The translations under genes were made by a program, and so were the position numbers. A model generated the notes under the pieces. The model saw only the letters and a list, made by a program, of their open reading frames with translations, ran no database searches and had not been told where the DNA came from. A stretch of 64,000 nt of DNA from an uncultured Alphaproteobacteria bacterium (GTDB lineage: Bacteria; Pseudomonadota; Alphaproteobacteria; HIMB59; GCA-002718135). The DNA lies in NCBI GenBank assembly GCA_902602515.1, contig CACKRG010000003.1:62001-126000 (forward strand). Reading direction: 5' to 3'. Shown in pieces: positions 1 to 64,000 of the stretch. How positions within the stretch are numbered: position 1 is the stretch's first letter; each line of letters begins with the position of its first letter.

Positions 1-100
1 CGTGTGGATTAGAGCTTCCAAAGGTATGAAGAACATTATTAGAATCTTTGATCTCTAGAGTACCATCAAATTTCAACTTACTTAAAACGTTATAGAGCAT
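1..100 (-). CDS. Partial N-terminus, possible cyclopropane-fatty-acyl-phospholipid synthase-family methyltransferase
   Basis: An open frame reads off the left edge on the minus strand, starting at an ATG whose first base is 100; a stop lies in frame just upstream, so this ATG is the only start. It gives about 33 residues beginning MLYNVLSKLKFDGTLEI and continuing with HTFGSS. The pattern of a short helix, then 'G.L.I.D..G..H.FG', resembles the N-terminus of CFA-synthase-like SAM methyltransferases. No catalytic part is present, so the family call is tentative. Confidence 0.35.
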   Translation of the reverse strand, partial: MLYNVLSKLKFDGTLEIKDSNNVLHTFGSSNPH

Positions 101-182
101 TTTTTAACATTTTAAAAAATTAGAAAACAATGTCAACAAGTTGAGAAATTGTTTTCCAATTAAATAAAGTAAAAAGATTGAA

Positions 183-407
183 TTAAGCCGCAATACGACG
201 ATTTTTCTGAGCTTCTTTTTCTTTTTTTAGCTCTTTTTCGTCAAGATATGCAACATCACAGTGATTTTGACAGTAAGGTTTGCCAGAAACTGTTTTTTCC
301 TCACAAAAATGGAATTCCTTTTCTTGAGGATCTCCTATCGGCCATTGACAGCTAGAAAAACTATGCATCACACTGTTTTGTTTAAAGTAGTTTTTTAAAA
401 TAGACAT
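183..407 (-). CDS. Short GcrA-like protein, C-terminal domain only
   Basis: This 74-residue protein contains the signature of the GcrA C-terminal region: CQWPIGDP, then a phenylalanine-histidine-phenylalanine-cysteine segment, then GKPYCQNHC (residues about 20-50). The spaced Cys/His residues could bind metal. In Caulobacter GcrA is about 170 residues, with an N-terminal helix-turn-helix that recognises methylated GANTC sites and a C-terminal part that contacts sigma-70. Here the DNA-binding half is absent and only about 19 unrelated residues precede the motif. An in-frame upstream extension is not visible in the ORF track. It may be a reduced sigma-interacting form. The family call is fairly sure; the function is not. 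Confidence 0.7.
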   Translation of the reverse strand: MSILKNYFKQNSVMHSFSSCQWPIGDPQEKEFHFCEEKTVSGKPYCQNHCDVAYLDEKELKKEKEAQKNRRIAA

Positions 408-567
408 AATTTGTTACCTAAAATAATTTCGATGTAGTTTATATTTATGAAAAAACTAGTATTCAACACAAATTTATAAAAAGTTGTTAATTATCAATAT
501 GTTAGTATCAAAAAATATTTAACCTACTATATGTAGATGTGTTATTAAATAATAAAGCGAATCGAGA

Positions 568-747
568 TTATATAAATAGTACAGGAGTGAAAATTAAAAC
601 AAAAAAAAGTGTTGAATAAATTAATACTTTTTTTGACAGCTTTGAATTGGGAGGTTTTCTAATTGCAATAAATATTACAACAATCATCCAAAATAATAAA
701 AGTATTACCCACCCAGCTACATAAGCATAAAAAAAATCACTTTCCAT
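568..747 (-). CDS. Small two-helix membrane protein, 59 residues
   Basis: This ORF is just below the track's length cutoff. It begins MESDFFYAYVAGWVILLL. It has two strongly hydrophobic stretches (residues about 9-29 and 42-58) joined by a basic loop containing RKPPNSKLSKK, so an inner-membrane hairpin is likely. It starts 26 nt behind the msrA stop on the same strand and may be co-transcribed with it. I see no clear ribosome binding site and recognise no family. The hydrophobic/basic/hydrophobic pattern and absence of internal stops argue for a real gene, but conservation would have to confirm it. Confidence 0.5.
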   Translation of the reverse strand: MESDFFYAYVAGWVILLLFWMIVVIFIAIRKPPNSKLSKKVLIYSTLFFVLIFTPVLFI

Positions 748-773
748 TTAGTAAATGAAATAAAAACTAGTAT

Positions 774-1235
774 CTAAATTGCACAATGTAATCCAGTTTT
801 TTGAATATATTTTTGATGATATTCTTCAGCTTTATAGTATTCTTTAGCTTCACTAATTTCTGTAACAATATTAAGATTATTAGATTTAGAATAATCTTGT
901 TTGGATTTTTCAGCTATTTTTTTTTGGTTATTATTAAAATAAAAAATAACAGATCTGTATTGAGTTCCTATATCTGGACCTTGCCTATTTAAAGTAGTTG
1001 GATTATGACAACTCCAAAAGTAAACTAATAACTCCTCAAAAGATATTTCATCCTTATTATATTCGATAAAGACTACTTCAGCATGATTTGTATTACCTTT
1101 ACATACATCCTCATATGAAGGATTGTTAGTAATACCTCCTGAGTATCCCACTTCTGTTCTTATAATACCTGGTAATTTTCTGAATTTTTCTTCCACACCC
1201 CAAAAACAACCAGCTCCAAATAATACTTTTTCCAT
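774..1235 (-). CDS. msrA: Peptide-methionine (S)-S-oxide reductase MsrA
   Basis: MsrA reduces the S-epimer of methionine sulfoxide in proteins and in free methionine, repairing oxidative damage in the cytoplasm. The N-terminus carries the catalytic motif GAGCFWG, with the nucleophilic cysteine at residue 10. The family segments HAEVV and QGPDIGTQYRS follow, and a recycling cysteine lies near the end in GLHCAI (residue 151). At 153 residues it has the usual length of a stand-alone MsrA; no MsrB domain is fused. It is divergent from the Nudix gene, with only 43 nt between the start codons. Confidence is high. Confidence 0.95.
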   Translation of the reverse strand: MEKVLFGAGCFWGVEEKFRKLPGIIRTEVGYSGGITNNPSYEDVCKGNTNHAEVVFIEYNKDEISFEELLVYFWSCHNPTTLNRQGPDIGTQYRSVIFYFNNNQKKIAEKSKQDYSKSNNLNIVTEISEAKEYYKAEEYHQKYIQKTGLHCAI

Positions 1236-1278
1236 ATAGAATTAAATATATACCTATTTATTAAATTATCAAACTTAT

Positions 1279-1860
1279 ATGAGTTCTAAATTTAAAATTA
1301 TAAATAAAAAAAATATTCATAAAGGTTTTTTTGAAATGAATGAAGTGACTCTTAAATATAAAAAGATCGATGGTAGTTGGACAAACAATATTAAAAGAGA
1401 ATTATTTGGAGGAGCACAAGTTTCAGCAGTTTTACCCTATGATCCAATAAAAAAAGAAATAGTACTTATTCAACAATTTAGACCTGGAACGATATCCAAA
1501 AATTTTAATAATTTTCTGTACGAAATAGTTGCAGGCATTATAGATAAAGGCGAAAGTGCTGAAACAACTGCAAGACGTGAGTGCATAGAGGAAACTGGTT
1601 GTGAAATCAAAAACATATTACCAATTCAAGGATATTTTCCTGCCCCAGGTTCATCAGAATCTTTCTATCATTTATTCCTTGGAGAAATAGAAGCATTTGA
1701 AGGTTCAAGAAGTATGGGATTAGAAAGTGAAAATGAAGATATTTTAGTTAAGTGTTATAATTTTAGTAAAGTTAAACAGATGCTTCAGAACAAAGAAATT
1801 GTTAATGGAATTACATTAATTGCGTTACAATGGTTTTTTTTAAATATATGTAAGTATTAG
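1279..1860 (+). CDS. nudF: Nudix hydrolase, ADP-ribose pyrophosphatase type
   Basis: The protein (193 aa) has a complete Nudix box, G-x5-E-x7-RE-x2-EE-x-G, at residues 86-107 (GIIDKGES ... RECIEETG), with the glutamates that bind Mg2+. The preceding QQFRPG segment and the following proline-rich GYFPAPGSSES are typical of ADP-ribose/ADP-sugar pyrophosphatases (NudF/TrgB group), which split ADP-ribose to AMP and ribose 5-phosphate. Its last 4 nt overlap the opposite-strand small secreted protein. The exact nucleotide-sugar substrate cannot be read from sequence. Confidence 0.85.
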   Translation: MSSKFKIINKKNIHKGFFEMNEVTLKYKKIDGSWTNNIKRELFGGAQVSAVLPYDPIKKEIVLIQQFRPGTISKNFNNFLYEIVAGIIDKGESAETTARRECIEETGCEIKNILPIQGYFPAPGSSESFYHLFLGEIEAFEGSRSMGLESENEDILVKCYNFSKVKQMLQNKEIVNGITLIALQWFFLNICKY

Positions 1861-2192
1861 GTGCCAACTCCTCTCTGATAGGGTTGGACTAACTGTTTAC
1901 AAATTAATGTCATATCTAATGTATCTAAGGTAGGGTCCATAGTTTGATATTCCTGACATTCAAATAGATCGTTTTCTTTCTGTAATACAGTTACAAATAA
2001 CAATAATAATAGCCCATTTTCAGTTTTTATATTACTTATAGAATAACTTTTTACTTCGTATCCCTCATTAATCAAATCTTTATAAGTTTTATCCGTATCT
2101 AACCATTGGTCTAAGTTAGGATTAGCATTTAGAGAAAATGATTTTAAAAAAAATAAAATGAATACAAATAATATTAATTTATTTTTAACCAT
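1857..2192 (-). CDS. Small exported protein of unknown function
   Basis: This 111-residue protein starts with a lysine-containing n-region and a hydrophobic stretch (residues 5-20), followed by small residues near SLNANP, consistent with a Sec signal peptide. The mature part has two cysteines (FECQEYQT and LICKQ) that could form a disulfide in the periplasm. I recognise no family. Its start overlaps the end of the peroxiredoxin gene by 19 nt, so the two are very likely co-transcribed. Confidence 0.6.
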   Translation of the reverse strand: MVKNKLILFVFILFFLKSFSLNANPNLDQWLDTDKTYKDLINEGYEVKSYSISNIKTENGLLLLLFVTVLQKENDLFECQEYQTMDPTLDTLDMTLICKQLVQPYQRGVGT

Positions 2193-2728
2193 ACCAATAC
2201 TTCATTTACATGCTTGTTAATAGAATGAATAGGAAAGAATACCTTTCTAATAATATTTTTTTCCACAATTATAGTTATTTTTTTTATAAATGTTCGATTT
2301 TTAATTGAAAAGGTTGGTAATTTTAACTCAGAAACACACTTTAGAGAAGAATCACTTAGAACATCATATTGAATTCGTAATCTAGAAGTCATTTCATAAA
2401 TATCTTCTACTGTTTGAGTTGATATACCAATTGGAATAGAATTTAATTCTATAAATTTTTCATAATTATCTCTAAAACTACAATTTTCTAAAGTGCAGCC
2501 ATTTGCTCCAGGTATTTTATTCCAATTTTCAGGTAGTTTTTTTTCAGGATGTCCTGTCAAAGAATAAAAATAAATAACTTTTCTAAAGGTATCTGATCTA
2601 TTCAATTTCAATAAATTACCTGATTGATTTGGAAGAGAAATATCTGGTAATAATTTATGTAATAAGTGGTCACAAGAACCATGATTTTCAGTAATTTGTT
2701 GATCTTTTAAAGATTTAGTGACATCCAT
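2174..2728 (-). CDS. Atypical peroxiredoxin of the redoxin/AhpC-TSA family
   Basis: The motif GANGCTLENCSFRD (residues 74-87) matches the PrxQ/BCP-type arrangement of a peroxidatic cysteine (C78) and a possible resolving cysteine five residues later (C83), followed by the family FRD. The usual threonine three residues before the peroxidatic cysteine is alanine. Also, YFYSLTGHPEKKLPENW stands where classical Prx have a short 'FYP.D.TPGC' loop. This resembles a little-studied subgroup with an extended loop before 'PGA.GCT'. Peroxide reduction is therefore likely but unproven. The 184-aa protein is the first gene of a two-gene unit with the small exported protein. Confidence 0.75.
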   Translation of the reverse strand: MDVTKSLKDQQITENHGSCDHLLHKLLPDISLPNQSGNLLKLNRSDTFRKVIYFYSLTGHPEKKLPENWNKIPGANGCTLENCSFRDNYEKFIELNSIPIGISTQTVEDIYEMTSRLRIQYDVLSDSSLKCVSELKLPTFSIKNRTFIKKITIIVEKNIIRKVFFPIHSINKHVNEVLVWLKIN

Positions 2729-2769
2729 AGTATTAATAATTACTTAACTTTTAAAATTAATTTTTTTTT

Positions 2770-3708
2770 ATGACAAAATATAAACCTTTATCAAGTATGA
2801 CTACACCAAGATTTGCTGATATTGCAACTTTTTTTCGCTTGCCGATCGAAAAAAATCTTGCTGAATTAGATTATTGTATATGTGGCATACCATGGGACGG
2901 AGGAACAACAAATAGGCCAGGTGCAAGACATGGCCCGAGAGAAATAAGGAATGCTTCTTCTTTAGTAAGATTGTACCATCCTGTTTCATTGCAAAGTCCT
3001 TATGATAAATATAATATAGCTGATGTTGGAGATTGCCCAGTAAATCCTGCTGATTTAAATGATTCATTAATAAAAATTGAAGAATTTTATAAAAAAATAT
3101 CATTAAGTAAAACAATCCCAATTTCTATTGGTGGCGACCATCTTATTAGCTTACCTATATTGAGAGGATTAAAAAAAGAAAAACCAATCAGTTTATTTCA
3201 ATTTGATTCCCACTCAGATACTTGGGACACATATTTTGGTGATTACAAGTATACCCATGGAACACCTTTTAGAAGAGCGATTGAAGAAGGCTTAGTGGAT
3301 CCCAGTAAATATGTTATTCTAGGTTTAAGAGGATCACTTTATGATCCAAATGATCTAAAATGGGCAAGAGAACAAGGGGTTACAATTATTACTATAGATG
3401 AATATTATCAAATGGGATTAAATAATTGTATCAAAAAAATTTACGAAGTTTTAGGAGAAACTAATACATACTTCACATTTGATATAGATGGGATTGATCC
3501 AGCATTTGCCCCTGGGACTGGAACACCAGAAGTAGGTGGTTTTTCTGTAAGAGAATCACAGCTGATAATTAGAGCCCTTAATAAATTAAATTTCATTGGA
3601 GGTGATGTTGTTGAAGTTTCACCACCATTTGATGTTAATAATTTAACATCACATGTAGGAGCAACAATAGCATTTGAAATGCTATGCACAATGACAAGAA
3701 CTAATTAA
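2770..3708 (+). CDS. Ureohydrolase (agmatinase/guanidino-acid hydrolase family)
   Basis: Arginase/agmatinase-fold enzymes release urea from guanidino compounds using two Mn2+ ions. All ligand motifs are present: GGDH (H124), FDSHSD (D146, H148, D150) and FDIDGIDP (D238, D240). The segment THGTPFRRAIEEG is characteristic of agmatinase, guanidinobutyrase and guanidinopropionase rather than arginase. The length (312 aa) is normal. It lies 10 nt upstream of uxuA on the same strand. Agmatine, 4-guanidinobutyrate, 3-guanidinopropionate or guanidine could be the substrate; the sequence alone does not decide. Confidence 0.88.
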   Translation: MTKYKPLSSMTTPRFADIATFFRLPIEKNLAELDYCICGIPWDGGTTNRPGARHGPREIRNASSLVRLYHPVSLQSPYDKYNIADVGDCPVNPADLNDSLIKIEEFYKKISLSKTIPISIGGDHLISLPILRGLKKEKPISLFQFDSHSDTWDTYFGDYKYTHGTPFRRAIEEGLVDPSKYVILGLRGSLYDPNDLKWAREQGVTIITIDEYYQMGLNNCIKKIYEVLGETNTYFTFDIDGIDPAFAPGTGTPEVGGFSVRESQLIIRALNKLNFIGGDVVEVSPPFDVNNLTSHVGATIAFEMLCTMTRTN

Positions 3709-3718
3709 AGTTTTACCC

Positions 3719-4903
3719 ATGCAACTTTCTTTTAGATGGTATGGTCCAAACGATCCTGTGAGTTTGTCAGATATAAGGCAATCAAATGCTGAATATGTTG
3801 TAACTTCTTTACATCAAATACCTACTGGTGAAAAATGGACACAATCTAAGATAAAAGAAAGAGTTAATTTAATTAAAAGACAGAATTCTAAATTAAATAT
3901 TAACTTAAAATGGAATGTTGTAGAAAGTATACCAGTACACAATAATATAAAACTAAGAGAAAAAAATTTTAAAAAATTAATAAATAATTATAAAGATACC
4001 ATTTCTAATATTGCAAAGAATAAAATTTACACAGTATGTTATAATTTTATGCCTATAGTTGATTGGACGAGAACGCAATTAGATTTTAAACTTTCAACTG
4101 ATGGGTTGGCATTAAGATTTAATTACCTGCATATAATAATTTTTGAAAAATATATTCTTAAACTAAAAAATCTTGAACGAAGATATACTTCAAAACAAAT
4201 AATAAGTGCTGAGAAACTATTTAAAAAAATGAAATTAAAGGAGTTAAATGATTTAAAATATGCAGTTATGGGAGGTTTACCAGCTGCAGAAAAGAAGTAT
4301 TCAATAAAAGAATTCAAAGAAATGTTATTAGCTTATAAAGATTTTAAGGATGAAGATTTAAGAAATAATTTAAAATATTTTTTAAAAGAAATTATTCCAG
4401 TTGCTGAAGAAAACAAAATTAAAATGGCTCTTCATCCTGATGATCCACCTTTACCTCTATTTGGCGTTCCAAGAATTGTGTCAAGTTTAGAGGATTATAA
4501 AAGCATTTTAAATTCATATAATTCACATTCAAATGGAGTTACGTTTTGTGCTGGATCACTCGCATCTAATATAAAAAATGATGTTTATGAAATTTTTAAA
4601 AATTTGAGAAAAAAAATTAATTTTATACACTTAAGAAATGTAAAAATAGAAAGTGATAGGAGAAGTTTTTTTGAAACTAATCATTTAAGTGGTAATATTG
4701 ATTTTGTTAAGCTAATTAAATTAATAACTGAAGAGGAAAAAAATAGATATAAAAATAAGCAGTTTCATATACCAATGAGACCAGATCATGGTCATTGCCT
4801 ATTAGATGATCAAAAAAAGAAAAATATTAATCCTGGATATACTGCAATAGGAAGAATGATGGGTCTCGCAGAAATTAGAGGTATAATCAAATCTATTAAG
4901 TAA
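3719..4903 (+). CDS. uxuA: Mannonate dehydratase UxuA
   Basis: UxuA removes water from D-mannonate to give 2-keto-3-deoxygluconate in hexuronate breakdown. The protein is 394 aa, the family length. It shows the opening 'FRWYGPNDPVSL', the metal-site region ALHPDDPPLPLFG, LRNVK around residue 305, and the C-terminal MRPDHGH followed by NPGYTAIGRMMGLAEIRG. It follows the ureohydrolase closely on the plus strand and is convergent with the ComDE-like pair. No uxuB, uxaC or KDG kinase is present in this window, so the rest of the path must lie elsewhere. Confidence 0.93.
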   Translation: MQLSFRWYGPNDPVSLSDIRQSNAEYVVTSLHQIPTGEKWTQSKIKERVNLIKRQNSKLNINLKWNVVESIPVHNNIKLREKNFKKLINNYKDTISNIAKNKIYTVCYNFMPIVDWTRTQLDFKLSTDGLALRFNYLHIIIFEKYILKLKNLERRYTSKQIISAEKLFKKMKLKELNDLKYAVMGGLPAAEKKYSIKEFKEMLLAYKDFKDEDLRNNLKYFLKEIIPVAEENKIKMALHPDDPPLPLFGVPRIVSSLEDYKSILNSYNSHSNGVTFCAGSLASNIKNDVYEIFKNLRKKINFIHLRNVKIESDRRSFFETNHLSGNIDFVKLIKLITEEEKNRYKNKQFHIPMRPDHGHCLLDDQKKKNINPGYTAIGRMMGLAEIRGIIKSIK

Positions 4904-4917
4904 ATACTTAATAAAGT

Positions 4918-5487
4918 TTATAGATAAGGAACCAAACCAATAAATTTTCTAAATCTATCTCTAATAGTAATAGGATTTAAGGGTATTGGTTCAACGTTTA
5001 CATTACCTGATTTGACTTTTGAAATTATAACGTAAGAATTTTTTTTATCATTAATTGCTTTTGAAAGTATTTCTGTAGTATCTTTACCTTCACATTCGAT
5101 TACATTTTTACACCCTGCACCGATTGCAACTTTTTTTAATACAGTTTTTTCACTAGTAAAAGTTTTTTGATCTCCTGTAGATCCATATGATCCATTATCA
5201 ATAATAAGAAGTGTGAAATTATTAGGAGCTCTATTTGCAATAGTAGAAAGTGTATTCATATTCATAAGAACAGATCCATCTCCATCAATACTTATTACAT
5301 CTTTATTTTGAGATAACGCTAAACCTAAACCGATAGATGATGACAAACCCATGCTGCCCAACATATAAAAATAATTTGGCTGATCTTTTATTTGATATAA
5401 TTCTTGAGATGGAAGGCCAATATTACAAATTATAAGATTATTTTTAAAAACCTTGTGAATAAGTTTTAAAAGATCAAATCTATTCAT
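4918..5487 (-). CDS. comE: Sulfopyruvate decarboxylase-type TPP enzyme, beta subunit (ComE-like)
   Basis: This is a stand-alone thiamine-diphosphate-binding half (189 aa). The TPP/Mg2+ motif begins with SIDGDGSVLMN (residues about 72-82) and ends with the Asn-containing LLIIDNGSYG. The neighbouring gene encodes the pyrimidine-binding half, and the reading frames overlap by 4 nt, as expected for a two-subunit enzyme. ComDE decarboxylates 3-sulfopyruvate to sulfoacetaldehyde; phosphonopyruvate decarboxylases are close relatives and cannot be excluded. The presence of xsc in the same window favours the sulfonate reading, whereas the surrounding sugar-type operon does not. Confidence 0.72.
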   Translation of the reverse strand: MNRFDLLKLIHKVFKNNLIICNIGLPSQELYQIKDQPNYFYMLGSMGLSSSIGLGLALSQNKDVISIDGDGSVLMNMNTLSTIANRAPNNFTLLIIDNGSYGSTGDQKTFTSEKTVLKKVAIGAGCKNVIECEGKDTTEILSKAINDKKNSYVIISKVKSGNVNVEPIPLNPITIRDRFRKFIGLVPYL

Positions 5488-5984
5488 GTGTCATCTTTCA
5501 TTAAATTAAAATCACATAATATTGCTACGGGAGACTCAGATATCTTTGCATGATTTATATAAGTAATTATTTGTTCAATATCATTTTCAGAAGAACAATG
5601 TAAAACAGGTATATTTAGAATTTTAAAAATATCTTTGGTTATCTTGGCCATACCAACCTGTGCCCCAATTTTTTCCCCAGGGGTTCCCCTGTAGCTAATA
5701 AGAAAAATAATAGGTAAATTATATAACTGAAGTAAAGAAACTATTGCGTTAACTGAATTGCCAATTCCTGTATTTTGCATCATTATACATGGTATTTTAT
5801 TTCCTAAATACGCTCCTGCACAAATACCTATTCCTTCTTCCTCTCGTGGAACAGAGGAATAATAGACTCCTTTGTCCTTTTCTAGAATTTTAATCATATT
5901 AGCTAGTAATTTACATGGGACACTTAAAAAAAAATTAACCCCACCTTTTTTTAAATTTTTGATTATTTTTTTACTTATTCTCAT
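5484..5984 (-). CDS. comD: Sulfopyruvate decarboxylase-type TPP enzyme, alpha subunit (ComD-like)
   Basis: This 166-aa protein is the N-terminal (PYR) half of a ThDP-dependent decarboxylase. It contains the segment SVPREEEGIGICAGAYLG, whose glutamate at about residue 49 is positioned to activate the cofactor, and then MQNTGIGNSVNA, a hallmark of sulfopyruvate and phosphonopyruvate decarboxylases. It is translated just before comE with a 4-nt overlap and begins 4 nt after the aldose-epimerase stop. Product and substrate are inferred from the family; sulfopyruvate is favoured because Xsc, which consumes sulfoacetaldehyde, is encoded at 39-41 kb. Confidence 0.72.
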   Translation of the reverse strand: MRISKKIIKNLKKGGVNFFLSVPCKLLANMIKILEKDKGVYYSSVPREEEGIGICAGAYLGNKIPCIMMQNTGIGNSVNAIVSLLQLYNLPIIFLISYRGTPGEKIGAQVGMAKITKDIFKILNIPVLHCSSENDIEQIITYINHAKISESPVAILCDFNLMKDDT

Positions 5985-5988
5985 TTAT

Positions 5989-7047
5989 CTAATTTCTAAT
6001 AAAATCGTTTCTTAACTTAATCTTAGTAAAAGATTTATAAATTTTTCCCTTTTTTAGAATTGGCGAAGGAAAATTTTGATTATTAATAGCATCTGGAAAA
6101 TTTTGTGTTTCTAAGCACATACCATATTGGAGACCATATTTTTTTCCATATTTACCTTTGTATTCATTCTTCATCATATTGCCTGTGTAAAACTGAATAC
6201 CAGGTTGATTTGTTGAATATTCAACTCCCATACCAGTTTTTTTGCTAAAAATTTGAGCAACTGAGTTCTTATGTTTAACGTCTAATAAAGAGTAATTATT
6301 ATCAATACCACCATTATTTAGAAAATCATTATTTATAAGTAAGAATTTATTTAAGTCAAATTTTGAGTTCTCTACATTAAACAATTTGCCAGTGGGTATT
6401 GAGCTTTTATCATTTTCACAAATATGTTTAGATTCTATTTTTACGACATGGTCAGTTATATTTTGATAAGAATTTTTATGTCCATGAAAATTCCAATAAT
6501 TATGATTTGTCATATTTACGATTGTATCTTGATCAGATGTAGCATTGTATGAAATAGAAATTTCATTACTATTATTTAATTCATAAATAGTCGTACATTC
6601 TAAATTTCCAGGATAATTCTCTTCAAGATCTTTTGAAAAATACTTTAGTGTACATTTTACAGAATTTTCATTCTTTTCGATATTTTCTATTTGCCAAATT
6701 TTTTTATTAAATCCATTATTGCCACCATGAATGTGATTTAGATTATCATTTGGAAATAAATTATATTGTTTTCCATTTAGAACAAAACTGCTATTTTTTA
6801 TTCTATTGCATACCCTACCTATGATCGAGTTAAAATATCCATCATTTTCAATTAAATCTTCAAAATTATCATAACCTAGCAATACATCTTCTGTATAGCC
6901 TGAGTCTTGTAAAGTAGGAATGAGCACTTCATGAAAATATCCTCCAAATGTATAAAATTTTATTTTATAATTATTTGAATTCTCAATTTCTACAACATCA
7001 ATGTCTAAATCTAAATTATTACTTAATTTTGAAATTTTATATTTCAT
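5989..7047 (-). CDS. galM: Aldose 1-epimerase (mutarotase), GalM family
   Basis: The enzyme interconverts alpha and beta anomers of free sugars. The catalytic histidine region NHNYWNFHGH (around residues 181-190) and the catalytic glutamate region CLETQNFPDA (around 313-322) are both present, as is HGGNNGFNKKIW near residue 108. The length (352 aa) is typical. Its start codon overlaps the DMT transporter's stop by one base (TAATG), so translation is probably coupled. Placed behind an Opp-type importer, it suggests that a sugar or sugar-containing oligomer enters through that transporter. Confidence 0.9.
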   Translation of the reverse strand: MKYKISKLSNNLDLDIDVVEIENSNNYKIKFYTFGGYFHEVLIPTLQDSGYTEDVLLGYDNFEDLIENDGYFNSIIGRVCNRIKNSSFVLNGKQYNLFPNDNLNHIHGGNNGFNKKIWQIENIEKNENSVKCTLKYFSKDLEENYPGNLECTTIYELNNSNEISISYNATSDQDTIVNMTNHNYWNFHGHKNSYQNITDHVVKIESKHICENDKSSIPTGKLFNVENSKFDLNKFLLINNDFLNNGGIDNNYSLLDVKHKNSVAQIFSKKTGMGVEYSTNQPGIQFYTGNMMKNEYKGKYGKKYGLQYGMCLETQNFPDAINNQNFPSPILKKGKIYKSFTKIKLRNDFIRN

Positions 7048-7946
7048 TAAACTTTTCTATCTCTCTGGATATTGTAATAGTTTTGTCTTAAATATATTAT
7101 AATGCCTCCAGCAACTATAAATAAAGCACCAGGAAGTAATTGATCTACTGGCCACTCTCTAAAAAATATCCAGCCTAAAATTAAAGCAAAAAATATTTCA
7201 ATATAATCAAATGGCATGATTTTGCTTAATTCAGCTTTTCTAGAACCATAAATTAATAACAAGACCCCTGAACCTCCGCATATACCCATTATTAATAATA
7301 TAAATAAATCGTAAAAACTTTTAAAATCACTCCACATATTAAAAAAAATAACCAATAATGAAGAACAAATTACGGTTCCTATATTTGCATATAAATTTAT
7401 TAAAGGTACAGGAGTATCATTTGTAAAATTAAGTGCTGTTACCCTTGCAAGGGAATATCCAAATGCAGCCATAACTGGCAATAACATGAAAAAATTAAAA
7501 CTTTCTGACCATGGCTGCATTATAAATAATATTCCAACAAATCCAGTAAAAACAGCTAGTGACTTATACCAACCAAATTTTTCACCTAACAACGGTATTG
7601 CTAATAAAGTAATCATCATTGGTCCTGTATATTCCATGGTAGCAACTAAAGCATAAGGTAGATAAAGATATGAAGTATAAAGACACATTTGAGCAAATGT
7701 CATAATCAACCCTCTTAGCAAACCAAATTTCCATCTTTTAATAATTATTTTTTTTCCACTCGCATACCAATCTTTTGAAAAATATAATGCGATAAAACAT
7801 GGTATCATTCCAAATAAATTTCTAAAAACAGATAGCTGAGCTGCAGAGTAATCATTGCGTAAATATTTGATTGCAATACCCATACAATCTAATAAGAACA
7901 AACCTGAAAGCGATAAAATAACAGCTAGAAATAAATTATTTTTCAT
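7047..7946 (-). CDS. EamA/DMT-family transporter
   Basis: This 299-residue integral membrane protein has about ten hydrophobic segments arranged as two similar halves. EamA signatures include 'AALQLSVFRNL'-like sequence in the first half and YIEIFFALILGWIFF in the second, plus ALVATMEYTGPM. Members export or import metabolites such as amino acids, nucleotides or nucleotide sugars; the substrate is unknown here. It lies between oppF and galM in the same minus-strand run and may move a product of that pathway. Confidence 0.85.
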   Translation of the reverse strand: MKNNLFLAVILSLSGLFLLDCMGIAIKYLRNDYSAAQLSVFRNLFGMIPCFIALYFSKDWYASGKKIIIKRWKFGLLRGLIMTFAQMCLYTSYLYLPYALVATMEYTGPMMITLLAIPLLGEKFGWYKSLAVFTGFVGILFIMQPWSESFNFFMLLPVMAAFGYSLARVTALNFTNDTPVPLINLYANIGTVICSSLLVIFFNMWSDFKSFYDLFILLIMGICGGSGVLLLIYGSRKAELSKIMPFDYIEIFFALILGWIFFREWPVDQLLPGALFIVAGGIIIYLRQNYYNIQRDRKV

Positions 7947-7978
7947 AAATTATTATGTATTTATAGAAGATACTTCTT

Positions 7979-8965
7979 TTATATGACACAACATTGGTCT
8001 ACCCAGTGACCTGGTTCAACTTCAGTAAGACCCATTTTAATCTCTCCACCTTTGCAATCTACTCCAGGATTAGGACACCTAGTTCTAAAGACACAACCTG
8101 GAGGTGGATTTAATGCGCTGGGAATTTCTCCTTTTAGCTCAATAGCTTCAGATCTTTTCTCTGGGTCAATTGATGGAATAGAAGATAGTAATGCTTTTGT
8201 ATATGAATGTTTAGGGTTCTTAAATAATTCTCTTGAAGGACCCATTTCAACTATATGCCCCAAATACATAACTGCAACAACATCACATACATGAGCAACA
8301 ACACTTAAATCATGACTAATAAATAAATAGGTAAGGTTAAGTTCGTTTTGAAGTTGTTTTAAAAGATTTAATATATCTGCTTGTATTGATACATCTAAAG
8401 CAGCAACACTTTCATCTGCTACAATAAATTTAGGATTACTTACCAAGGCTCTTGCAATTGATATTCTTTGTCTTTGTCCTCCAGAAAATGCATGAGGAAA
8501 TCTTCTTAAATGCTCAATATTTAATCTACATTTAGCTGCAATATCTCTTACTCTTTTATCAGTCTCTTGTCTTGAGTTTGTTATTTTCATGACTTCTAGA
8601 GGTTCTGCAATAATATCCCTAACTGTCATTCTTGGGCTTAAAGCAGCATAAGGGTCTTGAAAAATTAGTTGAGCTTTTTTTCTATATTCTTTTAAATCAT
8701 GTTTGCTCATGTTAGTTAAATCATAATCTTTTTCATCATCATGAAAAATAATATTGCCCGAGCTAATTTTATTAGCTCCAAGTATTGCTCTTCCAAGAGT
8801 AGTTTTTCCTGAACCAGACTCGCCAACTAAACCAAAAAAAGATCCTTTTTTAATTTTGATATTAATATTGTTTACAGCATGTATTTTTTGTTTTTTTGAA
8901 ATAAAGTTCTCTTGATAATCAAAATTAACTGAAACGTTATTAACTGATATTAAATTATCATCCAT
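7979..8965 (-). CDS. Opp/Dpp-type ABC transporter ATP-binding protein (OppF-like)
   Basis: This is the second ATPase of a peptide/nickel/oligosaccharide-type importer. It has Walker A GESGSGKTT, the signature FSGGQRQRISIARAL, Walker B FIVADES and the C-terminal oligopeptide-transporter motif CVFRTRCP. The ORF track starts at 9019, inside oppD. I chose the internal ATG at 8965 (MDDNLISVNNVSV), which starts where homologues start and overlaps the oppD stop by only 8 nt. Walker B reads ADES rather than the common ADEP. It acts as a heterodimer with the preceding ATPase. Confidence 0.9.
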   Translation of the reverse strand: MDDNLISVNNVSVNFDYQENFISKKQKIHAVNNINIKIKKGSFFGLVGESGSGKTTLGRAILGANKISSGNIIFHDDEKDYDLTNMSKHDLKEYRKKAQLIFQDPYAALSPRMTVRDIIAEPLEVMKITNSRQETDKRVRDIAAKCRLNIEHLRRFPHAFSGGQRQRISIARALVSNPKFIVADESVAALDVSIQADILNLLKQLQNELNLTYLFISHDLSVVAHVCDVVAVMYLGHIVEMGPSRELFKNPKHSYTKALLSSIPSIDPEKRSEAIELKGEIPSALNPPPGCVFRTRCPNPGVDCKGGEIKMGLTEVEPGHWVDQCCVI

Positions 8966-9947
8966 TTTGACCACACTTAATTCCACACTGATCAACCCAA
9001 TGACCTGACTCAACTTCAATTAATTTCATTTCTATTTTACCATCTTTTCCCTCTGGATTGTGATGAGGGCATCGAGTTCTAAAAACACAGCCTGACGGTC
9101 TATCTAATGGACTTGGAATATTTCCAGGTATCGGGGATAATGGAGCGTCTAAGTTATTTATGTCAGGAAGGGCTTGTAATAGACCTTTTGTATAAGGATG
9201 TTTAGGATTTTTAAGAATTTCATTTACTGGACCTTTTTCCACTACACTTCCTAAATACATTACTGCCACATGATCAGCTACCTGAGCAATTACACCTAGA
9301 TCATGAGTAATAAATATTACGCCCATTTGATATTCTTTAATAATATCTTTAATTAAGTTAATTACTTGAGCCTGAATTGTTACATCTAAAGCAGTTGTTG
9401 GCTCGTCTGCTAATAAAAGTTTAGGCATGGTTGATAGTGCCATAGCTATCATTGCTCTTTGACGCATTCCCCCAGATAATTCAAATGCATATTGATTAAA
9501 ACGTTTTTCTGCATCTGCTATACCTACTCTTTTAAGCATGTTTATAGATATTGATTTTGCTTCATCTTTATTAATATCTTTATGAATTAGTAGTTGCTCA
9601 ACCATTTGTGCGCCAATTTTTATTGCTGGAGCAAAACTTGCCATAGGCTCTTGAAAAATCATTGACACTTTGCCACCTCTAATTTTTTTTAAGTCTTGCT
9701 TAGAAGTAAATTGTAGAACGTTTTCGTTATCTAAAATTATTTCTGCATCTTTGTTATAATAGGTATTACCTGGGTTTAACTTCATAATCGATTTAGCTGT
9801 AACAGATTTACCTGATCCAGATTCACCAACTATACCAAGTACTTTACCTTGATCTACAGAAAGAGAAATATTTTCAACTGCTGTAATTCTACCTTCATCA
9901 GTATCAAATTTTACATCTAAATTTTTTACCTCTAATAAGTGGCTCAT
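8958..9947 (-). CDS. Opp/Dpp-type ABC transporter ATP-binding protein (OppD-like)
   Basis: First ATPase of the importer, 329 aa. Motifs in order: Walker A GESGSGKSVTAKS (about residue 41), Q-loop MIFQEPMASF, signature ELSGGMRQRAMIAMALS, Walker B LLLADEPTTALD, switch HDLGV, and the C-terminal CVFRTRCPHHNPEGK. It directly abuts oppC with no gap and overlaps oppF. Family membership is certain; the substrate is set by the binding protein and permeases. Confidence 0.92.
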   Translation of the reverse strand: MSHLLEVKNLDVKFDTDEGRITAVENISLSVDQGKVLGIVGESGSGKSVTAKSIMKLNPGNTYYNKDAEIILDNENVLQFTSKQDLKKIRGGKVSMIFQEPMASFAPAIKIGAQMVEQLLIHKDINKDEAKSISINMLKRVGIADAEKRFNQYAFELSGGMRQRAMIAMALSTMPKLLLADEPTTALDVTIQAQVINLIKDIIKEYQMGVIFITHDLGVIAQVADHVAVMYLGSVVEKGPVNEILKNPKHPYTKGLLQALPDINNLDAPLSPIPGNIPSPLDRPSGCVFRTRCPHHNPEGKDGKIEMKLIEVESGHWVDQCGIKCGQNG

Positions 9948-11108
9948 TTACTTTACCTTATGAGGATCTGCTGCATCACGTAATCCATCCCCTACATAGA
10001 CAAATGTTAAAATTAATACGACTAAGAAAAATACAGGTATGAAATACCATTGATAGTTTAGAAGTACGTCAGCCTTTGTTGCATTTTGCAAAAGTACACC
10101 AAGAGAATTTACTGGCTCTCGCAAACCAAGTCCTATAAAACTTAAAGCAGTTTCAGATAATAACATGTATGGAAAACTAATTACTAAATCTACAATAATA
10201 TAACTCGTAAAACTTGGTAATAAGTGTCTTACAATAATGTGAGTAGATGATGCTCCACAAAGTTTTGCAGCAAGAATATATTCTTGACTTCTTTCACTAA
10301 GCAAATGTGTTCTTACTCTTCTTGCTAGTGTGGGCCAAGAAATTAATCCAAGCAAACAAGATATAAAAAAGAAACGTAATTCAGAACTCCATTCTAATGG
10401 GGCAAAAGCTGCAAGACACATAAATAGAGGTATAGGTGGTACTGTTCGAATTGCATCAGTAAACATCTGAAGTACACTATCAATCCAACCACCATAATAA
10501 CCAGATATTCCTCCAATAATTAGCGATAGCACGAATGATATAAAAACACCAAGCGTACCTACAGCAAGTGAAATATAAATTGCACTTAAGGTTCTACTAA
10601 ATAAATCTTTTCCTGCTTTATCTGTTCCAAATATGTGAATTCCACCTTCTTCAACTCCAAATAAATGGGTATTAAATGTAAAACCTGAAATTTTAAAATC
10701 TAAAACCTTACCTGGAAGATTTATATTAAAATCAAAAACTTTGTATTCCCATCCTTCGACAAAAAAATAAACGTATCTTCTTTTTTCAGTATCAACTTTA
10801 TATACCCATCTGAAGTTAGTATCTGCTCCTCTATATTTTTCTAATGTGTGTAAAAACGGCCTAGCTGAAAAACCATTCTCATCCCAAAACATTGGAATTT
10901 GAGGAGCTCCATTTTCATAATCTTTATCTCGTCCTTTGATGGTTGGATCATAAGGAGATAAAAAATCTGCAAAGAGACTACAAATAATCATAAATAATAA
11001 AATAGATCCAGCAATCATTGCAGATCTATTTCCAAAAAAACGTGTTCTTACCAATTGCATTTGTGTTGCAGTATAATAAGCTTCTTTTTTTTGATTACTA
11101 ACCTCCAC
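9948..11108 (-). CDS. Opp-type ABC permease (OppC-like) with large periplasmic insert
   Basis: This 386-aa permease has an N-terminal OppC domain (MIAGSILLFMIICSLFADFL) and then about 110 residues of non-membrane sequence with several aromatic residues before the BPD transport domain. The cytoplasmic coupling loop lies around 'RSQEYILAAKLCGAS'. Long inserts of this kind occur in oligosaccharide and YejE-like members of the peptide/opine family. The start overlaps the oppB end by 11 nt. Confidence 0.9.
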   Translation of the reverse strand: MEVSNQKKEAYYTATQMQLVRTRFFGNRSAMIAGSILLFMIICSLFADFLSPYDPTIKGRDKDYENGAPQIPMFWDENGFSARPFLHTLEKYRGADTNFRWVYKVDTEKRRYVYFFVEGWEYKVFDFNINLPGKVLDFKISGFTFNTHLFGVEEGGIHIFGTDKAGKDLFSRTLSAIYISLAVGTLGVFISFVLSLIIGGISGYYGGWIDSVLQMFTDAIRTVPPIPLFMCLAAFAPLEWSSELRFFFISCLLGLISWPTLARRVRTHLLSERSQEYILAAKLCGASSTHIIVRHLLPSFTSYIIVDLVISFPYMLLSETALSFIGLGLREPVNSLGVLLQNATKADVLLNYQWYFIPVFFLVVLILTFVYVGDGLRDAADPHKVK

Positions 11109-12117
11109 CCATAACTCCTTTTCTTATTCTTGGATCAATTATAGCTAAAATAATATCAGTAATAAAATTAACAAAAACAATAGTTGCTGTTAAAAGAAAA
11201 ATAATCGCACCTGCTAATTGTTGATCATTCGATCTAGCTAATGCTTCAATCAATAATGCTCCTGCTTCAGTAAGAATTAAAATCAATGCTACGATAGGTA
11301 ATGCGCTAAAAATTCGATTAAGATCAAAACCTATAGAATTAATAACGGGGCCTAATGAATGCTTGGCAGGGTATCTCCATAGTAGACTCATTCCTGATAT
11401 TCCTCTAGCTCTTGCAGCCATCACATATAATTTATCATTTTCATCTAACATGAGTGCTCTAACTGTCTGAAGAGCAAACGCAGTTGCATTCCAACCTAAA
11501 ACAAAAATTGGAAGCCATGCTCTACTCAAAAAATCAAATAATTTTGACGTTGACCATGGTTCATTTTCATATTCTTGAGAAAATAAACCTGTCATTGTAT
11601 CTCCATAATAAACAGTCATAAAAAGCATTATACACAGTGCAACTAAAAAATTTGGAAGGGCAATTCCAAGATAACTAATAAATTTAAGCGTGTTATCTAA
11701 TGATGCATATTTTGTCGTGGCCGAAATAATACCAACAGGTATTGCTATTAAATATGAAAAAATAAGTGCTACCAAACATATTGTAAGTGATAGCATAAAT
11801 CTTCCACTTAATAATTCATTTATGTTCATTCTTAAGATACAACTATCACCAAAATCACCATTAAAGACTATATTAGAAACCCATTTCCCATACCTATATA
11901 AGAATGGTTTATCTAAACCTAAACGAATTTTTTCTTTCTCTATGTCTTCATAAGTTATTTGCGATCCTTGTGTATTTTTAAATGCAAGATATCTCTCTGC
12001 ACATGTTCCAGGGACTAATTCCATTAAAGAAAAAACAATAAAACATACTAGTAGCAATGTTATGATTGCTAGTCCTGCTCTTGTAAGAGTAAATTGTATA
12101 AAATTAATCATATCCAA
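11098..12117 (-). CDS. Opp-type ABC permease (OppB-like)
   Basis: The first permease of the importer (339 aa) has a typical OppB opening: one transmembrane segment followed by a charged periplasmic stretch containing RLGLDKPFLYRYG. A BPD transport domain follows, with the coupling loop VRALMLDENDKLYVMAARARGIS. It begins 80 nt downstream of the binding-protein gene, separated by a strong stem-loop that probably sets lower expression for the permeases than for the binding protein. Confidence 0.9.
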   Translation of the reverse strand: MDMINFIQFTLTRAGLAIITLLLVCFIVFSLMELVPGTCAERYLAFKNTQGSQITYEDIEKEKIRLGLDKPFLYRYGKWVSNIVFNGDFGDSCILRMNINELLSGRFMLSLTICLVALIFSYLIAIPVGIISATTKYASLDNTLKFISYLGIALPNFLVALCIMLFMTVYYGDTMTGLFSQEYENEPWSTSKLFDFLSRAWLPIFVLGWNATAFALQTVRALMLDENDKLYVMAARARGISGMSLLWRYPAKHSLGPVINSIGFDLNRIFSALPIVALILILTEAGALLIEALARSNDQQLAGAIIFLLTATIVFVNFITDIILAIIDPRIRKGVMGGG

Positions 12118-12148
12118 TAATTAGCAATTTAGAATAATTGAAAAAAGA

Positions 12149-12175
12149 AAAGCGGCAATAAATAATTGCCGCTTT
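12149..12175 (-). terminator. Stem-loop behind the Opp binding-protein gene
   Basis: A perfect 11-bp stem (AAAGCGGCAAT paired with ATTGCCGCTTT) encloses a 5-nt loop. In the minus direction it continues into TTTCTTTTTT, an intrinsic terminator pattern. It lies 22 nt past the SBP stop and before oppB. Partial termination or protection of the 3' end would give more binding protein than permease. It is clearly more GC-rich than its surroundings. Confidence 0.8.
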
Positions 12176-12197
12176 TTGTATATTTTATTAATTTAAA

Positions 12198-14249
12198 TTA
12201 CTCGTCTAACCACCATTGAGTAGCTAAGTATGGGTATGTTCTATAATACTCATAAGAAGTAGTTTTAAATTGCGTAAAGTTTTTAAGAGCATTTCTATGA
12301 TAAGTTGGGAAAGGAGCTTTCACCGTACCTATCAAGAGGCTTTGCTCAGTTAACATTGTAGCAATTTTTTCACCCCACTCATTAGACTCTGCAGTACCAA
12401 GAGCATAAGATTGGAATTTATCAATTCCATCACTTAAGTCATATACCCACTGAGGTGGTTCAGTACCTTCAGAACCATTACTGTCAATATATGCTGCCCA
12501 ATCTAAACCTTGTGTATGGTTAAAATAGTTACCAAATGGAGGTTTAAATGTTTCTGGGTTACCAGCAACAATTGCAAGTGGTTGGCCTTTGTCCCATACA
12601 TGAACATCTAATTGATTTGCAGCTTGCGAACCACGATATTCATCTGGAGTTACTTCTTTGAAAGTAGTTTTAACTCCTACCTCATTGAAATATCTTGCAA
12701 CAAGTTCAACTTCAACACCACCAATACCTTGAGTAGCATAATCAATGTTAATAGCTAGAGCATCACCATTTGGAAGTTCTCTAAATCCATCACCATCTAC
12801 ATCTTTTAATCCTACTTCATCAAGAAGTGCATTTGCTCCGTCTGGATCGTATTGTGTCATGTGCATTTTAATACTTTCAGGAACAAAGTCTGGTGCAGGT
12901 GAAAATCCTACAAACTGCTCAACTTTACCTAAACCGTAATAAGCAACATCATTGATTTCATCTCTATTCATTGCAATTGACATTGCTTGACGGAAACGAA
13001 TATCACCATACACTTTACGTTTTTCAGGGTCAGGGTGAGTTACATTAAAGCTAAATAATGCAGCACCACAACCTGGGTTGATTTGCACACTATAACCACC
13101 TGCATCAGCACCATCTAATAGTTGAGGCGCAGACTCAAGCTGAACTGACTGAGATTTATAATCAACTTCACCATTAACAAGTTTTAATAATCTTATTTCG
13201 TTTTCATTGATGTATCTTTCATTTTGATAATCAATATATGGTAACTGATTTCCTGCAGTATCAACTTGGTGGAAATAAGGATTAGCAGCATATACTCTTC
13301 CTTCAGTGGTATCTTCAATAGTCATATATGCTTCCAAAGATGGATATGCAGCATATGGAAGGCCAGCTACTAAATCCGGTCTTGCAAGAAGTGGAGTTGG
13401 AGTATCAGTCCATCCAGAGTTTCCATAATATGCAGCAAGCGCATCATAACCATCTGAAAATCCTAAAGCTTGCGCATTTGCATCAGCATTAGAGTCAATT
13501 TCTGGGTGAAACTGTTCTAGGAAATGAGAAGGCATGAAAAACTGATTATATGACCATGCGATTGTGGCAGTTAAACCAGGGAATGGTGAAGGTAAATTGA
13601 ATCTAACAGTTTGATCATCAATTACATCAACAGTCATTGGTTCGCCACCAACTAATAAATAAGGATATGGTTTTTCTCTGATTTTTGGATTCATCATTAA
13701 ATCCTCATACCAAAACTCTACATCTCTAGCGACAAATGGTTCTCCATTAGACCACTTGTGACCTTTTCTAAGTGTAAAAGTTAAAGTTGTAAAATCAGAA
13801 TTCCATTCAAAATCTTTAGCAACGTTTGGAACGATAGTAGATAAGTCATCAGCAAAACGAAGTAAATTAACGTGTCTTGTTGAAAGCATATCAGACGTAC
13901 CAGCTTCTGTTGCGTTAGAAAGGAAATTAATAGTTCCACCATATTCACCAATAGAATCGTAAGGAACAACTACTAGAGGTTCATCAGGTAATCGATCTGC
14001 GACACCAGGCAAACCTTCGTTACCTTGAATTGTAGCATTAATACTAGCAATATTTGGATTTTCAGAAAACTTCATAGTACATCCGGCTGCACTTTCATAT
14101 TCTGACAATTCATATTGCTGTGGGTACTTTCCGCCAGTTTGACCATCGTTCATTGTAGAACCTTTACAATGACCATCTGCGAAAGAGCTTCCACTCCACA
14201 CTAAAGTTGTGAAAGAAAATACTAAAGCTATGAATAGTTTTTTTAACAT
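12198..14249 (-). CDS. Family 5 extracellular solute-binding protein, long oligosaccharide/peptide type
   Basis: This periplasmic binding protein has a clear signal peptide (MLKKLFIALVFSFTTLVWSG, then SSFADG). The SBP_bac_5 core includes FTLRKGHKWSNGEPFVARD and RFRQAMSIAMNRDEIND. The track start at 14315 gives an unlikely lysine-rich leader. I chose the ATG at 14249, because AGGAG at 14257-14261 lies 7 nt upstream and the signal peptide then starts correctly. At 683 residues it is longer than dipeptide-binding DppA/OppA (about 530). That length is seen in related proteins that bind oligosaccharides, which would agree with the galM gene in the same run. Confidence 0.9.
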   Translation of the reverse strand: MLKKLFIALVFSFTTLVWSGSSFADGHCKGSTMNDGQTGGKYPQQYELSEYESAAGCTMKFSENPNIASINATIQGNEGLPGVADRLPDEPLVVVPYDSIGEYGGTINFLSNATEAGTSDMLSTRHVNLLRFADDLSTIVPNVAKDFEWNSDFTTLTFTLRKGHKWSNGEPFVARDVEFWYEDLMMNPKIREKPYPYLLVGGEPMTVDVIDDQTVRFNLPSPFPGLTATIAWSYNQFFMPSHFLEQFHPEIDSNADANAQALGFSDGYDALAAYYGNSGWTDTPTPLLARPDLVAGLPYAAYPSLEAYMTIEDTTEGRVYAANPYFHQVDTAGNQLPYIDYQNERYINENEIRLLKLVNGEVDYKSQSVQLESAPQLLDGADAGGYSVQINPGCGAALFSFNVTHPDPEKRKVYGDIRFRQAMSIAMNRDEINDVAYYGLGKVEQFVGFSPAPDFVPESIKMHMTQYDPDGANALLDEVGLKDVDGDGFRELPNGDALAINIDYATQGIGGVEVELVARYFNEVGVKTTFKEVTPDEYRGSQAANQLDVHVWDKGQPLAIVAGNPETFKPPFGNYFNHTQGLDWAAYIDSNGSEGTEPPQWVYDLSDGIDKFQSYALGTAESNEWGEKIATMLTEQSLLIGTVKAPFPTYHRNALKNFTQFKTTSYEYYRTYPYLATQWWLDE

Positions 14250-14256
14250 ATATTTT

Positions 14257-14261
14257 CTCCT
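14257..14261 (-). promoter_or_regulatory. Ribosome binding site fixing the SBP start
   Basis: AGGAG on the minus strand, 7 nt before the ATG at 14249. It decides this start over the longer track ORF. Confidence 0.75.
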
Positions 14262-14367
14262 ATAAGATAAATTTATCGTATACTTTTTTTTTATACACTT
14301 TTGAGTTTTTATCAAAAATATTTGACAATTATATTACGTTTTTTTTAAGAAAATTGTGTATTTCTTT

Positions 14368-15276
14368 TTACAGCCAAACAGGGTTTAACCAAGCAAAACC
14401 ACCAAATTTATCAATAATACTAATTCTAAACCAACTTGTATCAAGATTGCTCAGATCAAAAATTGCTTCTGTAATATTATTACCATTTACACTTAAGGAT
14501 TTAGAACCTTTGCCAACTAAAGTGATATGCTCAGCTGGAGAAGAAATTACTTTTACTAAATTATTTTTGATTTCAAATTTTAAAACCTCAACCCCAGTTG
14601 AGGAATAATATTTTCCCATCTTCAAAGAATTTAATATGGATTGTTCATTCAAATTATCAGAGGCTACCATTACCCAGCCTCCTCCGGCATCAGGCATTCT
14701 AAAATGTGAGTCATCAGTAGCTGTTAAAAAAATTTTTTTATTTTCTTGCAATAAATAATCTACAGTTGCCGTGCCAAAACCTCTTGCTGCTTCTATGTGG
14801 CATGAGTGGTTATATATTTCTATTCCATGAGCATGACTTACAGACATGCATTCATCAAAAGTTAAAGTATACCATTCTGGATGTGCAATTGTTACAAATG
14901 CACCTGCATCTAATGCTCTTTTAATTAACTCTGGTGCTCTTTCTTGATCATCAGCACACTTAAAATCTAAAGGTAATCCATTGGCAACTATATGCCAGAG
15001 CTCATTTTTGATATATTTTTTTCCTTTACAATGAAGTTCAGCAGATGGAATGACAATAAAATTATCTTCATTTAAATTACTTGTATCTAAAACTAATTCG
15101 TTAGCAAACTTTTCACTTTTCCAAAGATGTTCAGAGAGACATGTAAAGTCATATCCTAATTTTTTGTACTCATTAACAACTTCATTTGGTTTTAATGCTC
15201 CATCAGAATGAGTAGAGTGTCCATGTAAGTTTCCCTTAAAATAATTAGTTGAATTTTTTGGAGGTAGTAATTCCAT
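14368..15276 (-). CDS. PHP-domain metal-dependent hydrolase (CehA/McbA type)
   Basis: PHP-fold phosphoesterase-like protein of 302 aa. Motif I is NLHGHSTHSDG (residues about 16-26), followed by CLSEHLWK and FVTIAHPEWY, with a late TATDDSHF; together these give the histidines and aspartates of a tri-metal site. Members act on phosphoesters or, in the CehA branch, on carbamate esters. It is followed 118 nt downstream by the Opp binding-protein gene on the same strand and may be the first gene of that long unit. Confidence 0.82.
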   Translation of the reverse strand: MELLPPKNSTNYFKGNLHGHSTHSDGALKPNEVVNEYKKLGYDFTCLSEHLWKSEKFANELVLDTSNLNEDNFIVIPSAELHCKGKKYIKNELWHIVANGLPLDFKCADDQERAPELIKRALDAGAFVTIAHPEWYTLTFDECMSVSHAHGIEIYNHSCHIEAARGFGTATVDYLLQENKKIFLTATDDSHFRMPDAGGGWVMVASDNLNEQSILNSLKMGKYYSSTGVEVLKFEIKNNLVKVISSPAEHITLVGKGSKSLSVNGNNITEAIFDLSNLDTSWFRISIIDKFGGFAWLNPVWL

Positions 15277-15337
15277 ATAATCTCTATAGTTGATATTATT
15301 TATATTTTATTTTATTTAAATCTATATAAATTAATTC

Positions 15338-16387
15338 ATGTTAACTACAGTAATAGGTGCCTATCCAAAACCTAAATATATTAAAATTACTGATTGGTTT
15401 AATGCAGCAGGTGGAACAGATACGGAGCATCCGACAAAATTCTATAATAATGAAATTAAGGAAATGGGTACTAAGGCTGAAGAACTATTTCAAAGAGCAA
15501 CAATAGAAATAATTAAAGATCAAGAAGAGTGCGGAATAGATATTTTAACTGATGGTGAAGTTAGAAGAGAAAATTATATTCATTATCATTGCAGATATCT
15601 TGAGGGTATTGATTTTGAGACACTTTCTGAAAAAGTAGCAAGAACAGGTAATTACAAATGTTGGCTTCCAACAATAACAGGAAAGGTTAAAGCTACAGAA
15701 CCTTTTTTAGTTGATGAATGGAATATTAACCAAAAACTTACTTCAAAACCTCTAAAAATTACAATTCCAGGTCCTATGACGATAACAGACACTATTGCCA
15801 ACACTTACTATAAATCTGATGAAAAGATGGGAGAAGATTTAGCAGATGCAATAAATATTGAAATTAAAAGATTAGTTGATGTCGGATGTAAGTATATACA
15901 AGTAGATGAACCGCTGTTTGCAAGAAAACCAGAAAATGCATTAAATTTTGGTATTAAAAATTTAGAGAGATGTTTTAAGGATATAAATGATGAAAGTGTA
16001 GAAAAAATAACACATATTTGCTGCGGATATCCTGATAAATTAGATGTTATTGATTATCCAAAAGCTCCTTTAGATTCTTATAGAAAAGTTAGTGAGGATT
16101 TAGATAACTCTATTATAGATACAGTTTCAATCGAAGATGCTCACAGATATAATGATCTAAATTTTTTAAAAAATTTTAAAAATACAAAAATTATTTTTGG
16201 ATTAATAAAAATTGCAAGTTCAGAGATAGAAACTAAAGAAGAAATCATTTCAAGAATAAAAGATGTATTACACTTTATTGATAAAGAACAACTTATAGTA
16301 GCACCAGATTGTGGACTAGGACATTTATCTAGAGATTTAGCAAAAACTAAACTAAAGATTATGGTAGATGCTGCTAAAAGTTTCTAG
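15338..16387 (+). CDS. MetE C-terminal-like (cobalamin-independent methionine synthase II family) protein
   Basis: This stand-alone homologue (349 aa) of the catalytic C-terminal barrel of MetE lacks the N-terminal half. The zinc-site elements are recognisable: THICCGYP (His-x-Cys), SIEDAH and, near the C-terminus, APDCGLGH. Family members of this size include core methionine synthases, methylthiol or epoxyalkane transferases and many of unknown role. It is divergent from the PHP gene and convergent with ald, overlapping it by 4 nt. A second paralogue lies at 29.2-30.3 kb. Confidence 0.82.
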   Translation: MLTTVIGAYPKPKYIKITDWFNAAGGTDTEHPTKFYNNEIKEMGTKAEELFQRATIEIIKDQEECGIDILTDGEVRRENYIHYHCRYLEGIDFETLSEKVARTGNYKCWLPTITGKVKATEPFLVDEWNINQKLTSKPLKITIPGPMTITDTIANTYYKSDEKMGEDLADAINIEIKRLVDVGCKYIQVDEPLFARKPENALNFGIKNLERCFKDINDESVEKITHICCGYPDKLDVIDYPKAPLDSYRKVSEDLDNSIIDTVSIEDAHRYNDLNFLKNFKNTKIIFGLIKIASSEIETKEEIISRIKDVLHFIDKEQLIVAPDCGLGHLSRDLAKTKLKIMVDAAKSF

Positions 16388-17499
16388 TGAACTAAATTTT
16401 CTGGATCTATATATTCATAGCTTAAATCATCGGCAATAGCTTTATAAGTCACTGAGCCTTTATAAATATTTAGACCATCCATAAAGTTTTTATCATTTTT
16501 AAGTGCTTTATTAAAACCATTAGCAGCTAAGCTTTGAATAAAAGGTAATGTAACAGTGTTTAAAGCAAGAGTTGAAGTTCTAGGAACACCACCGGGCATA
16601 TTAGCAACGCAATAATGGACAATATCATCAACGATATATGTTGGATTTGCATGAGTTGTTGGTTTACTTGTTTCCACACAACCCCCTTGATCAATTGCAA
16701 CATCTACAATTACAGATCCGCTTTTCATTTCTTTAATCATTTCTTTAGTTATAATTTTTGGTGCATTAGAACCAGGTACTAAAACTCCTCCAACAAGCAA
16801 GTCACATTCAGAAATATAATCTTGAATATTAATTTTATCACTTTGCAAAGGTTCAATTTTATCTCCAAATTTCTCTTTTAATTCTTCTAAACGTCGCTCA
16901 GACTTGTCAGTAATAAATACTTTTGCTTGCATTCCTGTTGCAATGATTGCAGCGTTTTCACCAACAACACCGCCTCCTAAAATCAGAACTGTGCCAGGTA
17001 AAACACCTGGAGCACCCCCTAATAATAAGCCGCTTCCTCCTTTATGCTTTTCAAGAGAATAAGCTCCAGCTTGAATTGACATTCTACCAGCAACTGCGCT
17101 CATAGGGGCTAACAATGGCAGTTTATTATTTTGATCAGTTACTGTTTCATAAGCGATACAAATTGATTTTGAGTCTATTAGACCTTTTGTTAATTTGGGA
17201 GCAGCTGAAAGATGTAAATAAGTAAATAGAATTTGGTTTTCTTTTAACATTTCTACTTCATTCATTTGAGGTTCTTTAACCTTAATAATCATTTCAGAGT
17301 CGTTAAATATGTCCTCTGCTGAATTGACGATTTTTGCTCCAGAATTTTCATAATCACTATTTGAAAAGCCTGCGCCTATTCCCGCATTATTTTGAATTAA
17401 AACAGTATGACTATCTTTAGTTAATTCTTTTACACTTTGTGGTGTAAGACCAACTCTTGATTCTTGAGCTTTAATCTCAGACGGTACTCCAATTTTCAT
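16384..17499 (-). CDS. ald: Alanine dehydrogenase
   Basis: Ald interconverts L-alanine and pyruvate plus ammonia with NAD. The protein (371 aa) begins MKIGVPSEIKAQESRVGLTP, the family N-terminus. It has a nucleotide-binding glycine-rich segment LILGGGVVGENAA around residue 170 and the late MPGGVPRTSTLALN motif. It shares one base with the stop of the upstream aminotransferase. Such a pair allows pyruvate consumed by transamination to be regenerated from alanine with release of ammonia, as known for taurine and beta-alanine catabolism. Confidence 0.95.
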   Translation of the reverse strand: MKIGVPSEIKAQESRVGLTPQSVKELTKDSHTVLIQNNAGIGAGFSNSDYENSGAKIVNSAEDIFNDSEMIIKVKEPQMNEVEMLKENQILFTYLHLSAAPKLTKGLIDSKSICIAYETVTDQNNKLPLLAPMSAVAGRMSIQAGAYSLEKHKGGSGLLLGGAPGVLPGTVLILGGGVVGENAAIIATGMQAKVFITDKSERRLEELKEKFGDKIEPLQSDKINIQDYISECDLLVGGVLVPGSNAPKIITKEMIKEMKSGSVIVDVAIDQGGCVETSKPTTHANPTYIVDDIVHYCVANMPGGVPRTSTLALNTVTLPFIQSLAANGFNKALKNDKNFMDGLNIYKGSVTYKAIADDLSYEYIDPENLVH

Positions 17500-18839
17500 T
17501 ATCTATCATGCATATAATTTGAAATACCAGTTCTTAGTTTTTCAATAATCTCATCGATATGTTTTTTTTCACAGATGAAAGGTGGTGCAACAATTAAACA
17601 ATCTCCTGTTGCTTTAAGACTTAAACCAGCTTCAAATAATTTTTTAAAACATGCATAACCAGCTTTACCTAAACGCTCATCCATCTTGATATCAATTCCA
17701 CCCATCATTCCATAACCTCTAATATCGGTTATTATATCAAGGTCTTTTAATGAAAATAAACCATCTAAAAAATAGGGTGACATATCTTTTGCTCTTTCAA
17801 AGAGATTTTCTTTTTCAATAATATCCTGCATAGCAAGACCTGCAGCCATTGAAACAGGGATAGCAGAATAGGTGTATCCGTGAAAAAATTCTATTGCACC
17901 TGTAGGAGACGCGTCAACAATAGTGTCATATATATGATCTCTAGATGCAACAGCTCCTAATGGAACAACTCCGTTGGTTATTGCTTTAGCCATTGTCATT
18001 ATATCAGGACAAACATCAAATGCTTGAGCTCCAAATGGTGCGCCCATTCTACCCCAACCAGTTATAACTTCGTCAAAAATTAAAAGTATTCCGTGCTTGT
18101 TACATATTTCTCTCAAACGTTTTAAATATCCTTTTGGTGGCACTAGAGTACCTGTTGATCCAGCTACAGGTTCAACAATACATGCTGCGATATTTTCTGC
18201 TCCTATATTACCAGCTATTCTCTCTAAATCATCTGCAAGGTCAGCTCCGGTTTCTGGTTCACCTTTTATAAAAAGATTTTCTGGTAAATGAGTATGTCTT
18301 AAATGATGTACATTGGGCATCAAAATATTTGAAAATGTTTTTCTATTTGCAATCATACCTCCGACAGAAATTCCACCAATGTTCATACCGTGATAACCAC
18401 GTTCTCTGCCAACAATATGAGATCTATGGCCCTCACCTTTTGCTTTGAAATATGCAATGGCTGTTTTTATTGCAGTTTCAACTGCTGAAGATCCACAGAT
18501 TGTGAAAAATATTTTATTTAAATCCTCTGGAGTGTGTTTTGAAACCTTTCTGGCCAAATCAAATGAGCCTCCAAAACCTTGCTGAAAAGGTTGAACATAG
18601 TCTAATTGTTCTAACTGGTTTGAAACTGCTTCACGAATTTCTGGTCGTGAATGACCAGCTGGACTACAAAATAAACCCGAGCTAGCATCGATTAGCTTAT
18701 TTCCATAATGATCTGTATAATAAACTCCTTCAGCCTTAACCATTAATCTTGGACTATTTTTATAGTCTCTATTTGAAGTAAATGGCATCCAATGTTCTTC
18801 AAGAGAGTTAGGTATTTCGGTTCTTTTTTCTAAGTCCAT
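17499..18839 (-). CDS. Omega-amino acid:pyruvate aminotransferase (class III)
   Basis: This PLP enzyme (446 aa) resembles beta-alanine:pyruvate aminotransferases from its opening 'LEEHWMPFTSNR' through FTICGSSAVETAIKTA, the conserved aspartate in LLIFDEVITGWGRMG, and the PLP lysine in MTMAKAITNG. Family members transfer the amino group of beta-alanine, taurine or similar omega-amines to pyruvate, forming L-alanine. The coupled ald gene downstream fits this. Taurine use would yield sulfoacetaldehyde, the Xsc substrate. Beta-alanine is closer by overall sequence; the substrate is not decided. Confidence 0.88.
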   Translation of the reverse strand: MDLEKRTEIPNSLEEHWMPFTSNRDYKNSPRLMVKAEGVYYTDHYGNKLIDASSGLFCSPAGHSRPEIREAVSNQLEQLDYVQPFQQGFGGSFDLARKVSKHTPEDLNKIFFTICGSSAVETAIKTAIAYFKAKGEGHRSHIVGRERGYHGMNIGGISVGGMIANRKTFSNILMPNVHHLRHTHLPENLFIKGEPETGADLADDLERIAGNIGAENIAACIVEPVAGSTGTLVPPKGYLKRLREICNKHGILLIFDEVITGWGRMGAPFGAQAFDVCPDIMTMAKAITNGVVPLGAVASRDHIYDTIVDASPTGAIEFFHGYTYSAIPVSMAAGLAMQDIIEKENLFERAKDMSPYFLDGLFSLKDLDIITDIRGYGMMGGIDIKMDERLGKAGYACFKKLFEAGLSLKATGDCLIVAPPFICEKKHIDEIIEKLRTGISNYMHDR

Positions 18840-18957
18840 TTTTTTCCTTTTTTTTAATTGAGTATATGAAAATTAAGCTAATTCAAAGAATATTTCTTCT
18901 TTGAAAGAGAAATATCATAGGAAAAAATGTAGCAGTGGTATAGAGAGAATACCAAAT

Positions 18958-19857
18958 ATGAGCACATTACCAGAAGATCTTAAAAGCAAAGCTTTAGAGA
19001 CTCCTAACATACCAGTAGCTGTAGTATGCCCCAATCAAGAAAGCATCCTATCAGCTGTAATTGAAGCTAAAAATATGAACCTAATCGATCCAACTTTAAT
19101 CGGAAATAAGAGTTTAATTGCTGAAACTGCAAAAAATTTAAGTTTAGATATTACAAATTTTGATATTGTCGAAGCAAAGGATGAAGAAGATAGTGCCTCA
19201 GTTGCTTGTCAAATGTCCAATGAAAATAGAAGTAAAATCATAATTAAAGGAAATCTTCATACTGATATTTTAATGCGTTCTTATCTAAAAAAAGAATTTA
19301 ATTTACTTGATGGCAGAAGATTAAGTCATATTTGGCATATGACTGCTCCACAACTTAAAAAACCTTTTTTTATTACTGATGGTGCCCTGAATGTTTTACC
19401 AAGAGTTGATATAAAATTACAGATTCTTAAAAATGCTGTTCAGTTTTGTAATAAACTAAATATTAAAAAACCAAAAGTTGCAATTTTATCAGGTACAGAA
19501 GATCCAATTGAAAGTATGCCAAGTTCAATTGATGCCAAAAAAGTTATGGAACTTGCTTTTGAAGAAAACATTAATGCATTTATTCATGGTCCACTAGCTT
19601 TTGATAATGCTGTTTCTGAGGAAGCAGCTACAATAAAAGGCATTAAAAACGATGTTGCTGGTGATGCTGATGTGTTATTAGTACCTAATTTAGAAACTGG
19701 AAATTCTTTATCTAAAATAATGGTTTATTTTATGAACGCATGTGCTGCAGGAATAGTAATTGGTGGTAAAATACCAGTTGTGGTGCCAAGCAGAGCTGAT
19801 AGTAAAAATTCTAAACTTGCATCAATTATGGCAGCTGTTGTAGCGGCAAATAACTAA
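18958..19857 (+). CDS. pta: Phosphate acetyltransferase (acetyl/butyryl transferase family)
   Basis: This is the short form of the phosphotransacetylase family, transferring an acyl group between CoA and phosphate. The C-terminal region ends in DVLLVPNLETGNSLSK, MNACAAGIVIGGKIPVVVPSR, typical of Pta/Ptb. The track begins at 18901 with a basic stretch that does not look like the family; I prefer the ATG at 18958 (MSTLPEDLKSK). In sulfonate degraders Pta turns the acetyl phosphate formed by Xsc into acetyl-CoA, which suits the xsc gene at 39-41 kb. Butyryl transfer is an alternative. Confidence 0.82.
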   Translation: MSTLPEDLKSKALETPNIPVAVVCPNQESILSAVIEAKNMNLIDPTLIGNKSLIAETAKNLSLDITNFDIVEAKDEEDSASVACQMSNENRSKIIIKGNLHTDILMRSYLKKEFNLLDGRRLSHIWHMTAPQLKKPFFITDGALNVLPRVDIKLQILKNAVQFCNKLNIKKPKVAILSGTEDPIESMPSSIDAKKVMELAFEENINAFIHGPLAFDNAVSEEAATIKGIKNDVAGDADVLLVPNLETGNSLSKIMVYFMNACAAGIVIGGKIPVVVPSRADSKNSKLASIMAAVVAANN

Positions 19858-19880
19858 TTAATAAATAAATTTTAAGTCAG

Positions 19881-20738
19881 ATGCTTTTGAGACATTATTT
19901 TTTAATTTTAATAATTACTTTTTTATTTGGAAGTGCCTACCCAGTTCAAAAAGTTATTTTTAATGAAAATGTACCCCCATTATTAATGGGAAGTTTAAGA
20001 ATGTTAGTAGTTTTTATATGCCTTTCACCTTTTTGGAGATTTCGAATTCCTGAAAAAAAATACTGGCTACCCCTTCTCTTTTTTTCGATCTCTATGGGTT
20101 TTTTAGCAAATGTCTTTATGACATTATCTTTAAATGAAGCAAATATAGTTTCTCCAATTATTATTGGTTCTCAACTGGCTGTACCCTTTGCAATATTATT
20201 AAGCTCATTTTTTTTAAAAGAGAAAGTAAGTATTAAAAAATGGGTGCTTATTTTTATCTCTTTTTTTGGCATTATTTTATTAGGCTTTGACCCATTAATA
20301 AGAAATGAAATTTTTGCGTTATTCTTAATTACGTTAATGGCATTCTTCTATGCTAGCGCACAAGTATTTTCAAGGTACCTAAAAGATTTAGAAGTTACTC
20401 TCACAAATGCGGTAATGGGACTAGTTGGATTTGTATTACTAATTATTTCATCATCAATTTTTGAAGGACAAACAATAAACGAAATAAAAAATATTAGTTT
20501 TCAGTCATGGTTATTAATATTGCATTCAGGTATATTTGTGTCAATTGCTGCACACATGTCGATGTTTTATTTGTATAGGATGTATCCTGTTAATAGAGTA
20601 TTTCCATTTTACGCTTTATTTCCTGTATTTGGTGTGTTGTTAACATTTATGATTTTTTATGAAATACCAACTTTAATTACTTTTATTGGTGGTGTAATCG
20701 TAATCGTAGCAACTTATTTTATAAATAAAGAAAATTAA
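19881..20738 (+). CDS. EamA/DMT-family transporter
   Basis: This 285-residue membrane protein has about ten hydrophobic segments and an internal repeat, with family features such as FLFGSAYPVQK in helix one and GSQLAVPFAILLSSFFLKEKV closing the first half. It follows pta by 23 nt on the same strand and is convergent with the SDR gene. The substrate is unknown; metabolite or amino-acid export is the usual role of the family. Confidence 0.85.
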   Translation: MLLRHYFLILIITFLFGSAYPVQKVIFNENVPPLLMGSLRMLVVFICLSPFWRFRIPEKKYWLPLLFFSISMGFLANVFMTLSLNEANIVSPIIIGSQLAVPFAILLSSFFLKEKVSIKKWVLIFISFFGIILLGFDPLIRNEIFALFLITLMAFFYASAQVFSRYLKDLEVTLTNAVMGLVGFVLLIISSSIFEGQTINEIKNISFQSWLLILHSGIFVSIAAHMSMFYLYRMYPVNRVFPFYALFPVFGVLLTFMIFYEIPTLITFIGGVIVIVATYFINKEN

Positions 20739-20745
20739 ATTTTGA

Positions 20746-21513
20746 TTATTTAGCTGTCCATCCTCCATCAATTACTAGTGATGAACCAGTCATCATTGAT
20801 GCAGCATCTGAAGCAAGATAGACTACAGCACTAGCAATATCACTTTCTGTTGCTACTTTTCCTAAAGGTATGTTTTCAATTACAGATTTTTTAAAACTTT
20901 TATCTTTAAAAAATTTTTTGACCATTGGGGTTTCCACAAATGTAGGACAAACAGAATTAACTCTAATGTTGTGCTTAGCCAAATCAATAGCCATCCCTTT
21001 GGTAAGACCTTCAACACCAAACTTAGTCATATTATAAACACTTCTAAGAGGAGCTCCTACTTTACCTAACTGAGAAGAAATGTTTATTATTGATCCACCA
21101 ATTTTTTTTCTATTTTTTGATTTAAGCATAACTTTTGTAGCTAATTGAGCAATATCGAATGATGCTTTAATATTAAGATCAACCACTTCACTCATATCTT
21201 TTCTTTTAATTTTGGTGAAATATTCAGGTCTATTTGTGCCAGCATTATTTACTAAAATGTCTAATTTATTGATTTCAGAAAATATTTTTTTTATTTCTTT
21301 TAAATTAGTTACATCACACACATAATAACTACATTTCTTTTTGAGTTTTTTAATTTTGTTTTGAACAATTAAAAGATCTTTCTCTGTACGACTAAGAATT
21401 ATTACACTTGCGCCTGCTTCTGCTAACGCTATAGCACATGCTTTACCTATACCTTTGCCTGACCCTGTCACAAGAGCAGTCTTATTTTCTACATTAAAAT
21501 TTTTAAGAAACAT
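20746..21513 (-). CDS. Short-chain dehydrogenase/reductase (SDR)
   Basis: Classical SDR of 255 aa: the NAD(P) motif TGSGKGIG (residues 17-24), the NNAG element, the catalytic serine in IINISSQLG, and YNMTK (Tyr-x3-Lys). It ends SLVIDGGWTAK. It is the last gene of the minus-strand transporter unit (SBP, two permeases, HAD-like, SDR), lying 13 nt behind the HAD-like gene. It probably oxidises or reduces a sugar, polyol or hydroxy acid brought in by that transporter. Confidence 0.9.
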   Translation of the reverse strand: MFLKNFNVENKTALVTGSGKGIGKACAIALAEAGASVIILSRTEKDLLIVQNKIKKLKKKCSYYVCDVTNLKEIKKIFSEINKLDILVNNAGTNRPEYFTKIKRKDMSEVVDLNIKASFDIAQLATKVMLKSKNRKKIGGSIINISSQLGKVGAPLRSVYNMTKFGVEGLTKGMAIDLAKHNIRVNSVCPTFVETPMVKKFFKDKSFKKSVIENIPLGKVATESDIASAVVYLASDAASMMTGSSLVIDGGWTAK

Positions 21514-21526
21514 TTGATCTGATTAT

Positions 21527-22186
21527 TTACAATGAAAAAATAGATTGATCTAATAAATTCATTTTTTTAATACACATTTGAAAATTATCTTCTAAATGGT
21601 AATCACCTGGAAACCCAATACATTTAATTCCAGCATTTATGGCAGAATTGCTACTTTCTTCAGTATCCTCTATTGCAAGACAATCTTCTGGCTGTAAATT
21701 TAATTTATCTAATGTAACTTTATAAATTTCTGGATGTGGTTTTTCATTTTTTACAAATGATTTATTACCAATGAATTCAAATTCTTCTTTTGAAATTTGA
21801 CCTGAAAGACTTTCAAATACTGCATCGACATTATTTAAAGTTGTAGAGGTTGAGAAAGCAAGTTTAATATTATTATCTTTTGTATACTTAATTATTTCAT
21901 CAACGCTCTTTCTTAATTTTTGTTTATTCTGAATAATGAACGAGCTAAAGATTTCTGTTTTTCTATTTCTAATTTGTGAAGCATTTACATTAACATTATT
22001 TTTTTCAGCAAAATCTTCTACCCTTTTTGTCCCCCCAGATTTTTTTAACAAAATTTTATAGTCTTGCTCATCCCAATACCAATCAAGTCCAGCTTCTTTA
22101 AAAGCTTCATTAAATGCGTTACGTTGAATGTTAGAAGATTCAATTAGTGTCCCAATAGATCCAAATAGAAGTGCTTTATATTTCAT
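21527..22186 (-). CDS. HAD-like protein of the CbbY/beta-phosphoglucomutase group lacking the catalytic aspartates
   Basis: The overall pattern is that of a HAD-IA hydrolase: an N-terminal motif, a helical cap, motif II in LAFSTSTT, motif III lysine in KNEKPHPEIY and motif IV LAIEDTEES. But motif I, normally DxDGT, reads FGSIGTL (residues 8-14), so both the nucleophilic and the acid/base aspartates are missing. The coding sequence is otherwise intact. It could be a regulatory or binding protein, or have a different reaction. It sits between the MalG-type permease and the SDR. Confidence 0.8.
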   Translation of the reverse strand: MKYKALLFGSIGTLIESSNIQRNAFNEAFKEAGLDWYWDEQDYKILLKKSGGTKRVEDFAEKNNVNVNASQIRNRKTEIFSSFIIQNKQKLRKSVDEIIKYTKDNNIKLAFSTSTTLNNVDAVFESLSGQISKEEFEFIGNKSFVKNEKPHPEIYKVTLDKLNLQPEDCLAIEDTEESSNSAINAGIKCIGFPGDYHLEDNFQMCIKKMNLLDQSIFSL

Positions 22187-22204
22187 AAGATTAGAAATTT
22201 ATTA

Positions 22205-23086
22205 TTAACCTTTTACTGCTCCAGCAGTTAAACCACTTATTAATTGTCTTTGGAAAAACATGATTATCATAAAAAGTGGTGCTGTTGCTGAAACAACACT
22301 TGAGACTGCCCACATATAATTTCCACTATGTTCAATAGTACCCAAATAAGCATTAATTTTAGGAACCATTGTATAATTCTGCTGATTTAAAAGAAGTGAA
22401 GTAACTGTAAAATCATTATAGGCTAACATCATACTGAATAAACCTGCTGTAACAACTCCAGGCCACATAACAGGCATTATAACAAAGCGAAACGCTTGAA
22501 AATATGAACAGCCATCAATTAGTGCGCTTTCATCTAACTCTTTAGGAACTGTTTTAAAGAAGGAATAAAGTAACCATAATGTAAAGGGTTGATTGATTGC
22601 AACTAAAACAATTATGGTAGTTGGAAGTATGCCCCAAACGTTCAATTGGAAGAAAGGAAACAGATAACCAGAAACTAGCGTAATGTGTGGCATCGCTCTA
22701 AAAATCAACGCAGCTATTAAAATCCAAAAAGTATATTTATATGTCGATCTAGACAATGCATAAGCACCTAATGTTCCTAAAAATAAAGAGATCGTAACAA
22801 CTGAAACAGTAATAATAATTGTATTCATTGTAGCTTTCCAAAATTCACCTTCAGTCCAAGACTCTACATATGCTTTAACTGTAGAAGTATCCCCTGTTTC
22901 AATCAAAGTATTAACTCCTGTGACTGCAAACATCCAATCAGCTCTTGAGAAAAAGTCGGCTTTTACTTTAAATGATCCCCAAAAAGTCCATATAAAAGGG
23001 AACACAGAAACAATTAACCAAGCAAGAATAAAAAAACTATTTATTAAAATTAGTTGTTTTGAGTATCTGTTAATTTTTGATTCCAT
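22205..23086 (-). CDS. Sugar ABC transporter permease, MalG type
   Basis: Carbohydrate-uptake-1 permease of 293 aa with six predicted membrane segments. The coupling motif near residue 190 reads ELDESALIDGCSYFQAFRFV (EAA-x3-G-x9-I-x-LP class, with 'VIMPVMWPG' following). It starts 1 nt after the MalF-type gene stop. It forms the membrane channel with the partner permease. No ATPase gene is adjacent. Confidence 0.92.
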   Translation of the reverse strand: MESKINRYSKQLILINSFFILAWLIVSVFPFIWTFWGSFKVKADFFSRADWMFAVTGVNTLIETGDTSTVKAYVESWTEGEFWKATMNTIIITVSVVTISLFLGTLGAYALSRSTYKYTFWILIAALIFRAMPHITLVSGYLFPFFQLNVWGILPTTIIVLVAINQPFTLWLLYSFFKTVPKELDESALIDGCSYFQAFRFVIMPVMWPGVVTAGLFSMMLAYNDFTVTSLLLNQQNYTMVPKINAYLGTIEHSGNYMWAVSSVVSATAPLFMIIMFFQRQLISGLTAGAVKG

Positions 23087-23087
23087 A

Positions 23088-24116
23088 TTATCTTTCTGTC
23101 CTAAATTCTCTCCATGTTCTTATAAGTACTGGTGTTAGTAGGATAGCTACACCAATGATAGTTAACATAGATGTTGCTCCTGCAGACCCAAATAACATTT
23201 TGTTTTCACTTCTTAAGTCATTATAAATCATCCAAGAAAGTGATTGAGCAACTCCTTCAGCAGCAAACCCAATTATTGGCTCAAGAACTCTAAAATTATC
23301 CATGAGACAAATTAATATAATAAATGTTGCTACCGGATAAAGATGTGGAATAACAATATGTCTGACTCGTTCATATCTTGAGGCACCATCTATGATCGCT
23401 GCTTCAATTGGATCTTGAGGAACAGTTTGTAATGCAGCATAAAAGACAACAAAAGCAAATGGTGTATTATGCCAAATCCCATAAATAATCAGAGTAATCC
23501 AAGTCAATTGACTTGAGGACTTTAGTGATAGGTTTGGATCATCAAATAAGAATTGAATAAATGAACCTAATATTCCCTTAGCATCTATCATCCAAAATAA
23601 AACGAGAGATCCAATCAATGGTGTTACAATCATAGGAAGTATAACACCAAAAATGGTTGGGCCTTTTAAACTTTTTGTAATTGTATTTACACTTAAAGCA
23701 ACGATGAACCCTAAAACTACAACTGGTGGTGTAACGGCAAAACAAAATGTAAGTGTAAATAAAAGTGCTTTGTAAAAAGGTAAATTTAGTAAGATATCCG
23801 TAAACTCAGCCATAGATGAGGAATTAGTCCAGGCCTCTTTAATTTCATCAAAAGCCAAATGGTTTCTATCGCCGTATGTTCCTAAACCATTGAATCTTCC
23901 AAGAGGCTGTTCTTCTTGTAATTTTGTTGTTGCTTCAATATCAACTTTTGTTTCTGTTTTACATCCAAATGGATCACATTTTTCTACTTCCATTAAAATT
24001 TGTTCAGGCTCAATATGAAGAGATTGAAAAAAACTAGAAATAATTGGAAGGCCAATAAATAATAGCATTGCCAATCCACTTGGAAAGAAGAACCAAAAAA
24101 ATGTTCTGTGGGGCAT
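23088..24116 (-). CDS. Sugar ABC transporter permease, MalF type
   Basis: Permease of 342 aa with the coupling motif DPIEAAIIDGASRYERVRHI and IPHLYP. Between the first and second membrane helices it has a soluble stretch of about 90 residues that includes CDPFGCKTET, two cysteines that may form a periplasmic disulfide. It lies 66 nt behind the binding-protein gene, separated by a strong stem-loop. Confidence 0.92.
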   Translation of the reverse strand: MPHRTFFWFFFPSGLAMLLFIGLPIISSFFQSLHIEPEQILMEVEKCDPFGCKTETKVDIEATTKLQEEQPLGRFNGLGTYGDRNHLAFDEIKEAWTNSSSMAEFTDILLNLPFYKALLFTLTFCFAVTPPVVVLGFIVALSVNTITKSLKGPTIFGVILPMIVTPLIGSLVLFWMIDAKGILGSFIQFLFDDPNLSLKSSSQLTWITLIIYGIWHNTPFAFVVFYAALQTVPQDPIEAAIIDGASRYERVRHIVIPHLYPVATFIILICLMDNFRVLEPIIGFAAEGVAQSLSWMIYNDLRSENKMLFGSAGATSMLTIIGVAILLTPVLIRTWREFRTER

Positions 24117-24134
24117 CTATTTCTTACTAAAAAA

Positions 24135-24162
24135 AAAGTGGAACATAATAATGTTCCACTTT
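24135..24162 (-). terminator. Stem-loop behind the sugar binding-protein gene
   Basis: A perfect 12-bp stem (AAAGTGGAACAT with ATGTTCCACTTT) closes a 4-nt loop. Read on the minus strand it runs into about nine uridines, a textbook intrinsic terminator. It lies between the SBP and the MalF-type permease, so it likely lowers permease transcription relative to the SBP. Confidence 0.85.
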
Positions 24163-24182
24163 ATCATAAATATTTATAGGAT

Positions 24183-25418
24183 TTATAGAAAACCTTGCTC
24201 AGTAGCTTTTGCTACGTAAGCAGCTTCTACATCCGCTAATGCTTTTTCAGCAGACTCATTTCCTTGAAGGAATTCAACAAGTTCTGTACTCAAAGCACCA
24301 TGTAATAGACTCATGTATGGTAAGCTTGGGTAAGGTGTTGCACCTCTGTTAGCAGCGTCAACAACTGGTCCTGCTGTATCTCCAGGCGAATAACCATCAA
24401 TCAACCAAATTGTTGCATTTGGATTAGCATTTGCCATTTCTGTTGAAGTTGCTGCACCTAAAAGAGCTCTAAAAGATGCTTCTGCATTTACATCAGAAGT
24501 ATTTGTTGCAATTCCAAATCCATCCCACCATAGAGTTGTTGCTGGTTTACTTCCACCACCTACAGATGGAGAAGGAGCTAATCTAGTATCAGCTTTAATT
24601 GCTTGATCACCTTCGTCATCTAACAATGAAGCTGCGCCTGAATTCCAGATGTGCATTAATGCTACATTACCAGACTCCCATTCTTCTTTAACTGCATTTG
24701 TATCTTGAGTTAAGAAATCAGGGTTACTTACTTCGGTTAATCTTTTAAGCATGTTAAGAGCAGCTACACCTTTAGCATTATTTACACTAACTTCAGCTGT
24801 TCCAGCTTTAAAGAAATCACCTCCGTGACCAAGGTACATGTTTACAAACTCTTGACCTAGGTTCCATCCAGATTTGAAAGCACCAGCATATGGGTTAGCC
24901 ATTTTACCAGAAGCTTTAATTTTTTCTGCAGCCGCAATTACCTCTTCATATGTTGAAGGAACTGCGATACCTAAATCATTAAGAATACTTTCTCTGTACC
25001 AAAGATGTTGAGCATTAGCCATAAATGCTACTGCATAGATTTTACCATCAATCACAATTTTTTGATTGTCTTGTAATGCACTTCCGTATTTAGCAACTAA
25101 ATCATCAAGTGGACGAATTAAGTTATCATTCATTAAAGTCGTGATTGAACCATTAGTTACAAGTTTAGCAGAGAACTCAGCTGGGTTAGCTGATAGTGCT
25201 GCTACTTGTAGTTTGTTATGATCAACTGAATGAGTTACAGAAAAATCTGCATCAGGTCCTGCACAACTTTTTACTTCATCCATGAAAATTCTGTATGTTG
25301 TAAATTCGTTTGCTAGAATCTTTATTGATCCATCTGTTACTCCACAAGGCGAGTGCCCATCGGCATATGCACCTGTGCTAACAAATGTGAACAATAGAGC
25401 TATTAATAGTTTTTTCAT
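24183..25418 (-). CDS. Family 1 extracellular solute-binding protein (sugar ABC transporter)
   Basis: Periplasmic binding protein of 411 aa with a signal peptide (MKKLLIALLFTFVSTGAYADG). The SBP_bac_1 fold is suggested by IDGKIYAVAFMANAQHLWYR, WNLGQEFVNMYLGHGGDFF and WESGNVALMHIWNSG. It probably binds a sugar, sugar acid or polyol. A purine-rich AAGGGGAAAT lies just before the start. A plausible promoter (TTGCAT, 16 bp, TATAAA) and a perfect palindrome sit in its leader, and it is divergent from the LacI-type gene. Confidence 0.92.
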   Translation of the reverse strand: MKKLLIALLFTFVSTGAYADGHSPCGVTDGSIKILANEFTTYRIFMDEVKSCAGPDADFSVTHSVDHNKLQVAALSANPAEFSAKLVTNGSITTLMNDNLIRPLDDLVAKYGSALQDNQKIVIDGKIYAVAFMANAQHLWYRESILNDLGIAVPSTYEEVIAAAEKIKASGKMANPYAGAFKSGWNLGQEFVNMYLGHGGDFFKAGTAEVSVNNAKGVAALNMLKRLTEVSNPDFLTQDTNAVKEEWESGNVALMHIWNSGAASLLDDEGDQAIKADTRLAPSPSVGGGSKPATTLWWDGFGIATNTSDVNAEASFRALLGAATSTEMANANPNATIWLIDGYSPGDTAGPVVDAANRGATPYPSLPYMSLLHGALSTELVEFLQGNESAEKALADVEAAYVAKATEQGFL

Positions 25419-25440
25419 ATATTTCCCCTTATTAATAAAG

Positions 25441-25453
25441 TGTGAAATTCACA
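25441..25453. promoter_or_regulatory. Palindrome TGTGAAATTCACA in the SBP leader
   Basis: A perfect 13-bp odd palindrome (TGTGAA-A-TTCACA). It lies between the predicted SBP -10 box and the SBP start codon, where a bound repressor would block transcription. It differs from the 18-bp repeat shared by the three divergent promoters, so it may serve another regulator or a second LacI-type site. Confidence 0.5.
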
Positions 25454-25468
25454 TTTAAGTATAAATCC

Positions 25469-25496
25469 TTTATATTAGTATTAAAAAATAATGCAA
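25469..25496 (-). promoter_or_regulatory. Predicted promoter of the sugar ABC operon
   Basis: On the minus strand TTGCAT (25491-25496) and TATAAA (25469-25474) are separated by 16 bp, a good sigma-70 type match. The expected start site is about 45 nt before the SBP ATG. Confidence 0.5.
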
Positions 25497-25505
25497 TAAT
25501 ATGAA

Positions 25506-25534
25506 TTGATATTCAAGATTTTGAATATTAAAAT
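25506..25534 (+). promoter_or_regulatory. Predicted promoter of the LacI-family gene
   Basis: TTGATA (25506-25511) and TAAAAT (25529-25534) are separated by 17 bp. The shared 18-bp inverted repeat fills the spacer between the two boxes, the arrangement expected for autorepression. GGGGGG at 25535-25540 could be the ribosome binding site. Confidence 0.5.
25510..25527. promoter_or_regulatory. Candidate operator 1, TATTCA-N6-TGAATA
   Basis: Perfect 6-bp arms around AGATTT. The same arms and spacing occur at 28157-28174 and 32359-32376. It lies between the divergent SBP and lacI-type genes and overlaps the predicted lacI-type promoter. Confidence 0.65.
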
Positions 25535-25547
25535 GGGGGGATAATTC

Positions 25548-26546
25548 ATGAGTTTTAAAAAGACTGCGACATCACAGGACGTAGCAAAACTAGCAGGAGT
25601 ATCCCAATCAGCTGTTTCTAGATGTTTTACTAAAGGTGCTAGCATTTCTAGTAGAACAAAGTTGAGAGTCTTGGAAGCAGCTAGAAAATTAAAATATAAA
25701 GCACCTAATATTTCTTCTAATTCAATATCTAATGATGATAGCGGATTAGTGGCTGTCATTTTACCTTACGTTACAAGCAGATATTATCCGGAAGTTTTAA
25801 TAGAGTTACATGAAGCACTTAGGAATGGGGGTTTTAGAATTTTATTAATTACGACTGATGATGGAGAGGAATTAGATGAAAAATTAATACAGCCATACTT
25901 AAAAGAAAAACTAACTGCAATAATATCAGCCACAAAACCTACTGAAAAATTTGTTGAAGACTGCAATCAAAAAAGAATACAGTTTATTGCCTATAATAGA
26001 AGTTGGAATATACCAACAATAAGTTCCGTTGCGTGTGATCACCGTCATGGAGGAGAAATAGTTGCTGAATATTTTACCAAAAAAAATCATAAAAATATTG
26101 GCCTTATTGAAGGACCAAAAGGATCTTTCGTTAGCGATGAGCGATGCAAAGGTTTTAAAAATTATCTTAAAAATAATAAAAAAGTTAAATTAAATATTGA
26201 AAAAGGTTTTTTTACTTATGAAGGTGGCTATCAAGCAACTGAAAAAATTTTTAATAAAAACATAAGTGCAATATTTTGTGCTGATGACACAATGGCATTT
26301 GGATGTTTAGATTATATTAAAAAAAATACTTCGTTAAAAACACCTTCTCAATTAGAAATTATAGGCTATGACGATATATCAATGTCATCTTGGGAGTCAT
26401 ATAACCTGACAACTGTCAGACAACCTATTAGACAAATGTCAAAACTAGCAACCCAATTAATAAATGAATATATTAAGGATCCAGATTTTGAACCTATAAA
26501 TCACATTGTACAAGGAAGACTTATAAAAAGAAAAACTACAAAATAA
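25548..26546 (+). CDS. LacI/GalR-family transcriptional regulator
   Basis: This 332-aa regulator has an N-terminal LacI helix-turn-helix (DVAKLAGVSQSAVSRCF, residues about 9-25), a hinge-helix segment VLEAARKLKY, and a periplasmic-binding-protein-like effector domain ending with TTVRQPIRQM. It is divergent from the sugar ABC operon and nearly touches the SnoaL operon (1 nt between stop codons). It is the only regulator in the 20.7-34.8 kb cluster and so the prime candidate to bind the three shared inverted repeats; its inducer is probably the imported compound. Confidence 0.93.
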   Translation: MSFKKTATSQDVAKLAGVSQSAVSRCFTKGASISSRTKLRVLEAARKLKYKAPNISSNSISNDDSGLVAVILPYVTSRYYPEVLIELHEALRNGGFRILLITTDDGEELDEKLIQPYLKEKLTAIISATKPTEKFVEDCNQKRIQFIAYNRSWNIPTISSVACDHRHGGEIVAEYFTKKNHKNIGLIEGPKGSFVSDERCKGFKNYLKNNKKVKLNIEKGFFTYEGGYQATEKIFNKNISAIFCADDTMAFGCLDYIKKNTSLKTPSQLEIIGYDDISMSSWESYNLTTVRQPIRQMSKLATQLINEYIKDPDFEPINHIVQGRLIKRKTTK

Positions 26547-26547
26547 T

Positions 26548-26967
26548 TTATATAAATTTTAATCCCATCTGTTCGAAAACACCATGGTTATCTACCATAA
26601 CGTAATTATCTAAAAACTTTCCATCTTTAATTGTCCAAAAATCTGAAAATTGCATTTTTATAGATTTGCCTGTTGGTTCTACTCCAAGATATTTTCCACT
26701 ATGTGTGCCTGTTAAAAATCCTGTTGCACTAATCCATTCACCTTCAGCAACCACAATATCATTTTTTACATGGTAATCTGGAAATGCTTCATAAAAAGGT
26801 TTTAGAACTTTGTATTTAAAATTTTCTATACCATGGATATCGCCAAAACCTGGAGGGCCATGCCAAACCATATTATTATGCCAGTATTTGTGTTGTGCTT
26901 CTAGATCTTGAGCATTAAGTGCATCATACATATCAGCTAATAATTTTTTACTTTCATCTAAAGTCAT
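26548..26967 (-). CDS. SnoaL-like/NTF2-fold protein, single domain (A)
   Basis: This 139-residue protein begins with a helix (ESKKLLADMYDALNAQDL), continues with WHNNMVWHGPPGFGDIHG and ends with KYLGVEPTGKSIKM plus FSDFWTIKDGK, a SnoaL-like polyketide-cyclase pattern. Its sequence lines up with the C-terminal halves of proteins C and E of this cluster ('MvW.GP.G.G...G' and 'YLG.EPT'). The start overlaps the stop of gene B by 4 nt. SnoaL proteins include cyclases, isomerases, hydrolases and dehydratases; the reaction here is unknown. Confidence 0.85.
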   Translation of the reverse strand: MTLDESKKLLADMYDALNAQDLEAQHKYWHNNMVWHGPPGFGDIHGIENFKYKVLKPFYEAFPDYHVKNDIVVAEGEWISATGFLTGTHSGKYLGVEPTGKSIKMQFSDFWTIKDGKFLDNYVMVDNHGVFEQMGLKFI

Positions 26968-28103
26968 TTTTTATCTCCTAAAATTTGCATTAGAATTGCA
27001 AGCTCATTAAAACCAGTCCACTCTTTAATAATTTTATTATTTTTAATTTCCCATTGAGTGATTCCCCACAAATACACTTCTCTATTAGATGGTTGGCCAT
27101 ATGAGCCATTCCCTTTATGCGTTCCTACTGCGCCCCAACGAACCGATACTAAATAGCCATCTTTTGTATTTCCCATCCAGTATAAATCTTCAATACTGAG
27201 TGCAAGATCAGGAAACGAAGCTAAAAGTGAAATTATAAATTTTCTTAATTGCAAAACTCCTTTAAATTTACGACCAGTTGAACCTTCAAATTCTACCTTA
27301 CTCGAGTATGCTTTATTTATTGCAGAAAAGTTTCGTCTATTCCAAATTGTATCATAAACTGCATGGACAAACTCTCTTAGATTTGTAATTTTATCTGGAA
27401 TATCAAAACTAATTGGTTTTAATTTAGTAATATTTCTAGTTGGCTTGGAGTTTTTAAAATGAGGGGCATAAGGACCTGCAATTCCCTCATCAACAAGTTG
27501 CTTGGCAACTTGATTTAAATCTAATCCGAGTTGTTTAATTAAACCTGCTGTATCGTAGACAACATTTTCGTAATAAATTTCATTATTTTTGGCTACACAA
27601 TTCGCAATACAAAATAATCTTACTTTTTTACCAGTTGGTTTGGAAAATTTGCTAAATCCAGTATTTGTTCCAGTAATAATTGTCCTATGCGAAGTATGAA
27701 AACTTACATTTTCATCTCCTGCCCAAATAACTTCATCTGCAAATAATCGAATATCTGGAAAGGCATTGTTGGTATGTACAGTATCAGCTACAATTTTTTC
27801 AGATCCAGATTGTAAACCAAACTCATCCCAAACTCTGCAATCTTTACTATAGGTGTCATAAATATACCCAATATTTTTTTCTTCCCATATTTGATACGTA
27901 ATCCTTACAATATAATCTATTATATTTTTATACTGATCCTCAAAACCCTTCATTGATTGATGTTTAAGTTTTTTTGGTTTTGGATTTAATGATTTAGTTG
28001 TTCCTCCACCTCCGTATGCTTTTAATGAAACATCATAACTCTTAGGCATATGATGATCTTGAAGGGCTTCTGGTCTTTTGTCTGTAATTTTATTAAATTT
28101 CAT
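26964..28103 (-). CDS. Tandem SnoaL-like/NTF2-fold protein (B)
   Basis: This 379-aa protein has two NTF2-like domains (residues about 55-195 and 235-378), each with the helix 'Y.IW....' at its start and 'GN' or 'TGKKVRLFCIANC' strands. A basic N-terminal stretch of about 50 residues is not part of either domain. It resembles protein D along its whole length (for example ITYQIWEEKN versus ITYQIWENND; 'HKGNGSYGQPSNREVY' versus 'HEGNGLFGKASNSKIY'), so B and D are paralogues. It is the first gene of a two-gene unit with A, divergent from C. No reaction can be assigned. Confidence 0.83.
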   Translation of the reverse strand: MKFNKITDKRPEALQDHHMPKSYDVSLKAYGGGGTTKSLNPKPKKLKHQSMKGFEDQYKNIIDYIVRITYQIWEEKNIGYIYDTYSKDCRVWDEFGLQSGSEKIVADTVHTNNAFPDIRLFADEVIWAGDENVSFHTSHRTIITGTNTGFSKFSKPTGKKVRLFCIANCVAKNNEIYYENVVYDTAGLIKQLGLDLNQVAKQLVDEGIAGPYAPHFKNSKPTRNITKLKPISFDIPDKITNLREFVHAVYDTIWNRRNFSAINKAYSSKVEFEGSTGRKFKGVLQLRKFIISLLASFPDLALSIEDLYWMGNTKDGYLVSVRWGAVGTHKGNGSYGQPSNREVYLWGITQWEIKNNKIIKEWTGFNELAILMQILGDKK

Positions 28104-28156
28104 AATTTGTATTTCTAATGAGATACATTTAAAAATATTTCAAAGCAATGAAATTT

Positions 28157-28174
28157 TATTCAAAAAAATGAATA
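28157..28174. promoter_or_regulatory. Candidate operator 2, TATTCA-N6-TGAATA
   Basis: Perfect 6-bp arms around AAAAAA, between the divergent genes B and C. It is 36 nt before the C start and 53 nt before the B start. Confidence 0.65.
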
Positions 28175-28195
28175 TTGTCTTTTTTAGCTTATTAA

Positions 28196-28201
28196 TATAA
28201 T
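28196..28201 (+). promoter_or_regulatory. Predicted -10 box of gene C
   Basis: A consensus TATAAT ends 9 nt before the ATG of gene C, so the transcript would have almost no leader. The -35 region is weak and lies next to the shared inverted repeat. This suggests that a regulator bound there controls access. Confidence 0.4.
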
Positions 28202-28210
28202 CAAAATAAA

Positions 28211-29215
28211 ATGACTGATCTTCAAGCAGAAAAAAAATTAGTTTTAGATTATTTCAATGAAATAGATAGTTGCAACATTGATACATTATCTGAAGTTATA
28301 TCTAAATACTCATCAGAAGATTTTAGTATGAAATGTACACATCCATTCAACGAACTGAGAAGTATCGATCTTATTGTTAATAATCTTTGGAAGCCAATTA
28401 AAAATTCATTTTCACCTATACAACGTCGATTAGATATATTTTATGCTGGGATAAATTCACTAGATAAAAATAAAGGGAAATGGATCTCCAGCATGGGTCA
28501 TTTCATGGGTGTTTTCAATAAGCCATTTGTAGGCCTTAAGCCAAATTATAAATCTATTTTATTAAGATTTGCTGAATTTTACAAAGTGGAAAATAATAAA
28601 ATTACTGAAGGAGCTATTTTCTTAGATGTAATGAATTTAATGCAGCAACTAGGTCTTTCTATCATTCCTGAATCTACAGGTCTCGTTTGTGTAACACCAG
28701 GACCAATGAATCATAAAGGTTTAAAATTTGATGTTTCTAATCAAAGTGAAAGTCAAAAAACATTAGATTTAATTCACAGAATGCGCGATCGACTTGTTAA
28801 AGGATCCAAAATGCAATCTTACAAAGAAGAATTAGAATTAGATTGGCATAAAGACATGATTTGGTGGGGACCAGGAGGTATAGGAGCTTCATATACTATT
28901 GATGGTTATCAAAAAGGCCACACAAAACCATTTCAAGATGGTTTAGAGTTTGTTCGTTTCAATGGACACATACTTAGCAGCTCTGAAGACGATCTAGGAG
29001 GTTGGTTTGGTTGGCCAAATTTAATTATGAAACCTAAGGGAGAATATTTAGGATTAACGAATGCAAGTGATGTTGAATCAGAAATGAGAGTTGTAGATTT
29101 ATATCGAAGAGATGGAGATAAACTGGCTGAAAATTGGATCTTTATTGATCATTTGCATTTTTTAAAAAAACTAGGAGTAGATCTTTTAGAAAGAGCAAAA
29201 TTTTTAAATCAGTAA
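28211..29215 (+). CDS. Tandem SnoaL-like/NTF2-fold protein (C)
   Basis: A 334-aa protein with two NTF2-like domains (residues about 5-155 and 190-330). The first contains HFMGVFNKPFVGLKPN and the second DMIWWGPGGIGASYTIDGY and GEYLGLTNASD. It is collinear with protein E and its second half with protein A, so these three form a paralogous set distinct from B/D. It is transcribed alone, convergent with the MetE-like gene and with no gap. The function is unknown; an enzymatic role in the cluster's pathway is inferred from context only. Confidence 0.83.
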   Translation: MTDLQAEKKLVLDYFNEIDSCNIDTLSEVISKYSSEDFSMKCTHPFNELRSIDLIVNNLWKPIKNSFSPIQRRLDIFYAGINSLDKNKGKWISSMGHFMGVFNKPFVGLKPNYKSILLRFAEFYKVENNKITEGAIFLDVMNLMQQLGLSIIPESTGLVCVTPGPMNHKGLKFDVSNQSESQKTLDLIHRMRDRLVKGSKMQSYKEELELDWHKDMIWWGPGGIGASYTIDGYQKGHTKPFQDGLEFVRFNGHILSSSEDDLGGWFGWPNLIMKPKGEYLGLTNASDVESEMRVVDLYRRDGDKLAENWIFIDHLHFLKKLGVDLLERAKFLNQ

Positions 29216-30343
29216 TTAGATAACTTTTGAGGCAAGTTTAGTACCTTCAACTAATGCATGAAGCTTTTCATAACAAATTTTTTCATCAATTTTTCCAAAA
29301 CCAGCAAATGTACTAAAACCGCAATCTGTCCCTGCCATTAATTGATCTTTTGGAATGACTGTAGAAAACTGAATTAATCTGTCTGCAACAACTTCCGGAT
29401 GTTCTACAAAATTAGAGGTTGAGTCGATTACGCCAGGTACTAGGACTTTATCTTTTGGTAACCTTATATCTTGAAAAACTTTCCATTCATGAGCGTGCCT
29501 AGGATTTGAAGATTCAATGAGAAAGTATTTTATCTTTGATTTCAAAATTATAGGTAATATTTTCTCTAGAGCAATATCGTGTGTGTGGGGTCCTTCATAA
29601 TTACCCCAACATATATGCATTCTAGTTTGTTCAACATCTACATTAGATAATGCTGAGTTTAGGCATTCAATTTGTAACTCTGCACGTTTAATAAACTCAT
29701 CTTCAGATAAATTTTTAAAATTCATATGTCTTGCTAAAGCAAGGTCTGGGCAATCTAATTGAACTTGGATATCTGATTTTGTTATTAGCTCATATTCTTT
29801 AGCCATAATATTAGATAATTTATCCAAATATTCATCTTCGCTACTATAAAATTTATTTGGCATAAAAACATTTATGACGCCAGGTGATGCTGAGTTCATA
29901 AATGCATGTCGGTGATTTAGTTTATCAAGTGAATTTTTAAAATTATTTATATCCTGGAGAAGGGAAGTTTCATCTTTTACTTTTAATTCGTTTGTACAAC
30001 ATGGTCTGGTATAAGTTGGTGTACCACCACTTTTTGCAATCTTTTCTTTGTATTCTGGAAAATCATCAAGATCAGCAGGTGCTCTTCTTTCACTTTCACC
30101 TGAGAACCCATCAATTCTGTCTTTAATATATGTAGCGTAGCTAATTTTACTCATCTCCCCATCACTGACAAAATCAATTCCAACATCAAGTTGACTTTTA
30201 ACAACACTTTGCACGTTGTTTTTTAATACTTCATCAAAACTACTTTGACTAAATTTCTCTCCTTTATCTTTTGCAAATAAAAATTCTGAAAGTTCTTTTG
30301 ATCTAGGAAGGCTTCCAACATGTGTTGTCAAAATATTAGACAT
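29216..30343 (-). CDS. MetE C-terminal-like protein (cobalamin-independent methionine synthase II family)
   Basis: This 375-aa homologue of the MetE catalytic barrel opens with LTTHVGSLPRSKEL and DVGIDFVSDGEMSK. The zinc site is suggested by RMHICWGNYEG (His-x-Cys), YFLIESSNPRH and the C-terminal TDCGFSTFAGFG. The same fold serves methionine synthase and epoxyalkane:coenzyme M transferase, where zinc activates a thiol. In this cluster it may transfer a methyl or alkyl group from the substrate to a thiol. It lies 4 nt after gene D. Confidence 0.85.
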   Translation of the reverse strand: MSNILTTHVGSLPRSKELSEFLFAKDKGEKFSQSSFDEVLKNNVQSVVKSQLDVGIDFVSDGEMSKISYATYIKDRIDGFSGESERRAPADLDDFPEYKEKIAKSGGTPTYTRPCCTNELKVKDETSLLQDINNFKNSLDKLNHRHAFMNSASPGVINVFMPNKFYSSEDEYLDKLSNIMAKEYELITKSDIQVQLDCPDLALARHMNFKNLSEDEFIKRAELQIECLNSALSNVDVEQTRMHICWGNYEGPHTHDIALEKILPIILKSKIKYFLIESSNPRHAHEWKVFQDIRLPKDKVLVPGVIDSTSNFVEHPEVVADRLIQFSTVIPKDQLMAGTDCGFSTFAGFGKIDEKICYEKLHALVEGTKLASKVI

Positions 30344-30347
30344 TAAA

Positions 30348-31340
30348 TTAACCTGTTATTAATAAAATCTGTTTCCAGATCATAGTTTCATCATAGAGAA
30401 CCCATTCATTTTTAATACCTCTTTCTCCAAATTCAACATGATTAATACCCATTATATAAATTTTTGAATTAGAGGCTTTCCCAAAAAGACCATTTCCTTC
30501 ATGTTTACCTACCATAGACCATCGGACTGAAGCTTTTTTAGGTTCATATTTTTCTTCAGTAAATGCAATATGCTCAACTGAGAACAATGCGTTAGGAAAA
30601 GTATCTCTTAATTGTTTCCAAAATTTTACTACCTCATCTCTACCATGGTGAGTATTTCCTCCTGGCTGAAATTGCTGTATGGCTCTGTCATAACTATCAT
30701 TTATTGTTTTCTCTAAATTAATGTTCATAATAGAAGTTAAGATATTTGCATATAATTCTCCACAGTTACCAGAAGCTAATACAGGAGATTTATAAATAGA
30801 TTTAACAGGTGTATTTTCATCAAAGGGTTTACTAGCCTTTTCAGGACCACCTTCATCTTTAATAAGATTGCTTGCAAATTTCTTGGGGTCAATTCCAATT
30901 TGTCTCACAATTGCTCCTTGATCTCTCACAAGCCACTCATCATAAACTTGATTATTCATGCATGCACAATCAGCGATAGTTCGGTAATATAGTTTTTTCC
31001 CTGTCGCTTTCCCATACATCCCATCAACAGAATGAGTAGAAGTTGATAAAATGCGGTGTGATGAAAAATATCCCTCTTCATCATTCCCTGTCCAAATTAC
31101 ATCTTCACCTAAAAGTGTTCTGTCGGGAAATATTTTTTTACTAGCATAAGTACTTTCTATTACCGGGTCTGCACCGTAAATTACTCCTGAAGGAGATCTT
31201 GTAGGTGTAGGGAGGCTTACATTTGGAGTATCAGCATAATAATTTCTTATTGCTTCAACATCATTGTTTTCCCAAATTTGATATGTGATCTTTAAAATAT
31301 AATCAGGAAAATCTTTGAATTGTGTATCAAATCCTTTCAT
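30348..31340 (-). CDS. Tandem SnoaL-like/NTF2-fold protein (D)
   Basis: This 330-aa paralogue of protein B has two NTF2-like domains. It begins MKGFDTQFKDFPDYILKI, matching B after B's basic leader (MKGFEDQYKNIIDYIVRI). Domain one contains VIWTGNDEEGYFSSHR and domain two HEGNGLFGKASNS. It lies 11 nt after the cupin gene stop and 4 nt before the MetE-like gene start, in a three-gene unit: cupin, D, MetE-like. The reaction is unknown. Confidence 0.83.
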   Translation of the reverse strand: MKGFDTQFKDFPDYILKITYQIWENNDVEAIRNYYADTPNVSLPTPTRSPSGVIYGADPVIESTYASKKIFPDRTLLGEDVIWTGNDEEGYFSSHRILSTSTHSVDGMYGKATGKKLYYRTIADCACMNNQVYDEWLVRDQGAIVRQIGIDPKKFASNLIKDEGGPEKASKPFDENTPVKSIYKSPVLASGNCGELYANILTSIMNINLEKTINDSYDRAIQQFQPGGNTHHGRDEVVKFWKQLRDTFPNALFSVEHIAFTEEKYEPKKASVRWSMVGKHEGNGLFGKASNSKIYIMGINHVEFGERGIKNEWVLYDETMIWKQILLITG

Positions 31341-31351
31341 ATAATTAATAT

Positions 31352-32323
31352 TTAATTAGTTTGTCGTATTATAAATAAATTACCATCATTGTCACTTATC
31401 TGTCTTATTGAACGTAGTGAATTTTTTGGTACAGAAAATGTATCCTTTTCTTTAATAACTACTTTGTCTCCGTCACAATCTATTTCCCATTCACCAGATA
31501 AACAATGATACACTTCTGATTTCTCAAGTTTGTATTCATGTATATGAGCAGTTTTTCCATTAAGTAGAGAAAGGCTAAAACCTGTCACATGTGGTATGTT
31601 TGGAGTAAAAGATTTATCATGAATTTGAAACTGATCAATATAGTTAATAATTTTATTTGATTGATAATGATCATCATCAACAAAGTATTTTTCTTTATCA
31701 TTAAATCGAATGACAAACTTTTCTATATCTTCTGAAGAGTAGTGGTCGAAAGTCTCTAATTCGTTATCTTTTAGTGGCTGAATAATTTTTGTCTCATCTG
31801 TTATTTTCTGTTTCTCAGTATCAATTAAAGAATTATCATTCATTAATACCATGCCAGATTCTTTAGCATCTTTTAAAAGTTTAGGCGTCCAAGTAATTAC
31901 ACCTGGGTCGTTTTCACCTAGTACAACAAACATTAGTGCTTCTTCATTACTTACATTCTGAAAACCTCTGAACATGTTTGTAGGAAAAGAAGCAATATCA
32001 CCTTTGTTTAGGATTACTTCTCCCTCTGTGCCATCAACTCCCCAATAAAAACGCCAAGCCCCAGAGTGAATTATAAAAACCTCTGCGGTTGTATGACTAT
32101 GTAATCCAGAACCATTCATTGGAGCAGCGCTTACCGCACCAATATTAAAACCATGCTCTTCAGCTATTTTTACATTTTGTTTAGCATCTTCACTGACACC
32201 AGGGCCTATAACTGAATAGTTTTTCCTATCTTGATGACCTTTTAGTTTTCCCTCAACAAATGGTATATTACTAGGAATAAGTTCATCGAATTTGGCTAAT
32301 CTAGATGTAATATTAATTGACAT
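31352..32323 (-). CDS. Double-domain cupin protein
   Basis: This 323-aa bicupin has a first barrel with HSHTTAEVFIIHSG and GDIASFPTNMFRGF (residues about 75-120), giving His-x-His and Glu as metal ligands. The second barrel has HIHEYKLEKSEVYHCLSGEW and KEKDTFSVPKNSLR (residues about 250-305). It could be a dioxygenase, isomerase or a sugar-binding protein; gentisate-like and quercetinase-like bicupins share this layout. It is the first gene of the cupin/D/MetE-like unit and divergent from gene E across a shared operator. Confidence 0.85.
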   Translation of the reverse strand: MSINITSRLAKFDELIPSNIPFVEGKLKGHQDRKNYSVIGPGVSEDAKQNVKIAEEHGFNIGAVSAAPMNGSGLHSHTTAEVFIIHSGAWRFYWGVDGTEGEVILNKGDIASFPTNMFRGFQNVSNEEALMFVVLGENDPGVITWTPKLLKDAKESGMVLMNDNSLIDTEKQKITDETKIIQPLKDNELETFDHYSSEDIEKFVIRFNDKEKYFVDDDHYQSNKIINYIDQFQIHDKSFTPNIPHVTGFSLSLLNGKTAHIHEYKLEKSEVYHCLSGEWEIDCDGDKVVIKEKDTFSVPKNSLRSIRQISDNDGNLFIIRQTN

Positions 32324-32358
32324 ATTGTTATGATCTTTTATTCATTTTTTTTGAATAT

Positions 32359-32376
32359 TATTCAAAATAATGAATA
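32359..32376. promoter_or_regulatory. Candidate operator 3, TATTCA-N6-TGAATA
   Basis: Perfect 6-bp arms around AAATAA, about midway between the divergent cupin and E genes. A looser copy with a 7-bp spacer (TATTCA-N7-TGAATA) lies just to its left at 32339-32357 and could be a secondary site. Confidence 0.65.
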
Positions 32377-32414
32377 AATCAATTATTATTTAACAATAGT
32401 GTTATTAAATTATT

Positions 32415-33512
32415 ATGGCAAATAAAATACAAAACTTTGATACAGGTGAGAAAGATAACTCAAATATAATTTATTTAGATCTTGATCTAAAAATAAATAT
32501 AGAAAACAAAATATATTTTAAAAATTTATTAAATAAAATTGCTGAGTGCTCTTTAGATGATTTAGAAGATAATCTTGAAAATTTATATCACGTTGATGCT
32601 GAGTTTAATGGCTTTCATCCAATTAATGAAATTAAGGGAATTGAAGAAATAAAAAATAAATATTTAATACCTCTAAAGAAGGCATTCCCCAATCTTGAAA
32701 GAAGAAATAATCTAGTTATTGGTGGTGCATTTAGAGATAAAGTTTTTGTCTCATTTGTTAGTCATTTAACTGGAACTTTTACAAATGAATGGTTGGGTGT
32801 AAAACCAACTAACAAGACAATTTATCTAAGAACATGTGAAGCACATCAAATTACAAACAATAAAATAATAAAATCTTACACATTGATAGATACTGTAGAT
32901 TTTATCCGTCAAGCTGGACATTGGCCTATAAATAAATCACTTGGAGTAGAGGGTATGTGGCCTAGTCCAATCACAGGTGATGGAGAAAATAATCAAAATT
33001 TAGATAAGGAATTGTCTCTTCAATCTTTGAATCAAAATTTAACCATGCAAAGAAGTTTAAATATTAAACCCGAGACTGAGCCAGGTCTATCAAAGGAGCA
33101 AATAAGAGAAAAATTAATTAATCATCCTCAACAAGATTACTGGCACCCAAAAATGATGTGGTATGGGCCAAGTGGTATAGGTACAGCTAGAGGTTTAAAT
33201 GGTTTTGTTGATCATCACCAACTCCCATTTAGACTTACATTCAAGGACAGAGACTATTGGAAAATTGGGCATTACATAGAAATTGGAGATGGAAATTATT
33301 CTATGACTGGTGGTTGGCATAGTATCCAATGCGTACATGGTTCAAGTGATTGGCTGGGATATGAACCAACTCAAAAAAAAATAACAATGAGAGTAATGGA
33401 TTTTTATTTACACCATGAAGGTTTGATTAGAGAAAATTGGGTTCCAATTGATATTGCACACATTTTAAATCAAATAGGGATTGATATATTTAAATTAATT
33501 CATAAAAAATAA
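32415..33512 (+). CDS. Tandem SnoaL-like/NTF2-fold protein (E)
   Basis: This 365-aa paralogue of C has two NTF2-like domains (residues about 30-175 and 215-362). Matching segments are 'HLTGTFTNEWLGVKPTNKT' in the first and KMMWYGPSGIGTARGLNG plus WLGYEPTQKKITMRVMDFY in the second. It lies 2 nt before the HisD/HpsN-like gene, so the two should be translated from one message and probably act in the same route. The reaction is unknown. Confidence 0.83.
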   Translation: MANKIQNFDTGEKDNSNIIYLDLDLKINIENKIYFKNLLNKIAECSLDDLEDNLENLYHVDAEFNGFHPINEIKGIEEIKNKYLIPLKKAFPNLERRNNLVIGGAFRDKVFVSFVSHLTGTFTNEWLGVKPTNKTIYLRTCEAHQITNNKIIKSYTLIDTVDFIRQAGHWPINKSLGVEGMWPSPITGDGENNQNLDKELSLQSLNQNLTMQRSLNIKPETEPGLSKEQIREKLINHPQQDYWHPKMMWYGPSGIGTARGLNGFVDHHQLPFRLTFKDRDYWKIGHYIEIGDGNYSMTGGWHSIQCVHGSSDWLGYEPTQKKITMRVMDFYLHHEGLIRENWVPIDIAHILNQIGIDIFKLIHKK

Positions 33513-33514
33513 TT

Positions 33515-34837
33515 ATGGCTATAGAATATCTTAAAAAAGGCATTGATGAGAAACAAAGAACGGAAAATAATGAGAAAGTAAAAAAAGTTGTTGAAGAAAC
33601 ATTGCATAAAATTGAAATAGAAGGAGATAAATACATCAGAGACTTATCAAAAAAATTTGATAATTATTCTCCACCTAATTTTAAATTATCTGAAGATGAA
33701 ATAGCTCAACTAATGAGTGAGATCTCAGATGAAGATATGGAAGATATTAAATTTGCTCAAAAACAAGTTAGGTCTTTTGCTGAGGCACAGCTAAAAACAA
33801 TAAACGAACTTGAAGTAGAAATACAACCTGGTGTAATATTAGGCCATAAAAATATTCCTGTTCAAGCTGTCGGTTGTTATGTTCCAGCTGGAAAGTTTCC
33901 TATGGTAGCATCTGCTCATATGTCAGTTGTTACAGCGTCTGTTGCTGGTGTCCCAAGAATAGTTGCAACAACTCCTCCATTTCAAGGTAAACCAAATCCA
34001 GCTGTTGTCACAGCAATGAAACTTGGTGGTGCTCATGAAATATATGTTTTAGGAGGTATGCAAGGTGTTGGCGCTATGGCAATAGGCACTGAAACTATAA
34101 AACCGGTTGATATGCTAGTTGGTCCAGGAAATGCTTTTGTAGCTGAAGCTAAAAGACAGCTATATGGAAAAGTAGGTATCGACTTATTTGCTGGCCCTAC
34201 TGAAACTATGATAATTGCTGATGATTCAGTTGATGGTGAAATTTGTGCAACTGATTTATTAGGTCAAGCAGAACATGGCTATAACTCACCAGCGGTAATG
34301 ATTACTAATTCAAGAAAACTTGCTGAAGAAACAAAAAATGAAATAAAAAGAATATTAGAAATTTTACCAACAAAAGACACGGCAGGTGTCAGCTGGAGAG
34401 ATTATGGTGAAATAATTTTATGTGATACTTATGAAGAAATGTTGGATAAAGCAAATGAAATTGCCTCCGAACATGTTCAAGTAATGACTGATAGAGACGA
34501 TTGGTTCTTAAATAATATGAAAGCATATGGAGCGCTTTTTTTAGGAGCTCGTACAAATGTTGCTAATGGTGATAAGGTAATTGGAACTAATCACACATTA
34601 CCAACGAAAAAAGCTGGTCGATATACTGGAGGCCTCTGGGTAGGTAAATTTATTAAAACACATACTTACCAGAAAATAATGACTGATGAGGCAGCGACTA
34701 AAATTGGTGAGTATGGGTCAAGACTTTCTTACCTAGAAGGTTTCATAGGGCACGCTGAGCAATGTAATGTTAGGGTAAGAAGATTTGGGGGCGTAAATGT
34801 TGAGTATGGGAAACCTGCAGCTAAATTAAAAAATTAA
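33515..34837 (+). CDS. hpsN: HisD-superfamily dehydrogenase, probably sulfopropanediol dehydrogenase-like (HpsN)
   Basis: A zinc-dependent dehydrogenase of the histidinol-dehydrogenase family (440 aa), with [44 protein letters not shown], the QAEHGYNSP metal region, the catalytic pair in [10 protein letters not shown] and GTNHTLPT. The start MAIEYLKKG and the ending ARYTGG-like '[20 protein letters not shown]' are those of the catabolic branch that includes HpsN, which oxidises 2,3-dihydroxypropane-1-sulfonate to sulfolactate. No histidine biosynthesis gene is nearby. With xsc next door and ComDE in the window, HpsN is attractive, but another primary alcohol linked to the SnoaL cluster is equally possible. 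Confidence 0.78.
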
Positions 34838-36705
34838 ATTTTATTATTGTTTTTTAAATATTGTAAAACTTGATCAGCTAAATCTTCAGCATTTTTAATT
34901 TCTGTTTTTAAAATAATTTCAGGTTTATGAGGTATTTCATATTTTGAGTCAATTCCGGTAAAATTTTTTAACTTTCCTGATCTGGCTTTTTTATATAATC
35001 CTTTAGGATCTCTTTTTTCACATTCATCAATTGGTGTATCAACAAAAATTTCAATAAACTCATTTTCTTCTACCAATTCTCGTGCCATTTTCCTCTCAGA
35101 TTTAAATGGTGAGATAAAAGATACAATTGTAATTAATCCAGCATCAACCATTAATTTAGAAACTTCTGAAATACGTCGAATATTTTCCACACGATCAGAA
35201 TCAGTAAAACCAAGATCTTTGTTTAATCCGTGTCTCACATTATCACCATCTAACAAATATGTATGTTTACTTAGCTTATGTAATTTTTGTTCAATTATAT
35301 TTGCTATAGTAGATTTGCCTGATCCTGAAAGTCCGGTAAACCATAATATACAAGGTTTCTGTCCATTAATAGAAGATCTCAGATTTTTATTTATAGACAT
35401 ATCTTGCCATAAAATGTTTGAAGCTCTTCTTAGTTCATGATCAATAACCCCTGCTGCTAAGGTTTGATTAGTAAATTGATCAATTATTACAAAACTTCCA
35501 AGCCTCTTATTATTTTTATAAGAATTAAAAATTGTATTTTTATTTAATGCAACCTTACAATAACCAATTTCATTTAAGCCTAATGACTTGGAGGCAATTT
35601 TATCAAAAGTGTTAATATTAACTTTATGAACGAGGTCAGTAATTTTTCCAACTATTTGAGAATTTATAAATCTAAAAATATAATTTCTTTCAGGTAGCAT
35701 TTTCTCCTTATTCATCCAAATAATGTGAGAAGCAAATTGATCAGCAGAAAAGTAATTATGTTTTTCATTTGAACAAATTAAATTTCCCCTTGAAACATCT
35801 ATTTCTTTATCAAAAGTCAAGGTTACAGCTTGATCTTTTACTGCAAAGTCTTTTTCCCCACTAGGTGTTATTATTTTTTTTATTTTATTCTTTTCTCCAC
35901 TTGGTAAAACTTGAACTTCATCATCTACTTTAATTTTACCCGATGAAATTGTACCACTATAACCCCTAAAATTGGAACTTAACCTATTTACCCATTGAAC
36001 AGGTAAAGAAAAAAAACCTTCTTCATGATTGACTAAACTTATCTGTTCAAGTTCTTCAATTAATGTTTTACCTTTATACCAATCTACATTTTTATTTTTT
36101 GTAAATACGTTGTCACCTTTGAGAGCAGAAATTGGAATGAATTCTTCTGTCTTAAAATTAAATTGACTAGAAGTTAATTTAAAGGATTGTTTTATTTCTT
36201 GGAATATTTTTTCGTCATAATCAATTAGATCCATCTTGTTAATTGCGACAAGTATATTTTCAATTCCAAGAAGTGATAATATAAAAGTGTGTCTTTTTGT
36301 TTGATCTAAAATTCCCTTTGCAGCATCCACCAATATGATACCTATATCAGAATTAGAAGCTCCAGTTGCCATGTTTCTTGTGTACTCCTCATGACCAGGG
36401 GTGTCTGCAACAATGAACTTACAATTTTCAGTCTCAAAATAACGGTATGCTACATCTATTGTTATTCCTTGTTCTCTTTCAGCTTGAAGGCCGTCAATTA
36501 ATAATGCCAGATCAATTTTTTTTCCTTGTGTTCCATACTTCTCACTTTCAGTCTGTGTTTGACTTAGTTGATCACTATAAATATTTTTAGAATCATACAT
36601 AAGTCTACCAAGCAAAGTTGACTTACCATCATCAACAGATCCACAAGTTAAGATTTTTAACTGTTTTTTTTCATTTTGATTTTTAAAGAAGGTTTCTACA
36701 TCCAT
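34834..36705 (-). CDS. cysNC: Bifunctional sulfate adenylyltransferase subunit 1 / adenylylsulfate kinase (CysN/CysC)
   Basis: A 623-aa fusion. The N-terminal CysN part is an elongation-factor-like GTPase with [31 protein letters not shown] and NKMDLID, driving ATP-sulfurylase. The C-terminal APS kinase (from about residue 445) has the P-loop [11 protein letters not shown] and [21 protein letters not shown]. Together with CysD it makes APS and then PAPS. The start shares one base with the cysD stop, and the end overlaps the convergent hpsN-like gene by 4 nt. Confidence 0.95.
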
Positions 36706-37604
36706 TAAAAATATCCTTCTTGTTTTTTTCTCTCCATTGAACCGATTTGATCATTATCTATTAGTCGTCCTTGTCTTTCTGAGTGTTTAGTTTCTAAAAG
36801 TTCAATTAAAATTTCTTCTACACTTGATGCTGAGGATTCAACAGCAGCTGTCAGTGGATAACAACCTAAAGTTCTAAATCTAACATGTATTTGCTCTATT
36901 TTTTCGTTTTGTTTTAATTCTAATCGATCATCATCAACCATGATCAACATATTATCACGCTTAATTATTGGTCTTGTTTTAGCAAAATACAGCGGTACAA
37001 TCGGTATCTTTTCTTGATAAATATATTGCCATACATCAATTTCAGTCCAGTTAGACAATGGGAATACCCTAACACTTTCATCTTTATTAATTTTGGTATT
37101 AAATAGATTCCAAAGCTCTGGTTTTTGATTTTTAGGATCCCAACGATGGCTTTTATCTCGAAATGAAAAAATTCTTTCTTTTGAGCGTGATTTTTCCTCA
37201 TCTCTTCTGGCACCTCCAAATGCAGCATCAAATCGATATTTATCTAGTGCTTGTTTTAAAGCTTGTGTTTTCATTATATCTGTGTGTATTTTAGAGCCAT
37301 GAGTAATAGGACTTATTTTGTCACGTACTCCTTCTTCATTAATATGCACCAATAAATCTAAATTATAATTTTTTGCAGTTTCTTCTCTGAAAAAAATCAT
37401 TTCTTTAAATTTCCAAGTTGTATCTATGTGCATTAATTTAAATGGAATTTTATTTGGAGCAAAAGCTTTTTGAGCTAAGTGGAGCATTACCGATGAATCT
37501 TTTCCAATCGAATAAAGCATTACAGGATTTTCAAATTCAGCTACAACCTCTCTTATAATGTGAATGCTTTCAGATTCTAGTTTTTCAATATGCGATAATT
37601 TCAT
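36705..37604 (-). CDS. cysD: Sulfate adenylyltransferase subunit 2
   Basis: CysD (299 aa) is the catalytic PP-loop subunit of ATP sulfurylase, forming adenylyl sulfate from sulfate and ATP. The PP-loop motif [13 protein letters not shown] lies around residue 31; the [12 protein letters not shown] and [15 protein letters not shown] motifs and the C-terminal GRLIDND are all present. It starts 1 nt after cysQ and overlaps cysNC, so the three form one unit. No PAPS reductase or sulfite reductase gene is seen in the window. Confidence 0.95.
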
Positions 37605-37605
37605 G

Positions 37606-38409
37606 CTAGTCTACTTTTGATAAATTCCCATAAGCTATAAAATGAGGATTTAAAATATCATCTTTAGTATTGTATAAAATATCTTTATTATCAATTGTTT
37701 TCAATTTTCCTCCTGCTTCTTCTAAAATAATATGACCAGCAGCTATATCCCATTCGGAAGTTGGTCCAAATCTTGGATAAATATCAGCCTTTCCTTCAGC
37801 AAGAATACAAAACTTAAGAGAACTACCGATTGTGATTAGTTCAAAATTTGTAAATTTTTTTTCAACCCAATTTATAAATTCTTTACTTGAATGCGATCGA
37901 CTACCAATAACCTTCGTGGTTATGTTTTTCTCTTTGTGTATATTTATTTTGTTAAAATCTTTTAAGGTACTTAAATTTGAATTAGTTTTTAATTTATAAC
38001 AGCCATTATTTTTAAGTGCATAGTATAATAAAGATTTTACAGGAGAATAAATTATTCCAAAAATTGGATAGTTATTTTCAATTAATGAAATATTAACTGT
38101 AAACTCTCCATTTCTATTTATAAATTCTTTTGTTCCATCTAGAGGATCTATAAGCCAATAATTAATCCAATCTTTTCTATTTTTCCATTCAACCACACTT
38201 TCTTCAGTTAAAATTGGAATATTACACTCAAGTTTTTTTAATCTGTTAACTATTAAATCGTTAGAATTTATATCTGCTTGAGTAATTGGTGATTTATCTT
38301 CTTTAGAATTTACAACAATTTCATCATTATAAATATTAAGTATTTCTTTTCCTGCATCTATTGCAATATTTAAGAGTTCTAAAATATTTTTTTCATGATT
38401 AAGTATCAT
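37606..38409 (-). CDS. cysQ: 3'(2'),5'-bisphosphate nucleotidase CysQ
   Basis: A Li+-sensitive inositol-monophosphatase-family enzyme (267 aa) that removes the 3'-phosphate of PAP left after PAPS is used. The metal-binding motifs are [23 protein letters not shown] (about residues 88-104) and the late SEWDIAAGH. It lies in the order xsc, antiporter, cysQ, cysD, cysNC with 1-7 nt spacers. Its presence indicates that PAPS is actually consumed in this organism. Confidence 0.93.
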
Positions 38410-38416
38410 TCTTCAA

Positions 38417-39328
38417 TTAAATAAAAATAAAATACATATAATATGCGTATAATATTAAACCTATACTACCATAAATTCTTCCTATTTTTTTGAAAAAAAA
38501 CATAAAGCCTAAAATTATAAAGGTAATTAAAAGCATGAAGAATAAATCTTGTTTAGCTATAATTTCTGGCATTGAAAATGTTCCAAAAAAAGAACTAATA
38601 CCTAAAACACCAAGCACATTATAAATATTTGAACCTAAAATATTACCAAGAGCAAAATCAACTTTTCTCTTTAATGCTGACATTATCCCTACAACTAATT
38701 CTGGCAATGATGTTCCAAAAGCTATAATTGATAATCCGATTACAGCTTCTGAAATATTGTAATAATTTGCAATGCTAATTGCTGAATTTACAAATAGCTC
38801 AGATCCATATATTAAAAATATAATTCCAAGGACTATTAAAATTATAGATAAAAGAGTTGAATATTCATTTTTATCTATTTCTTCTAAATCTAATGAACCT
38901 TTTTTAAATTGTAGATACATAATTAAAACTAACAAAATCATTGAAACAATTCCAAATATATAATTAAAATATAAAAAGCTCATAAGTATCAAAGCGATTC
39001 CAAGACCTATGTTTATCCACGCTTGATTAATTTGATTTTTAGTAATGTTAGTTATTGGGAGTATTACAGTAGTAGCTGCCATAACTAATATTAAATTTGC
39101 TATATTACTTCCAACTACCGCTCCAACCGCTAGATCAGCATGATTATTTATAACAGCATTAATACTACTAGCTAATTCAGGCAATGAAGTGCCGCCAGCA
39201 ACGATGACAACACCAATTGCAAATAGTGAAATATTTAATTTTTTTCCAAAACTTACTGAGCCTCTAATAACTATTTCAGCCCCAGCAACTAATAGCAACA
39301 AGCCTATGATTAGATATAAAAGATCCAC
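38417..39328 (-). CDS. Sodium/calcium exchanger family membrane protein (YrbG-like)
   Basis: A CaCA-family protein of 303 aa with the two inverted alpha-repeats clearly visible: GGTSLPELASSINA (about residues 45-58) and AFGTSLPELVVGIMSA (about residues 207-222), each followed by 'GNILGSNI.N'-type sequence. It exchanges cations such as Ca2+ and Na+. It is embedded between xsc and cysQ (7 nt from each), which is an unusual position and hints at ion balance or transport during sulfonate use, though this is speculative. Confidence 0.88.
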   Translation of the reverse strand: MDLLYLIIGLLLLVAGAEIVIRGSVSFGKKLNISLFAIGVVIVAGGTSLPELASSINAVINNHADLAVGAVVGSNIANLILVMAATTVILPITNITKNQINQAWINIGLGIALILMSFLYFNYIFGIVSMILLVLIMYLQFKKGSLDLEEIDKNEYSTLLSIILIVLGIIFLIYGSELFVNSAISIANYYNISEAVIGLSIIAFGTSLPELVVGIMSALKRKVDFALGNILGSNIYNVLGVLGISSFFGTFSMPEIIAKQDLFFMLLITFIILGFMFFFKKIGRIYGSIGLILYAYYMYFIFI

Positions 39329-39335
39329 TAATGAA

Positions 39336-41105
39336 TTATTGAATAACAGTATCTTTAGGATCTATACCGGCAACCTCAACAGGAGCTTTCATAGCATCTC
39401 TTCTAAATGGTTCTCCAAGCTCTTGGTTGAGCATAACTTCTATAAAAGTTGTAGTGCCTTCCATTTGCTCTTTGCATGATAGTTTTAAAGCTTCAGTTAA
39501 TTCTTCTTGCGTATTAACTTTAACACCTTTAAATCCACATGCATCAGCAATTTTGGCATAACTTAATTTTGGATCAAGCTCAGTACCAACAAAATTATTA
39601 TTATACCAAAGAGTAGTATTTCTTTTTTCAGCACCCCATTGATAATTTCTAAATATGATCATTGTGATACTCGGCCATCCCTCTCTATTACAAGATGTCA
39701 TCTCACTCATACTAATTCCAAAAGCGCCGTCTCCAGCAAATCCGACTACGGGTGTATTAGGGCAACCAATCTTAGCCCCAATAACAGATGGAAAGCCATA
39801 GCCACAAGGACCAAACAAACCAGGGGCTAAATATTTTCTTCCATTTTCAAATGTAGGATATGCATTTCCGATTGCACAATTATTTCCTATATCACTAGAA
39901 ATAATTGCATCCTCTGGTAATCCTGCCTGTATAGCTCTCCACGCCATTCGTGGTGACATTTTTTCAGGTTCTCTATCTCTAGAATCTTTGTTCCAAGATG
40001 TTCCTGGATCATCATCTTCATGATCAAGTCCAGTTAATGTTTGTAGCCAAGATGATTTAGTTTGGTGAATTAGTTCTTCTCTTTCTTTTCTATTCACATT
40101 TCCCGCATCTGAGGAAAGGTTCTCAAATATTTGTTTTGAAACTAATTTAGCATCCCCACATATACCTATGCTGATTTTTTTTGTTAGGCCAATACGATCA
40201 GAATTAATATCAACTTGAATAACTTCAGCATCTTTAGGCCAATAATCAATACCATATCCTGGAAGAGTAGAAAAAGGATTTAGTCTTGTTCCAAGTGCAA
40301 GAACAACATCTGCTTTAGAAATAATTTCCATAGCTGCTTTCGAACCATTATATCCTAGCGGCCCAACTGCTAGAGGATGTTTGCCTGGAAAACTGTCATT
40401 ATGTTGGTACCCACATGCAACAGGAGCACTCAATTTTTCAGCAAGTTTTTTACAATCATCAATAGCATCAGCTAAAATGACACCAGCGCCGGATAAAATA
40501 ACTGGAAATTTTGCATTAGATAATAAGTCTGCTGCTTGTTTAATCGCTTCTAAACCTCCTGAAGGTCTCTCAAATTTAATTATGGGAGGAAGTTCGATAT
40601 CAACTACTTGAGTCCAAAAATCTCTAGGAATATTTAATTGAGCTGGAGCTGATCCTTTAATTGCTTTAGAAATAACTCTATTTAAAACTTCAGCTACTCT
40701 TGAAGGGTCTCTTACCTCTTCTTGATAGCAAACCATATCTTTAAATAGATTCATTTGTTCAACTTCTTGGAAACCTCCTTGACCCATTGTTTTATTTGCA
40801 GCTTGCGGTGTAACAAGTAACATCGGAGTATGATTCCAATATGCAGTTTTTATTGGAGTAACTAAGCCTGTAATGCCTGGTCCATTTTGGGCAATACACA
40901 TTGCAATTTTACCGGTTGATCTAGTGTACCCGTCAGCCATAATACCACCATTAGACTCATGCGCCACATCCCAAAAAGTAATATTTGCTTTTGGAAATAA
41001 ATCAGAAATTGGCATAAACGCTGATCCGATAATGCCAAAAGCATGCTGTATCCCGTGTCTTTGTAAAACTTTTACAAAAGCTTCTTCAGTTGTCATTTTG
41101 GCCAT
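39336..41105 (-). CDS. xsc: Sulfoacetaldehyde acetyltransferase Xsc
   Basis: A ThDP enzyme (589 aa) that converts sulfoacetaldehyde and phosphate into acetyl phosphate and sulfite. It matches Xsc in detail: N-terminal MTTEEAFVKVLQRHGI, GIIGSAFMPISDLFPKA, WNHTPMLLVTPQAANKTMGQ, QINIP-type 'APAQLNIPRDFWTQVVD', and the ThDP motif GFAGDGAFGISMSE with FRNYQWGAEKRN. This separates it from acetolactate synthase. It is the first gene of the minus-strand run ending in cysNC. Upstream routes to its substrate may be ComDE (sulfopyruvate) or the aminotransferase (taurine); Pta would consume the acetyl phosphate. Confidence 0.95.
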   Translation of the reverse strand: MAKMTTEEAFVKVLQRHGIQHAFGIIGSAFMPISDLFPKANITFWDVAHESNGGIMADGYTRSTGKIAMCIAQNGPGITGLVTPIKTAYWNHTPMLLVTPQAANKTMGQGGFQEVEQMNLFKDMVCYQEEVRDPSRVAEVLNRVISKAIKGSAPAQLNIPRDFWTQVVDIELPPIIKFERPSGGLEAIKQAADLLSNAKFPVILSGAGVILADAIDDCKKLAEKLSAPVACGYQHNDSFPGKHPLAVGPLGYNGSKAAMEIISKADVVLALGTRLNPFSTLPGYGIDYWPKDAEVIQVDINSDRIGLTKKISIGICGDAKLVSKQIFENLSSDAGNVNRKEREELIHQTKSSWLQTLTGLDHEDDDPGTSWNKDSRDREPEKMSPRMAWRAIQAGLPEDAIISSDIGNNCAIGNAYPTFENGRKYLAPGLFGPCGYGFPSVIGAKIGCPNTPVVGFAGDGAFGISMSEMTSCNREGWPSITMIIFRNYQWGAEKRNTTLWYNNNFVGTELDPKLSYAKIADACGFKGVKVNTQEELTEALKLSCKEQMEGTTTFIEVMLNQELGEPFRRDAMKAPVEVAGIDPKDTVIQ

Positions 41106-41241
41106 ATTTACTCTCTTAAATAATATTAAATATACCTATATTAAATTAAACAATAAATGAAATATAATAACTTTATTACATCAAATAGATTATTGTATAA
41201 GCTGTATATAGAGAATTATTGACTTTTTTACGACTGTTAAA

Positions 41242-43074
41242 ATGACGCTTAAAGGACTAGAAATAATAAGAGCTACCTCCAAGTCACTGCCTAATCAGCC
41301 AGGAGTTTATCAAATGGAGGATAATAAAGGTAATATTTTATACATTGGTAAAGCAAAAAATTTATCAAATAGAGTCAAAAATTATTTATCAATAAATAAC
41401 TTAACTAGAAGAATTCAGAGAATGGTTAGTTTAACAAATTCAATGAATTTTTTTATTACAAATTCTGAACTAGAAGCCATAATACTAGAGTGTAATTTAA
41501 TAAAAAAACATAAACCTAGATTTAATATTCTTTTAAGGGATGATAAATCATTTCCCTATATTTTTATATCTTCTGAGCATGATTTCCCAAGAATTGAAAA
41601 ACACAGAGGTCCAAAAAAAAAACTTGGGAGATATTATGGGCCTTTTGCAAGTCCAGATGCTGTTAATAGAACAATAAACACAATACAAAGAATTTTTTTA
41701 TTAAGATCATGCACTGATAAAGAAGTATCTGCTTCAAATAAGCTATGTTTTAATTATTATCTTAAAAGATGCTCAGGCCCATGCGGAGGAAAAATAACTA
41801 AAAAGGCATACTCTAAACTTATTGAGTCAGCAGATGAATTCTTAAGTAGTGGTAATTATGAAAGGATTCAAAAGAGTTTTACTTTACAAATGTATAAAGC
41901 ATCTAAACAAAAAAACTTTGAACTAGCTGCTTCTTTAAGAGATAGATTAAAAGCACTTAAACACATTGCACAAAATAATTCTATTAAAATTAAGGACATC
42001 AAAAATGCAGATATTTTTGCAATTAATACAACAGATGGTAAAACTTGTATTTATGGAAGTTTTTTTAGAAATAGAACTTCTTACGGAGGTAAAGCTTTTT
42101 TTCCTGATCATGATAAGCTAGCAGAGAAAGAAGAAATAATGCTTGGTTTCTTAAATATTTTTTATGCTGATAAAGAAATTCCTGAGTTTATTATTACAAA
42201 TAGCAATATTAAAAATAGTAATTATAAAAATATTCTAGGTAAAAATTTTGAAAATACAAAAATTTTACAACCAGTTAAAGGGCCAAAGAAAAACCTATTA
42301 AAGTTTGCAGAAAAAAATTCACGTATAAATTTAGATTTAAAAATTAATAAACTAAAATCATTTGATAATTTTGTCTATGAGTTAAAAAATATTTTCCAAA
42401 TAAAAAAAGAAATAAATAGAATTGAAGCTTTTGACAATAGTCATACATCTGGAAAATATCCGGTGGGTGTAATGATAGCATATAATAGTAATGGATTTAT
42501 AAAATCTAATTATAGAAAATTTAATATTAAGTTTGATATGGAAGAAAATAAAAGCAATGTAGATGATTTTTATATGATGAGAGAAATGTTAACTAGAAGG
42601 TTCAAAAATTTAAAATTTAGAGATGATATAGAATTTCCAGATTTACTATTGATAGATGGAGGAAAAGGACAATATAATTCGGCTAAAAAAGTACTTGATG
42701 AATTAAAAATTAAAATACCCGTAATATCAATGGCTAAAGGTGTTGAAAGAGACTCTGGAAAAGAAATTTTAATTCATGAAAAATTTTCGCATAGATTAAG
42801 CAATGATAATTCTCTACTTCATTTTTTACAGAATATAAGAGATGAAGTCCATAGATTTGCTATAACAACACATAGAAGTAAAAGATCTAAAATGAGTATA
42901 AAATCAGTTTTTGATGATTTAGATGGAATAGGTCCAGAAAGAAAAAAAATTCTTAAAAACCATTTTGGATCAATCGAACAAATGAAATTGGCTAGTATGG
43001 AAGAGCTAAGAGAAGTTAAATCAATACCTGAAAAAATACTTAAAAAAATTTATGAATATTTTCATAGCCTTTAA
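41242..43074 (+). CDS. uvrC: UvrABC excision nuclease subunit C
   Basis: UvrC makes both incisions in nucleotide-excision repair. The GIY-YIG nuclease domain is at the start (PGVYQMEDN, ILYIGKAKNL), a UVR domain binds UvrB (ELAASLRDRLKAL, about residue 230), the RNase-H-like endonuclease includes EAFDNSHTSGKYPVG and LLIDGGKGQ, and a C-terminal helix-hairpin-helix region contains LDGIGPERKKIL. It is full length at 610 aa. It is divergent from xsc and followed by pgsA. Confidence 0.96.
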   Translation: MTLKGLEIIRATSKSLPNQPGVYQMEDNKGNILYIGKAKNLSNRVKNYLSINNLTRRIQRMVSLTNSMNFFITNSELEAIILECNLIKKHKPRFNILLRDDKSFPYIFISSEHDFPRIEKHRGPKKKLGRYYGPFASPDAVNRTINTIQRIFLLRSCTDKEVSASNKLCFNYYLKRCSGPCGGKITKKAYSKLIESADEFLSSGNYERIQKSFTLQMYKASKQKNFELAASLRDRLKALKHIAQNNSIKIKDIKNADIFAINTTDGKTCIYGSFFRNRTSYGGKAFFPDHDKLAEKEEIMLGFLNIFYADKEIPEFIITNSNIKNSNYKNILGKNFENTKILQPVKGPKKNLLKFAEKNSRINLDLKINKLKSFDNFVYELKNIFQIKKEINRIEAFDNSHTSGKYPVGVMIAYNSNGFIKSNYRKFNIKFDMEENKSNVDDFYMMREMLTRRFKNLKFRDDIEFPDLLLIDGGKGQYNSAKKVLDELKIKIPVISMAKGVERDSGKEILIHEKFSHRLSNDNSLLHFLQNIRDEVHRFAITTHRSKRSKMSIKSVFDDLDGIGPERKKILKNHFGSIEQMKLASMEELREVKSIPEKILKKIYEYFHSL

Positions 43075-43102
43075 AATATTCTTAATTTAAAACCAATATA
43101 TA

Positions 43103-43645
43103 ATGAACTTATCCAATTTCCTGACTCTGATAAGAATAGCAGTTATTCCAATAATAGTTTTATGTATTTATCTTAAAAGCCCAATTTTTGGTTGGACAGC
43201 CTTTATTTTATTTTGTTTGGCAAGTATTACCGACTATTTTGATGGGTATCTTGCGAGAATAAGAAATGAAGTTACAAATTTTGGTACTTTTTTAGATCCA
43301 ATAGCTGATAAACTATTAGTTGCCTCAGTGATATTAATTTTAACGTCAAAAAATATAATATCCGATTGGGAAACAATCCCAGCATTAATAATTTTATTGA
43401 GAGAAATAACAGTATCTGGATTAAGGGAGTATCTAGCTGGAATTAAAGTTAGCATTCCAGTGTCAAGAATTGCAAAATTAAAAACATTATTACAACTCTG
43501 TGCACTTGCGCTATTAATATTATCTGAAAGTATAAGCAATCTTGCTGTTATATTATATTTAGGAAAAATTTTTTTATGGGTTTCCGCTTTACTGACTTTA
43601 TATACAGCTTATGATTATGTTAAAGGTTCAATAAAACATTTTTGA
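43103..43645 (+). CDS. pgsA: CDP-diacylglycerol:glycerol-3-phosphate 3-phosphatidyltransferase
   Basis: An inner-membrane enzyme (180 aa) making phosphatidylglycerol phosphate. The CDP-alcohol phosphotransferase motif DG-x2-AR-x8-G-x3-D-x3-D is complete in DGYLARIRNEVTNFGTFLDP plus IAD (residues about 47-69). Several hydrophobic helices follow. It lies in the run uvrC, pgsA, moaD, moaE, with moaD 1 nt downstream. Confidence 0.95.
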   Translation: MNLSNFLTLIRIAVIPIIVLCIYLKSPIFGWTAFILFCLASITDYFDGYLARIRNEVTNFGTFLDPIADKLLVASVILILTSKNIISDWETIPALIILLREITVSGLREYLAGIKVSIPVSRIAKLKTLLQLCALALLILSESISNLAVILYLGKIFLWVSALLTLYTAYDYVKGSIKHF

Positions 43646-43646
43646 T

Positions 43647-43892
43647 ATGAAAATTAAATACTTCGCATGGATAAAAGATATAACAAATAAGGATTATGAA
43701 GAAATTAATAAAAATCATCCAAAAAATATTGAAGATTTAAAAAAAGTATTAAATTCACATTATCCAGATTTAAAAAAACATATGAACAAAAATATATTAA
43801 GATTTGCAGTAAATATGGAATACGTATCAACAAATAAAAATTTAAATTCAAGTGATGAAATAGCAATTTTTCCTCCCGTAAGTGGTGGTTAA
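43647..43892 (+). CDS. moaD: Molybdopterin synthase small subunit
   Basis: A ubiquitin-fold sulfur carrier of 81 aa ending in PPVSGG, the diglycine tail that is thiocarboxylated to donate sulfur for molybdopterin. It overlaps moaE by one base, and MoaE is its enzymatic partner. Activation by MoeB-like enzymes must be encoded elsewhere. Confidence 0.92.
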   Translation: MKIKYFAWIKDITNKDYEEINKNHPKNIEDLKKVLNSHYPDLKKHMNKNILRFAVNMEYVSTNKNLNSSDEIAIFPPVSGG

Positions 43893-44308
43893 TGGTTAAA
43901 ATTCAAAAAAAAGATTTTGATATAGAAAAGGAAGTCCAACTTATTAAAAATCAATATTCTAATATAGGAGCAGTGAGTTTATTTATTGGATATGTTCGTG
44001 ATTTCAATAATAATATGGATGTAAATTTATTAGAAATAGAAGTCTATGAAAATATGGCAAAAAAAGAATTGTCTAAAATTAGAGAAAATGCCGTTAGAAA
44101 GTGGAATTTAATTGATTGTTTAATTATTCATAGATACGGTAAATTAAAAGTAAATGATAAAATTGTTCTAGTAGCAAGTTTTTCTGAGCATCGAAAAGAT
44201 AGTTTTAATTCAAATAAATACATAATGGATTATTTAAAAAAAAATGTTCCATTTTGGAAAAAAGAGACTTACTCAAAAGGATCAAGCTGGGTAGAAAATA
44301 ATTTTTAG
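43892..44308 (+). CDS. moaE: Molybdopterin synthase large subunit
   Basis: MoaE (138 aa) converts precursor Z (cPMP) to molybdopterin with MoaD. Family segments visible are AVSLFIGYVRDFN near residue 28, LEIEVYENMAKKEL, the substrate-site IIHRYGKLKVND and KENVPFWKKE-type 'KKNVPFWKKETYSKGSSW' at the end. It is convergent with ilvE, overlapping it by 4 nt. Confidence 0.93.
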   Translation: MVKIQKKDFDIEKEVQLIKNQYSNIGAVSLFIGYVRDFNNNMDVNLLEIEVYENMAKKELSKIRENAVRKWNLIDCLIIHRYGKLKVNDKIVLVASFSEHRKDSFNSNKYIMDYLKKNVPFWKKETYSKGSSWVENNF

Positions 44309-45186
44309 GATTTAGTTACTAAATCTCTGTAATCTTTCATAAATTGAAAAGTTGTAGATTTATCTCCTGTTAAAAATTTATAAGAATCAATTGACTTTAC
44401 TGGTGTAATTTCTGCAGCTGTACCAGTAAGAAAAACCTCATCAAAATTTTTTAATTCTTCAGGCTTTATATAACGTTCGATTAAATTATATCCCTGGTTC
44501 TTAACCATTTCAATTACAGTTTGTCTTGTTATACCATTGAGAAAGCAATCTGGAATAGGCGTATGTATTTCTTTCTCTTTTATTAAAAAAATATTTGAAC
44601 TTGTAGCTTCAGCAATCAAACCTCTATAATCAAGCATTAAGGCCTCATTATATCCATTTTCTTCAGCAAAAGATTTAGAAAGTGTGCAAATAAGGTATGG
44701 CCCTGAAGCCTTAGCCTCAAATGGAATTGAATCTGGAGGGGGTCTCTTCCATGGAGATGTAATTAAACTTAACCCGTCCTTCATATCTTCAAGTTTATAA
44801 TAAGTAGTCCAATCATCCCAGACCGCTATTGAAACATGTATATTTGAATGAGTTGTAGAAAGTCCCATTAAGTTGCTACCTCTCCATGCAAATGGTCTTA
44901 CGTAGCAATCTTTATAATTCATTTTTTTAATTAATTCTTCTTTTGCTTGGTTAATTTCTTCTTGAGAATATGGAATTTTAATCCCCACTGTTTCTGCAGA
45001 TTTAAAAAACCTTTGAGTATGTTCTACGCTTTTAAAAATTGTACCATTGTATGCTCTCTCACCCTCAAAAACAGCACTGGCATAGTGTAATCCTTGACTG
45101 ATAATATGGGATTTTGCATTATTCCACTCAATGAATTTTCCATCATACCAAATCCAACCTTCTCTATTTTCAAATGTTTTGAGCAT
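44305..45186 (-). CDS. ilvE: Branched-chain amino acid aminotransferase
   Basis: A class IV PLP aminotransferase (293 aa) for the last step of leucine, isoleucine and valine synthesis. Features are GLHYASAVFEGERAY, RPFAWRG, the PLP lysine in FEAKASGPY (about residue 157), EATSSNIF and FLTGTAAEITPV near the end. It is divergent from the MarR-type gene; an ilvE neighbour is common for PetP/PetR-type regulators in alphaproteobacteria. Confidence 0.94.
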   Translation of the reverse strand: MLKTFENREGWIWYDGKFIEWNNAKSHIISQGLHYASAVFEGERAYNGTIFKSVEHTQRFFKSAETVGIKIPYSQEEINQAKEELIKKMNYKDCYVRPFAWRGSNLMGLSTTHSNIHVSIAVWDDWTTYYKLEDMKDGLSLITSPWKRPPPDSIPFEAKASGPYLICTLSKSFAEENGYNEALMLDYRGLIAEATSSNIFLIKEKEIHTPIPDCFLNGITRQTVIEMVKNQGYNLIERYIKPEELKNFDEVFLTGTAAEITPVKSIDSYKFLTGDKSTTFQFMKDYRDLVTKS

Positions 45187-45216
45187 AAATAAAATAATTA
45201 TATTTTTTAAATGACA

Positions 45217-45248
45217 ATTGACTATCAGTGATGCATAATTAAGTCAAT
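45217..45248. promoter_or_regulatory. Inverted repeat ATTGACT-N18-AGTCAAT between ilvE and the MarR gene
   Basis: Two perfect 7-bp arms face each other in the 62-nt divergent spacer; the right arm ends directly against the MarR ATG at 45249. This would suit binding by the MarR-family regulator and control of both genes. The 18-bp spacing is long for one dimer, so two half-sites are possible. Confidence 0.4.
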
Positions 45249-45731
45249 ATGGCTGACCTAAATAAATTGTTAACTCCCATTTATTTGAATGAAAAAGAAA
45301 TTCGCAAAATAATAGAATTAATGTTCTTTTCTTATAGGGATTTTACTTCTGGACCTGACAAAATCTTAGAAAAAATTAAATTTGGAAGAGCACATCATAG
45401 AGTAATCTATTTTGTCGGAAAAAGGAATAATCTAACAATTAAGGAGCTTTTATCAATATTAAAGATAACTAAACAAAGTTTATCTAGAGTGTTAAATCAA
45501 TTAGTTAAAGAAAAATATATTGTATTATCAATAGGAGAGGACAAAAGAACAAAAAAACTTTCACTTTCAAGAAGGGGGTTAGAGCTTGAAAAAAAATTAT
45601 CTGAGATTCAAATTAATAAAATTTTTAATGTAATTAAAAATTTTAACGAAAATGAAATTAATGGCTTTAAGAAAGTCTTATTTGAAATGATAGATCATAA
45701 AAACCAAAATAAATTTAATGAAATTAATTAA
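45249..45731 (+). CDS. petP: MarR-family transcriptional regulator (PetP-like)
   Basis: A winged-helix regulator of 160 aa, with the recognition region in TIKELLSILKITKQSLSRVL (about residues 65-84) and the wing ending in DKRTKKLSLSRRGLELEKKL. It begins a three-gene run with a response regulator (5 nt downstream) and a histidine kinase. The same arrangement is known as petP-petR in Rhodobacter. The gene symbol rests on this context rather than on a diagnostic motif. Confidence 0.82.
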   Translation: MADLNKLLTPIYLNEKEIRKIIELMFFSYRDFTSGPDKILEKIKFGRAHHRVIYFVGKRNNLTIKELLSILKITKQSLSRVLNQLVKEKYIVLSIGEDKRTKKLSLSRRGLELEKKLSEIQINKIFNVIKNFNENEINGFKKVLFEMIDHKNQNKFNEIN

Positions 45732-45736
45732 TCTAT

Positions 45737-46417
45737 ATGAAAAAAAATATCTTAATAATTGACGATGACAAACGATTGAGAGAGCTTCTAAAGGATTATT
45801 TAAGTGAAAAAAATTTTGATGTTTATTTAAGTGAAGATTTTATTGAAGCAAAAGAAATACTTTCATTTGTTTTTTTTGATTTAATAATTTTAGATAGGAT
45901 GATGCCATCAGGTGATGGAATAGATTTGATAAAATTTATTAAAGAAAATTCTAGTTCACCAGTCATAATGTTGACAGCTCTTGATCAGGATAAAAATAAA
46001 ATTCAAGGTTTAAAATTAGGCGCAGATGATTATGTATCCAAACCATTTGAACCTGAAGAATTATACTTAAGGATTATTAAACTATTAAAATTATATGAAA
46101 ATTTTTCAAACCAAGATATCAAAATTACTTTTGGAAGTTTCACTTATGACATATCAACATTGGAATTAAAAAGAAATAATGAATTAGTTTATTTAACAGA
46201 AAGCGAAAATGATTTAATGATCAGATTAATTGATAAAAGAAATGATATCGTTCTAAGAGAAGAGCTAGCTGATCAGGAATTTGATGAGTCAGAATTAAGA
46301 AAAGTTGATGTGAGAATCACAAGACTCAGACAAAAAATAGAAAAAAATGCTAAACAGCCTCAATTTATCAAAACTATACGAGGTAAAGGGTATAAATTAA
46401 TTTGTGATGAATTGTGA
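45737..46417 (+). CDS. petR: OmpR-family response regulator (PetR-like)
   Basis: A two-domain regulator of 226 aa. The receiver has the acidic pocket IIDDDKRLREL, the phospho-acceptor aspartate in LIILDRMMPSGDG (about residue 52) and KPFEPEELYLRI with the conserved lysine. The C-terminal winged helix ends in RLRQKIEKNAKQPQFIKTIRGKGYK. It overlaps the kinase gene by 4 nt, so the two form a cognate pair. Confidence 0.9.
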   Translation: MKKNILIIDDDKRLRELLKDYLSEKNFDVYLSEDFIEAKEILSFVFFDLIILDRMMPSGDGIDLIKFIKENSSSPVIMLTALDQDKNKIQGLKLGADDYVSKPFEPEELYLRIIKLLKLYENFSNQDIKITFGSFTYDISTLELKRNNELVYLTESENDLMIRLIDKRNDIVLREELADQEFDESELRKVDVRITRLRQKIEKNAKQPQFIKTIRGKGYKLICDEL

Positions 46418-47709
46418 TGTTTAGAAAATTTATACCAACTACTTTAATAGGTCGTTCTATAATTATAATATTTGTTCCAATTATAATTTTAGTACTTCTA
46501 ACATCAATCGTTTTTTATCAAACATCATGGAATATAATTTCAAAAAGGTTAGCAGAGTCTGTTGTTGCAGATATAAGCGTTTTAGTAAAATTAATTGAAA
46601 ATGATCTTAAAATCGATGCAGAAAATATAGCACAAAAAGATTTTAAAATGCAATTTGATATTATAGAAAGTGATAAACTTGGAATAACTTTTAAAAAAAC
46701 TAATAGAGGAATTTTATCTAAAAGATTGGAGCAAGCTCTTATAAATTTGAGTACTCCTTTTGAGTATGATCTTAGTAATTTAGAAAATGGTGCAATTATT
46801 AAAGTACAATTAAAAAACAAGATTCTAATTATAAATGTTGATAAGGATAGACTGTATAGTGAAACAGCATTTGTTTTTTTGCTTTGGATGATATTTGCAT
46901 CATTAATTCTTTTATTTATGTCATACTTTTTAATGAATAAGCAACTTAGACCATTGAAAAGACTAGCTATTATTGCAGAAACTTTTGGAAGGGGGCTAGA
47001 TGCACCTGAATTAAAAAGTGTTGGTGCTTATGAAATAAGGCAAACATCTCAAGCATTTAATCAGATGAGAACAAGAATTAAAAGATTTTTAAAACAAAGA
47101 ACGGAAATGCTGGCAGGTGTCAGTCACGATCTAAGAACACCTTTAACGAGGATGAAATTACAAGTTTCTCTTATTAAAGATCAAAAAGCAAAATCAGAAC
47201 TTGAATTAGATATTAATGAAATGACTGCCATGTTAGATAGCTATGTAAGTTTTGTAAAGACAGAGTCTCCAGAAACAATAGAAAATATATATATTAATGA
47301 GCTTATAAAAGAATGTATTAAAGATATTGATAGAGTGAAACACGAATTAATCATAGAAGAAATTGATAAAATACATACATCAGGCAGGCCAATTCAGTTA
47401 AAAAGGGTTTTCCAAAATATTATTGATAATTCTAAAAGGTATGCACAGAAAATTAAAATTATAATTTATCTAATTAATGAGGGTTGTTGCATTGAATTTC
47501 ATGATAATGGCCAAGGAATACCTAAACATAATTTTGAAGATGTGTTTAAACCTTTTTTTACATTAGATCCTTCTAGAAATAAGTTAAAGGGTGAAAGTGG
47601 TCTTGGACTTACAATTTCTAGGGACATTGTTCGTTCTCATGGTGGAGAAATAAAACTGGATAAATCAGGCCTTGGAGGTCTAAAATTGTCAGTTTTATTA
47701 CCAATATAA
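46414..47709 (+). CDS. EnvZ-type sensor histidine kinase
   Basis: A membrane sensor kinase of 431 aa. Two transmembrane segments (about residues 15-37 and 150-170) flank a periplasmic domain of about 110 residues. A HAMP region, the H-box AGVSHDLRTPLTRMK (about residue 235), the N-box VFQNIIDNSKRYA and the G-boxes DNGQGIP and GESGLGLTISRDIV follow. It is the partner of the PetR-like regulator. The signal is unknown. Confidence 0.92.
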   Translation: MMFRKFIPTTLIGRSIIIIFVPIIILVLLTSIVFYQTSWNIISKRLAESVVADISVLVKLIENDLKIDAENIAQKDFKMQFDIIESDKLGITFKKTNRGILSKRLEQALINLSTPFEYDLSNLENGAIIKVQLKNKILIINVDKDRLYSETAFVFLLWMIFASLILLFMSYFLMNKQLRPLKRLAIIAETFGRGLDAPELKSVGAYEIRQTSQAFNQMRTRIKRFLKQRTEMLAGVSHDLRTPLTRMKLQVSLIKDQKAKSELELDINEMTAMLDSYVSFVKTESPETIENIYINELIKECIKDIDRVKHELIIEEIDKIHTSGRPIQLKRVFQNIIDNSKRYAQKIKIIIYLINEGCCIEFHDNGQGIPKHNFEDVFKPFFTLDPSRNKLKGESGLGLTISRDIVRSHGGEIKLDKSGLGGLKLSVLLPI

Positions 47710-47711
47710 TT

Positions 47712-48056
47712 TTAGTACAATCTCACACCATTTTGAAGATTTGTTGCTGGAAAGATTAAAACTGGTTCTTTTTTATCATTAGGCAGTCCTAATACTAATA
47801 CCTCAGACATTATAGAACCTATTTGTTTTGGTTTAAAATTTACTACTGCTATAATTTGTTTATTAATTAATTCTTTCGCAGAATAATTTTCTCTCAATTG
47901 TGCTGAACTTTTTTTTATTCCAATGTTTTTTCCAAAATCAATTTTAAGTAAAATTGATGGTTTGTTTAACTTATCATAATTCTCAGCTTCTATAATTGTT
48001 CCCAACCGAATATCAACTTTTTCGAAATCAGAATAACTAATTAATTTTTTATTCAT
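47712..48056 (-). CDS. csaA: tRNA-binding-domain protein CsaA-like
   Basis: A stand-alone OB-fold tRNA-binding domain of 114 aa, with the family opening YSDFEKVDIRLGTIIEAE, the SSAQLRENYS segment and VNFKPKQIGSIMSEVLVLG, ending NGVRLY. CsaA proteins have export-related chaperone activity in Bacillus and bind tRNA. It overlaps the upstream TetR/COQ9-like gene by 4 nt. Confidence 0.88.
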   Translation of the reverse strand: MNKKLISYSDFEKVDIRLGTIIEAENYDKLNKPSILLKIDFGKNIGIKKSSAQLRENYSAKELINKQIIAVVNFKPKQIGSIMSEVLVLGLPNDKKEPVLIFPATNLQNGVRLY

Positions 48057-48592
48057 TTTATTAATTTAATTAATTTATCTAAATTACTTAGATATCTATC
48101 TAATGTTGTCATGGTTTTTTCTAGAGATTTAGTTTCATCATTATTCCAAGTAAAAATTATCAGCATATATAAAATAACAACTGTTTTAATTTTTGGGACA
48201 GCAAGTATGCCGTTTGTATTTATTTTTGATAATTTCATTATTAACATTATACTTTCAATAAAAGATGGTAGTACCTTAATAAAAACATGAGGTTTTAATA
48301 AAAAATAATTTATTATTTTTTTGACTGATGTTCTGTAGTTATTAAGAATATCCAGTCTTTCCATTAATACTTCAAAAAGCATATCTTTGCTTGATGATAC
48401 CTCTAAAAATGATAAATTTTCTTTTAACAAATAGTCAAAATATCTATTAATTATAATTAAGATATCTGTTTTATTTTTAATAGTTATTTTTTTTTGTTTA
48501 CTTAAAATATTTGATAGAGAAATTTTTTCCCATGAATTTTTTTCTAATAATTTTAAAGCATTTAAAGCAATAGATATTTCATTTTTTTGCAT
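48053..48592 (-). CDS. TetR-like or COQ9-like helical protein
   Basis: An all-helical protein of 179 aa. The first 45 residues (ALNALKLLEKNSWEKISLSN and LSKQKKITIKNKTDIL) look like a TetR-type helix-turn-helix with a degraded middle. The rest (DMLFEVLMERLDILNNYR, later LIIFTWNNDE) matches the layout of COQ9/RpsU-divergent proteins in alphaproteobacteria, which help ubiquinone synthesis. It lies between proC (overlapping by 14 nt) and csaA. The assignment to TetR or COQ9 is not settled. Confidence 0.6.
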   Translation of the reverse strand: MQKNEISIALNALKLLEKNSWEKISLSNILSKQKKITIKNKTDILIIINRYFDYLLKENLSFLEVSSSKDMLFEVLMERLDILNNYRTSVKKIINYFLLKPHVFIKVLPSFIESIMLIMKLSKINTNGILAVPKIKTVVILYMLIIFTWNNDETKSLEKTMTTLDRYLSNLDKLIKLIK

Positions 48593-49403
48593 TTAATTTA
48601 CCTTGAACTTTTGCTCTTTTGTAAGATGCTTTTGTTAATTCATTAAATATTTTATGTATTTTATATTTATTCATTATTTTTAATCCTGCTTCTGTAGTTC
48701 CACCTTTAGTAGCAACTGTATTTACAAGTTTTTTAGCACTAAATTTATTATTAGAAAATAAATCAACAGATCCTTTAAAAGTTTGTGATACTAATATTTT
48801 TGCAACAGATTTTTTAAATCCTAATTTTACAGCAGAATTCTCCATACAATCTATAAGATTAAATACAAAGCCGGGTCCACTTCCAGATATTGCAGTTGCC
48901 ATATCAATTTGATTTTCATTTTCTAAAAGTAATGTTTTTCCAGAATAATTAAATAATTCTAATACTTGTTTTATTTTTTTTCTATTTACTTTTCTTCCTG
49001 CAACAATACAATTCATACTTTTACCAATTGAAGCAGGCATATTAGGCATTACTCTAAAAAAATTATTGGTTTGTTTGAATTTTTTTTCAAATAAATTTAT
49101 TTTTTTTCCAGCAATTACACTTATAATTGATGTCTGATTCCCTATTTTTATGTATGAAACATCTTTAAGGATATTGTTTAAATCAAGTGGCTTTATAGCA
49201 AAAATAATAAAATCAAAAATTTTATCTCTTTTACTATTTGAAATTTTTTTTAGAATAGTTACATTAGCTTTATAATATTTTTTACTTAATGAACTAAATT
49301 TATTAGGATCAATTATAGTTAAAGAATATTTTTTTGAATTTATCCATGAAGTGACTAAAGCACTTCCCATATGTCCACAGCCAATAACTAATATTTTTTT
49401 CAT
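48579..49403 (-). CDS. proC: Pyrroline-5-carboxylate reductase
   Basis: ProC reduces pyrroline-5-carboxylate to proline with NAD(P)H. The Rossmann motif VIGCGHMGSAL is at residues 5-15, with FRVMPNMPASIG near residue 118, and the C-terminal dimerisation region contains AISGSGPGFVF and VATKGGTTEAGL. At 274 aa it is full length. It is preceded by the YbjN-like gene (29 nt). Confidence 0.94.
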   Translation of the reverse strand: MKKILVIGCGHMGSALVTSWINSKKYSLTIIDPNKFSSLSKKYYKANVTILKKISNSKRDKIFDFIIFAIKPLDLNNILKDVSYIKIGNQTSIISVIAGKKINLFEKKFKQTNNFFRVMPNMPASIGKSMNCIVAGRKVNRKKIKQVLELFNYSGKTLLLENENQIDMATAISGSGPGFVFNLIDCMENSAVKLGFKKSVAKILVSQTFKGSVDLFSNNKFSAKKLVNTVATKGGTTEAGLKIMNKYKIHKIFNELTKASYKRAKVQGKLNAKK

Positions 49404-49432
49404 AAAATTTTTTATTATTTATATTATATATA

Positions 49433-49921
49433 TTAAGCTCTGCCAATTATTTCAAATTTAGAAAATTTGATAGCTTCTTTTGGTGTTATTTCATCAAACA
49501 ACACTTGTTGAAAACTAGAATAAAATTTTTCACATTCATAGATTCCAATATCAACTAAATCTTCAAATTTTTTATGAAGTAATTCATTTTCTGAATTTGA
49601 AAGAATTGTATGCCTAAATGCTGGAATGCCATTTTTACTTGTTATATCAAAATGGCCTATCCATAAATTTTCATTTATCAAAGCTAATAATTCATAAGCT
49701 TTGGATAATTTTGTTTGTGGAAAACGAATATCAAAGGTAATAGATAAGCTTAATGCATTAATATTTTCTGACCATGAAAAATATAATCTATAAGCACACC
49801 AGTTAGAAGATATTTCAGCTACAAGTTCATGGTCAGCAGCTCTACTAAAATTCCATTTTTTCTGGTGTATTACGTCCTCTACAATGTCTATAGGATTTAA
49901 AAACATGTTTTCATTATTCAT
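49433..49921 (-). CDS. YbjN-domain protein
   Basis: A 162-residue protein of the YbjN family, which has a type-III-secretion-chaperone-like fold. Visible segments are AEISSNWCAYRLYFSWSE, FDIRFPQTKLSKAYELLALINE and LWIGHFDI, then RHTILSNSE. The biochemical role of the family is not known; in E. coli YbjN affects stress and motility phenotypes. It probably forms a unit with proC, the TetR/COQ9-like gene and csaA. Confidence 0.8.
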   Translation of the reverse strand: MNNENMFLNPIDIVEDVIHQKKWNFSRAADHELVAEISSNWCAYRLYFSWSENINALSLSITFDIRFPQTKLSKAYELLALINENLWIGHFDITSKNGIPAFRHTILSNSENELLHKKFEDLVDIGIYECEKFYSSFQQVLFDEITPKEAIKFSKFEIIGRA

Positions 49922-49927
49922 ACTCTA

Positions 49928-49958
49928 TGTAGTAGATCTATCTAATAGAGCTACTATA
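49928..49958 (-). other. Imperfect hairpin upstream of the YbjN gene
   Basis: AGTAGATCTAT and ATAGAGCTACT pair with one mismatch around a 3-nt loop, with a few further outer pairs. It starts 6 nt before the YbjN start codon, in the untranslated leader. It may influence translation or be an operator; no T-run follows. Confidence 0.35.
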
Positions 49959-50037
49959 TTTATGAATTACTAAAATTTTCCGTTGTTTTGCAAGAAAATT
50001 TATAAAAAAAAAAATGATAATGTGAATAATTAAGAGA

Positions 50038-50319
50038 TTACCGTTTTTTTGCTTTTTTCTTATTAGATTTTCCAACTATAGCGGATTTTTTGGCTTTTTT
50101 TCGGCTTTTCATTACTTTTCCATTACTAGCCATTAATTTATCTACCTGTTTTTTAAGAACATCGAATTCATCTTTTTTTACTAAGTTCATTTTTTTTATT
50201 ACTTTATTTACTCTTAAAGACACAATTGTCTCTATTTCCTCTTTAACGCCTGAAAAAGTACTCATGGCATCTACAGCAAATTTTGATAAATCTGATAAAA
50301 TCTTGTTTCTATTAACCAT
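50038..50319 (-). CDS. ubiK: Accessory factor UbiK-family protein (BMFP domain)
   Basis: A small 93-aa protein. Residues 3-65 form two helices with a coiled-coil character (ILSDLSKFAVDAMSTFSGVK and KKDEFDVLKKQVDKLM), as in UbiK/YqiC, which assists aerobic ubiquinone synthesis at the membrane. The last 25 residues are very lysine-rich (KSRKKAKKSAIV, SNKKKAKKR), unlike E. coli UbiK, and may bind nucleic acid or lipid head groups. It is divergent from lgt with an 11-nt gap. Confidence 0.82.
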   Translation of the reverse strand: MVNRNKILSDLSKFAVDAMSTFSGVKEEIETIVSLRVNKVIKKMNLVKKDEFDVLKKQVDKLMASNGKVMKSRKKAKKSAIVGKSNKKKAKKR

Positions 50320-50330
50320 AGTATTATTAA

Positions 50331-51137
50331 ATGTATAAATATATGAATTTTATTCAACCTTCAATAGATCCTATAATATTTTCCTTTGGATTTATTGATA
50401 TCCGTTGGTACAGCTTGTCATACATCTTGGGTATAATATTGGGTTTTCTAGTTATCAAAAAACTCAATAAAATTAGAGGTGATAAAATTAAAGTTGCTCA
50501 ATTGGATAGCTTTTTTATTTGGGCAGTATTTGGAATTATTTTGGGAGGGAGAATTGGATATGTAATTTTTTATCAGACTGAATTATTTTTTCAAAATCCA
50601 GGTTTTATATTTGAAATTTGGAATGGTGGCATGTCTTTTCATGGAGGTTTAGCAGGTATAATAATAAGCATATATATATTCACTAAAATCAATAATATAA
50701 AATTTTTTTATTTAAGTGACTTAGTTTCTATTGCTGCACCAATTGGTTTGTTTTTTGGACGTATTGCAAATTTTATAAATACTGAATTAATCGGGAGGCC
50801 AACTGAATTCTTTATAACTGTTATATATCCTTCAGTTGACAATTTACCACGACATCCCTCTCAGCTTTATGAAGCATTTTTTGAAGGTATAATTTTATTT
50901 CTTATTTTGATTTTATATTTCATGAGGACAAAAAATTTAGAAAATCATGGTTTCATTTCAGCACTTTTTTTATGTCTTTATTCAACCTTTAGGTTTATTA
51001 TTGAATTTATTAGAGAGCCTGATTCACACTTAGGATTATTTTTTAATTTTTTAACAATGGGTCAAATATTATGCATTCCACTGTTTTTATATGGTTTGTT
51101 TATTATTCAAAACTATGTATTTAGAAGAAAAAATTAA
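50331..51137 (+). CDS. lgt: Prolipoprotein diacylglyceryl transferase
   Basis: An inner-membrane enzyme (268 aa) that adds diacylglycerol to the lipobox cysteine of lipoproteins. It contains the family motifs DIRWYSLSYILG, GGMSFHGGLAGI, the signature GRIANFINTELIGRP (about residue 145) and RHPSQLYEAFFEG. The track start gives two possible methionines (MYKYMNFIQPS); the second is 12 nt later. The end overlaps the next gene by 23 nt. Confidence 0.94.
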   Translation: MYKYMNFIQPSIDPIIFSFGFIDIRWYSLSYILGIILGFLVIKKLNKIRGDKIKVAQLDSFFIWAVFGIILGGRIGYVIFYQTELFFQNPGFIFEIWNGGMSFHGGLAGIIISIYIFTKINNIKFFYLSDLVSIAAPIGLFFGRIANFINTELIGRPTEFFITVIYPSVDNLPRHPSQLYEAFFEGIILFLILILYFMRTKNLENHGFISALFLCLYSTFRFIIEFIREPDSHLGLFFNFLTMGQILCIPLFLYGLFIIQNYVFRRKN

Positions 51138-52149
51138 AAACACTATTCTTTTAAAAAAAAATGGTATTCGCCTGGATAAGTTTATAAAATATGCTCTTTT
51201 TGACAAAGATGGTTACTATTACACAAAAAAACCAATTGGGAAAAATAGAGATTTCACTACATCACCTGAAATTAGCCAAGCGTTTGGAGAGATTATTGGT
51301 CAATACTTATTTTATTTTTGGAAGACAAAAATTAAGTCTGAGTTTAACCTGATAGAATTAGGGCCAGGAAAAGGGACCTTATTTTCAGATATTGCTAATA
51401 GTTTAGAAAAATATTCCAGTTTTTTTAATAATTCAAAAATTTTTTTTATTGAAATTAATGAAGAGCTTATCAAAAATCAAAAGAAAAAAATTAAAAATTT
51501 TAAATTAAATAAGGTTACATGGAGAAATAGAATAAATTTTCAAAATAAAATTCCCTCAATAATTTATTCAAATGAATTTTTTGATTGTTTCCCTGTCAGG
51601 CAATTTGTGCATAAAGATTTTTGGTTTGAAAAATACATTAATATAAACAATGATAACAATTTTTGTTTTAAAGAAAATATGATAACTAATAAAAAATTGT
51701 TATCGTATTTAAATAAATATAAAAATAATGATATTTTAGAAATTTCATTTGAAAGAAATAATTATTTTGAAAAAATTTGTAAATATATTCATAAAAATAG
51801 TGGTCTTTTTTTTACTATTGATTACGGATATTTTAAAAAAATAAATAATTTTACTTTACAAGGCATCCAAAATCATAAGTTATCAAATATTTTAGAAAAT
51901 GTTGGTGAAAAAGACATTTCAAGTCATGTTAATTTTAATGATTTAATCAATATAGCTAAAAAAAATAAACTTAAAATTGAAGAGTTTTGTACTCAAAAAG
52001 AATTTTTTACTAAATTTGGAATTTTAGAGAGAAAACAATATTTTAAAAAGAAAAATAATTCGAAAGAATTTGAAGATGCAATTGATAGATTAATTGATGA
52101 AAATGAAATGGGAAATTTATTCAAATGTTTAGTGGTATCTAATTTATGA
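51115..52149 (+). CDS. MidA/NDUFAF7-family SAM-dependent methyltransferase
   Basis: A class I methyltransferase of the COG1565 family, 344 aa from the preferred start. The N-terminus has KYALFDKDGYYYTKKPIGKN and DFTTSPEISQAFGE, the SAM motif is ELGPGKGTLFSDI, and FSNEFFD-type 'YSNEFFDCFPVRQF' follows. In mitochondria NDUFAF7 methylates an arginine of a complex I subunit; the bacterial role is probably similar. The track's 51091 start adds eight residues inside lgt; I chose MYLEEKIKN at 51115. Confidence 0.86.
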   Translation: MYLEEKIKNTILLKKNGIRLDKFIKYALFDKDGYYYTKKPIGKNRDFTTSPEISQAFGEIIGQYLFYFWKTKIKSEFNLIELGPGKGTLFSDIANSLEKYSSFFNNSKIFFIEINEELIKNQKKKIKNFKLNKVTWRNRINFQNKIPSIIYSNEFFDCFPVRQFVHKDFWFEKYININNDNNFCFKENMITNKKLLSYLNKYKNNDILEISFERNNYFEKICKYIHKNSGLFFTIDYGYFKKINNFTLQGIQNHKLSNILENVGEKDISSHVNFNDLINIAKKNKLKIEEFCTQKEFFTKFGILERKQYFKKKNNSKEFEDAIDRLIDENEMGNLFKCLVVSNL

Positions 52150-52910
52150 CTAATAAAAATTTTCTTACAGTTAAAAAGCTCAGCAATAAATATAATTTTG
52201 GTTTCTTTAAGTCTAAAGGTGGTGTGTCTAGAGGAAGTTTTTATTCTTTAAACTGCAGTAAGGGAGTTGGTGATAAAACTAAAAATGTTGAAAAGAATAT
52301 AAAAATTGCTTTAGGTAATTTATTAATTTCAAAAAATAAAATTAAATTAATTAATCAAGTTCATTCAAACAAAATATTTTTTATTAACAAAAATAATTTT
52401 AATAAAGAATTATATGGCGATGGCTTAGTAACTAATGAAAAAAATATTGCCATTGGAGTTTTAACAGCTGATTGTGCACCAGTATTTTTATTTGATATTG
52501 AAAAAAAATTAATTTGTTGTCTACATGCGGGATGGAAAGGAGCTCTAACAAATATTTGTAGAGAAGGTATAAAGACATTTGCAAATAAAAAAATAAAAAG
52601 TAGAAACGTTATAGCTGTTGTTGGACCTTGTTTAGGATTTAAAAACTTTGAAGTAGATAAAAAATTCAAATTAAAATTTATAGAAAAAGATACTAAATAT
52701 TTTAAATTTTTTAAATATAAGAATAAAAATAAAGATTTATTTAATTTGAGAGCATTATTAAATTATCAAATTAATGCTGAGGGTATAAAAAATATCTATA
52801 ATTTAAAAAAAGATACTTATAAATATAGTAAAGATTTTTTTAGCCACAGAAGAATGACTCACCAAAAAAAGAGCAAAACAGGCAGGATGATAAATATAAT
52901 TTCTTTTTAA
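52146..52910 (+). CDS. pgeF: Peptidoglycan editing factor PgeF (laccase-domain protein)
   Basis: A YfiH/DUF152 protein of 254 aa. The metal-site residues occur in INQVHSNKI (His), VLTADCAPVFLFD (Cys) and CLHAGWKGAL (His). E. coli PgeF removes L-Ser wrongly built into peptidoglycan precursors; eukaryotic relatives act on purine nucleosides. It overlaps the methyltransferase gene by 4 nt, completing lgt, methyltransferase, pgeF. Confidence 0.9.
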   Translation: MTNKNFLTVKKLSNKYNFGFFKSKGGVSRGSFYSLNCSKGVGDKTKNVEKNIKIALGNLLISKNKIKLINQVHSNKIFFINKNNFNKELYGDGLVTNEKNIAIGVLTADCAPVFLFDIEKKLICCLHAGWKGALTNICREGIKTFANKKIKSRNVIAVVGPCLGFKNFEVDKKFKLKFIEKDTKYFKFFKYKNKNKDLFNLRALLNYQINAEGIKNIYNLKKDTYKYSKDFFSHRRMTHQKKSKTGRMINIISF

Positions 52911-52962
52911 TATAATTTCTATTGCACTATTTATATTCTTATATAAAAATTAAATCGATTAA

Positions 52963-53898
52963 ATGAAAATAATCGCTTGTAATAGCAGTAAAAGCTTATC
53001 TGAAAAAATATCTCAACACATTGGTGTACCTTTAGCTGATGCTTCAATAAGGACTTTTAATGACAGAGAAATATTTGTTGAAATAAATGAAAATATTCGC
53101 GGAGAGGATGTTTTCATAATACAATCAACATCACATCCAGCTAATGATCATTTGATGGAACTTTTAATAACAATAGACGCAGCAAGAAGAGGTTCTGCAA
53201 AAAGAATTACCGCTGTTATTCCTTATTACGGATACGCAAGACAAGATAGAAAGACAGGTCCTAGAACTCCTATTACTGCTAAATTAGTTGCAAATCTAAT
53301 AACTTCTGCTGGAGCTCATAGAGTTTTAACAATGGATTTACACGCTGGTCAAATTCAAGGTTTTTTTGACATTCCATTAGATAATATTTTTTCAGCTCCA
53401 CCAATATTAAAAGATATCAAAGAAAAATTTTCAGGAAACAAAGAACTAGTAGTTGCATCACCAGATGTCGGAGGTGTTGTAAGGGCAAGAGCATTTGCTA
53501 AGAGATTAGATGCTGGATTAGCAATTGCAGATAAAAGAAGAGAAAAAGCTGGAGAGTCAGAAGTAATGAATATAATTGGAGAAGTAGATGGAAAAATTTG
53601 TATTTTACTGGATGACATTGCAGACTCAGCTGGAACATTATGTAATGCTGCTGAAGCACTTAAAAAAAATGGCGCAAAAGAAATTTATTCATATATTGTT
53701 CATGGAGTATTATCAGGCAAAGCTTTAGATAGAATTTCTAATTCAGCTATTAAAGAACTTGTATTAACAGATACTATTGAGCCTTCTAATGATATAAAAA
53801 ATACAAAAAACATTAGACATATCAGCATAGCTCCTTTAATGGGTGAGGCGATTAAAAGAATTAGTAGTGACGCTTCTGTTTCTGCTCTTTTTGATTAA
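52963..53898 (+). CDS. prs: Ribose-phosphate pyrophosphokinase
   Basis: Makes PRPP from ribose 5-phosphate and ATP for nucleotide, histidine and tryptophan synthesis. Motifs in the 311-aa protein: [23 protein letters not shown], the metal-binding [11 protein letters not shown], the flexible loop [10 protein letters not shown] and the PRPP-binding [12 protein letters not shown]. Length and motifs are normal. rplY follows after 7 nt. Confidence 0.96.
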
Positions 53899-53905
53899 TT
53901 TTAAT

Positions 53906-54583
53906 ATGGAAAATTATAAAGCACTTAATCGAAACAAAGAAGCTGGTTCAACGCACAGTCTCTTAGCTAAAGGAATGGTACCTGGAATAATATATGGTAA
54001 AGGTTCAGAGCCAACAAAAATTGCATTAGAGGATAAAATATTAAAAAAACTTATGCATACTGGCTCTTTCTACTCCACCATAATTGATATTGAAGTTAAT
54101 GGAAAAGTAGAGAAAATATTGCCTAAACAACTACAATATCATCCAGTAAGTGATAAGTTGATTCATTTTGACTTTTTAAGAGTGCAAGAAAACACTAAAG
54201 TGAATGTCGAAATTCCTATAGAATTTTTAAATCAAGAAAAATGTCCTGGTTTAAAAAAAGGTGGTGTTTTAAATACAGTAAGGCGTTTAGTTGAGCTTTC
54301 ATGTAATGCAAATAATATACCGAGTAAGCTTGAGTTCGATTTAATCGATAGTGAAATAGGAGATGCAGTTAAAATAAGTAACATTAATCTTCCAGAGGGT
54401 GTTATTCCAACAATATCCGATAGAGATTTTGTAATTGCTACATTAGTGCCTCCAACTGTAGAAGTTGAAACAAAAACTGAAGAAACTGCTGAAGATGGCT
54501 CAGAAGAGAGTGGTGAAGAAAAATCAGAAGACAAAAAAGAAGACAGTTCTGATAAAAAAGAAGAAAATAAAGAATCTAAGTAA
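53906..54583 (+). CDS. rplY: Ribosomal protein L25/Ctc family
   Basis: A 225-aa long-form (Ctc-type) L25 that binds 5S rRNA. The N-terminal L25 domain includes GMVPGIIYGKG, and the TL5 C-terminal domain follows with CPGLKKGGVLNTVRR and LPEGVIPTISDRDFVIA. The last 35 residues are an acidic, lysine/glutamate-rich tail. The track starts at 53843 inside prs; I chose MENYKALNRNKE at 53906, which fits the family and lies after the prs stop. Confidence 0.93.
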   Translation: MENYKALNRNKEAGSTHSLLAKGMVPGIIYGKGSEPTKIALEDKILKKLMHTGSFYSTIIDIEVNGKVEKILPKQLQYHPVSDKLIHFDFLRVQENTKVNVEIPIEFLNQEKCPGLKKGGVLNTVRRLVELSCNANNIPSKLEFDLIDSEIGDAVKISNINLPEGVIPTISDRDFVIATLVPPTVEVETKTEETAEDGSEESGEEKSEDKKEDSSDKKEENKESK

Positions 54584-54604
54584 CTTTAATTTATACCTAA
54601 TTAT

Positions 54605-55165
54605 ATGTTTTTAATTTGTGGCCTAGGAAACCCTGGTGATAAATATAAAAACACGAGACATAATATAGGTTTCCACTTAGCTGATCATTTAATATCACGA
54701 TTTAATTTATGTAAAGTTAGAGAAGACAAAACAAAAGAATTATATTCAGGTCATCTTAATAATAATAAATTACTAGTCTTAAAACCTCTTACATTCATGA
54801 ATTTATCTGGAAAAGCTGTTTCAGAAATTATGAATTTTTATAAAATAAAACTAGATCATACTTTTGTTATCCATGATGACCTTGATTTAGAGTTATCAAA
54901 AGTAAAAATAAAGCAAGGTGGTGGAAACGGAGGTCATAACGGATTGGAAAGTATTGACCAATTTATAGGAGAAAATTATTTTAGAATACGTATTGGGATT
55001 GATCATCCTGGAAATAAAGATTTAGTTTCAAGTTATGTTTTAAATAAATTTTTAAAATCAGAAGAAGAAATAATAAATAAAAAGTTTGATAAAATGGTTA
55101 ATAATATAGAATTAATATTTTCAGATATTCCTCTATTTTTAACAAAAATAAGTGAGCAAAATTAA
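54605..55165 (+). CDS. pth: Peptidyl-tRNA hydrolase
   Basis: Releases tRNA from peptidyl-tRNAs that drop off the ribosome. The 186-aa protein has CGLGNPGDKYKNTRHNIGF with the catalytic histidine, LKPLTFMNLSGKAV, VIHDDLDLELSKVK with the catalytic aspartate and GGGNGGHNGLESI. It lies between rplY and ychF, an order conserved in many proteobacteria. Confidence 0.96.
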   Translation: MFLICGLGNPGDKYKNTRHNIGFHLADHLISRFNLCKVREDKTKELYSGHLNNNKLLVLKPLTFMNLSGKAVSEIMNFYKIKLDHTFVIHDDLDLELSKVKIKQGGGNGGHNGLESIDQFIGENYFRIRIGIDHPGNKDLVSSYVLNKFLKSEEEIINKKFDKMVNNIELIFSDIPLFLTKISEQN

Positions 55166-55167
55166 TT

Positions 55168-56268
55168 ATGGGATTTAAGTGCGGGATAGTAGGATTACCA
55201 AATGTTGGTAAATCTACTTTATTTAATGCACTCACCCAATCAAATAAAGCAGAGGCCGCAAATTATCCATTTGCAACTATAGAACCAAATATAGGAAGAG
55301 TTGCAGTACCTGACGATAGATTAGATAAACTTGCAATTATTGGAAAAAGTGAAAAAATAATTCCTTCTTTCATGGATTTTGTTGACATCGCTGGATTAGT
55401 TAAAGGAGCATCACAAGGAGAAGGTCTAGGAAATAAATTTTTAGGACATGTAAGAGAAGTTGATGCAATAGCACATGTAGTTAGATGTTTTGAAGATACA
55501 AATATTACTCATGTATCATCAAAAATTGATCCATTAGATGATATTGAAACAATAAATTTAGAATTACAATTGGCTGATCTTGAAAGTTTAAACAATAAAA
55601 AATCTAGTTTAGAAAAAAAATTAAAAGCAAATGATAAAGAAGCTAAAGATCAATTTAATATAATAAATAAAATCTTACAAATACTAGATTCTGACAAAAT
55701 CTTAACAATTAATGAGTTTGCTAGTAATGAAATTGACTACGTAAATAGTCTTAATTTAATTAGTCTAAAGCCTACAATGTATATATGTAATGTAGATGAA
55801 GAATCTATTCATACCGGAAACGATTTGTCAAACAAAGTCATATTGTTCGCTAAAAAAAATAATCATTCTGTAGTTTTAATATCTGCATCGATTGAAGCAC
55901 AAATAGCAGAATTAGATAATGAGGAAGAAAAACTTCAATTTCTTAAAGAACTCAATTTAGATCAAACAACATTGAATAAGGTAATAAAATCAGGATATGA
56001 ACTTTTGGGTTTAATTAACTATTTTACATGTGGTCCAAAAGAAACAAGATCATGGACAATAAAAAAGGAAACGTTTGCACCACAGGCTGCTGGAAAAATT
56101 CACACTGATTTTGAAAAAGGCTTCATTAGAGCAGAGACTATTTCATATGAAGACTATATAGAAAATAACGGGGACGCTGGAAGCAGAGATTCAGGAAAGT
56201 TAAGACAAGAAGGTAAAGATTATATCGTCAAAGATGGTGATGTAATGAACTTTTTATTTAATGTCTAA
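55168..56268 (+). CDS. ychF: Ribosome-associated ATPase YchF (OLA1 family)
   Basis: An Obg-family P-loop protein that prefers ATP. The 366-aa sequence has the P-loop GLPNVGKSTLFNAL, DIAGLVKGASQGEGLGN (G3), a long coiled-coil insertion around residues 125-175 and a TGS domain near the end (YFTCGPKETRSWTI ... AAGKIHTDFEKGFI). Begins 2 nt after pth and is convergent with petC, overlapping by 4 nt. Confidence 0.96.
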   Translation: MGFKCGIVGLPNVGKSTLFNALTQSNKAEAANYPFATIEPNIGRVAVPDDRLDKLAIIGKSEKIIPSFMDFVDIAGLVKGASQGEGLGNKFLGHVREVDAIAHVVRCFEDTNITHVSSKIDPLDDIETINLELQLADLESLNNKKSSLEKKLKANDKEAKDQFNIINKILQILDSDKILTINEFASNEIDYVNSLNLISLKPTMYICNVDEESIHTGNDLSNKVILFAKKNNHSVVLISASIEAQIAELDNEEEKLQFLKELNLDQTTLNKVIKSGYELLGLINYFTCGPKETRSWTIKKETFAPQAAGKIHTDFEKGFIRAETISYEDYIENNGDAGSRDSGKLRQEGKDYIVKDGDVMNFLFNV

Positions 56269-57014
56269 GTAATGTCTCGCCAGAGTCTATTTTTTGCTAA
56301 GTAAACAATCGTTCCTAGAATAATAAAGAATAATATTACTTTAATTCCTAAATTTTTTCTTACTTCCATTTCTGGTTCAGCTGCCCAGTGAAGAAAATGC
56401 GTTACATCAGCTGATAACTGTTGTGCATTGTTATCTGTTCCATCATCGTAATCTACACTTCCATCTGCAATTGGTGCTGGCATAGCTATTTGATTTCCAG
56501 CCATCCATTTATTGTAATACATACCATTTCCAACCTCCATTCCCTTTGGAGGTTCAACATATCCTAGAAGTAAGTTGTAAATATAATCAACTCCATATTT
56601 TCTAGCTTTTGTAATTACACTTAAATCAGGAGGATAGGCTCCATTATTATTTGCTCTTGCTTCATTATCATTGGCATAAGGATTAACAAATCTGTCTGCT
56701 GGTCTAGCTGGTCTTTCAAACATTTCACCATCATCATTTGGACCATCTAAAACAGTATATTCGGAAGCAATTACTTTTACTTGAGCTTCAGAAAAACCAA
56801 CATCAATAAGATCTCTGTAGTAAAGTAGTTTCATTGAATGGCATCCAGCACATACTTCTCTGTAGACTTTATAACCTCTTTGAATTGCAGCTCTATCAAA
56901 AGTTCCAGTTACACCTTTAAAAGACCAATCGTGTTTTGGCATTTTTTCAGTACTCATTTCTGCTGCAAATATATTTGAGGAGAAGAATAAAAAAATAATA
57001 AGTAATAGGCGCAT
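56265..57014 (-). CDS. petC: Cytochrome c1 of the bc1 complex
   Basis: The 249-aa subunit has a cleavable signal (MRLLLIIFLFFSSNIFA), the haem motif CAGCH in VYREVCAGCHSMKL, the RPADRFVNPYAN segment, the methionine ligand region NQIAMPAP, and a C-terminal membrane anchor (VILFFIILGTIVYLAKNRLWR). It accepts electrons from the Rieske protein and passes them to cytochrome c. It shares one base with the petB stop. Confidence 0.96.
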   Translation of the reverse strand: MRLLLIIFLFFSSNIFAAEMSTEKMPKHDWSFKGVTGTFDRAAIQRGYKVYREVCAGCHSMKLLYYRDLIDVGFSEAQVKVIASEYTVLDGPNDDGEMFERPARPADRFVNPYANDNEARANNNGAYPPDLSVITKARKYGVDYIYNLLLGYVEPPKGMEVGNGMYYNKWMAGNQIAMPAPIADGSVDYDDGTDNNAQQLSADVTHFLHWAAEPEMEVRKNLGIKVILFFIILGTIVYLAKNRLWRDIT

Positions 57015-58306
57015 TATAGATTGGTATCTTTTTGCATTGCTGGTGAAGGCATCCCTGTTCCTCCTGCACCAATATTAGGACCTATGTTTTTAGCATAAAC
57101 ATCACTAATACTCAGCGGTAGCTTTCTTGGCTTCTCAATCCAACCAACAAATGGTGTAATAATGAAGAAAAAACCAAAATAGTAAAGTAAGCCTACTCTA
57201 GCAATTAAAAGATATAAACCCTCAGCAGGAAGCATACCAACATAACCTAATGCGAAGAAGTTAACGAAGAAGCCCATCATAAACCACTTATATATTGGTC
57301 TATAATTACAACTTCTTACTTTTGATCTATCTAGCCAAGGTAGAACAAATAGAATTACTATTGCACCAAACATAAGGAGAACTCCTCCTAATTTATCAGG
57401 TACTGCTCTTAAAATTGCGTAAAAAGGTGCAAGATACCAGTTTGGAACAATGTGGGCTGGAGTAACTAGTGGATCTGCTGGAATATAATTGTCAACCTCA
57501 GCCATAAGATTTGGCCCAAAGAATATTACCGCAGAAATGGCAACACCAAAAGCACACATAGCCACAGTATCTTTAATTAGCATATATGGAAAAAAGTTTA
57601 CTGAGTCGTTATTAGTTTTGATGTCAATCCCATCAGGGTTATTTGAGCCATGAACATGGACTGCAGCAACGTGTAAGCCTACGACACCAAAAATAACAAA
57701 CGGTAAAACATAATGAAGAGCGAAAAAACGGTTTAAAGTAGCATTTCCAACGTTGTAATCACCGAGAAGCCATGTTTTCAATCCTTCACCAATAAATGGT
57801 ATAGCACTAAATAAATTAGTTATAACAGTTGCTCCCCAATAAGACATTTGTCCCCATGGTAATGTGTAACCAAGAAAAGAAGTTGCCATCATTAATAAAA
57901 ATATGAATACACCTAAAATCCAATTAAGCTCTCTTGGATATTTATAAGAACCAAAATACATTGCTCTTACTATATGAATGTAAACTATAATGAAGAAAAA
58001 GGCTGCACCATTAGAATGGATGTATCGCATTAACCAACCGTAATTGACATCTCGCATTATCCTTTCCACGCTATCAAACGCCATATCTGTGTGTGGTGTA
58101 TAATTCATAGCAAGAAAAATTCCACTTACAATCATTGTAACAAGAGTAATTGTAGCTAGAGCTCCAAAGCTCCAAAAATAGTTACAATTTTTAGGCATTG
58201 GGTAATCACCGTATTCTTTTTTGAAATAAGAAATAATTGGTAAACGAAACTCTATCCAATTAAGGACAGGATTTTTAAATTGATGTACTTTTCTATTCTT
58301 ATCCAT
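57014..58306 (-). CDS. petB: Cytochrome b of the bc1 complex
   Basis: A 430-aa membrane subunit with eight predicted helices, the haem ligands in helices B and D (RYIHSNGAAFFFI and FALHYVLPFVIFGVVGLHVAAVH) and the Qo-site PEWY counterpart, here PNWYLAP (Pro-Asn-Trp-Tyr). The quinol-site tetrapeptide in most bacteria and mitochondria is PEWY; a PNWY/PDWY-type variant at this site is known to occur. It is the second gene of petABC. Confidence 0.95.
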   Translation of the reverse strand: MDKNRKVHQFKNPVLNWIEFRLPIISYFKKEYGDYPMPKNCNYFWSFGALATITLVTMIVSGIFLAMNYTPHTDMAFDSVERIMRDVNYGWLMRYIHSNGAAFFFIIVYIHIVRAMYFGSYKYPRELNWILGVFIFLLMMATSFLGYTLPWGQMSYWGATVITNLFSAIPFIGEGLKTWLLGDYNVGNATLNRFFALHYVLPFVIFGVVGLHVAAVHVHGSNNPDGIDIKTNNDSVNFFPYMLIKDTVAMCAFGVAISAVIFFGPNLMAEVDNYIPADPLVTPAHIVPNWYLAPFYAILRAVPDKLGGVLLMFGAIVILFVLPWLDRSKVRSCNYRPIYKWFMMGFFVNFFALGYVGMLPAEGLYLLIARVGLLYYFGFFFIITPFVGWIEKPRKLPLSISDVYAKNIGPNIGAGGTGMPSPAMQKDTNL

Positions 58307-58308
58307 CT

Positions 58309-58836
58309 TTATCCTATCTTTATAGTATTATCATTTAAAAAGGTATAGGGCGGAACGTCCAAGTTTTTTGGTGCTGGTCCTTTCCTTATTCTACCTGATG
58401 TGTCGTAATGTGAACCATGACATGGACAATACCAACCGTCGTACTCACCTTTCATATCTGAAACTTTCTGACCAAGTGGAACACATCCTAAGTGTGTGCA
58501 TACTCCCACTAAAACTAACCATTCTTCTTTTTGTACTCTATCTGCATCATCTTGTGGATCTCTTAAATCAGAAGCTTGAACCATTTTAGCTGCATCAATC
58601 TCATCTTTTGTTCTTTTTTTAATGAAAACAGGTTTTCCACGCCATTTGATTGTAATACTTTGACCTTCTTCAATAGTGCTAATATCTACTTCAGTTGACC
58701 CCGCTGCTAATGTATCTTCTGCAGGACTCATACTTTTTATGAATGGCCATATAAAGGCACCTGTACCAACTGCACCAAGGGTAATGGTACTTAGTTGTAA
58801 AAAATCTCTTCTCTTATTATTGGGTTTTTTAGCCAT
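58309..58836 (-). CDS. petA: Rieske iron-sulfur subunit of the bc1 complex
   Basis: A 175-aa protein with a twin-arginine-type N-terminus ([19 protein letters not shown]) acting as a membrane anchor, and the [2Fe-2S] motifs CTHLGC and CPCHGSHYD. It oxidises quinol at the Qo site together with cytochrome b. It is the first gene of petABC and is divergent from trmL. No other Rieske gene is in the window. Confidence 0.96.
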
Positions 58837-58894
58837 TTATTTTGAATTTCTTATATCGTAAATACTTAAAAAAGTACTTTTTATGTATGTGCCA

Positions 58895-58903
58895 GCGTGA
58901 CGC
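58895..58903. promoter_or_regulatory. GC-rich palindrome GCGTGACGC in the petABC leader region
   Basis: A 4+1+4 palindrome in an otherwise AT-rich 94-nt divergent spacer. It is embedded in the longer GC-rich patch GCCAGCGTGACGC. It could be a binding site for a redox-responsive regulator, which in alphaproteobacteria often controls bc1. I have no direct evidence beyond composition and position. Confidence 0.3.
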
Positions 58904-58930
58904 AAGTAATATAATAATATAGTAAAAAGT

Positions 58931-59377
58931 ATGAGAATTGCTCTATTTGAACCTGACATACCGCAAAATGCTGGAAATATATTTAGATTAGGTGCGTGTC
59001 TAGGAATACCAGTAGATATAATAGAACCAGCTGGCTTTGCAATTGATGATAAAAGACTGAAAAGAGCTTCAATGGATTATTATAATTACCTAGAATTAAA
59101 AAAACATTTAAGTTGGGAAAAATTTTATGAATGGTCACAGGATAATTCATATCGACTAATTCTTCTAACAACAAAAAGTAAAAAAAGTTATTTTGATTAT
59201 AAATTTCAATCAAATGATATTATTTTATTTGGCAGAGAAAGTGCAGGAGCACCTGATTTTGTCCATAGCTCTGTCGATGAAAGATTAACAATACCAATGA
59301 TAAAGGGGCCTAGATCGATTAATCTTAGTAGTTCAGTTGCAATAGTAACTGGTGAAATGTTACGCCAATTAAATTAA
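58931..59377 (+). CDS. trmL: tRNA (cytidine(34)-2'-O)-methyltransferase TrmL
   Basis: A SPOUT methyltransferase of 148 aa that 2'-O-methylates the wobble base of certain leucine tRNAs. It has the short TrmL start IALFEPDIPQNAGNIFR, FGRESAGAPDFV and the knot motif RSINLSSSVAIVTGEMLRQ. It is divergent from petA and convergent with the pirin gene. Confidence 0.93.
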   Translation: MRIALFEPDIPQNAGNIFRLGACLGIPVDIIEPAGFAIDDKRLKRASMDYYNYLELKKHLSWEKFYEWSQDNSYRLILLTTKSKKSYFDYKFQSNDIILFGRESAGAPDFVHSSVDERLTIPMIKGPRSINLSSSVAIVTGEMLRQLN

Positions 59378-60231
59378 GCTAAGCTTCCCATTTTTCCTTC
59401 TTGATAGTCCATCATTGCTTGCTTGATTTCACCTTCAGAATTAGCCACAAAAGGACCATAACGTGCAACAGGTTCTTTAAGTGGCTTACCTGCTAAAACT
59501 AGGTAGGATCCTTTTTCTGATATTGATGTAAGTTGAATCTCATCACTTGACTGATCAAAGTAAATCATATCACCTTTATTAGCGATTTTATCTTCCTCAT
59601 TAAACTGCAACTGACCATCAATAATATAGATCATAAGATTTTGTTCTTTATCAACATTAAACTTTGTCATATCTGGTTTTGAAAATTGAATATCAAATAT
59701 TGATACAGGTGAATATGTTTGAACTTTGGATTTGGTTCCATTTATTTCTCCCACAAGAACTTTAATTTCTATATTTGCATTTTCAGATATTGTTGGAATA
59801 GTGTTTCTTTTAATATGTTGGTACCAAGGTTTAACTTTTTTATTTTTTTGTGGAAGGTTCACCCAAATTTGTAATCCTTGCATGACACCTCCACTCTTCT
59901 TAAATTTTTCTGTTACTAACTCAGAATGGATTAAACCTGATCCAGTTGTCATCCATTGTACATCACCAGTTTCAATTTTTGCTTGTCCGCCAAATGAGTC
60001 TCTGTGTTCTACCTCACCACCAAGCATATAAGTAATTGCCTCAAATCCACAATGAGGATGTGCTGGTACACCAGTTGCCCCTCCCGGTTCATAATTAATT
60101 GGGCCGAAATGATCAAAAAGAAGAAATGGATCATTTTCTCTCATACCAGGGACAGGGAAAGCTCTCGTTACAGGTATCCCGTCACCCTCGAAAGTCTTCA
60201 TACACTCTTTAATTTCTAATGCTTTTCTCAT
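59374..60231 (-). CDS. Pirin-family cupin protein
   Basis: A two-domain cupin of 285 aa. The metal-binding motif is HPHCGFEAITYMLGGEVEHRD (residues about 57-77), with LIHSELV nearby, and the pirin C-terminal part ends with GKPLKEPVARYGPFVANS. Pirins may act as quercetin dioxygenases or as transcriptional co-regulators; the bacterial role is generally unknown. It overlaps trmL by 4 nt on the opposite strand. Confidence 0.92.
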   Translation of the reverse strand: MRKALEIKECMKTFEGDGIPVTRAFPVPGMRENDPFLLFDHFGPINYEPGGATGVPAHPHCGFEAITYMLGGEVEHRDSFGGQAKIETGDVQWMTTGSGLIHSELVTEKFKKSGGVMQGLQIWVNLPQKNKKVKPWYQHIKRNTIPTISENANIEIKVLVGEINGTKSKVQTYSPVSIFDIQFSKPDMTKFNVDKEQNLMIYIIDGQLQFNEEDKIANKGDMIYFDQSSDEIQLTSISEKGSYLVLAGKPLKEPVARYGPFVANSEGEIKQAMMDYQEGKMGSLA

Positions 60232-60271
60232 TTGTATTTTAAATTATTATAAAAAATATATAGGTATGATT

Positions 60272-60355
60272 ATGAAAAATCAAAATCCAAACCCACCAAA
60301 GTGTGGTTGCAGCTGCAGCTGTTGTTGCACTTGTGAAGGTGGAGATTGCTGTTAA
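60272..60355 (+). CDS. Cysteine-rich 27-residue peptide, metallothionein-like
   Basis: The plus strand contains a short ORF, too short for the track. It starts MKNQNPNPPK, followed by CGCSCSCCCT and CEGGDCC: nine cysteines in 17 residues, in CxC, CC and CxCxC patterns. An AGG at 60262-60264 lies 7 nt before the ATG. It sits in the intergenic space between the pirin gene and the zinc/CobW cluster. The cysteine density suggests a metal-binding peptide. It resembles no family that I can name with confidence; a chance ORF with this composition in AT-rich DNA is unlikely. Confidence 0.6.
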   Translation: MKNQNPNPPKCGCSCSCCCTCEGGDCC

Positions 60356-60422
60356 TAATACATTCTAAATTAAACAAAATTCAGAAATAAATAATTATAA
60401 TTTAATTTTTTTTAAAATTTTA

Positions 60423-60830
60423 CTATTTTAAATTAATAATAATATCTGACTTACTATTTATTGGAGGAAATCTACCAACGATATTAGATCTATATATTTC
60501 AGGTCTATGTCTACGTCTCAAAAAACCATCATCAGATTTGCTATAGGATAATAGCAGTTCCTCTATTGAATCAATATAAGCAGAATTTTCAGGATCTATA
60601 TCTCCAAACACATAGGTAAAACAATTTTCTGCGGTAAAGGATACAATACATGAACGTTTACAATTACTCATGCAATTTACACCTCTTAAAGTTACATTTT
60701 TTGTATTTTTAAATTTATCAATTAATTTTTGTGCAAGTTTTTCTCCTGCAAGTTTATTATTATTTTGAGCTTTATTAAGGGTACATGTGAGACAAACAGA
60801 TAATATTATTTCTTTTTGTTTTTTTGACAT
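60423..60830 (-). CDS. DUF1636-family metal-binding protein
   Basis: A 135-aa protein with a thioredoxin-like ferredoxin layout: cysteines in SVCLTCT (residues about 12-16) and NCMSNCKRSCIVSF (about 53-66), then GDIDPENSA and a C-terminal RRRHRPE stretch. DUF1636 proteins are often found next to CobW GTPases and zinc or cobalt transport genes, as here. It is the last gene in the znuA, cobW, WD40, CHEPDCPP, DUF1636 run. Confidence 0.8.
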   Translation of the reverse strand: MSKKQKEIILSVCLTCTLNKAQNNNKLAGEKLAQKLIDKFKNTKNVTLRGVNCMSNCKRSCIVSFTAENCFTYVFGDIDPENSAYIDSIEELLLSYSKSDDGFLRRRHRPEIYRSNIVGRFPPINSKSDIIINLK

Positions 60831-60851
60831 TTTTATTCTAAATTTAATAAT

Positions 60852-61106
60852 CTAATGGGTGTGGTTTGTTAGATTATTAATATCTGACTCCTCTATTTCT
60901 TCTATTGATTTTGCAACTCGCCAATTTTTCATTGATCCGTCTTCATTTCTTGCAGTAATTACAGTTTCGATTGGTGGACAATCAGGCTCATGACAACTGA
61001 GCTCAGCAATACTTATTATAGTATTTTCTGGTAATTTATATTTCTTGGAAATTAAATGTTTAAGATTTCTTATTTTTTCAACATTTTGAGTTTTACGATT
61101 AAACAT
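60852..61106 (-). CDS. Small conserved protein with CHEPDCPP motif
   Basis: An 84-residue protein between the WD40 and DUF1636 genes. It has SIAELSCHEPDCPPIETVI, two cysteines and a histidine within seven residues, a likely metal site, and a basic helix at the start. Related proteins appear next to CobW in other alphaproteobacteria, sometimes labelled nitrate reductase without clear reason. A role in zinc handling is inferred from position. Confidence 0.65.
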   Translation of the reverse strand: MFNRKTQNVEKIRNLKHLISKKYKLPENTIISIAELSCHEPDCPPIETVITARNEDGSMKNWRVAKSIEEIEESDINNLTNHTH

Positions 61107-61116
61107 ATTTTCTCCT

Positions 61117-62154
61117 TTAATTGTCTGCCCATAAAGATGATAAAAGAATAGAACCTTTCATATCCCCAATTAATATTTGTGAATTATCACTAGATATCGC
61201 TATTGTTGAAACTTCCGAACCTGTTGAACTTCTAATCATAATTGGTTTTTTACTTTCATCAATTTCTGCTAATAAAACTGACCCATCTGTAAAACCGGTG
61301 AAAACAGCTTTTTCTCCATTTAGTGCTTTAACAAATGTTGCAAGTTCTTTACCACCGTTTGCAACAACAATTGGCTTTCTCCCCATTGGTCCTTCTTTAC
61401 CATCAAATGGCCAGCAAACTGCATCACTGGATCCAGATGTTACCAAATACGGTGTATCACCAACCCAAGTAAAACTTTTAATTTTTGATGGATAACCTCT
61501 CATTGCTAAATCAGCTTTGTCGTTTATGCGCCAACCATGAATTTGATTTTCTTGCATTGCAGTTACAATATATTTTGTATCAGGGCTAAACGTTACAGTT
61601 CCATGCGATCCTTTCCATGTAAAATTTGATGCTGTCCATTTATTATTATTAAGTTTCCACACTGTTACTCCACCGTATCTTGAGACCGCAAGACGCTTGC
61701 CTTTATTATCAAATGCTAATCCAGCAACAGTACTTTGATGCTCTAAAGTTTGTGGTTTATCTTTGTTTTTTGTCCAAATATAAACAGTCTTTCCTGATGA
61801 ACAAACTTTAGTATCTTTGTGGGAAGCTACACAGTCAACCCACTTTGAACCAAAATTAAAAATTTCATCAATATTTCCATCAGATGATATTTTTAGAAAA
61901 CGTCCATCTTCTCCTCCCGTTAACACATGATCTTCATAATTTGTCATACTCAACACTACACCCTTATGTGCTTTAACAGTTTTAGGATCAGATCCAGATT
62001 GAAAAAATCTTACAGTACCGTCTCCAAATCCTACCGCTATTTGATCACGAATTGTAACCGCTTCTGTAGCTGGGGCTCCAATATTAAAAATTGAACCTCT
62101 TCTTTCAAGTTCAGTTTTATTTGATTCTTGAAGTGTTTTTAAATCAGCGTTCAT
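61117..62154 (-). CDS. WD40 repeat protein
   Basis: A 345-aa protein with about seven beta-propeller repeats. Repeat-like segments include DQIAVGFGDGTVRFF, LTGGEDGRFLKIS, KRLAVSRYGGVTVWKL and SQILIGDMKGSILL. There is no signal peptide, so it is probably cytoplasmic and a scaffold. It overlaps the CobW stop by 4 nt and begins with a start codon in the ATGA overlap, so it is translationally coupled to CobW, suggesting that it works with this metallochaperone. Confidence 0.85.
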   Translation of the reverse strand: MNADLKTLQESNKTELERRGSIFNIGAPATEAVTIRDQIAVGFGDGTVRFFQSGSDPKTVKAHKGVVLSMTNYEDHVLTGGEDGRFLKISSDGNIDEIFNFGSKWVDCVASHKDTKVCSSGKTVYIWTKNKDKPQTLEHQSTVAGLAFDNKGKRLAVSRYGGVTVWKLNNNKWTASNFTWKGSHGTVTFSPDTKYIVTAMQENQIHGWRINDKADLAMRGYPSKIKSFTWVGDTPYLVTSGSSDAVCWPFDGKEGPMGRKPIVVANGGKELATFVKALNGEKAVFTGFTDGSVLLAEIDESKKPIMIRSSTGSEVSTIAISSDNSQILIGDMKGSILLSSLWADN

Positions 62155-63122
62155 GCTGATTTACAATTATCAAAGCCTTCCTTAAGATTCATATTATCAA
62201 GATCACGACCAATAAATACTACTCGAGAACTTCTATCTTTTCCTTTAGGCCAAGGTCCCATTGGTGAAGCATCCATGAGCATGTGTACTCCTTGAAATAC
62301 ATATCGCTCTTCTTCACCTTTAAAGTTCAAAATTCCTTTTGATCGAAGTATGTCCTGACCCTTAGTCCTGAGTAAATTTCCAAACCAATCTTGGAACTTA
62401 TCCATATCTAATGGTGTATCAGATACAAAGGATAGACTAGTAACATCATCATCATGTTCATGATCATGATCTGATTCAAGAAAGTCAGGTTCAATATCTA
62501 ATACTCTATCTAGACTAAATGCATTTAAGCCTACGATTTCATCAAGAGGTGCATCACAACGTGTTGTTTTAATAATCTTAGCAAAAGGATTAATTTTTCT
62601 AATACGATCATTAACTTTTACAATGTCATTATCTTCAACAAGTTCAACTTTATTTAACAAAATTACATCAGCAAAAGCAATTTGTTCTTCTGCTTCATGA
62701 TGATCGACTAATTGAGAACTTAGATGAACAGCATCGGCAACTGTAACAATTGCATCTAATTTTGTTCTATCAGCAACATCTTGATCAACAAAAAATGTCT
62801 GAGCAACTGGGGCTGGATCTGCTAAACCAGTTGTCTCAACTATAATTGCATCAAGCTTATCAGCACGTTTCATTAAGCCACTTAGAATTCTAATTAAATC
62901 ACCTCTAACAGTGCAACAAATGCACCCGTTGTTCATTTCAAATACTTCTTCATCAGCATCAACAACAAGATCATTGTCGATACCTTGTTCACCAAATTCA
63001 TTAACAATGACAGCGTATTTCCGTCCATGCTGTTCAGTTAAAATTCGATTTAAAAGAGTTGTTTTTCCAGCTCCAAGAAACCCTGTTAAAACAGTAACTG
63101 GAACCTGAGAAGTATTTTCCAT
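62151..63122 (-). CDS. CobW/ZigA-type GTPase metallochaperone (COG0523)
   Basis: A 323-aa G3E GTPase with the P-loop GFLGAGKTTLLN, the metal-binding CxCC motif in NGCICCTVRGDL (about residues 65-76), ETTGLADPAPV and the guanine-binding NKVEL. A histidine/aspartate stretch DHDHEHDDD lies between the two domains, and a CobW C-terminal domain ends the protein. With znuA upstream it belongs to the Zur/zinc-limitation group rather than to cobalamin synthesis. Confidence 0.93.
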   Translation of the reverse strand: MENTSQVPVTVLTGFLGAGKTTLLNRILTEQHGRKYAVIVNEFGEQGIDNDLVVDADEEVFEMNNGCICCTVRGDLIRILSGLMKRADKLDAIIVETTGLADPAPVAQTFFVDQDVADRTKLDAIVTVADAVHLSSQLVDHHEAEEQIAFADVILLNKVELVEDNDIVKVNDRIRKINPFAKIIKTTRCDAPLDEIVGLNAFSLDRVLDIEPDFLESDHDHEHDDDVTSLSFVSDTPLDMDKFQDWFGNLLRTKGQDILRSKGILNFKGEEERYVFQGVHMLMDASPMGPWPKGKDRSSRVVFIGRDLDNMNLKEGFDNCKSA

Positions 63123-63148
63123 ATCAATTTCCTTATAATTAGTTTTAT

Positions 63149-63177
63149 AAATTCCACCTTAATACAAGGTGGAATTT
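63149..63177 (-). terminator. Stem-loop behind the znuA gene
   Basis: A perfect 12-bp stem (AAATTCCACCTT with AAGGTGGAATTT) with a 5-nt loop, located 16 nt past the znuA stop and before cobW. The minus-strand sequence after the stem is ATAAAAC, without a long T-run, so 3'-end stabilisation or weak termination is more likely than full termination. Confidence 0.65.
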
Positions 63178-63193
63178 ATTTAAATATTAAAAT

Positions 63194-64000
63194 TTAACAG
63201 CCTTTAAGCTCGTTCCCGAGATTACTAATCAACGTAAAGTAAAGTGACTTACCAGCATCAATGTTAGCACCTAAAGGATCAAAAACTCCTGTTTTGATAT
63301 TCATATCCTCAGCTATTGTTGTAATAATCTTTGGATTAAATTGAGGTTCAGAGAAAATACATTTTATTCCCTTATCCTTAATAACATCCTGAATATCAGC
63401 TATTTGCTTCGCACCAGGTAAAACATCAGTATTCAATGTTAATGCTCCTGCTGCTCTTACACCAAATCTTTCTTCAAAGTATTGGTAGGCGTCATGGAAG
63501 ACAACAAATTTTGCATCAGAATTAATATCTGTACCAACATCACTAATAAGCTGATCTAAAGCTTTAATTGTTGCTTCAGCATTTGCTTCATATTTCTCTT
63601 TATTGGCAGGATCTAAATCACCTAACTCATGAGCTATTTCATGAACCATTTCTTTAGCATTCATTGGATCTAGCCAAATGTGAGCATCAAATTCACCGTG
63701 TGCATGGCCGTGATCATCGTGGTCATCATGATCATCGTGATCATCGTGGTCATCGTGGTCGTCGTGATCGTCATGGTCACCAAAAATTGATTCTTCTCTA
63801 AATTTTAATTTAGCAATTGAATCAAGTTCCATAAATTCAATTACTTCTGCATCTTTTGCAATTGTGTCTAGAGGTTCTTCCATTGATGTTTCAATACCCT
63901 CTCCAATCCAAAAAATGACATCTGCTTCTTCAAGCATTTTCGCATGAGAAGGTTTCATTGTAAAACTGTGTGGTGATATACTTCCATCGATTATGAGTCC
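63194..64000 (-). CDS. znuA: Zinc ABC transporter substrate-binding protein ZnuA, 5' end cut by window
   Basis: The frame is open past the track's start at 63958 to the window edge, adding 14 residues (GLIIDGSISPHSFT) that match the ZnuA 'D..SPH.F' region, so the first methionine in the track is internal. Other landmarks are KPSHAKMLEEADVIFWIG, HIWLDPMNAKEM, VFHDAYQYFEERF and IFSEPQFNPK. A long loop made of HDD repeats and HGHAHGEFDAH lies after the first lobe; such histidine-rich loops bind extra zinc. The signal peptide and first ~30 residues lie outside. Confidence 0.93.
   Translation of the reverse strand, partial: GLIIDGSISPHSFTMKPSHAKMLEEADVIFWIGEGIETSMEEPLDTIAKDAEVIEFMELDSIAKLKFREESIFGDHDDHDDHDDHDDHDDHDDHDDHGHAHGEFDAHIWLDPMNAKEMVHEIAHELGDLDPANKEKYEANAEATIKALDQLISDVGTDINSDAKFVVFHDAYQYFEERFGVRAAGALTLNTDVLPGAKQIADIQDVIKDKGIKCIFSEPQFNPKIITTIAEDMNIKTGVFDPLGANIDAGKSLYFTLISNLGNELKGC
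63700..63778 (-). repeat. znuA: Tandem 9-bp codon repeat in znuA encoding HDD units
   Basis: The minus strand contains about seven to eight imperfect repeats of a 9-nt unit (CAY GAY GAY class) that encode His-Asp-Asp. Third-position changes between copies suggest an old and partly diverged array under protein-level selection. Copy number could vary between strains by slippage. Confidence 0.75.

Follow-up and report, generated by a model that had tools for sequence, protein, structure and literature searches.

A Conserved 27-Residue, Nine-Cysteine Peptide of Marine Alphaproteobacteria as a Candidate Miniature Metallothionein

Introduction

What is encoded by a frame of only 84 bp in which one residue in three is a cysteine? 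The question is raised by a small open reading frame (sORF) in the window, by which we mean the whole 64,000-nucleotide stretch of alphaproteobacterial DNA analysed here. Such a gene comes close to the length cut-off of common gene callers or falls short of it, and the peptide is covered by neither a Pfam nor an NCBIfam model; similar peptides may therefore be overlooked elsewhere. A previous inspection of the letters alone (the sequence-only reading) had offered two ideas, a miniature metallothionein (MT) and a metal-sensing leader peptide. Both have precedents. Among the MTs, the family 8 fungal Cu-thioneins of Neurospora crassa and Agaricus bisporus have 26 residues with CxC motifs and form a single small cluster (PMC4755600), while polycysteine sORFs of mycobacteria act as cysteine-responsive attenuators, according to Canestrari et al. 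2020 as cited in PMC9094748. Here we ask whether the sORF is a gene and what its product may do.

Results and Discussion

Translation of positions 60272–60355 of the plus strand gives the peptide MKNQNPNPPKCGCSCSCCCTCEGGDCC followed by a stop codon. Nine of the 27 residues are cysteines, arranged as C-G-C-S-C-S-C-C-C-T-C...C-C (CxCxCxCCCxC...CC) behind a Cys-free N-terminus of Pro and Asn, and Phe, Trp, Tyr and His are absent. Upon re-reading the sequence, we found the previously given coordinates, strand, length and cysteine number all to be correct. An in-frame ATG at 60266 would add two residues, but relatives have I, V, E or K at this upstream position, and because this ATG is not kept we place the start at 60272, where one relative's copy begins with GTG. 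The AGG that had been noticed in front of the frame is indeed present in the window (60262–60264, plus strand, 7 nt before the ATG) and is a possible Shine-Dalgarno element; it is found in the copies that adjoin a pirin gene only, and is missing from those next to MurJ and from those of the sister family.

Because the frame is short and the genome AT-rich (GC 30.2%), one may suspect a chance frame or a non-coding feature. The cysteine content speaks against this. Among the 260 ATG-started ORFs of 20–45 aa in the window, the runner-up has five cysteines, and in 100 random sequences of the same length (first-order Markov/dinucleotide) the short ORFs reached seven at most, never nine. More decisive is the conservation. 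We denote the family of the window genome f1, one genus within it g1, and the sister family f2. The peptide was detected in 74 of 110 f1 genomes, every carrier belonging to g1, and 36 f1 copies encode a 100% identical peptide. A profile search furnished a diverged homologue in 33 f2 genomes, which locus inspection gave as MDNNKPKPDCGCSCSCCCTCGDGCCQ, and three further f2 genomes (L324, L326, L327) contain a Ser-to-Pro version, CGCSCPCCCTC, so that 36 f2 genomes carry the gene in total. With nine cysteines among 26 residues, the f2 peptide retains the MT-like size, cysteine share and motifs. All nine cysteines align between the families, the f2 peptide being one residue shorter between the seventh and the eighth.

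The substitution pattern, calculated from the non-identical sequences (30 of f1 and 17 of f2), is that of a protein. We obtained pN/pS values of 0.065 for f1 and 0.041 for f2, and the variable columns at codon positions 1/2/3 number 8/6/24 and 1/3/21, respectively, so that changes at the third position dominate (24 of 38 and 21 of 25). Both TGT and TGC are used at eight invariant Cys columns in f1 and at six in f2. The two serines of the core are encoded by AGY codons in f1 and by TCN codons in f2; such a switch takes at least two base changes, and the residue is nonetheless retained. Most other columns vary, while the Cys columns show a single change, C11F in G073. In two copies the end is damaged, with a frameshift in G006 and an altered C-terminus in G020, perhaps as a result of single-cell assembly errors. 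A second match in G060 read through in-frame stops and was dropped. These data show that the frame, its start and the nine cysteines are under strong purifying selection. The absence of such conservation in close relatives had been named beforehand as the outcome that would speak against a gene; we find the opposite, with frame and cysteines both strongly kept. The sORF is thus almost certainly a real, selected coding gene, and the probability that we are dealing with a chance or non-coding feature is negligible. Since oligotrophic ocean bacteria with streamlined genomes retain few genes, a separate 84-bp gene under strong purifying selection is telling.

The distribution is narrow. Outside the order, 385 genomes of the class gave only weak partial matches (best E 0.004, within a longer frame), and in 399 genomes of the phylum the window's own copy was the only match to pass E 0.001. 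When genome and viral contig collections were scanned with the DNA pattern of the core, the true copies among the matches listed came only from marine alphaproteobacterial assemblies, including the isolates AG-893-E11 and AG-917-M08; the remaining listed matches were mostly low-complexity Cys-rich frames. The lineage most probably belongs to the HIMB59/AEGEAN-169 order, whose description in PMC10308909 agrees with marine single-cell genomes of ~1.4 Mb and a GC content of 30.2%. Pfam, searched with 14 members at E values up to 10, returned no match, NCBIfam and the PDB sequences none for the peptide, and Rfam no element between 58000 and 64000. Metallothionein families and structures likewise gave no sequence match. 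Judged by these searches, the nine-Cys peptide family matches no known protein family; the metallothionein-like kind itself is already known. Within its own range the gene can be lost. The near-complete f2 genome G110 (one 1.41-Mb contig) gave no peptide match, and in G008 and G002, both of g1, the znuA–murJ junction is empty, from which we conclude that the peptide is dispensable.

What may the peptide do? It shares the general features of a metallothionein: it is small, about one third Cys, rich in CxC and CC motifs and, in the window, free of aromatic residues. The proposal of a miniature metallothionein thus remains the best hypothesis on account of size, cysteines and motifs, while it finds no backing from a family match. 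We consider it rather likely that this stand-alone gene encodes a cytoplasmic, miniature metallothionein-like peptide which binds metal as a buffer. In such a peptide the nine thiolates that follow the Cys-free Pro/Asn N-terminus would wrap one small metal cluster, comparable in size to a nine-Cys M(II)3 or a Cu(I)4-6 cluster, and would thereby buffer or store zinc or copper, which may both be considered as the metal. A modification enzyme or a partner would not be needed.

Known metallothioneins offer parallels for such a cluster. The SmtA/BmtA-type bacterial MTs, to which the Pseudomonas MTs belong, are also small and Cys-rich, and the MT of P. fluorescens Q2-87 likewise has nine cysteines, which form a Zn3Cys9His cluster (PMC7387436). 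The present peptide differs from this type: it has 27 residues, all of its variants lack His, neither Pfam nor NCBIfam gives a match, and no SmtB-like regulator was recognised adjoining its gene. With the curated profile match and the His ligand both absent, we rejected membership in the SmtA/BmtA family. The family 8 fungal Cu-thioneins are equal in size class and also have CxC motifs, but this is a resemblance across kingdoms with no detectable homology. Their pattern, X2-[CXC]-X5-[CXC]-X3-[CXC]-X2-C-X3, holds seven cysteines (PMC4755600), whereas the present peptide has nine with a CCC and a CC; membership was rejected here as well, since spacing and number differ. Finally, the fungal-IV MT of Yarrowia lipolytica has a CCC motif and a Cys-free N-terminal segment as found here, and engages all of its cysteines in a Cu4Cys8-9 cluster (PMC13107397). 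It is, however, longer and eukaryotic, and we draw on it as a parallel without claiming homology.

A cysteine-dependent role without metal storage, for example as an oxidant buffer, as part of an assembly factor or in another thiol-redox function, would also explain why conservation centres on the cysteines. We regard it as unlikely, because the CxC and CCC spacing and the lack of hydrophobic or aromatic residues would fit a metal-thiolate cluster better than a fold with buried disulfides. If the peptide does bind metal, it would rank among the smallest bacterial metallothioneins and would give an abundant marine group a so far unlisted part for intracellular metal buffering. The further-reaching picture, to which we give somewhat less than an even chance, would be an apparently lineage-restricted family that counts among the smallest bacterial metallothioneins, has no relation to SmtA/BmtA or MymT, provides streamlined ocean bacteria with a minimal store of zinc or copper and in one genus lies stably beside zinc import and CobW.

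The genomic context allows further alternatives to be weighed. In the window, the left neighbour is a pirin gene (59374–60231, minus strand; PF02678, 2.6e-30), which adjoins the sORF as previously stated, starting 40 bp upstream on the opposite strand. To the right follows a convergent gene for a DUF1636 protein (60423–60830, minus strand; PF07845, 6.2e-26). Wherever we examined its surroundings in f1 and f2, the sORF has a divergent gene upstream and a convergent one downstream, and is hence, by orientation, a stand-alone transcription unit. This arrangement contradicts the idea of a metal-sensing leader peptide, for which no co-directional gene lies downstream in these contexts. The mycobacterial polycysteine sORFs, which lend this idea its appeal as likewise short and Cys-rich attenuators responsive to cysteine (Canestrari et al. 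2020, as cited in PMC9094748), precede the gene under their control, whereas the present sORF is followed by a gene on the opposite strand. Additionally, some copies have a terminator-like hairpin of their own. In the MurJ–gene–ZnuA copies the last codons and the following TTCCACCTTTTT are predicted to fold into a hairpin (-23.3 kcal/mol, z -4.7) that looks like an intrinsic terminator and, overlapping the last codons, would end rather than lead an operon. The window copy is without this hairpin (z 0.32) and retains the peptide, so it is the peptide and not the RNA that is conserved. Conservation of the whole peptide, including the Pro/Asn N-terminus, also exceeds what a stalling Cys run would need. 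That translation of the sORF controls a downstream operon in response to cysteine or metal is therefore extremely improbable. In L053 (~4090–4150) and at the equivalent places of L049 and L051, the last sORF codons are the 5' arm of the terminator-like hairpin beside ZnuA, and a D25G variant (GAT to GGG) accompanies the direct sORF–ZnuA junction.

The layout of the peptide, in which a short N-terminal part free of Cys precedes a Cys-rich C-terminal part, is also reminiscent of a precursor that is processed to a RiPP or a secreted metallophore. Yet the recognised neighbours in f1 and f2 include no radical SAM, cyclodehydratase, DUF692 or lanthionine enzyme and no peptide exporter, and the neighbourhoods differ between the two families, which makes such a precursor quite improbable.

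The zinc locus deserves a closer look. Beyond the DUF1636 gene the minus strand encodes a zinc module composed of an 84-aa protein that is conserved in context (60852–61106), a WD40 protein (61117–62154), a CobW/COG0523 GTPase (62151–63122; PF02492, 8.3e-59) and ZnuA (63194–64000, with its start beyond the window end), after which divergent znuC, znuB and zur follow outside the window. CobW and ZnuA thus lie ~1.8 kb and ~2.8 kb downstream of the sORF, with the DUF1636, 84-aa and WD40 genes in between. Across f1, one subclade has pirin on the left and another has MurJ–TrpS there, and the right neighbour is DUF1636, the 84-aa ORF or ZnuA directly; many relatives have no DUF1636 beside the peptide gene. 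The gene of g1 nevertheless remains beside the zinc locus although both flanks differ. These loci are inherited from one another and do not therefore represent many independent observations. In f2 the gene is flanked on one side by a methyltransferase or other gene (c24) and on the other by a locus with a proteasome-type protease and CP-ATP-grasp, and in the f2 genomes G112 and G113 ZnuABC–Zur is located on other contigs than the peptide gene. Outside the window, the znuA–znuC interval contains a Zur-like palindrome, GTGTAATGTTATAATATTACAT, while inside the window no Zur box was found at up to three mismatches; membership of the gene in the Zur regulon was rejected on this basis. The location beside a zinc cluster, as the sequence-only reading had it, thus holds for g1 and fails for f2, where the surroundings are unrelated and ZnuABC–Zur is elsewhere in the genome. 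Because the f2 gene is away from ZnuABC–Zur and the window has no Zur box, the zinc association is local evidence only and weaker than it looks. For g1, the neighbouring locus hints at zinc as the metal.

The same evidence bears on a more specific role, in which the thiolate peptide gives zinc to, or takes it from, the CobW/DUF1636/ZnuA–Zur system. The persistence of the zinc locus alongside the g1 gene, while the neighbours on both sides change, would suit such a partner. On the other hand, the f2 gene is elsewhere despite the presence of ZnuABC–Zur, several loci (L049, L051, L053–L056, L060) have the peptide without the CobW/DUF1636 module, and no Zur box is near the gene. We consider this role rather doubtful, and a metallothionein-like buffer remains the reading that we prefer.

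Some minor observations concern the junctions and the neighbours. In L323 (4600–4720; G000:C3, window ~63100–63220) the cobW–znuA gap contains a hairpin, AATTCCACCTTAATACAAGGTGGAATT, after znuA, in which the words TTCCACCTT and AAGGTGGA recur from the sORF/znuA terminator of other genomes. These shared words suggest that the CobW module may have been inserted at the sORF/znuA junction. The empty junctions of G008 and G002 do not contain the inverted repeat ATTTAGT-N8-ACTAAAT, which is located ~100 bp upstream of the sORF in the MurJ-type loci L052, L053, L054 and L060 and is imperfect in L053. The 84-aa ORF (60852–61106) has no Pfam or NCBIfam match and carries a CHEPDCPP motif. ZnuA contains a long His/Asp (HDD) repeat, the length of which differs greatly among relatives.
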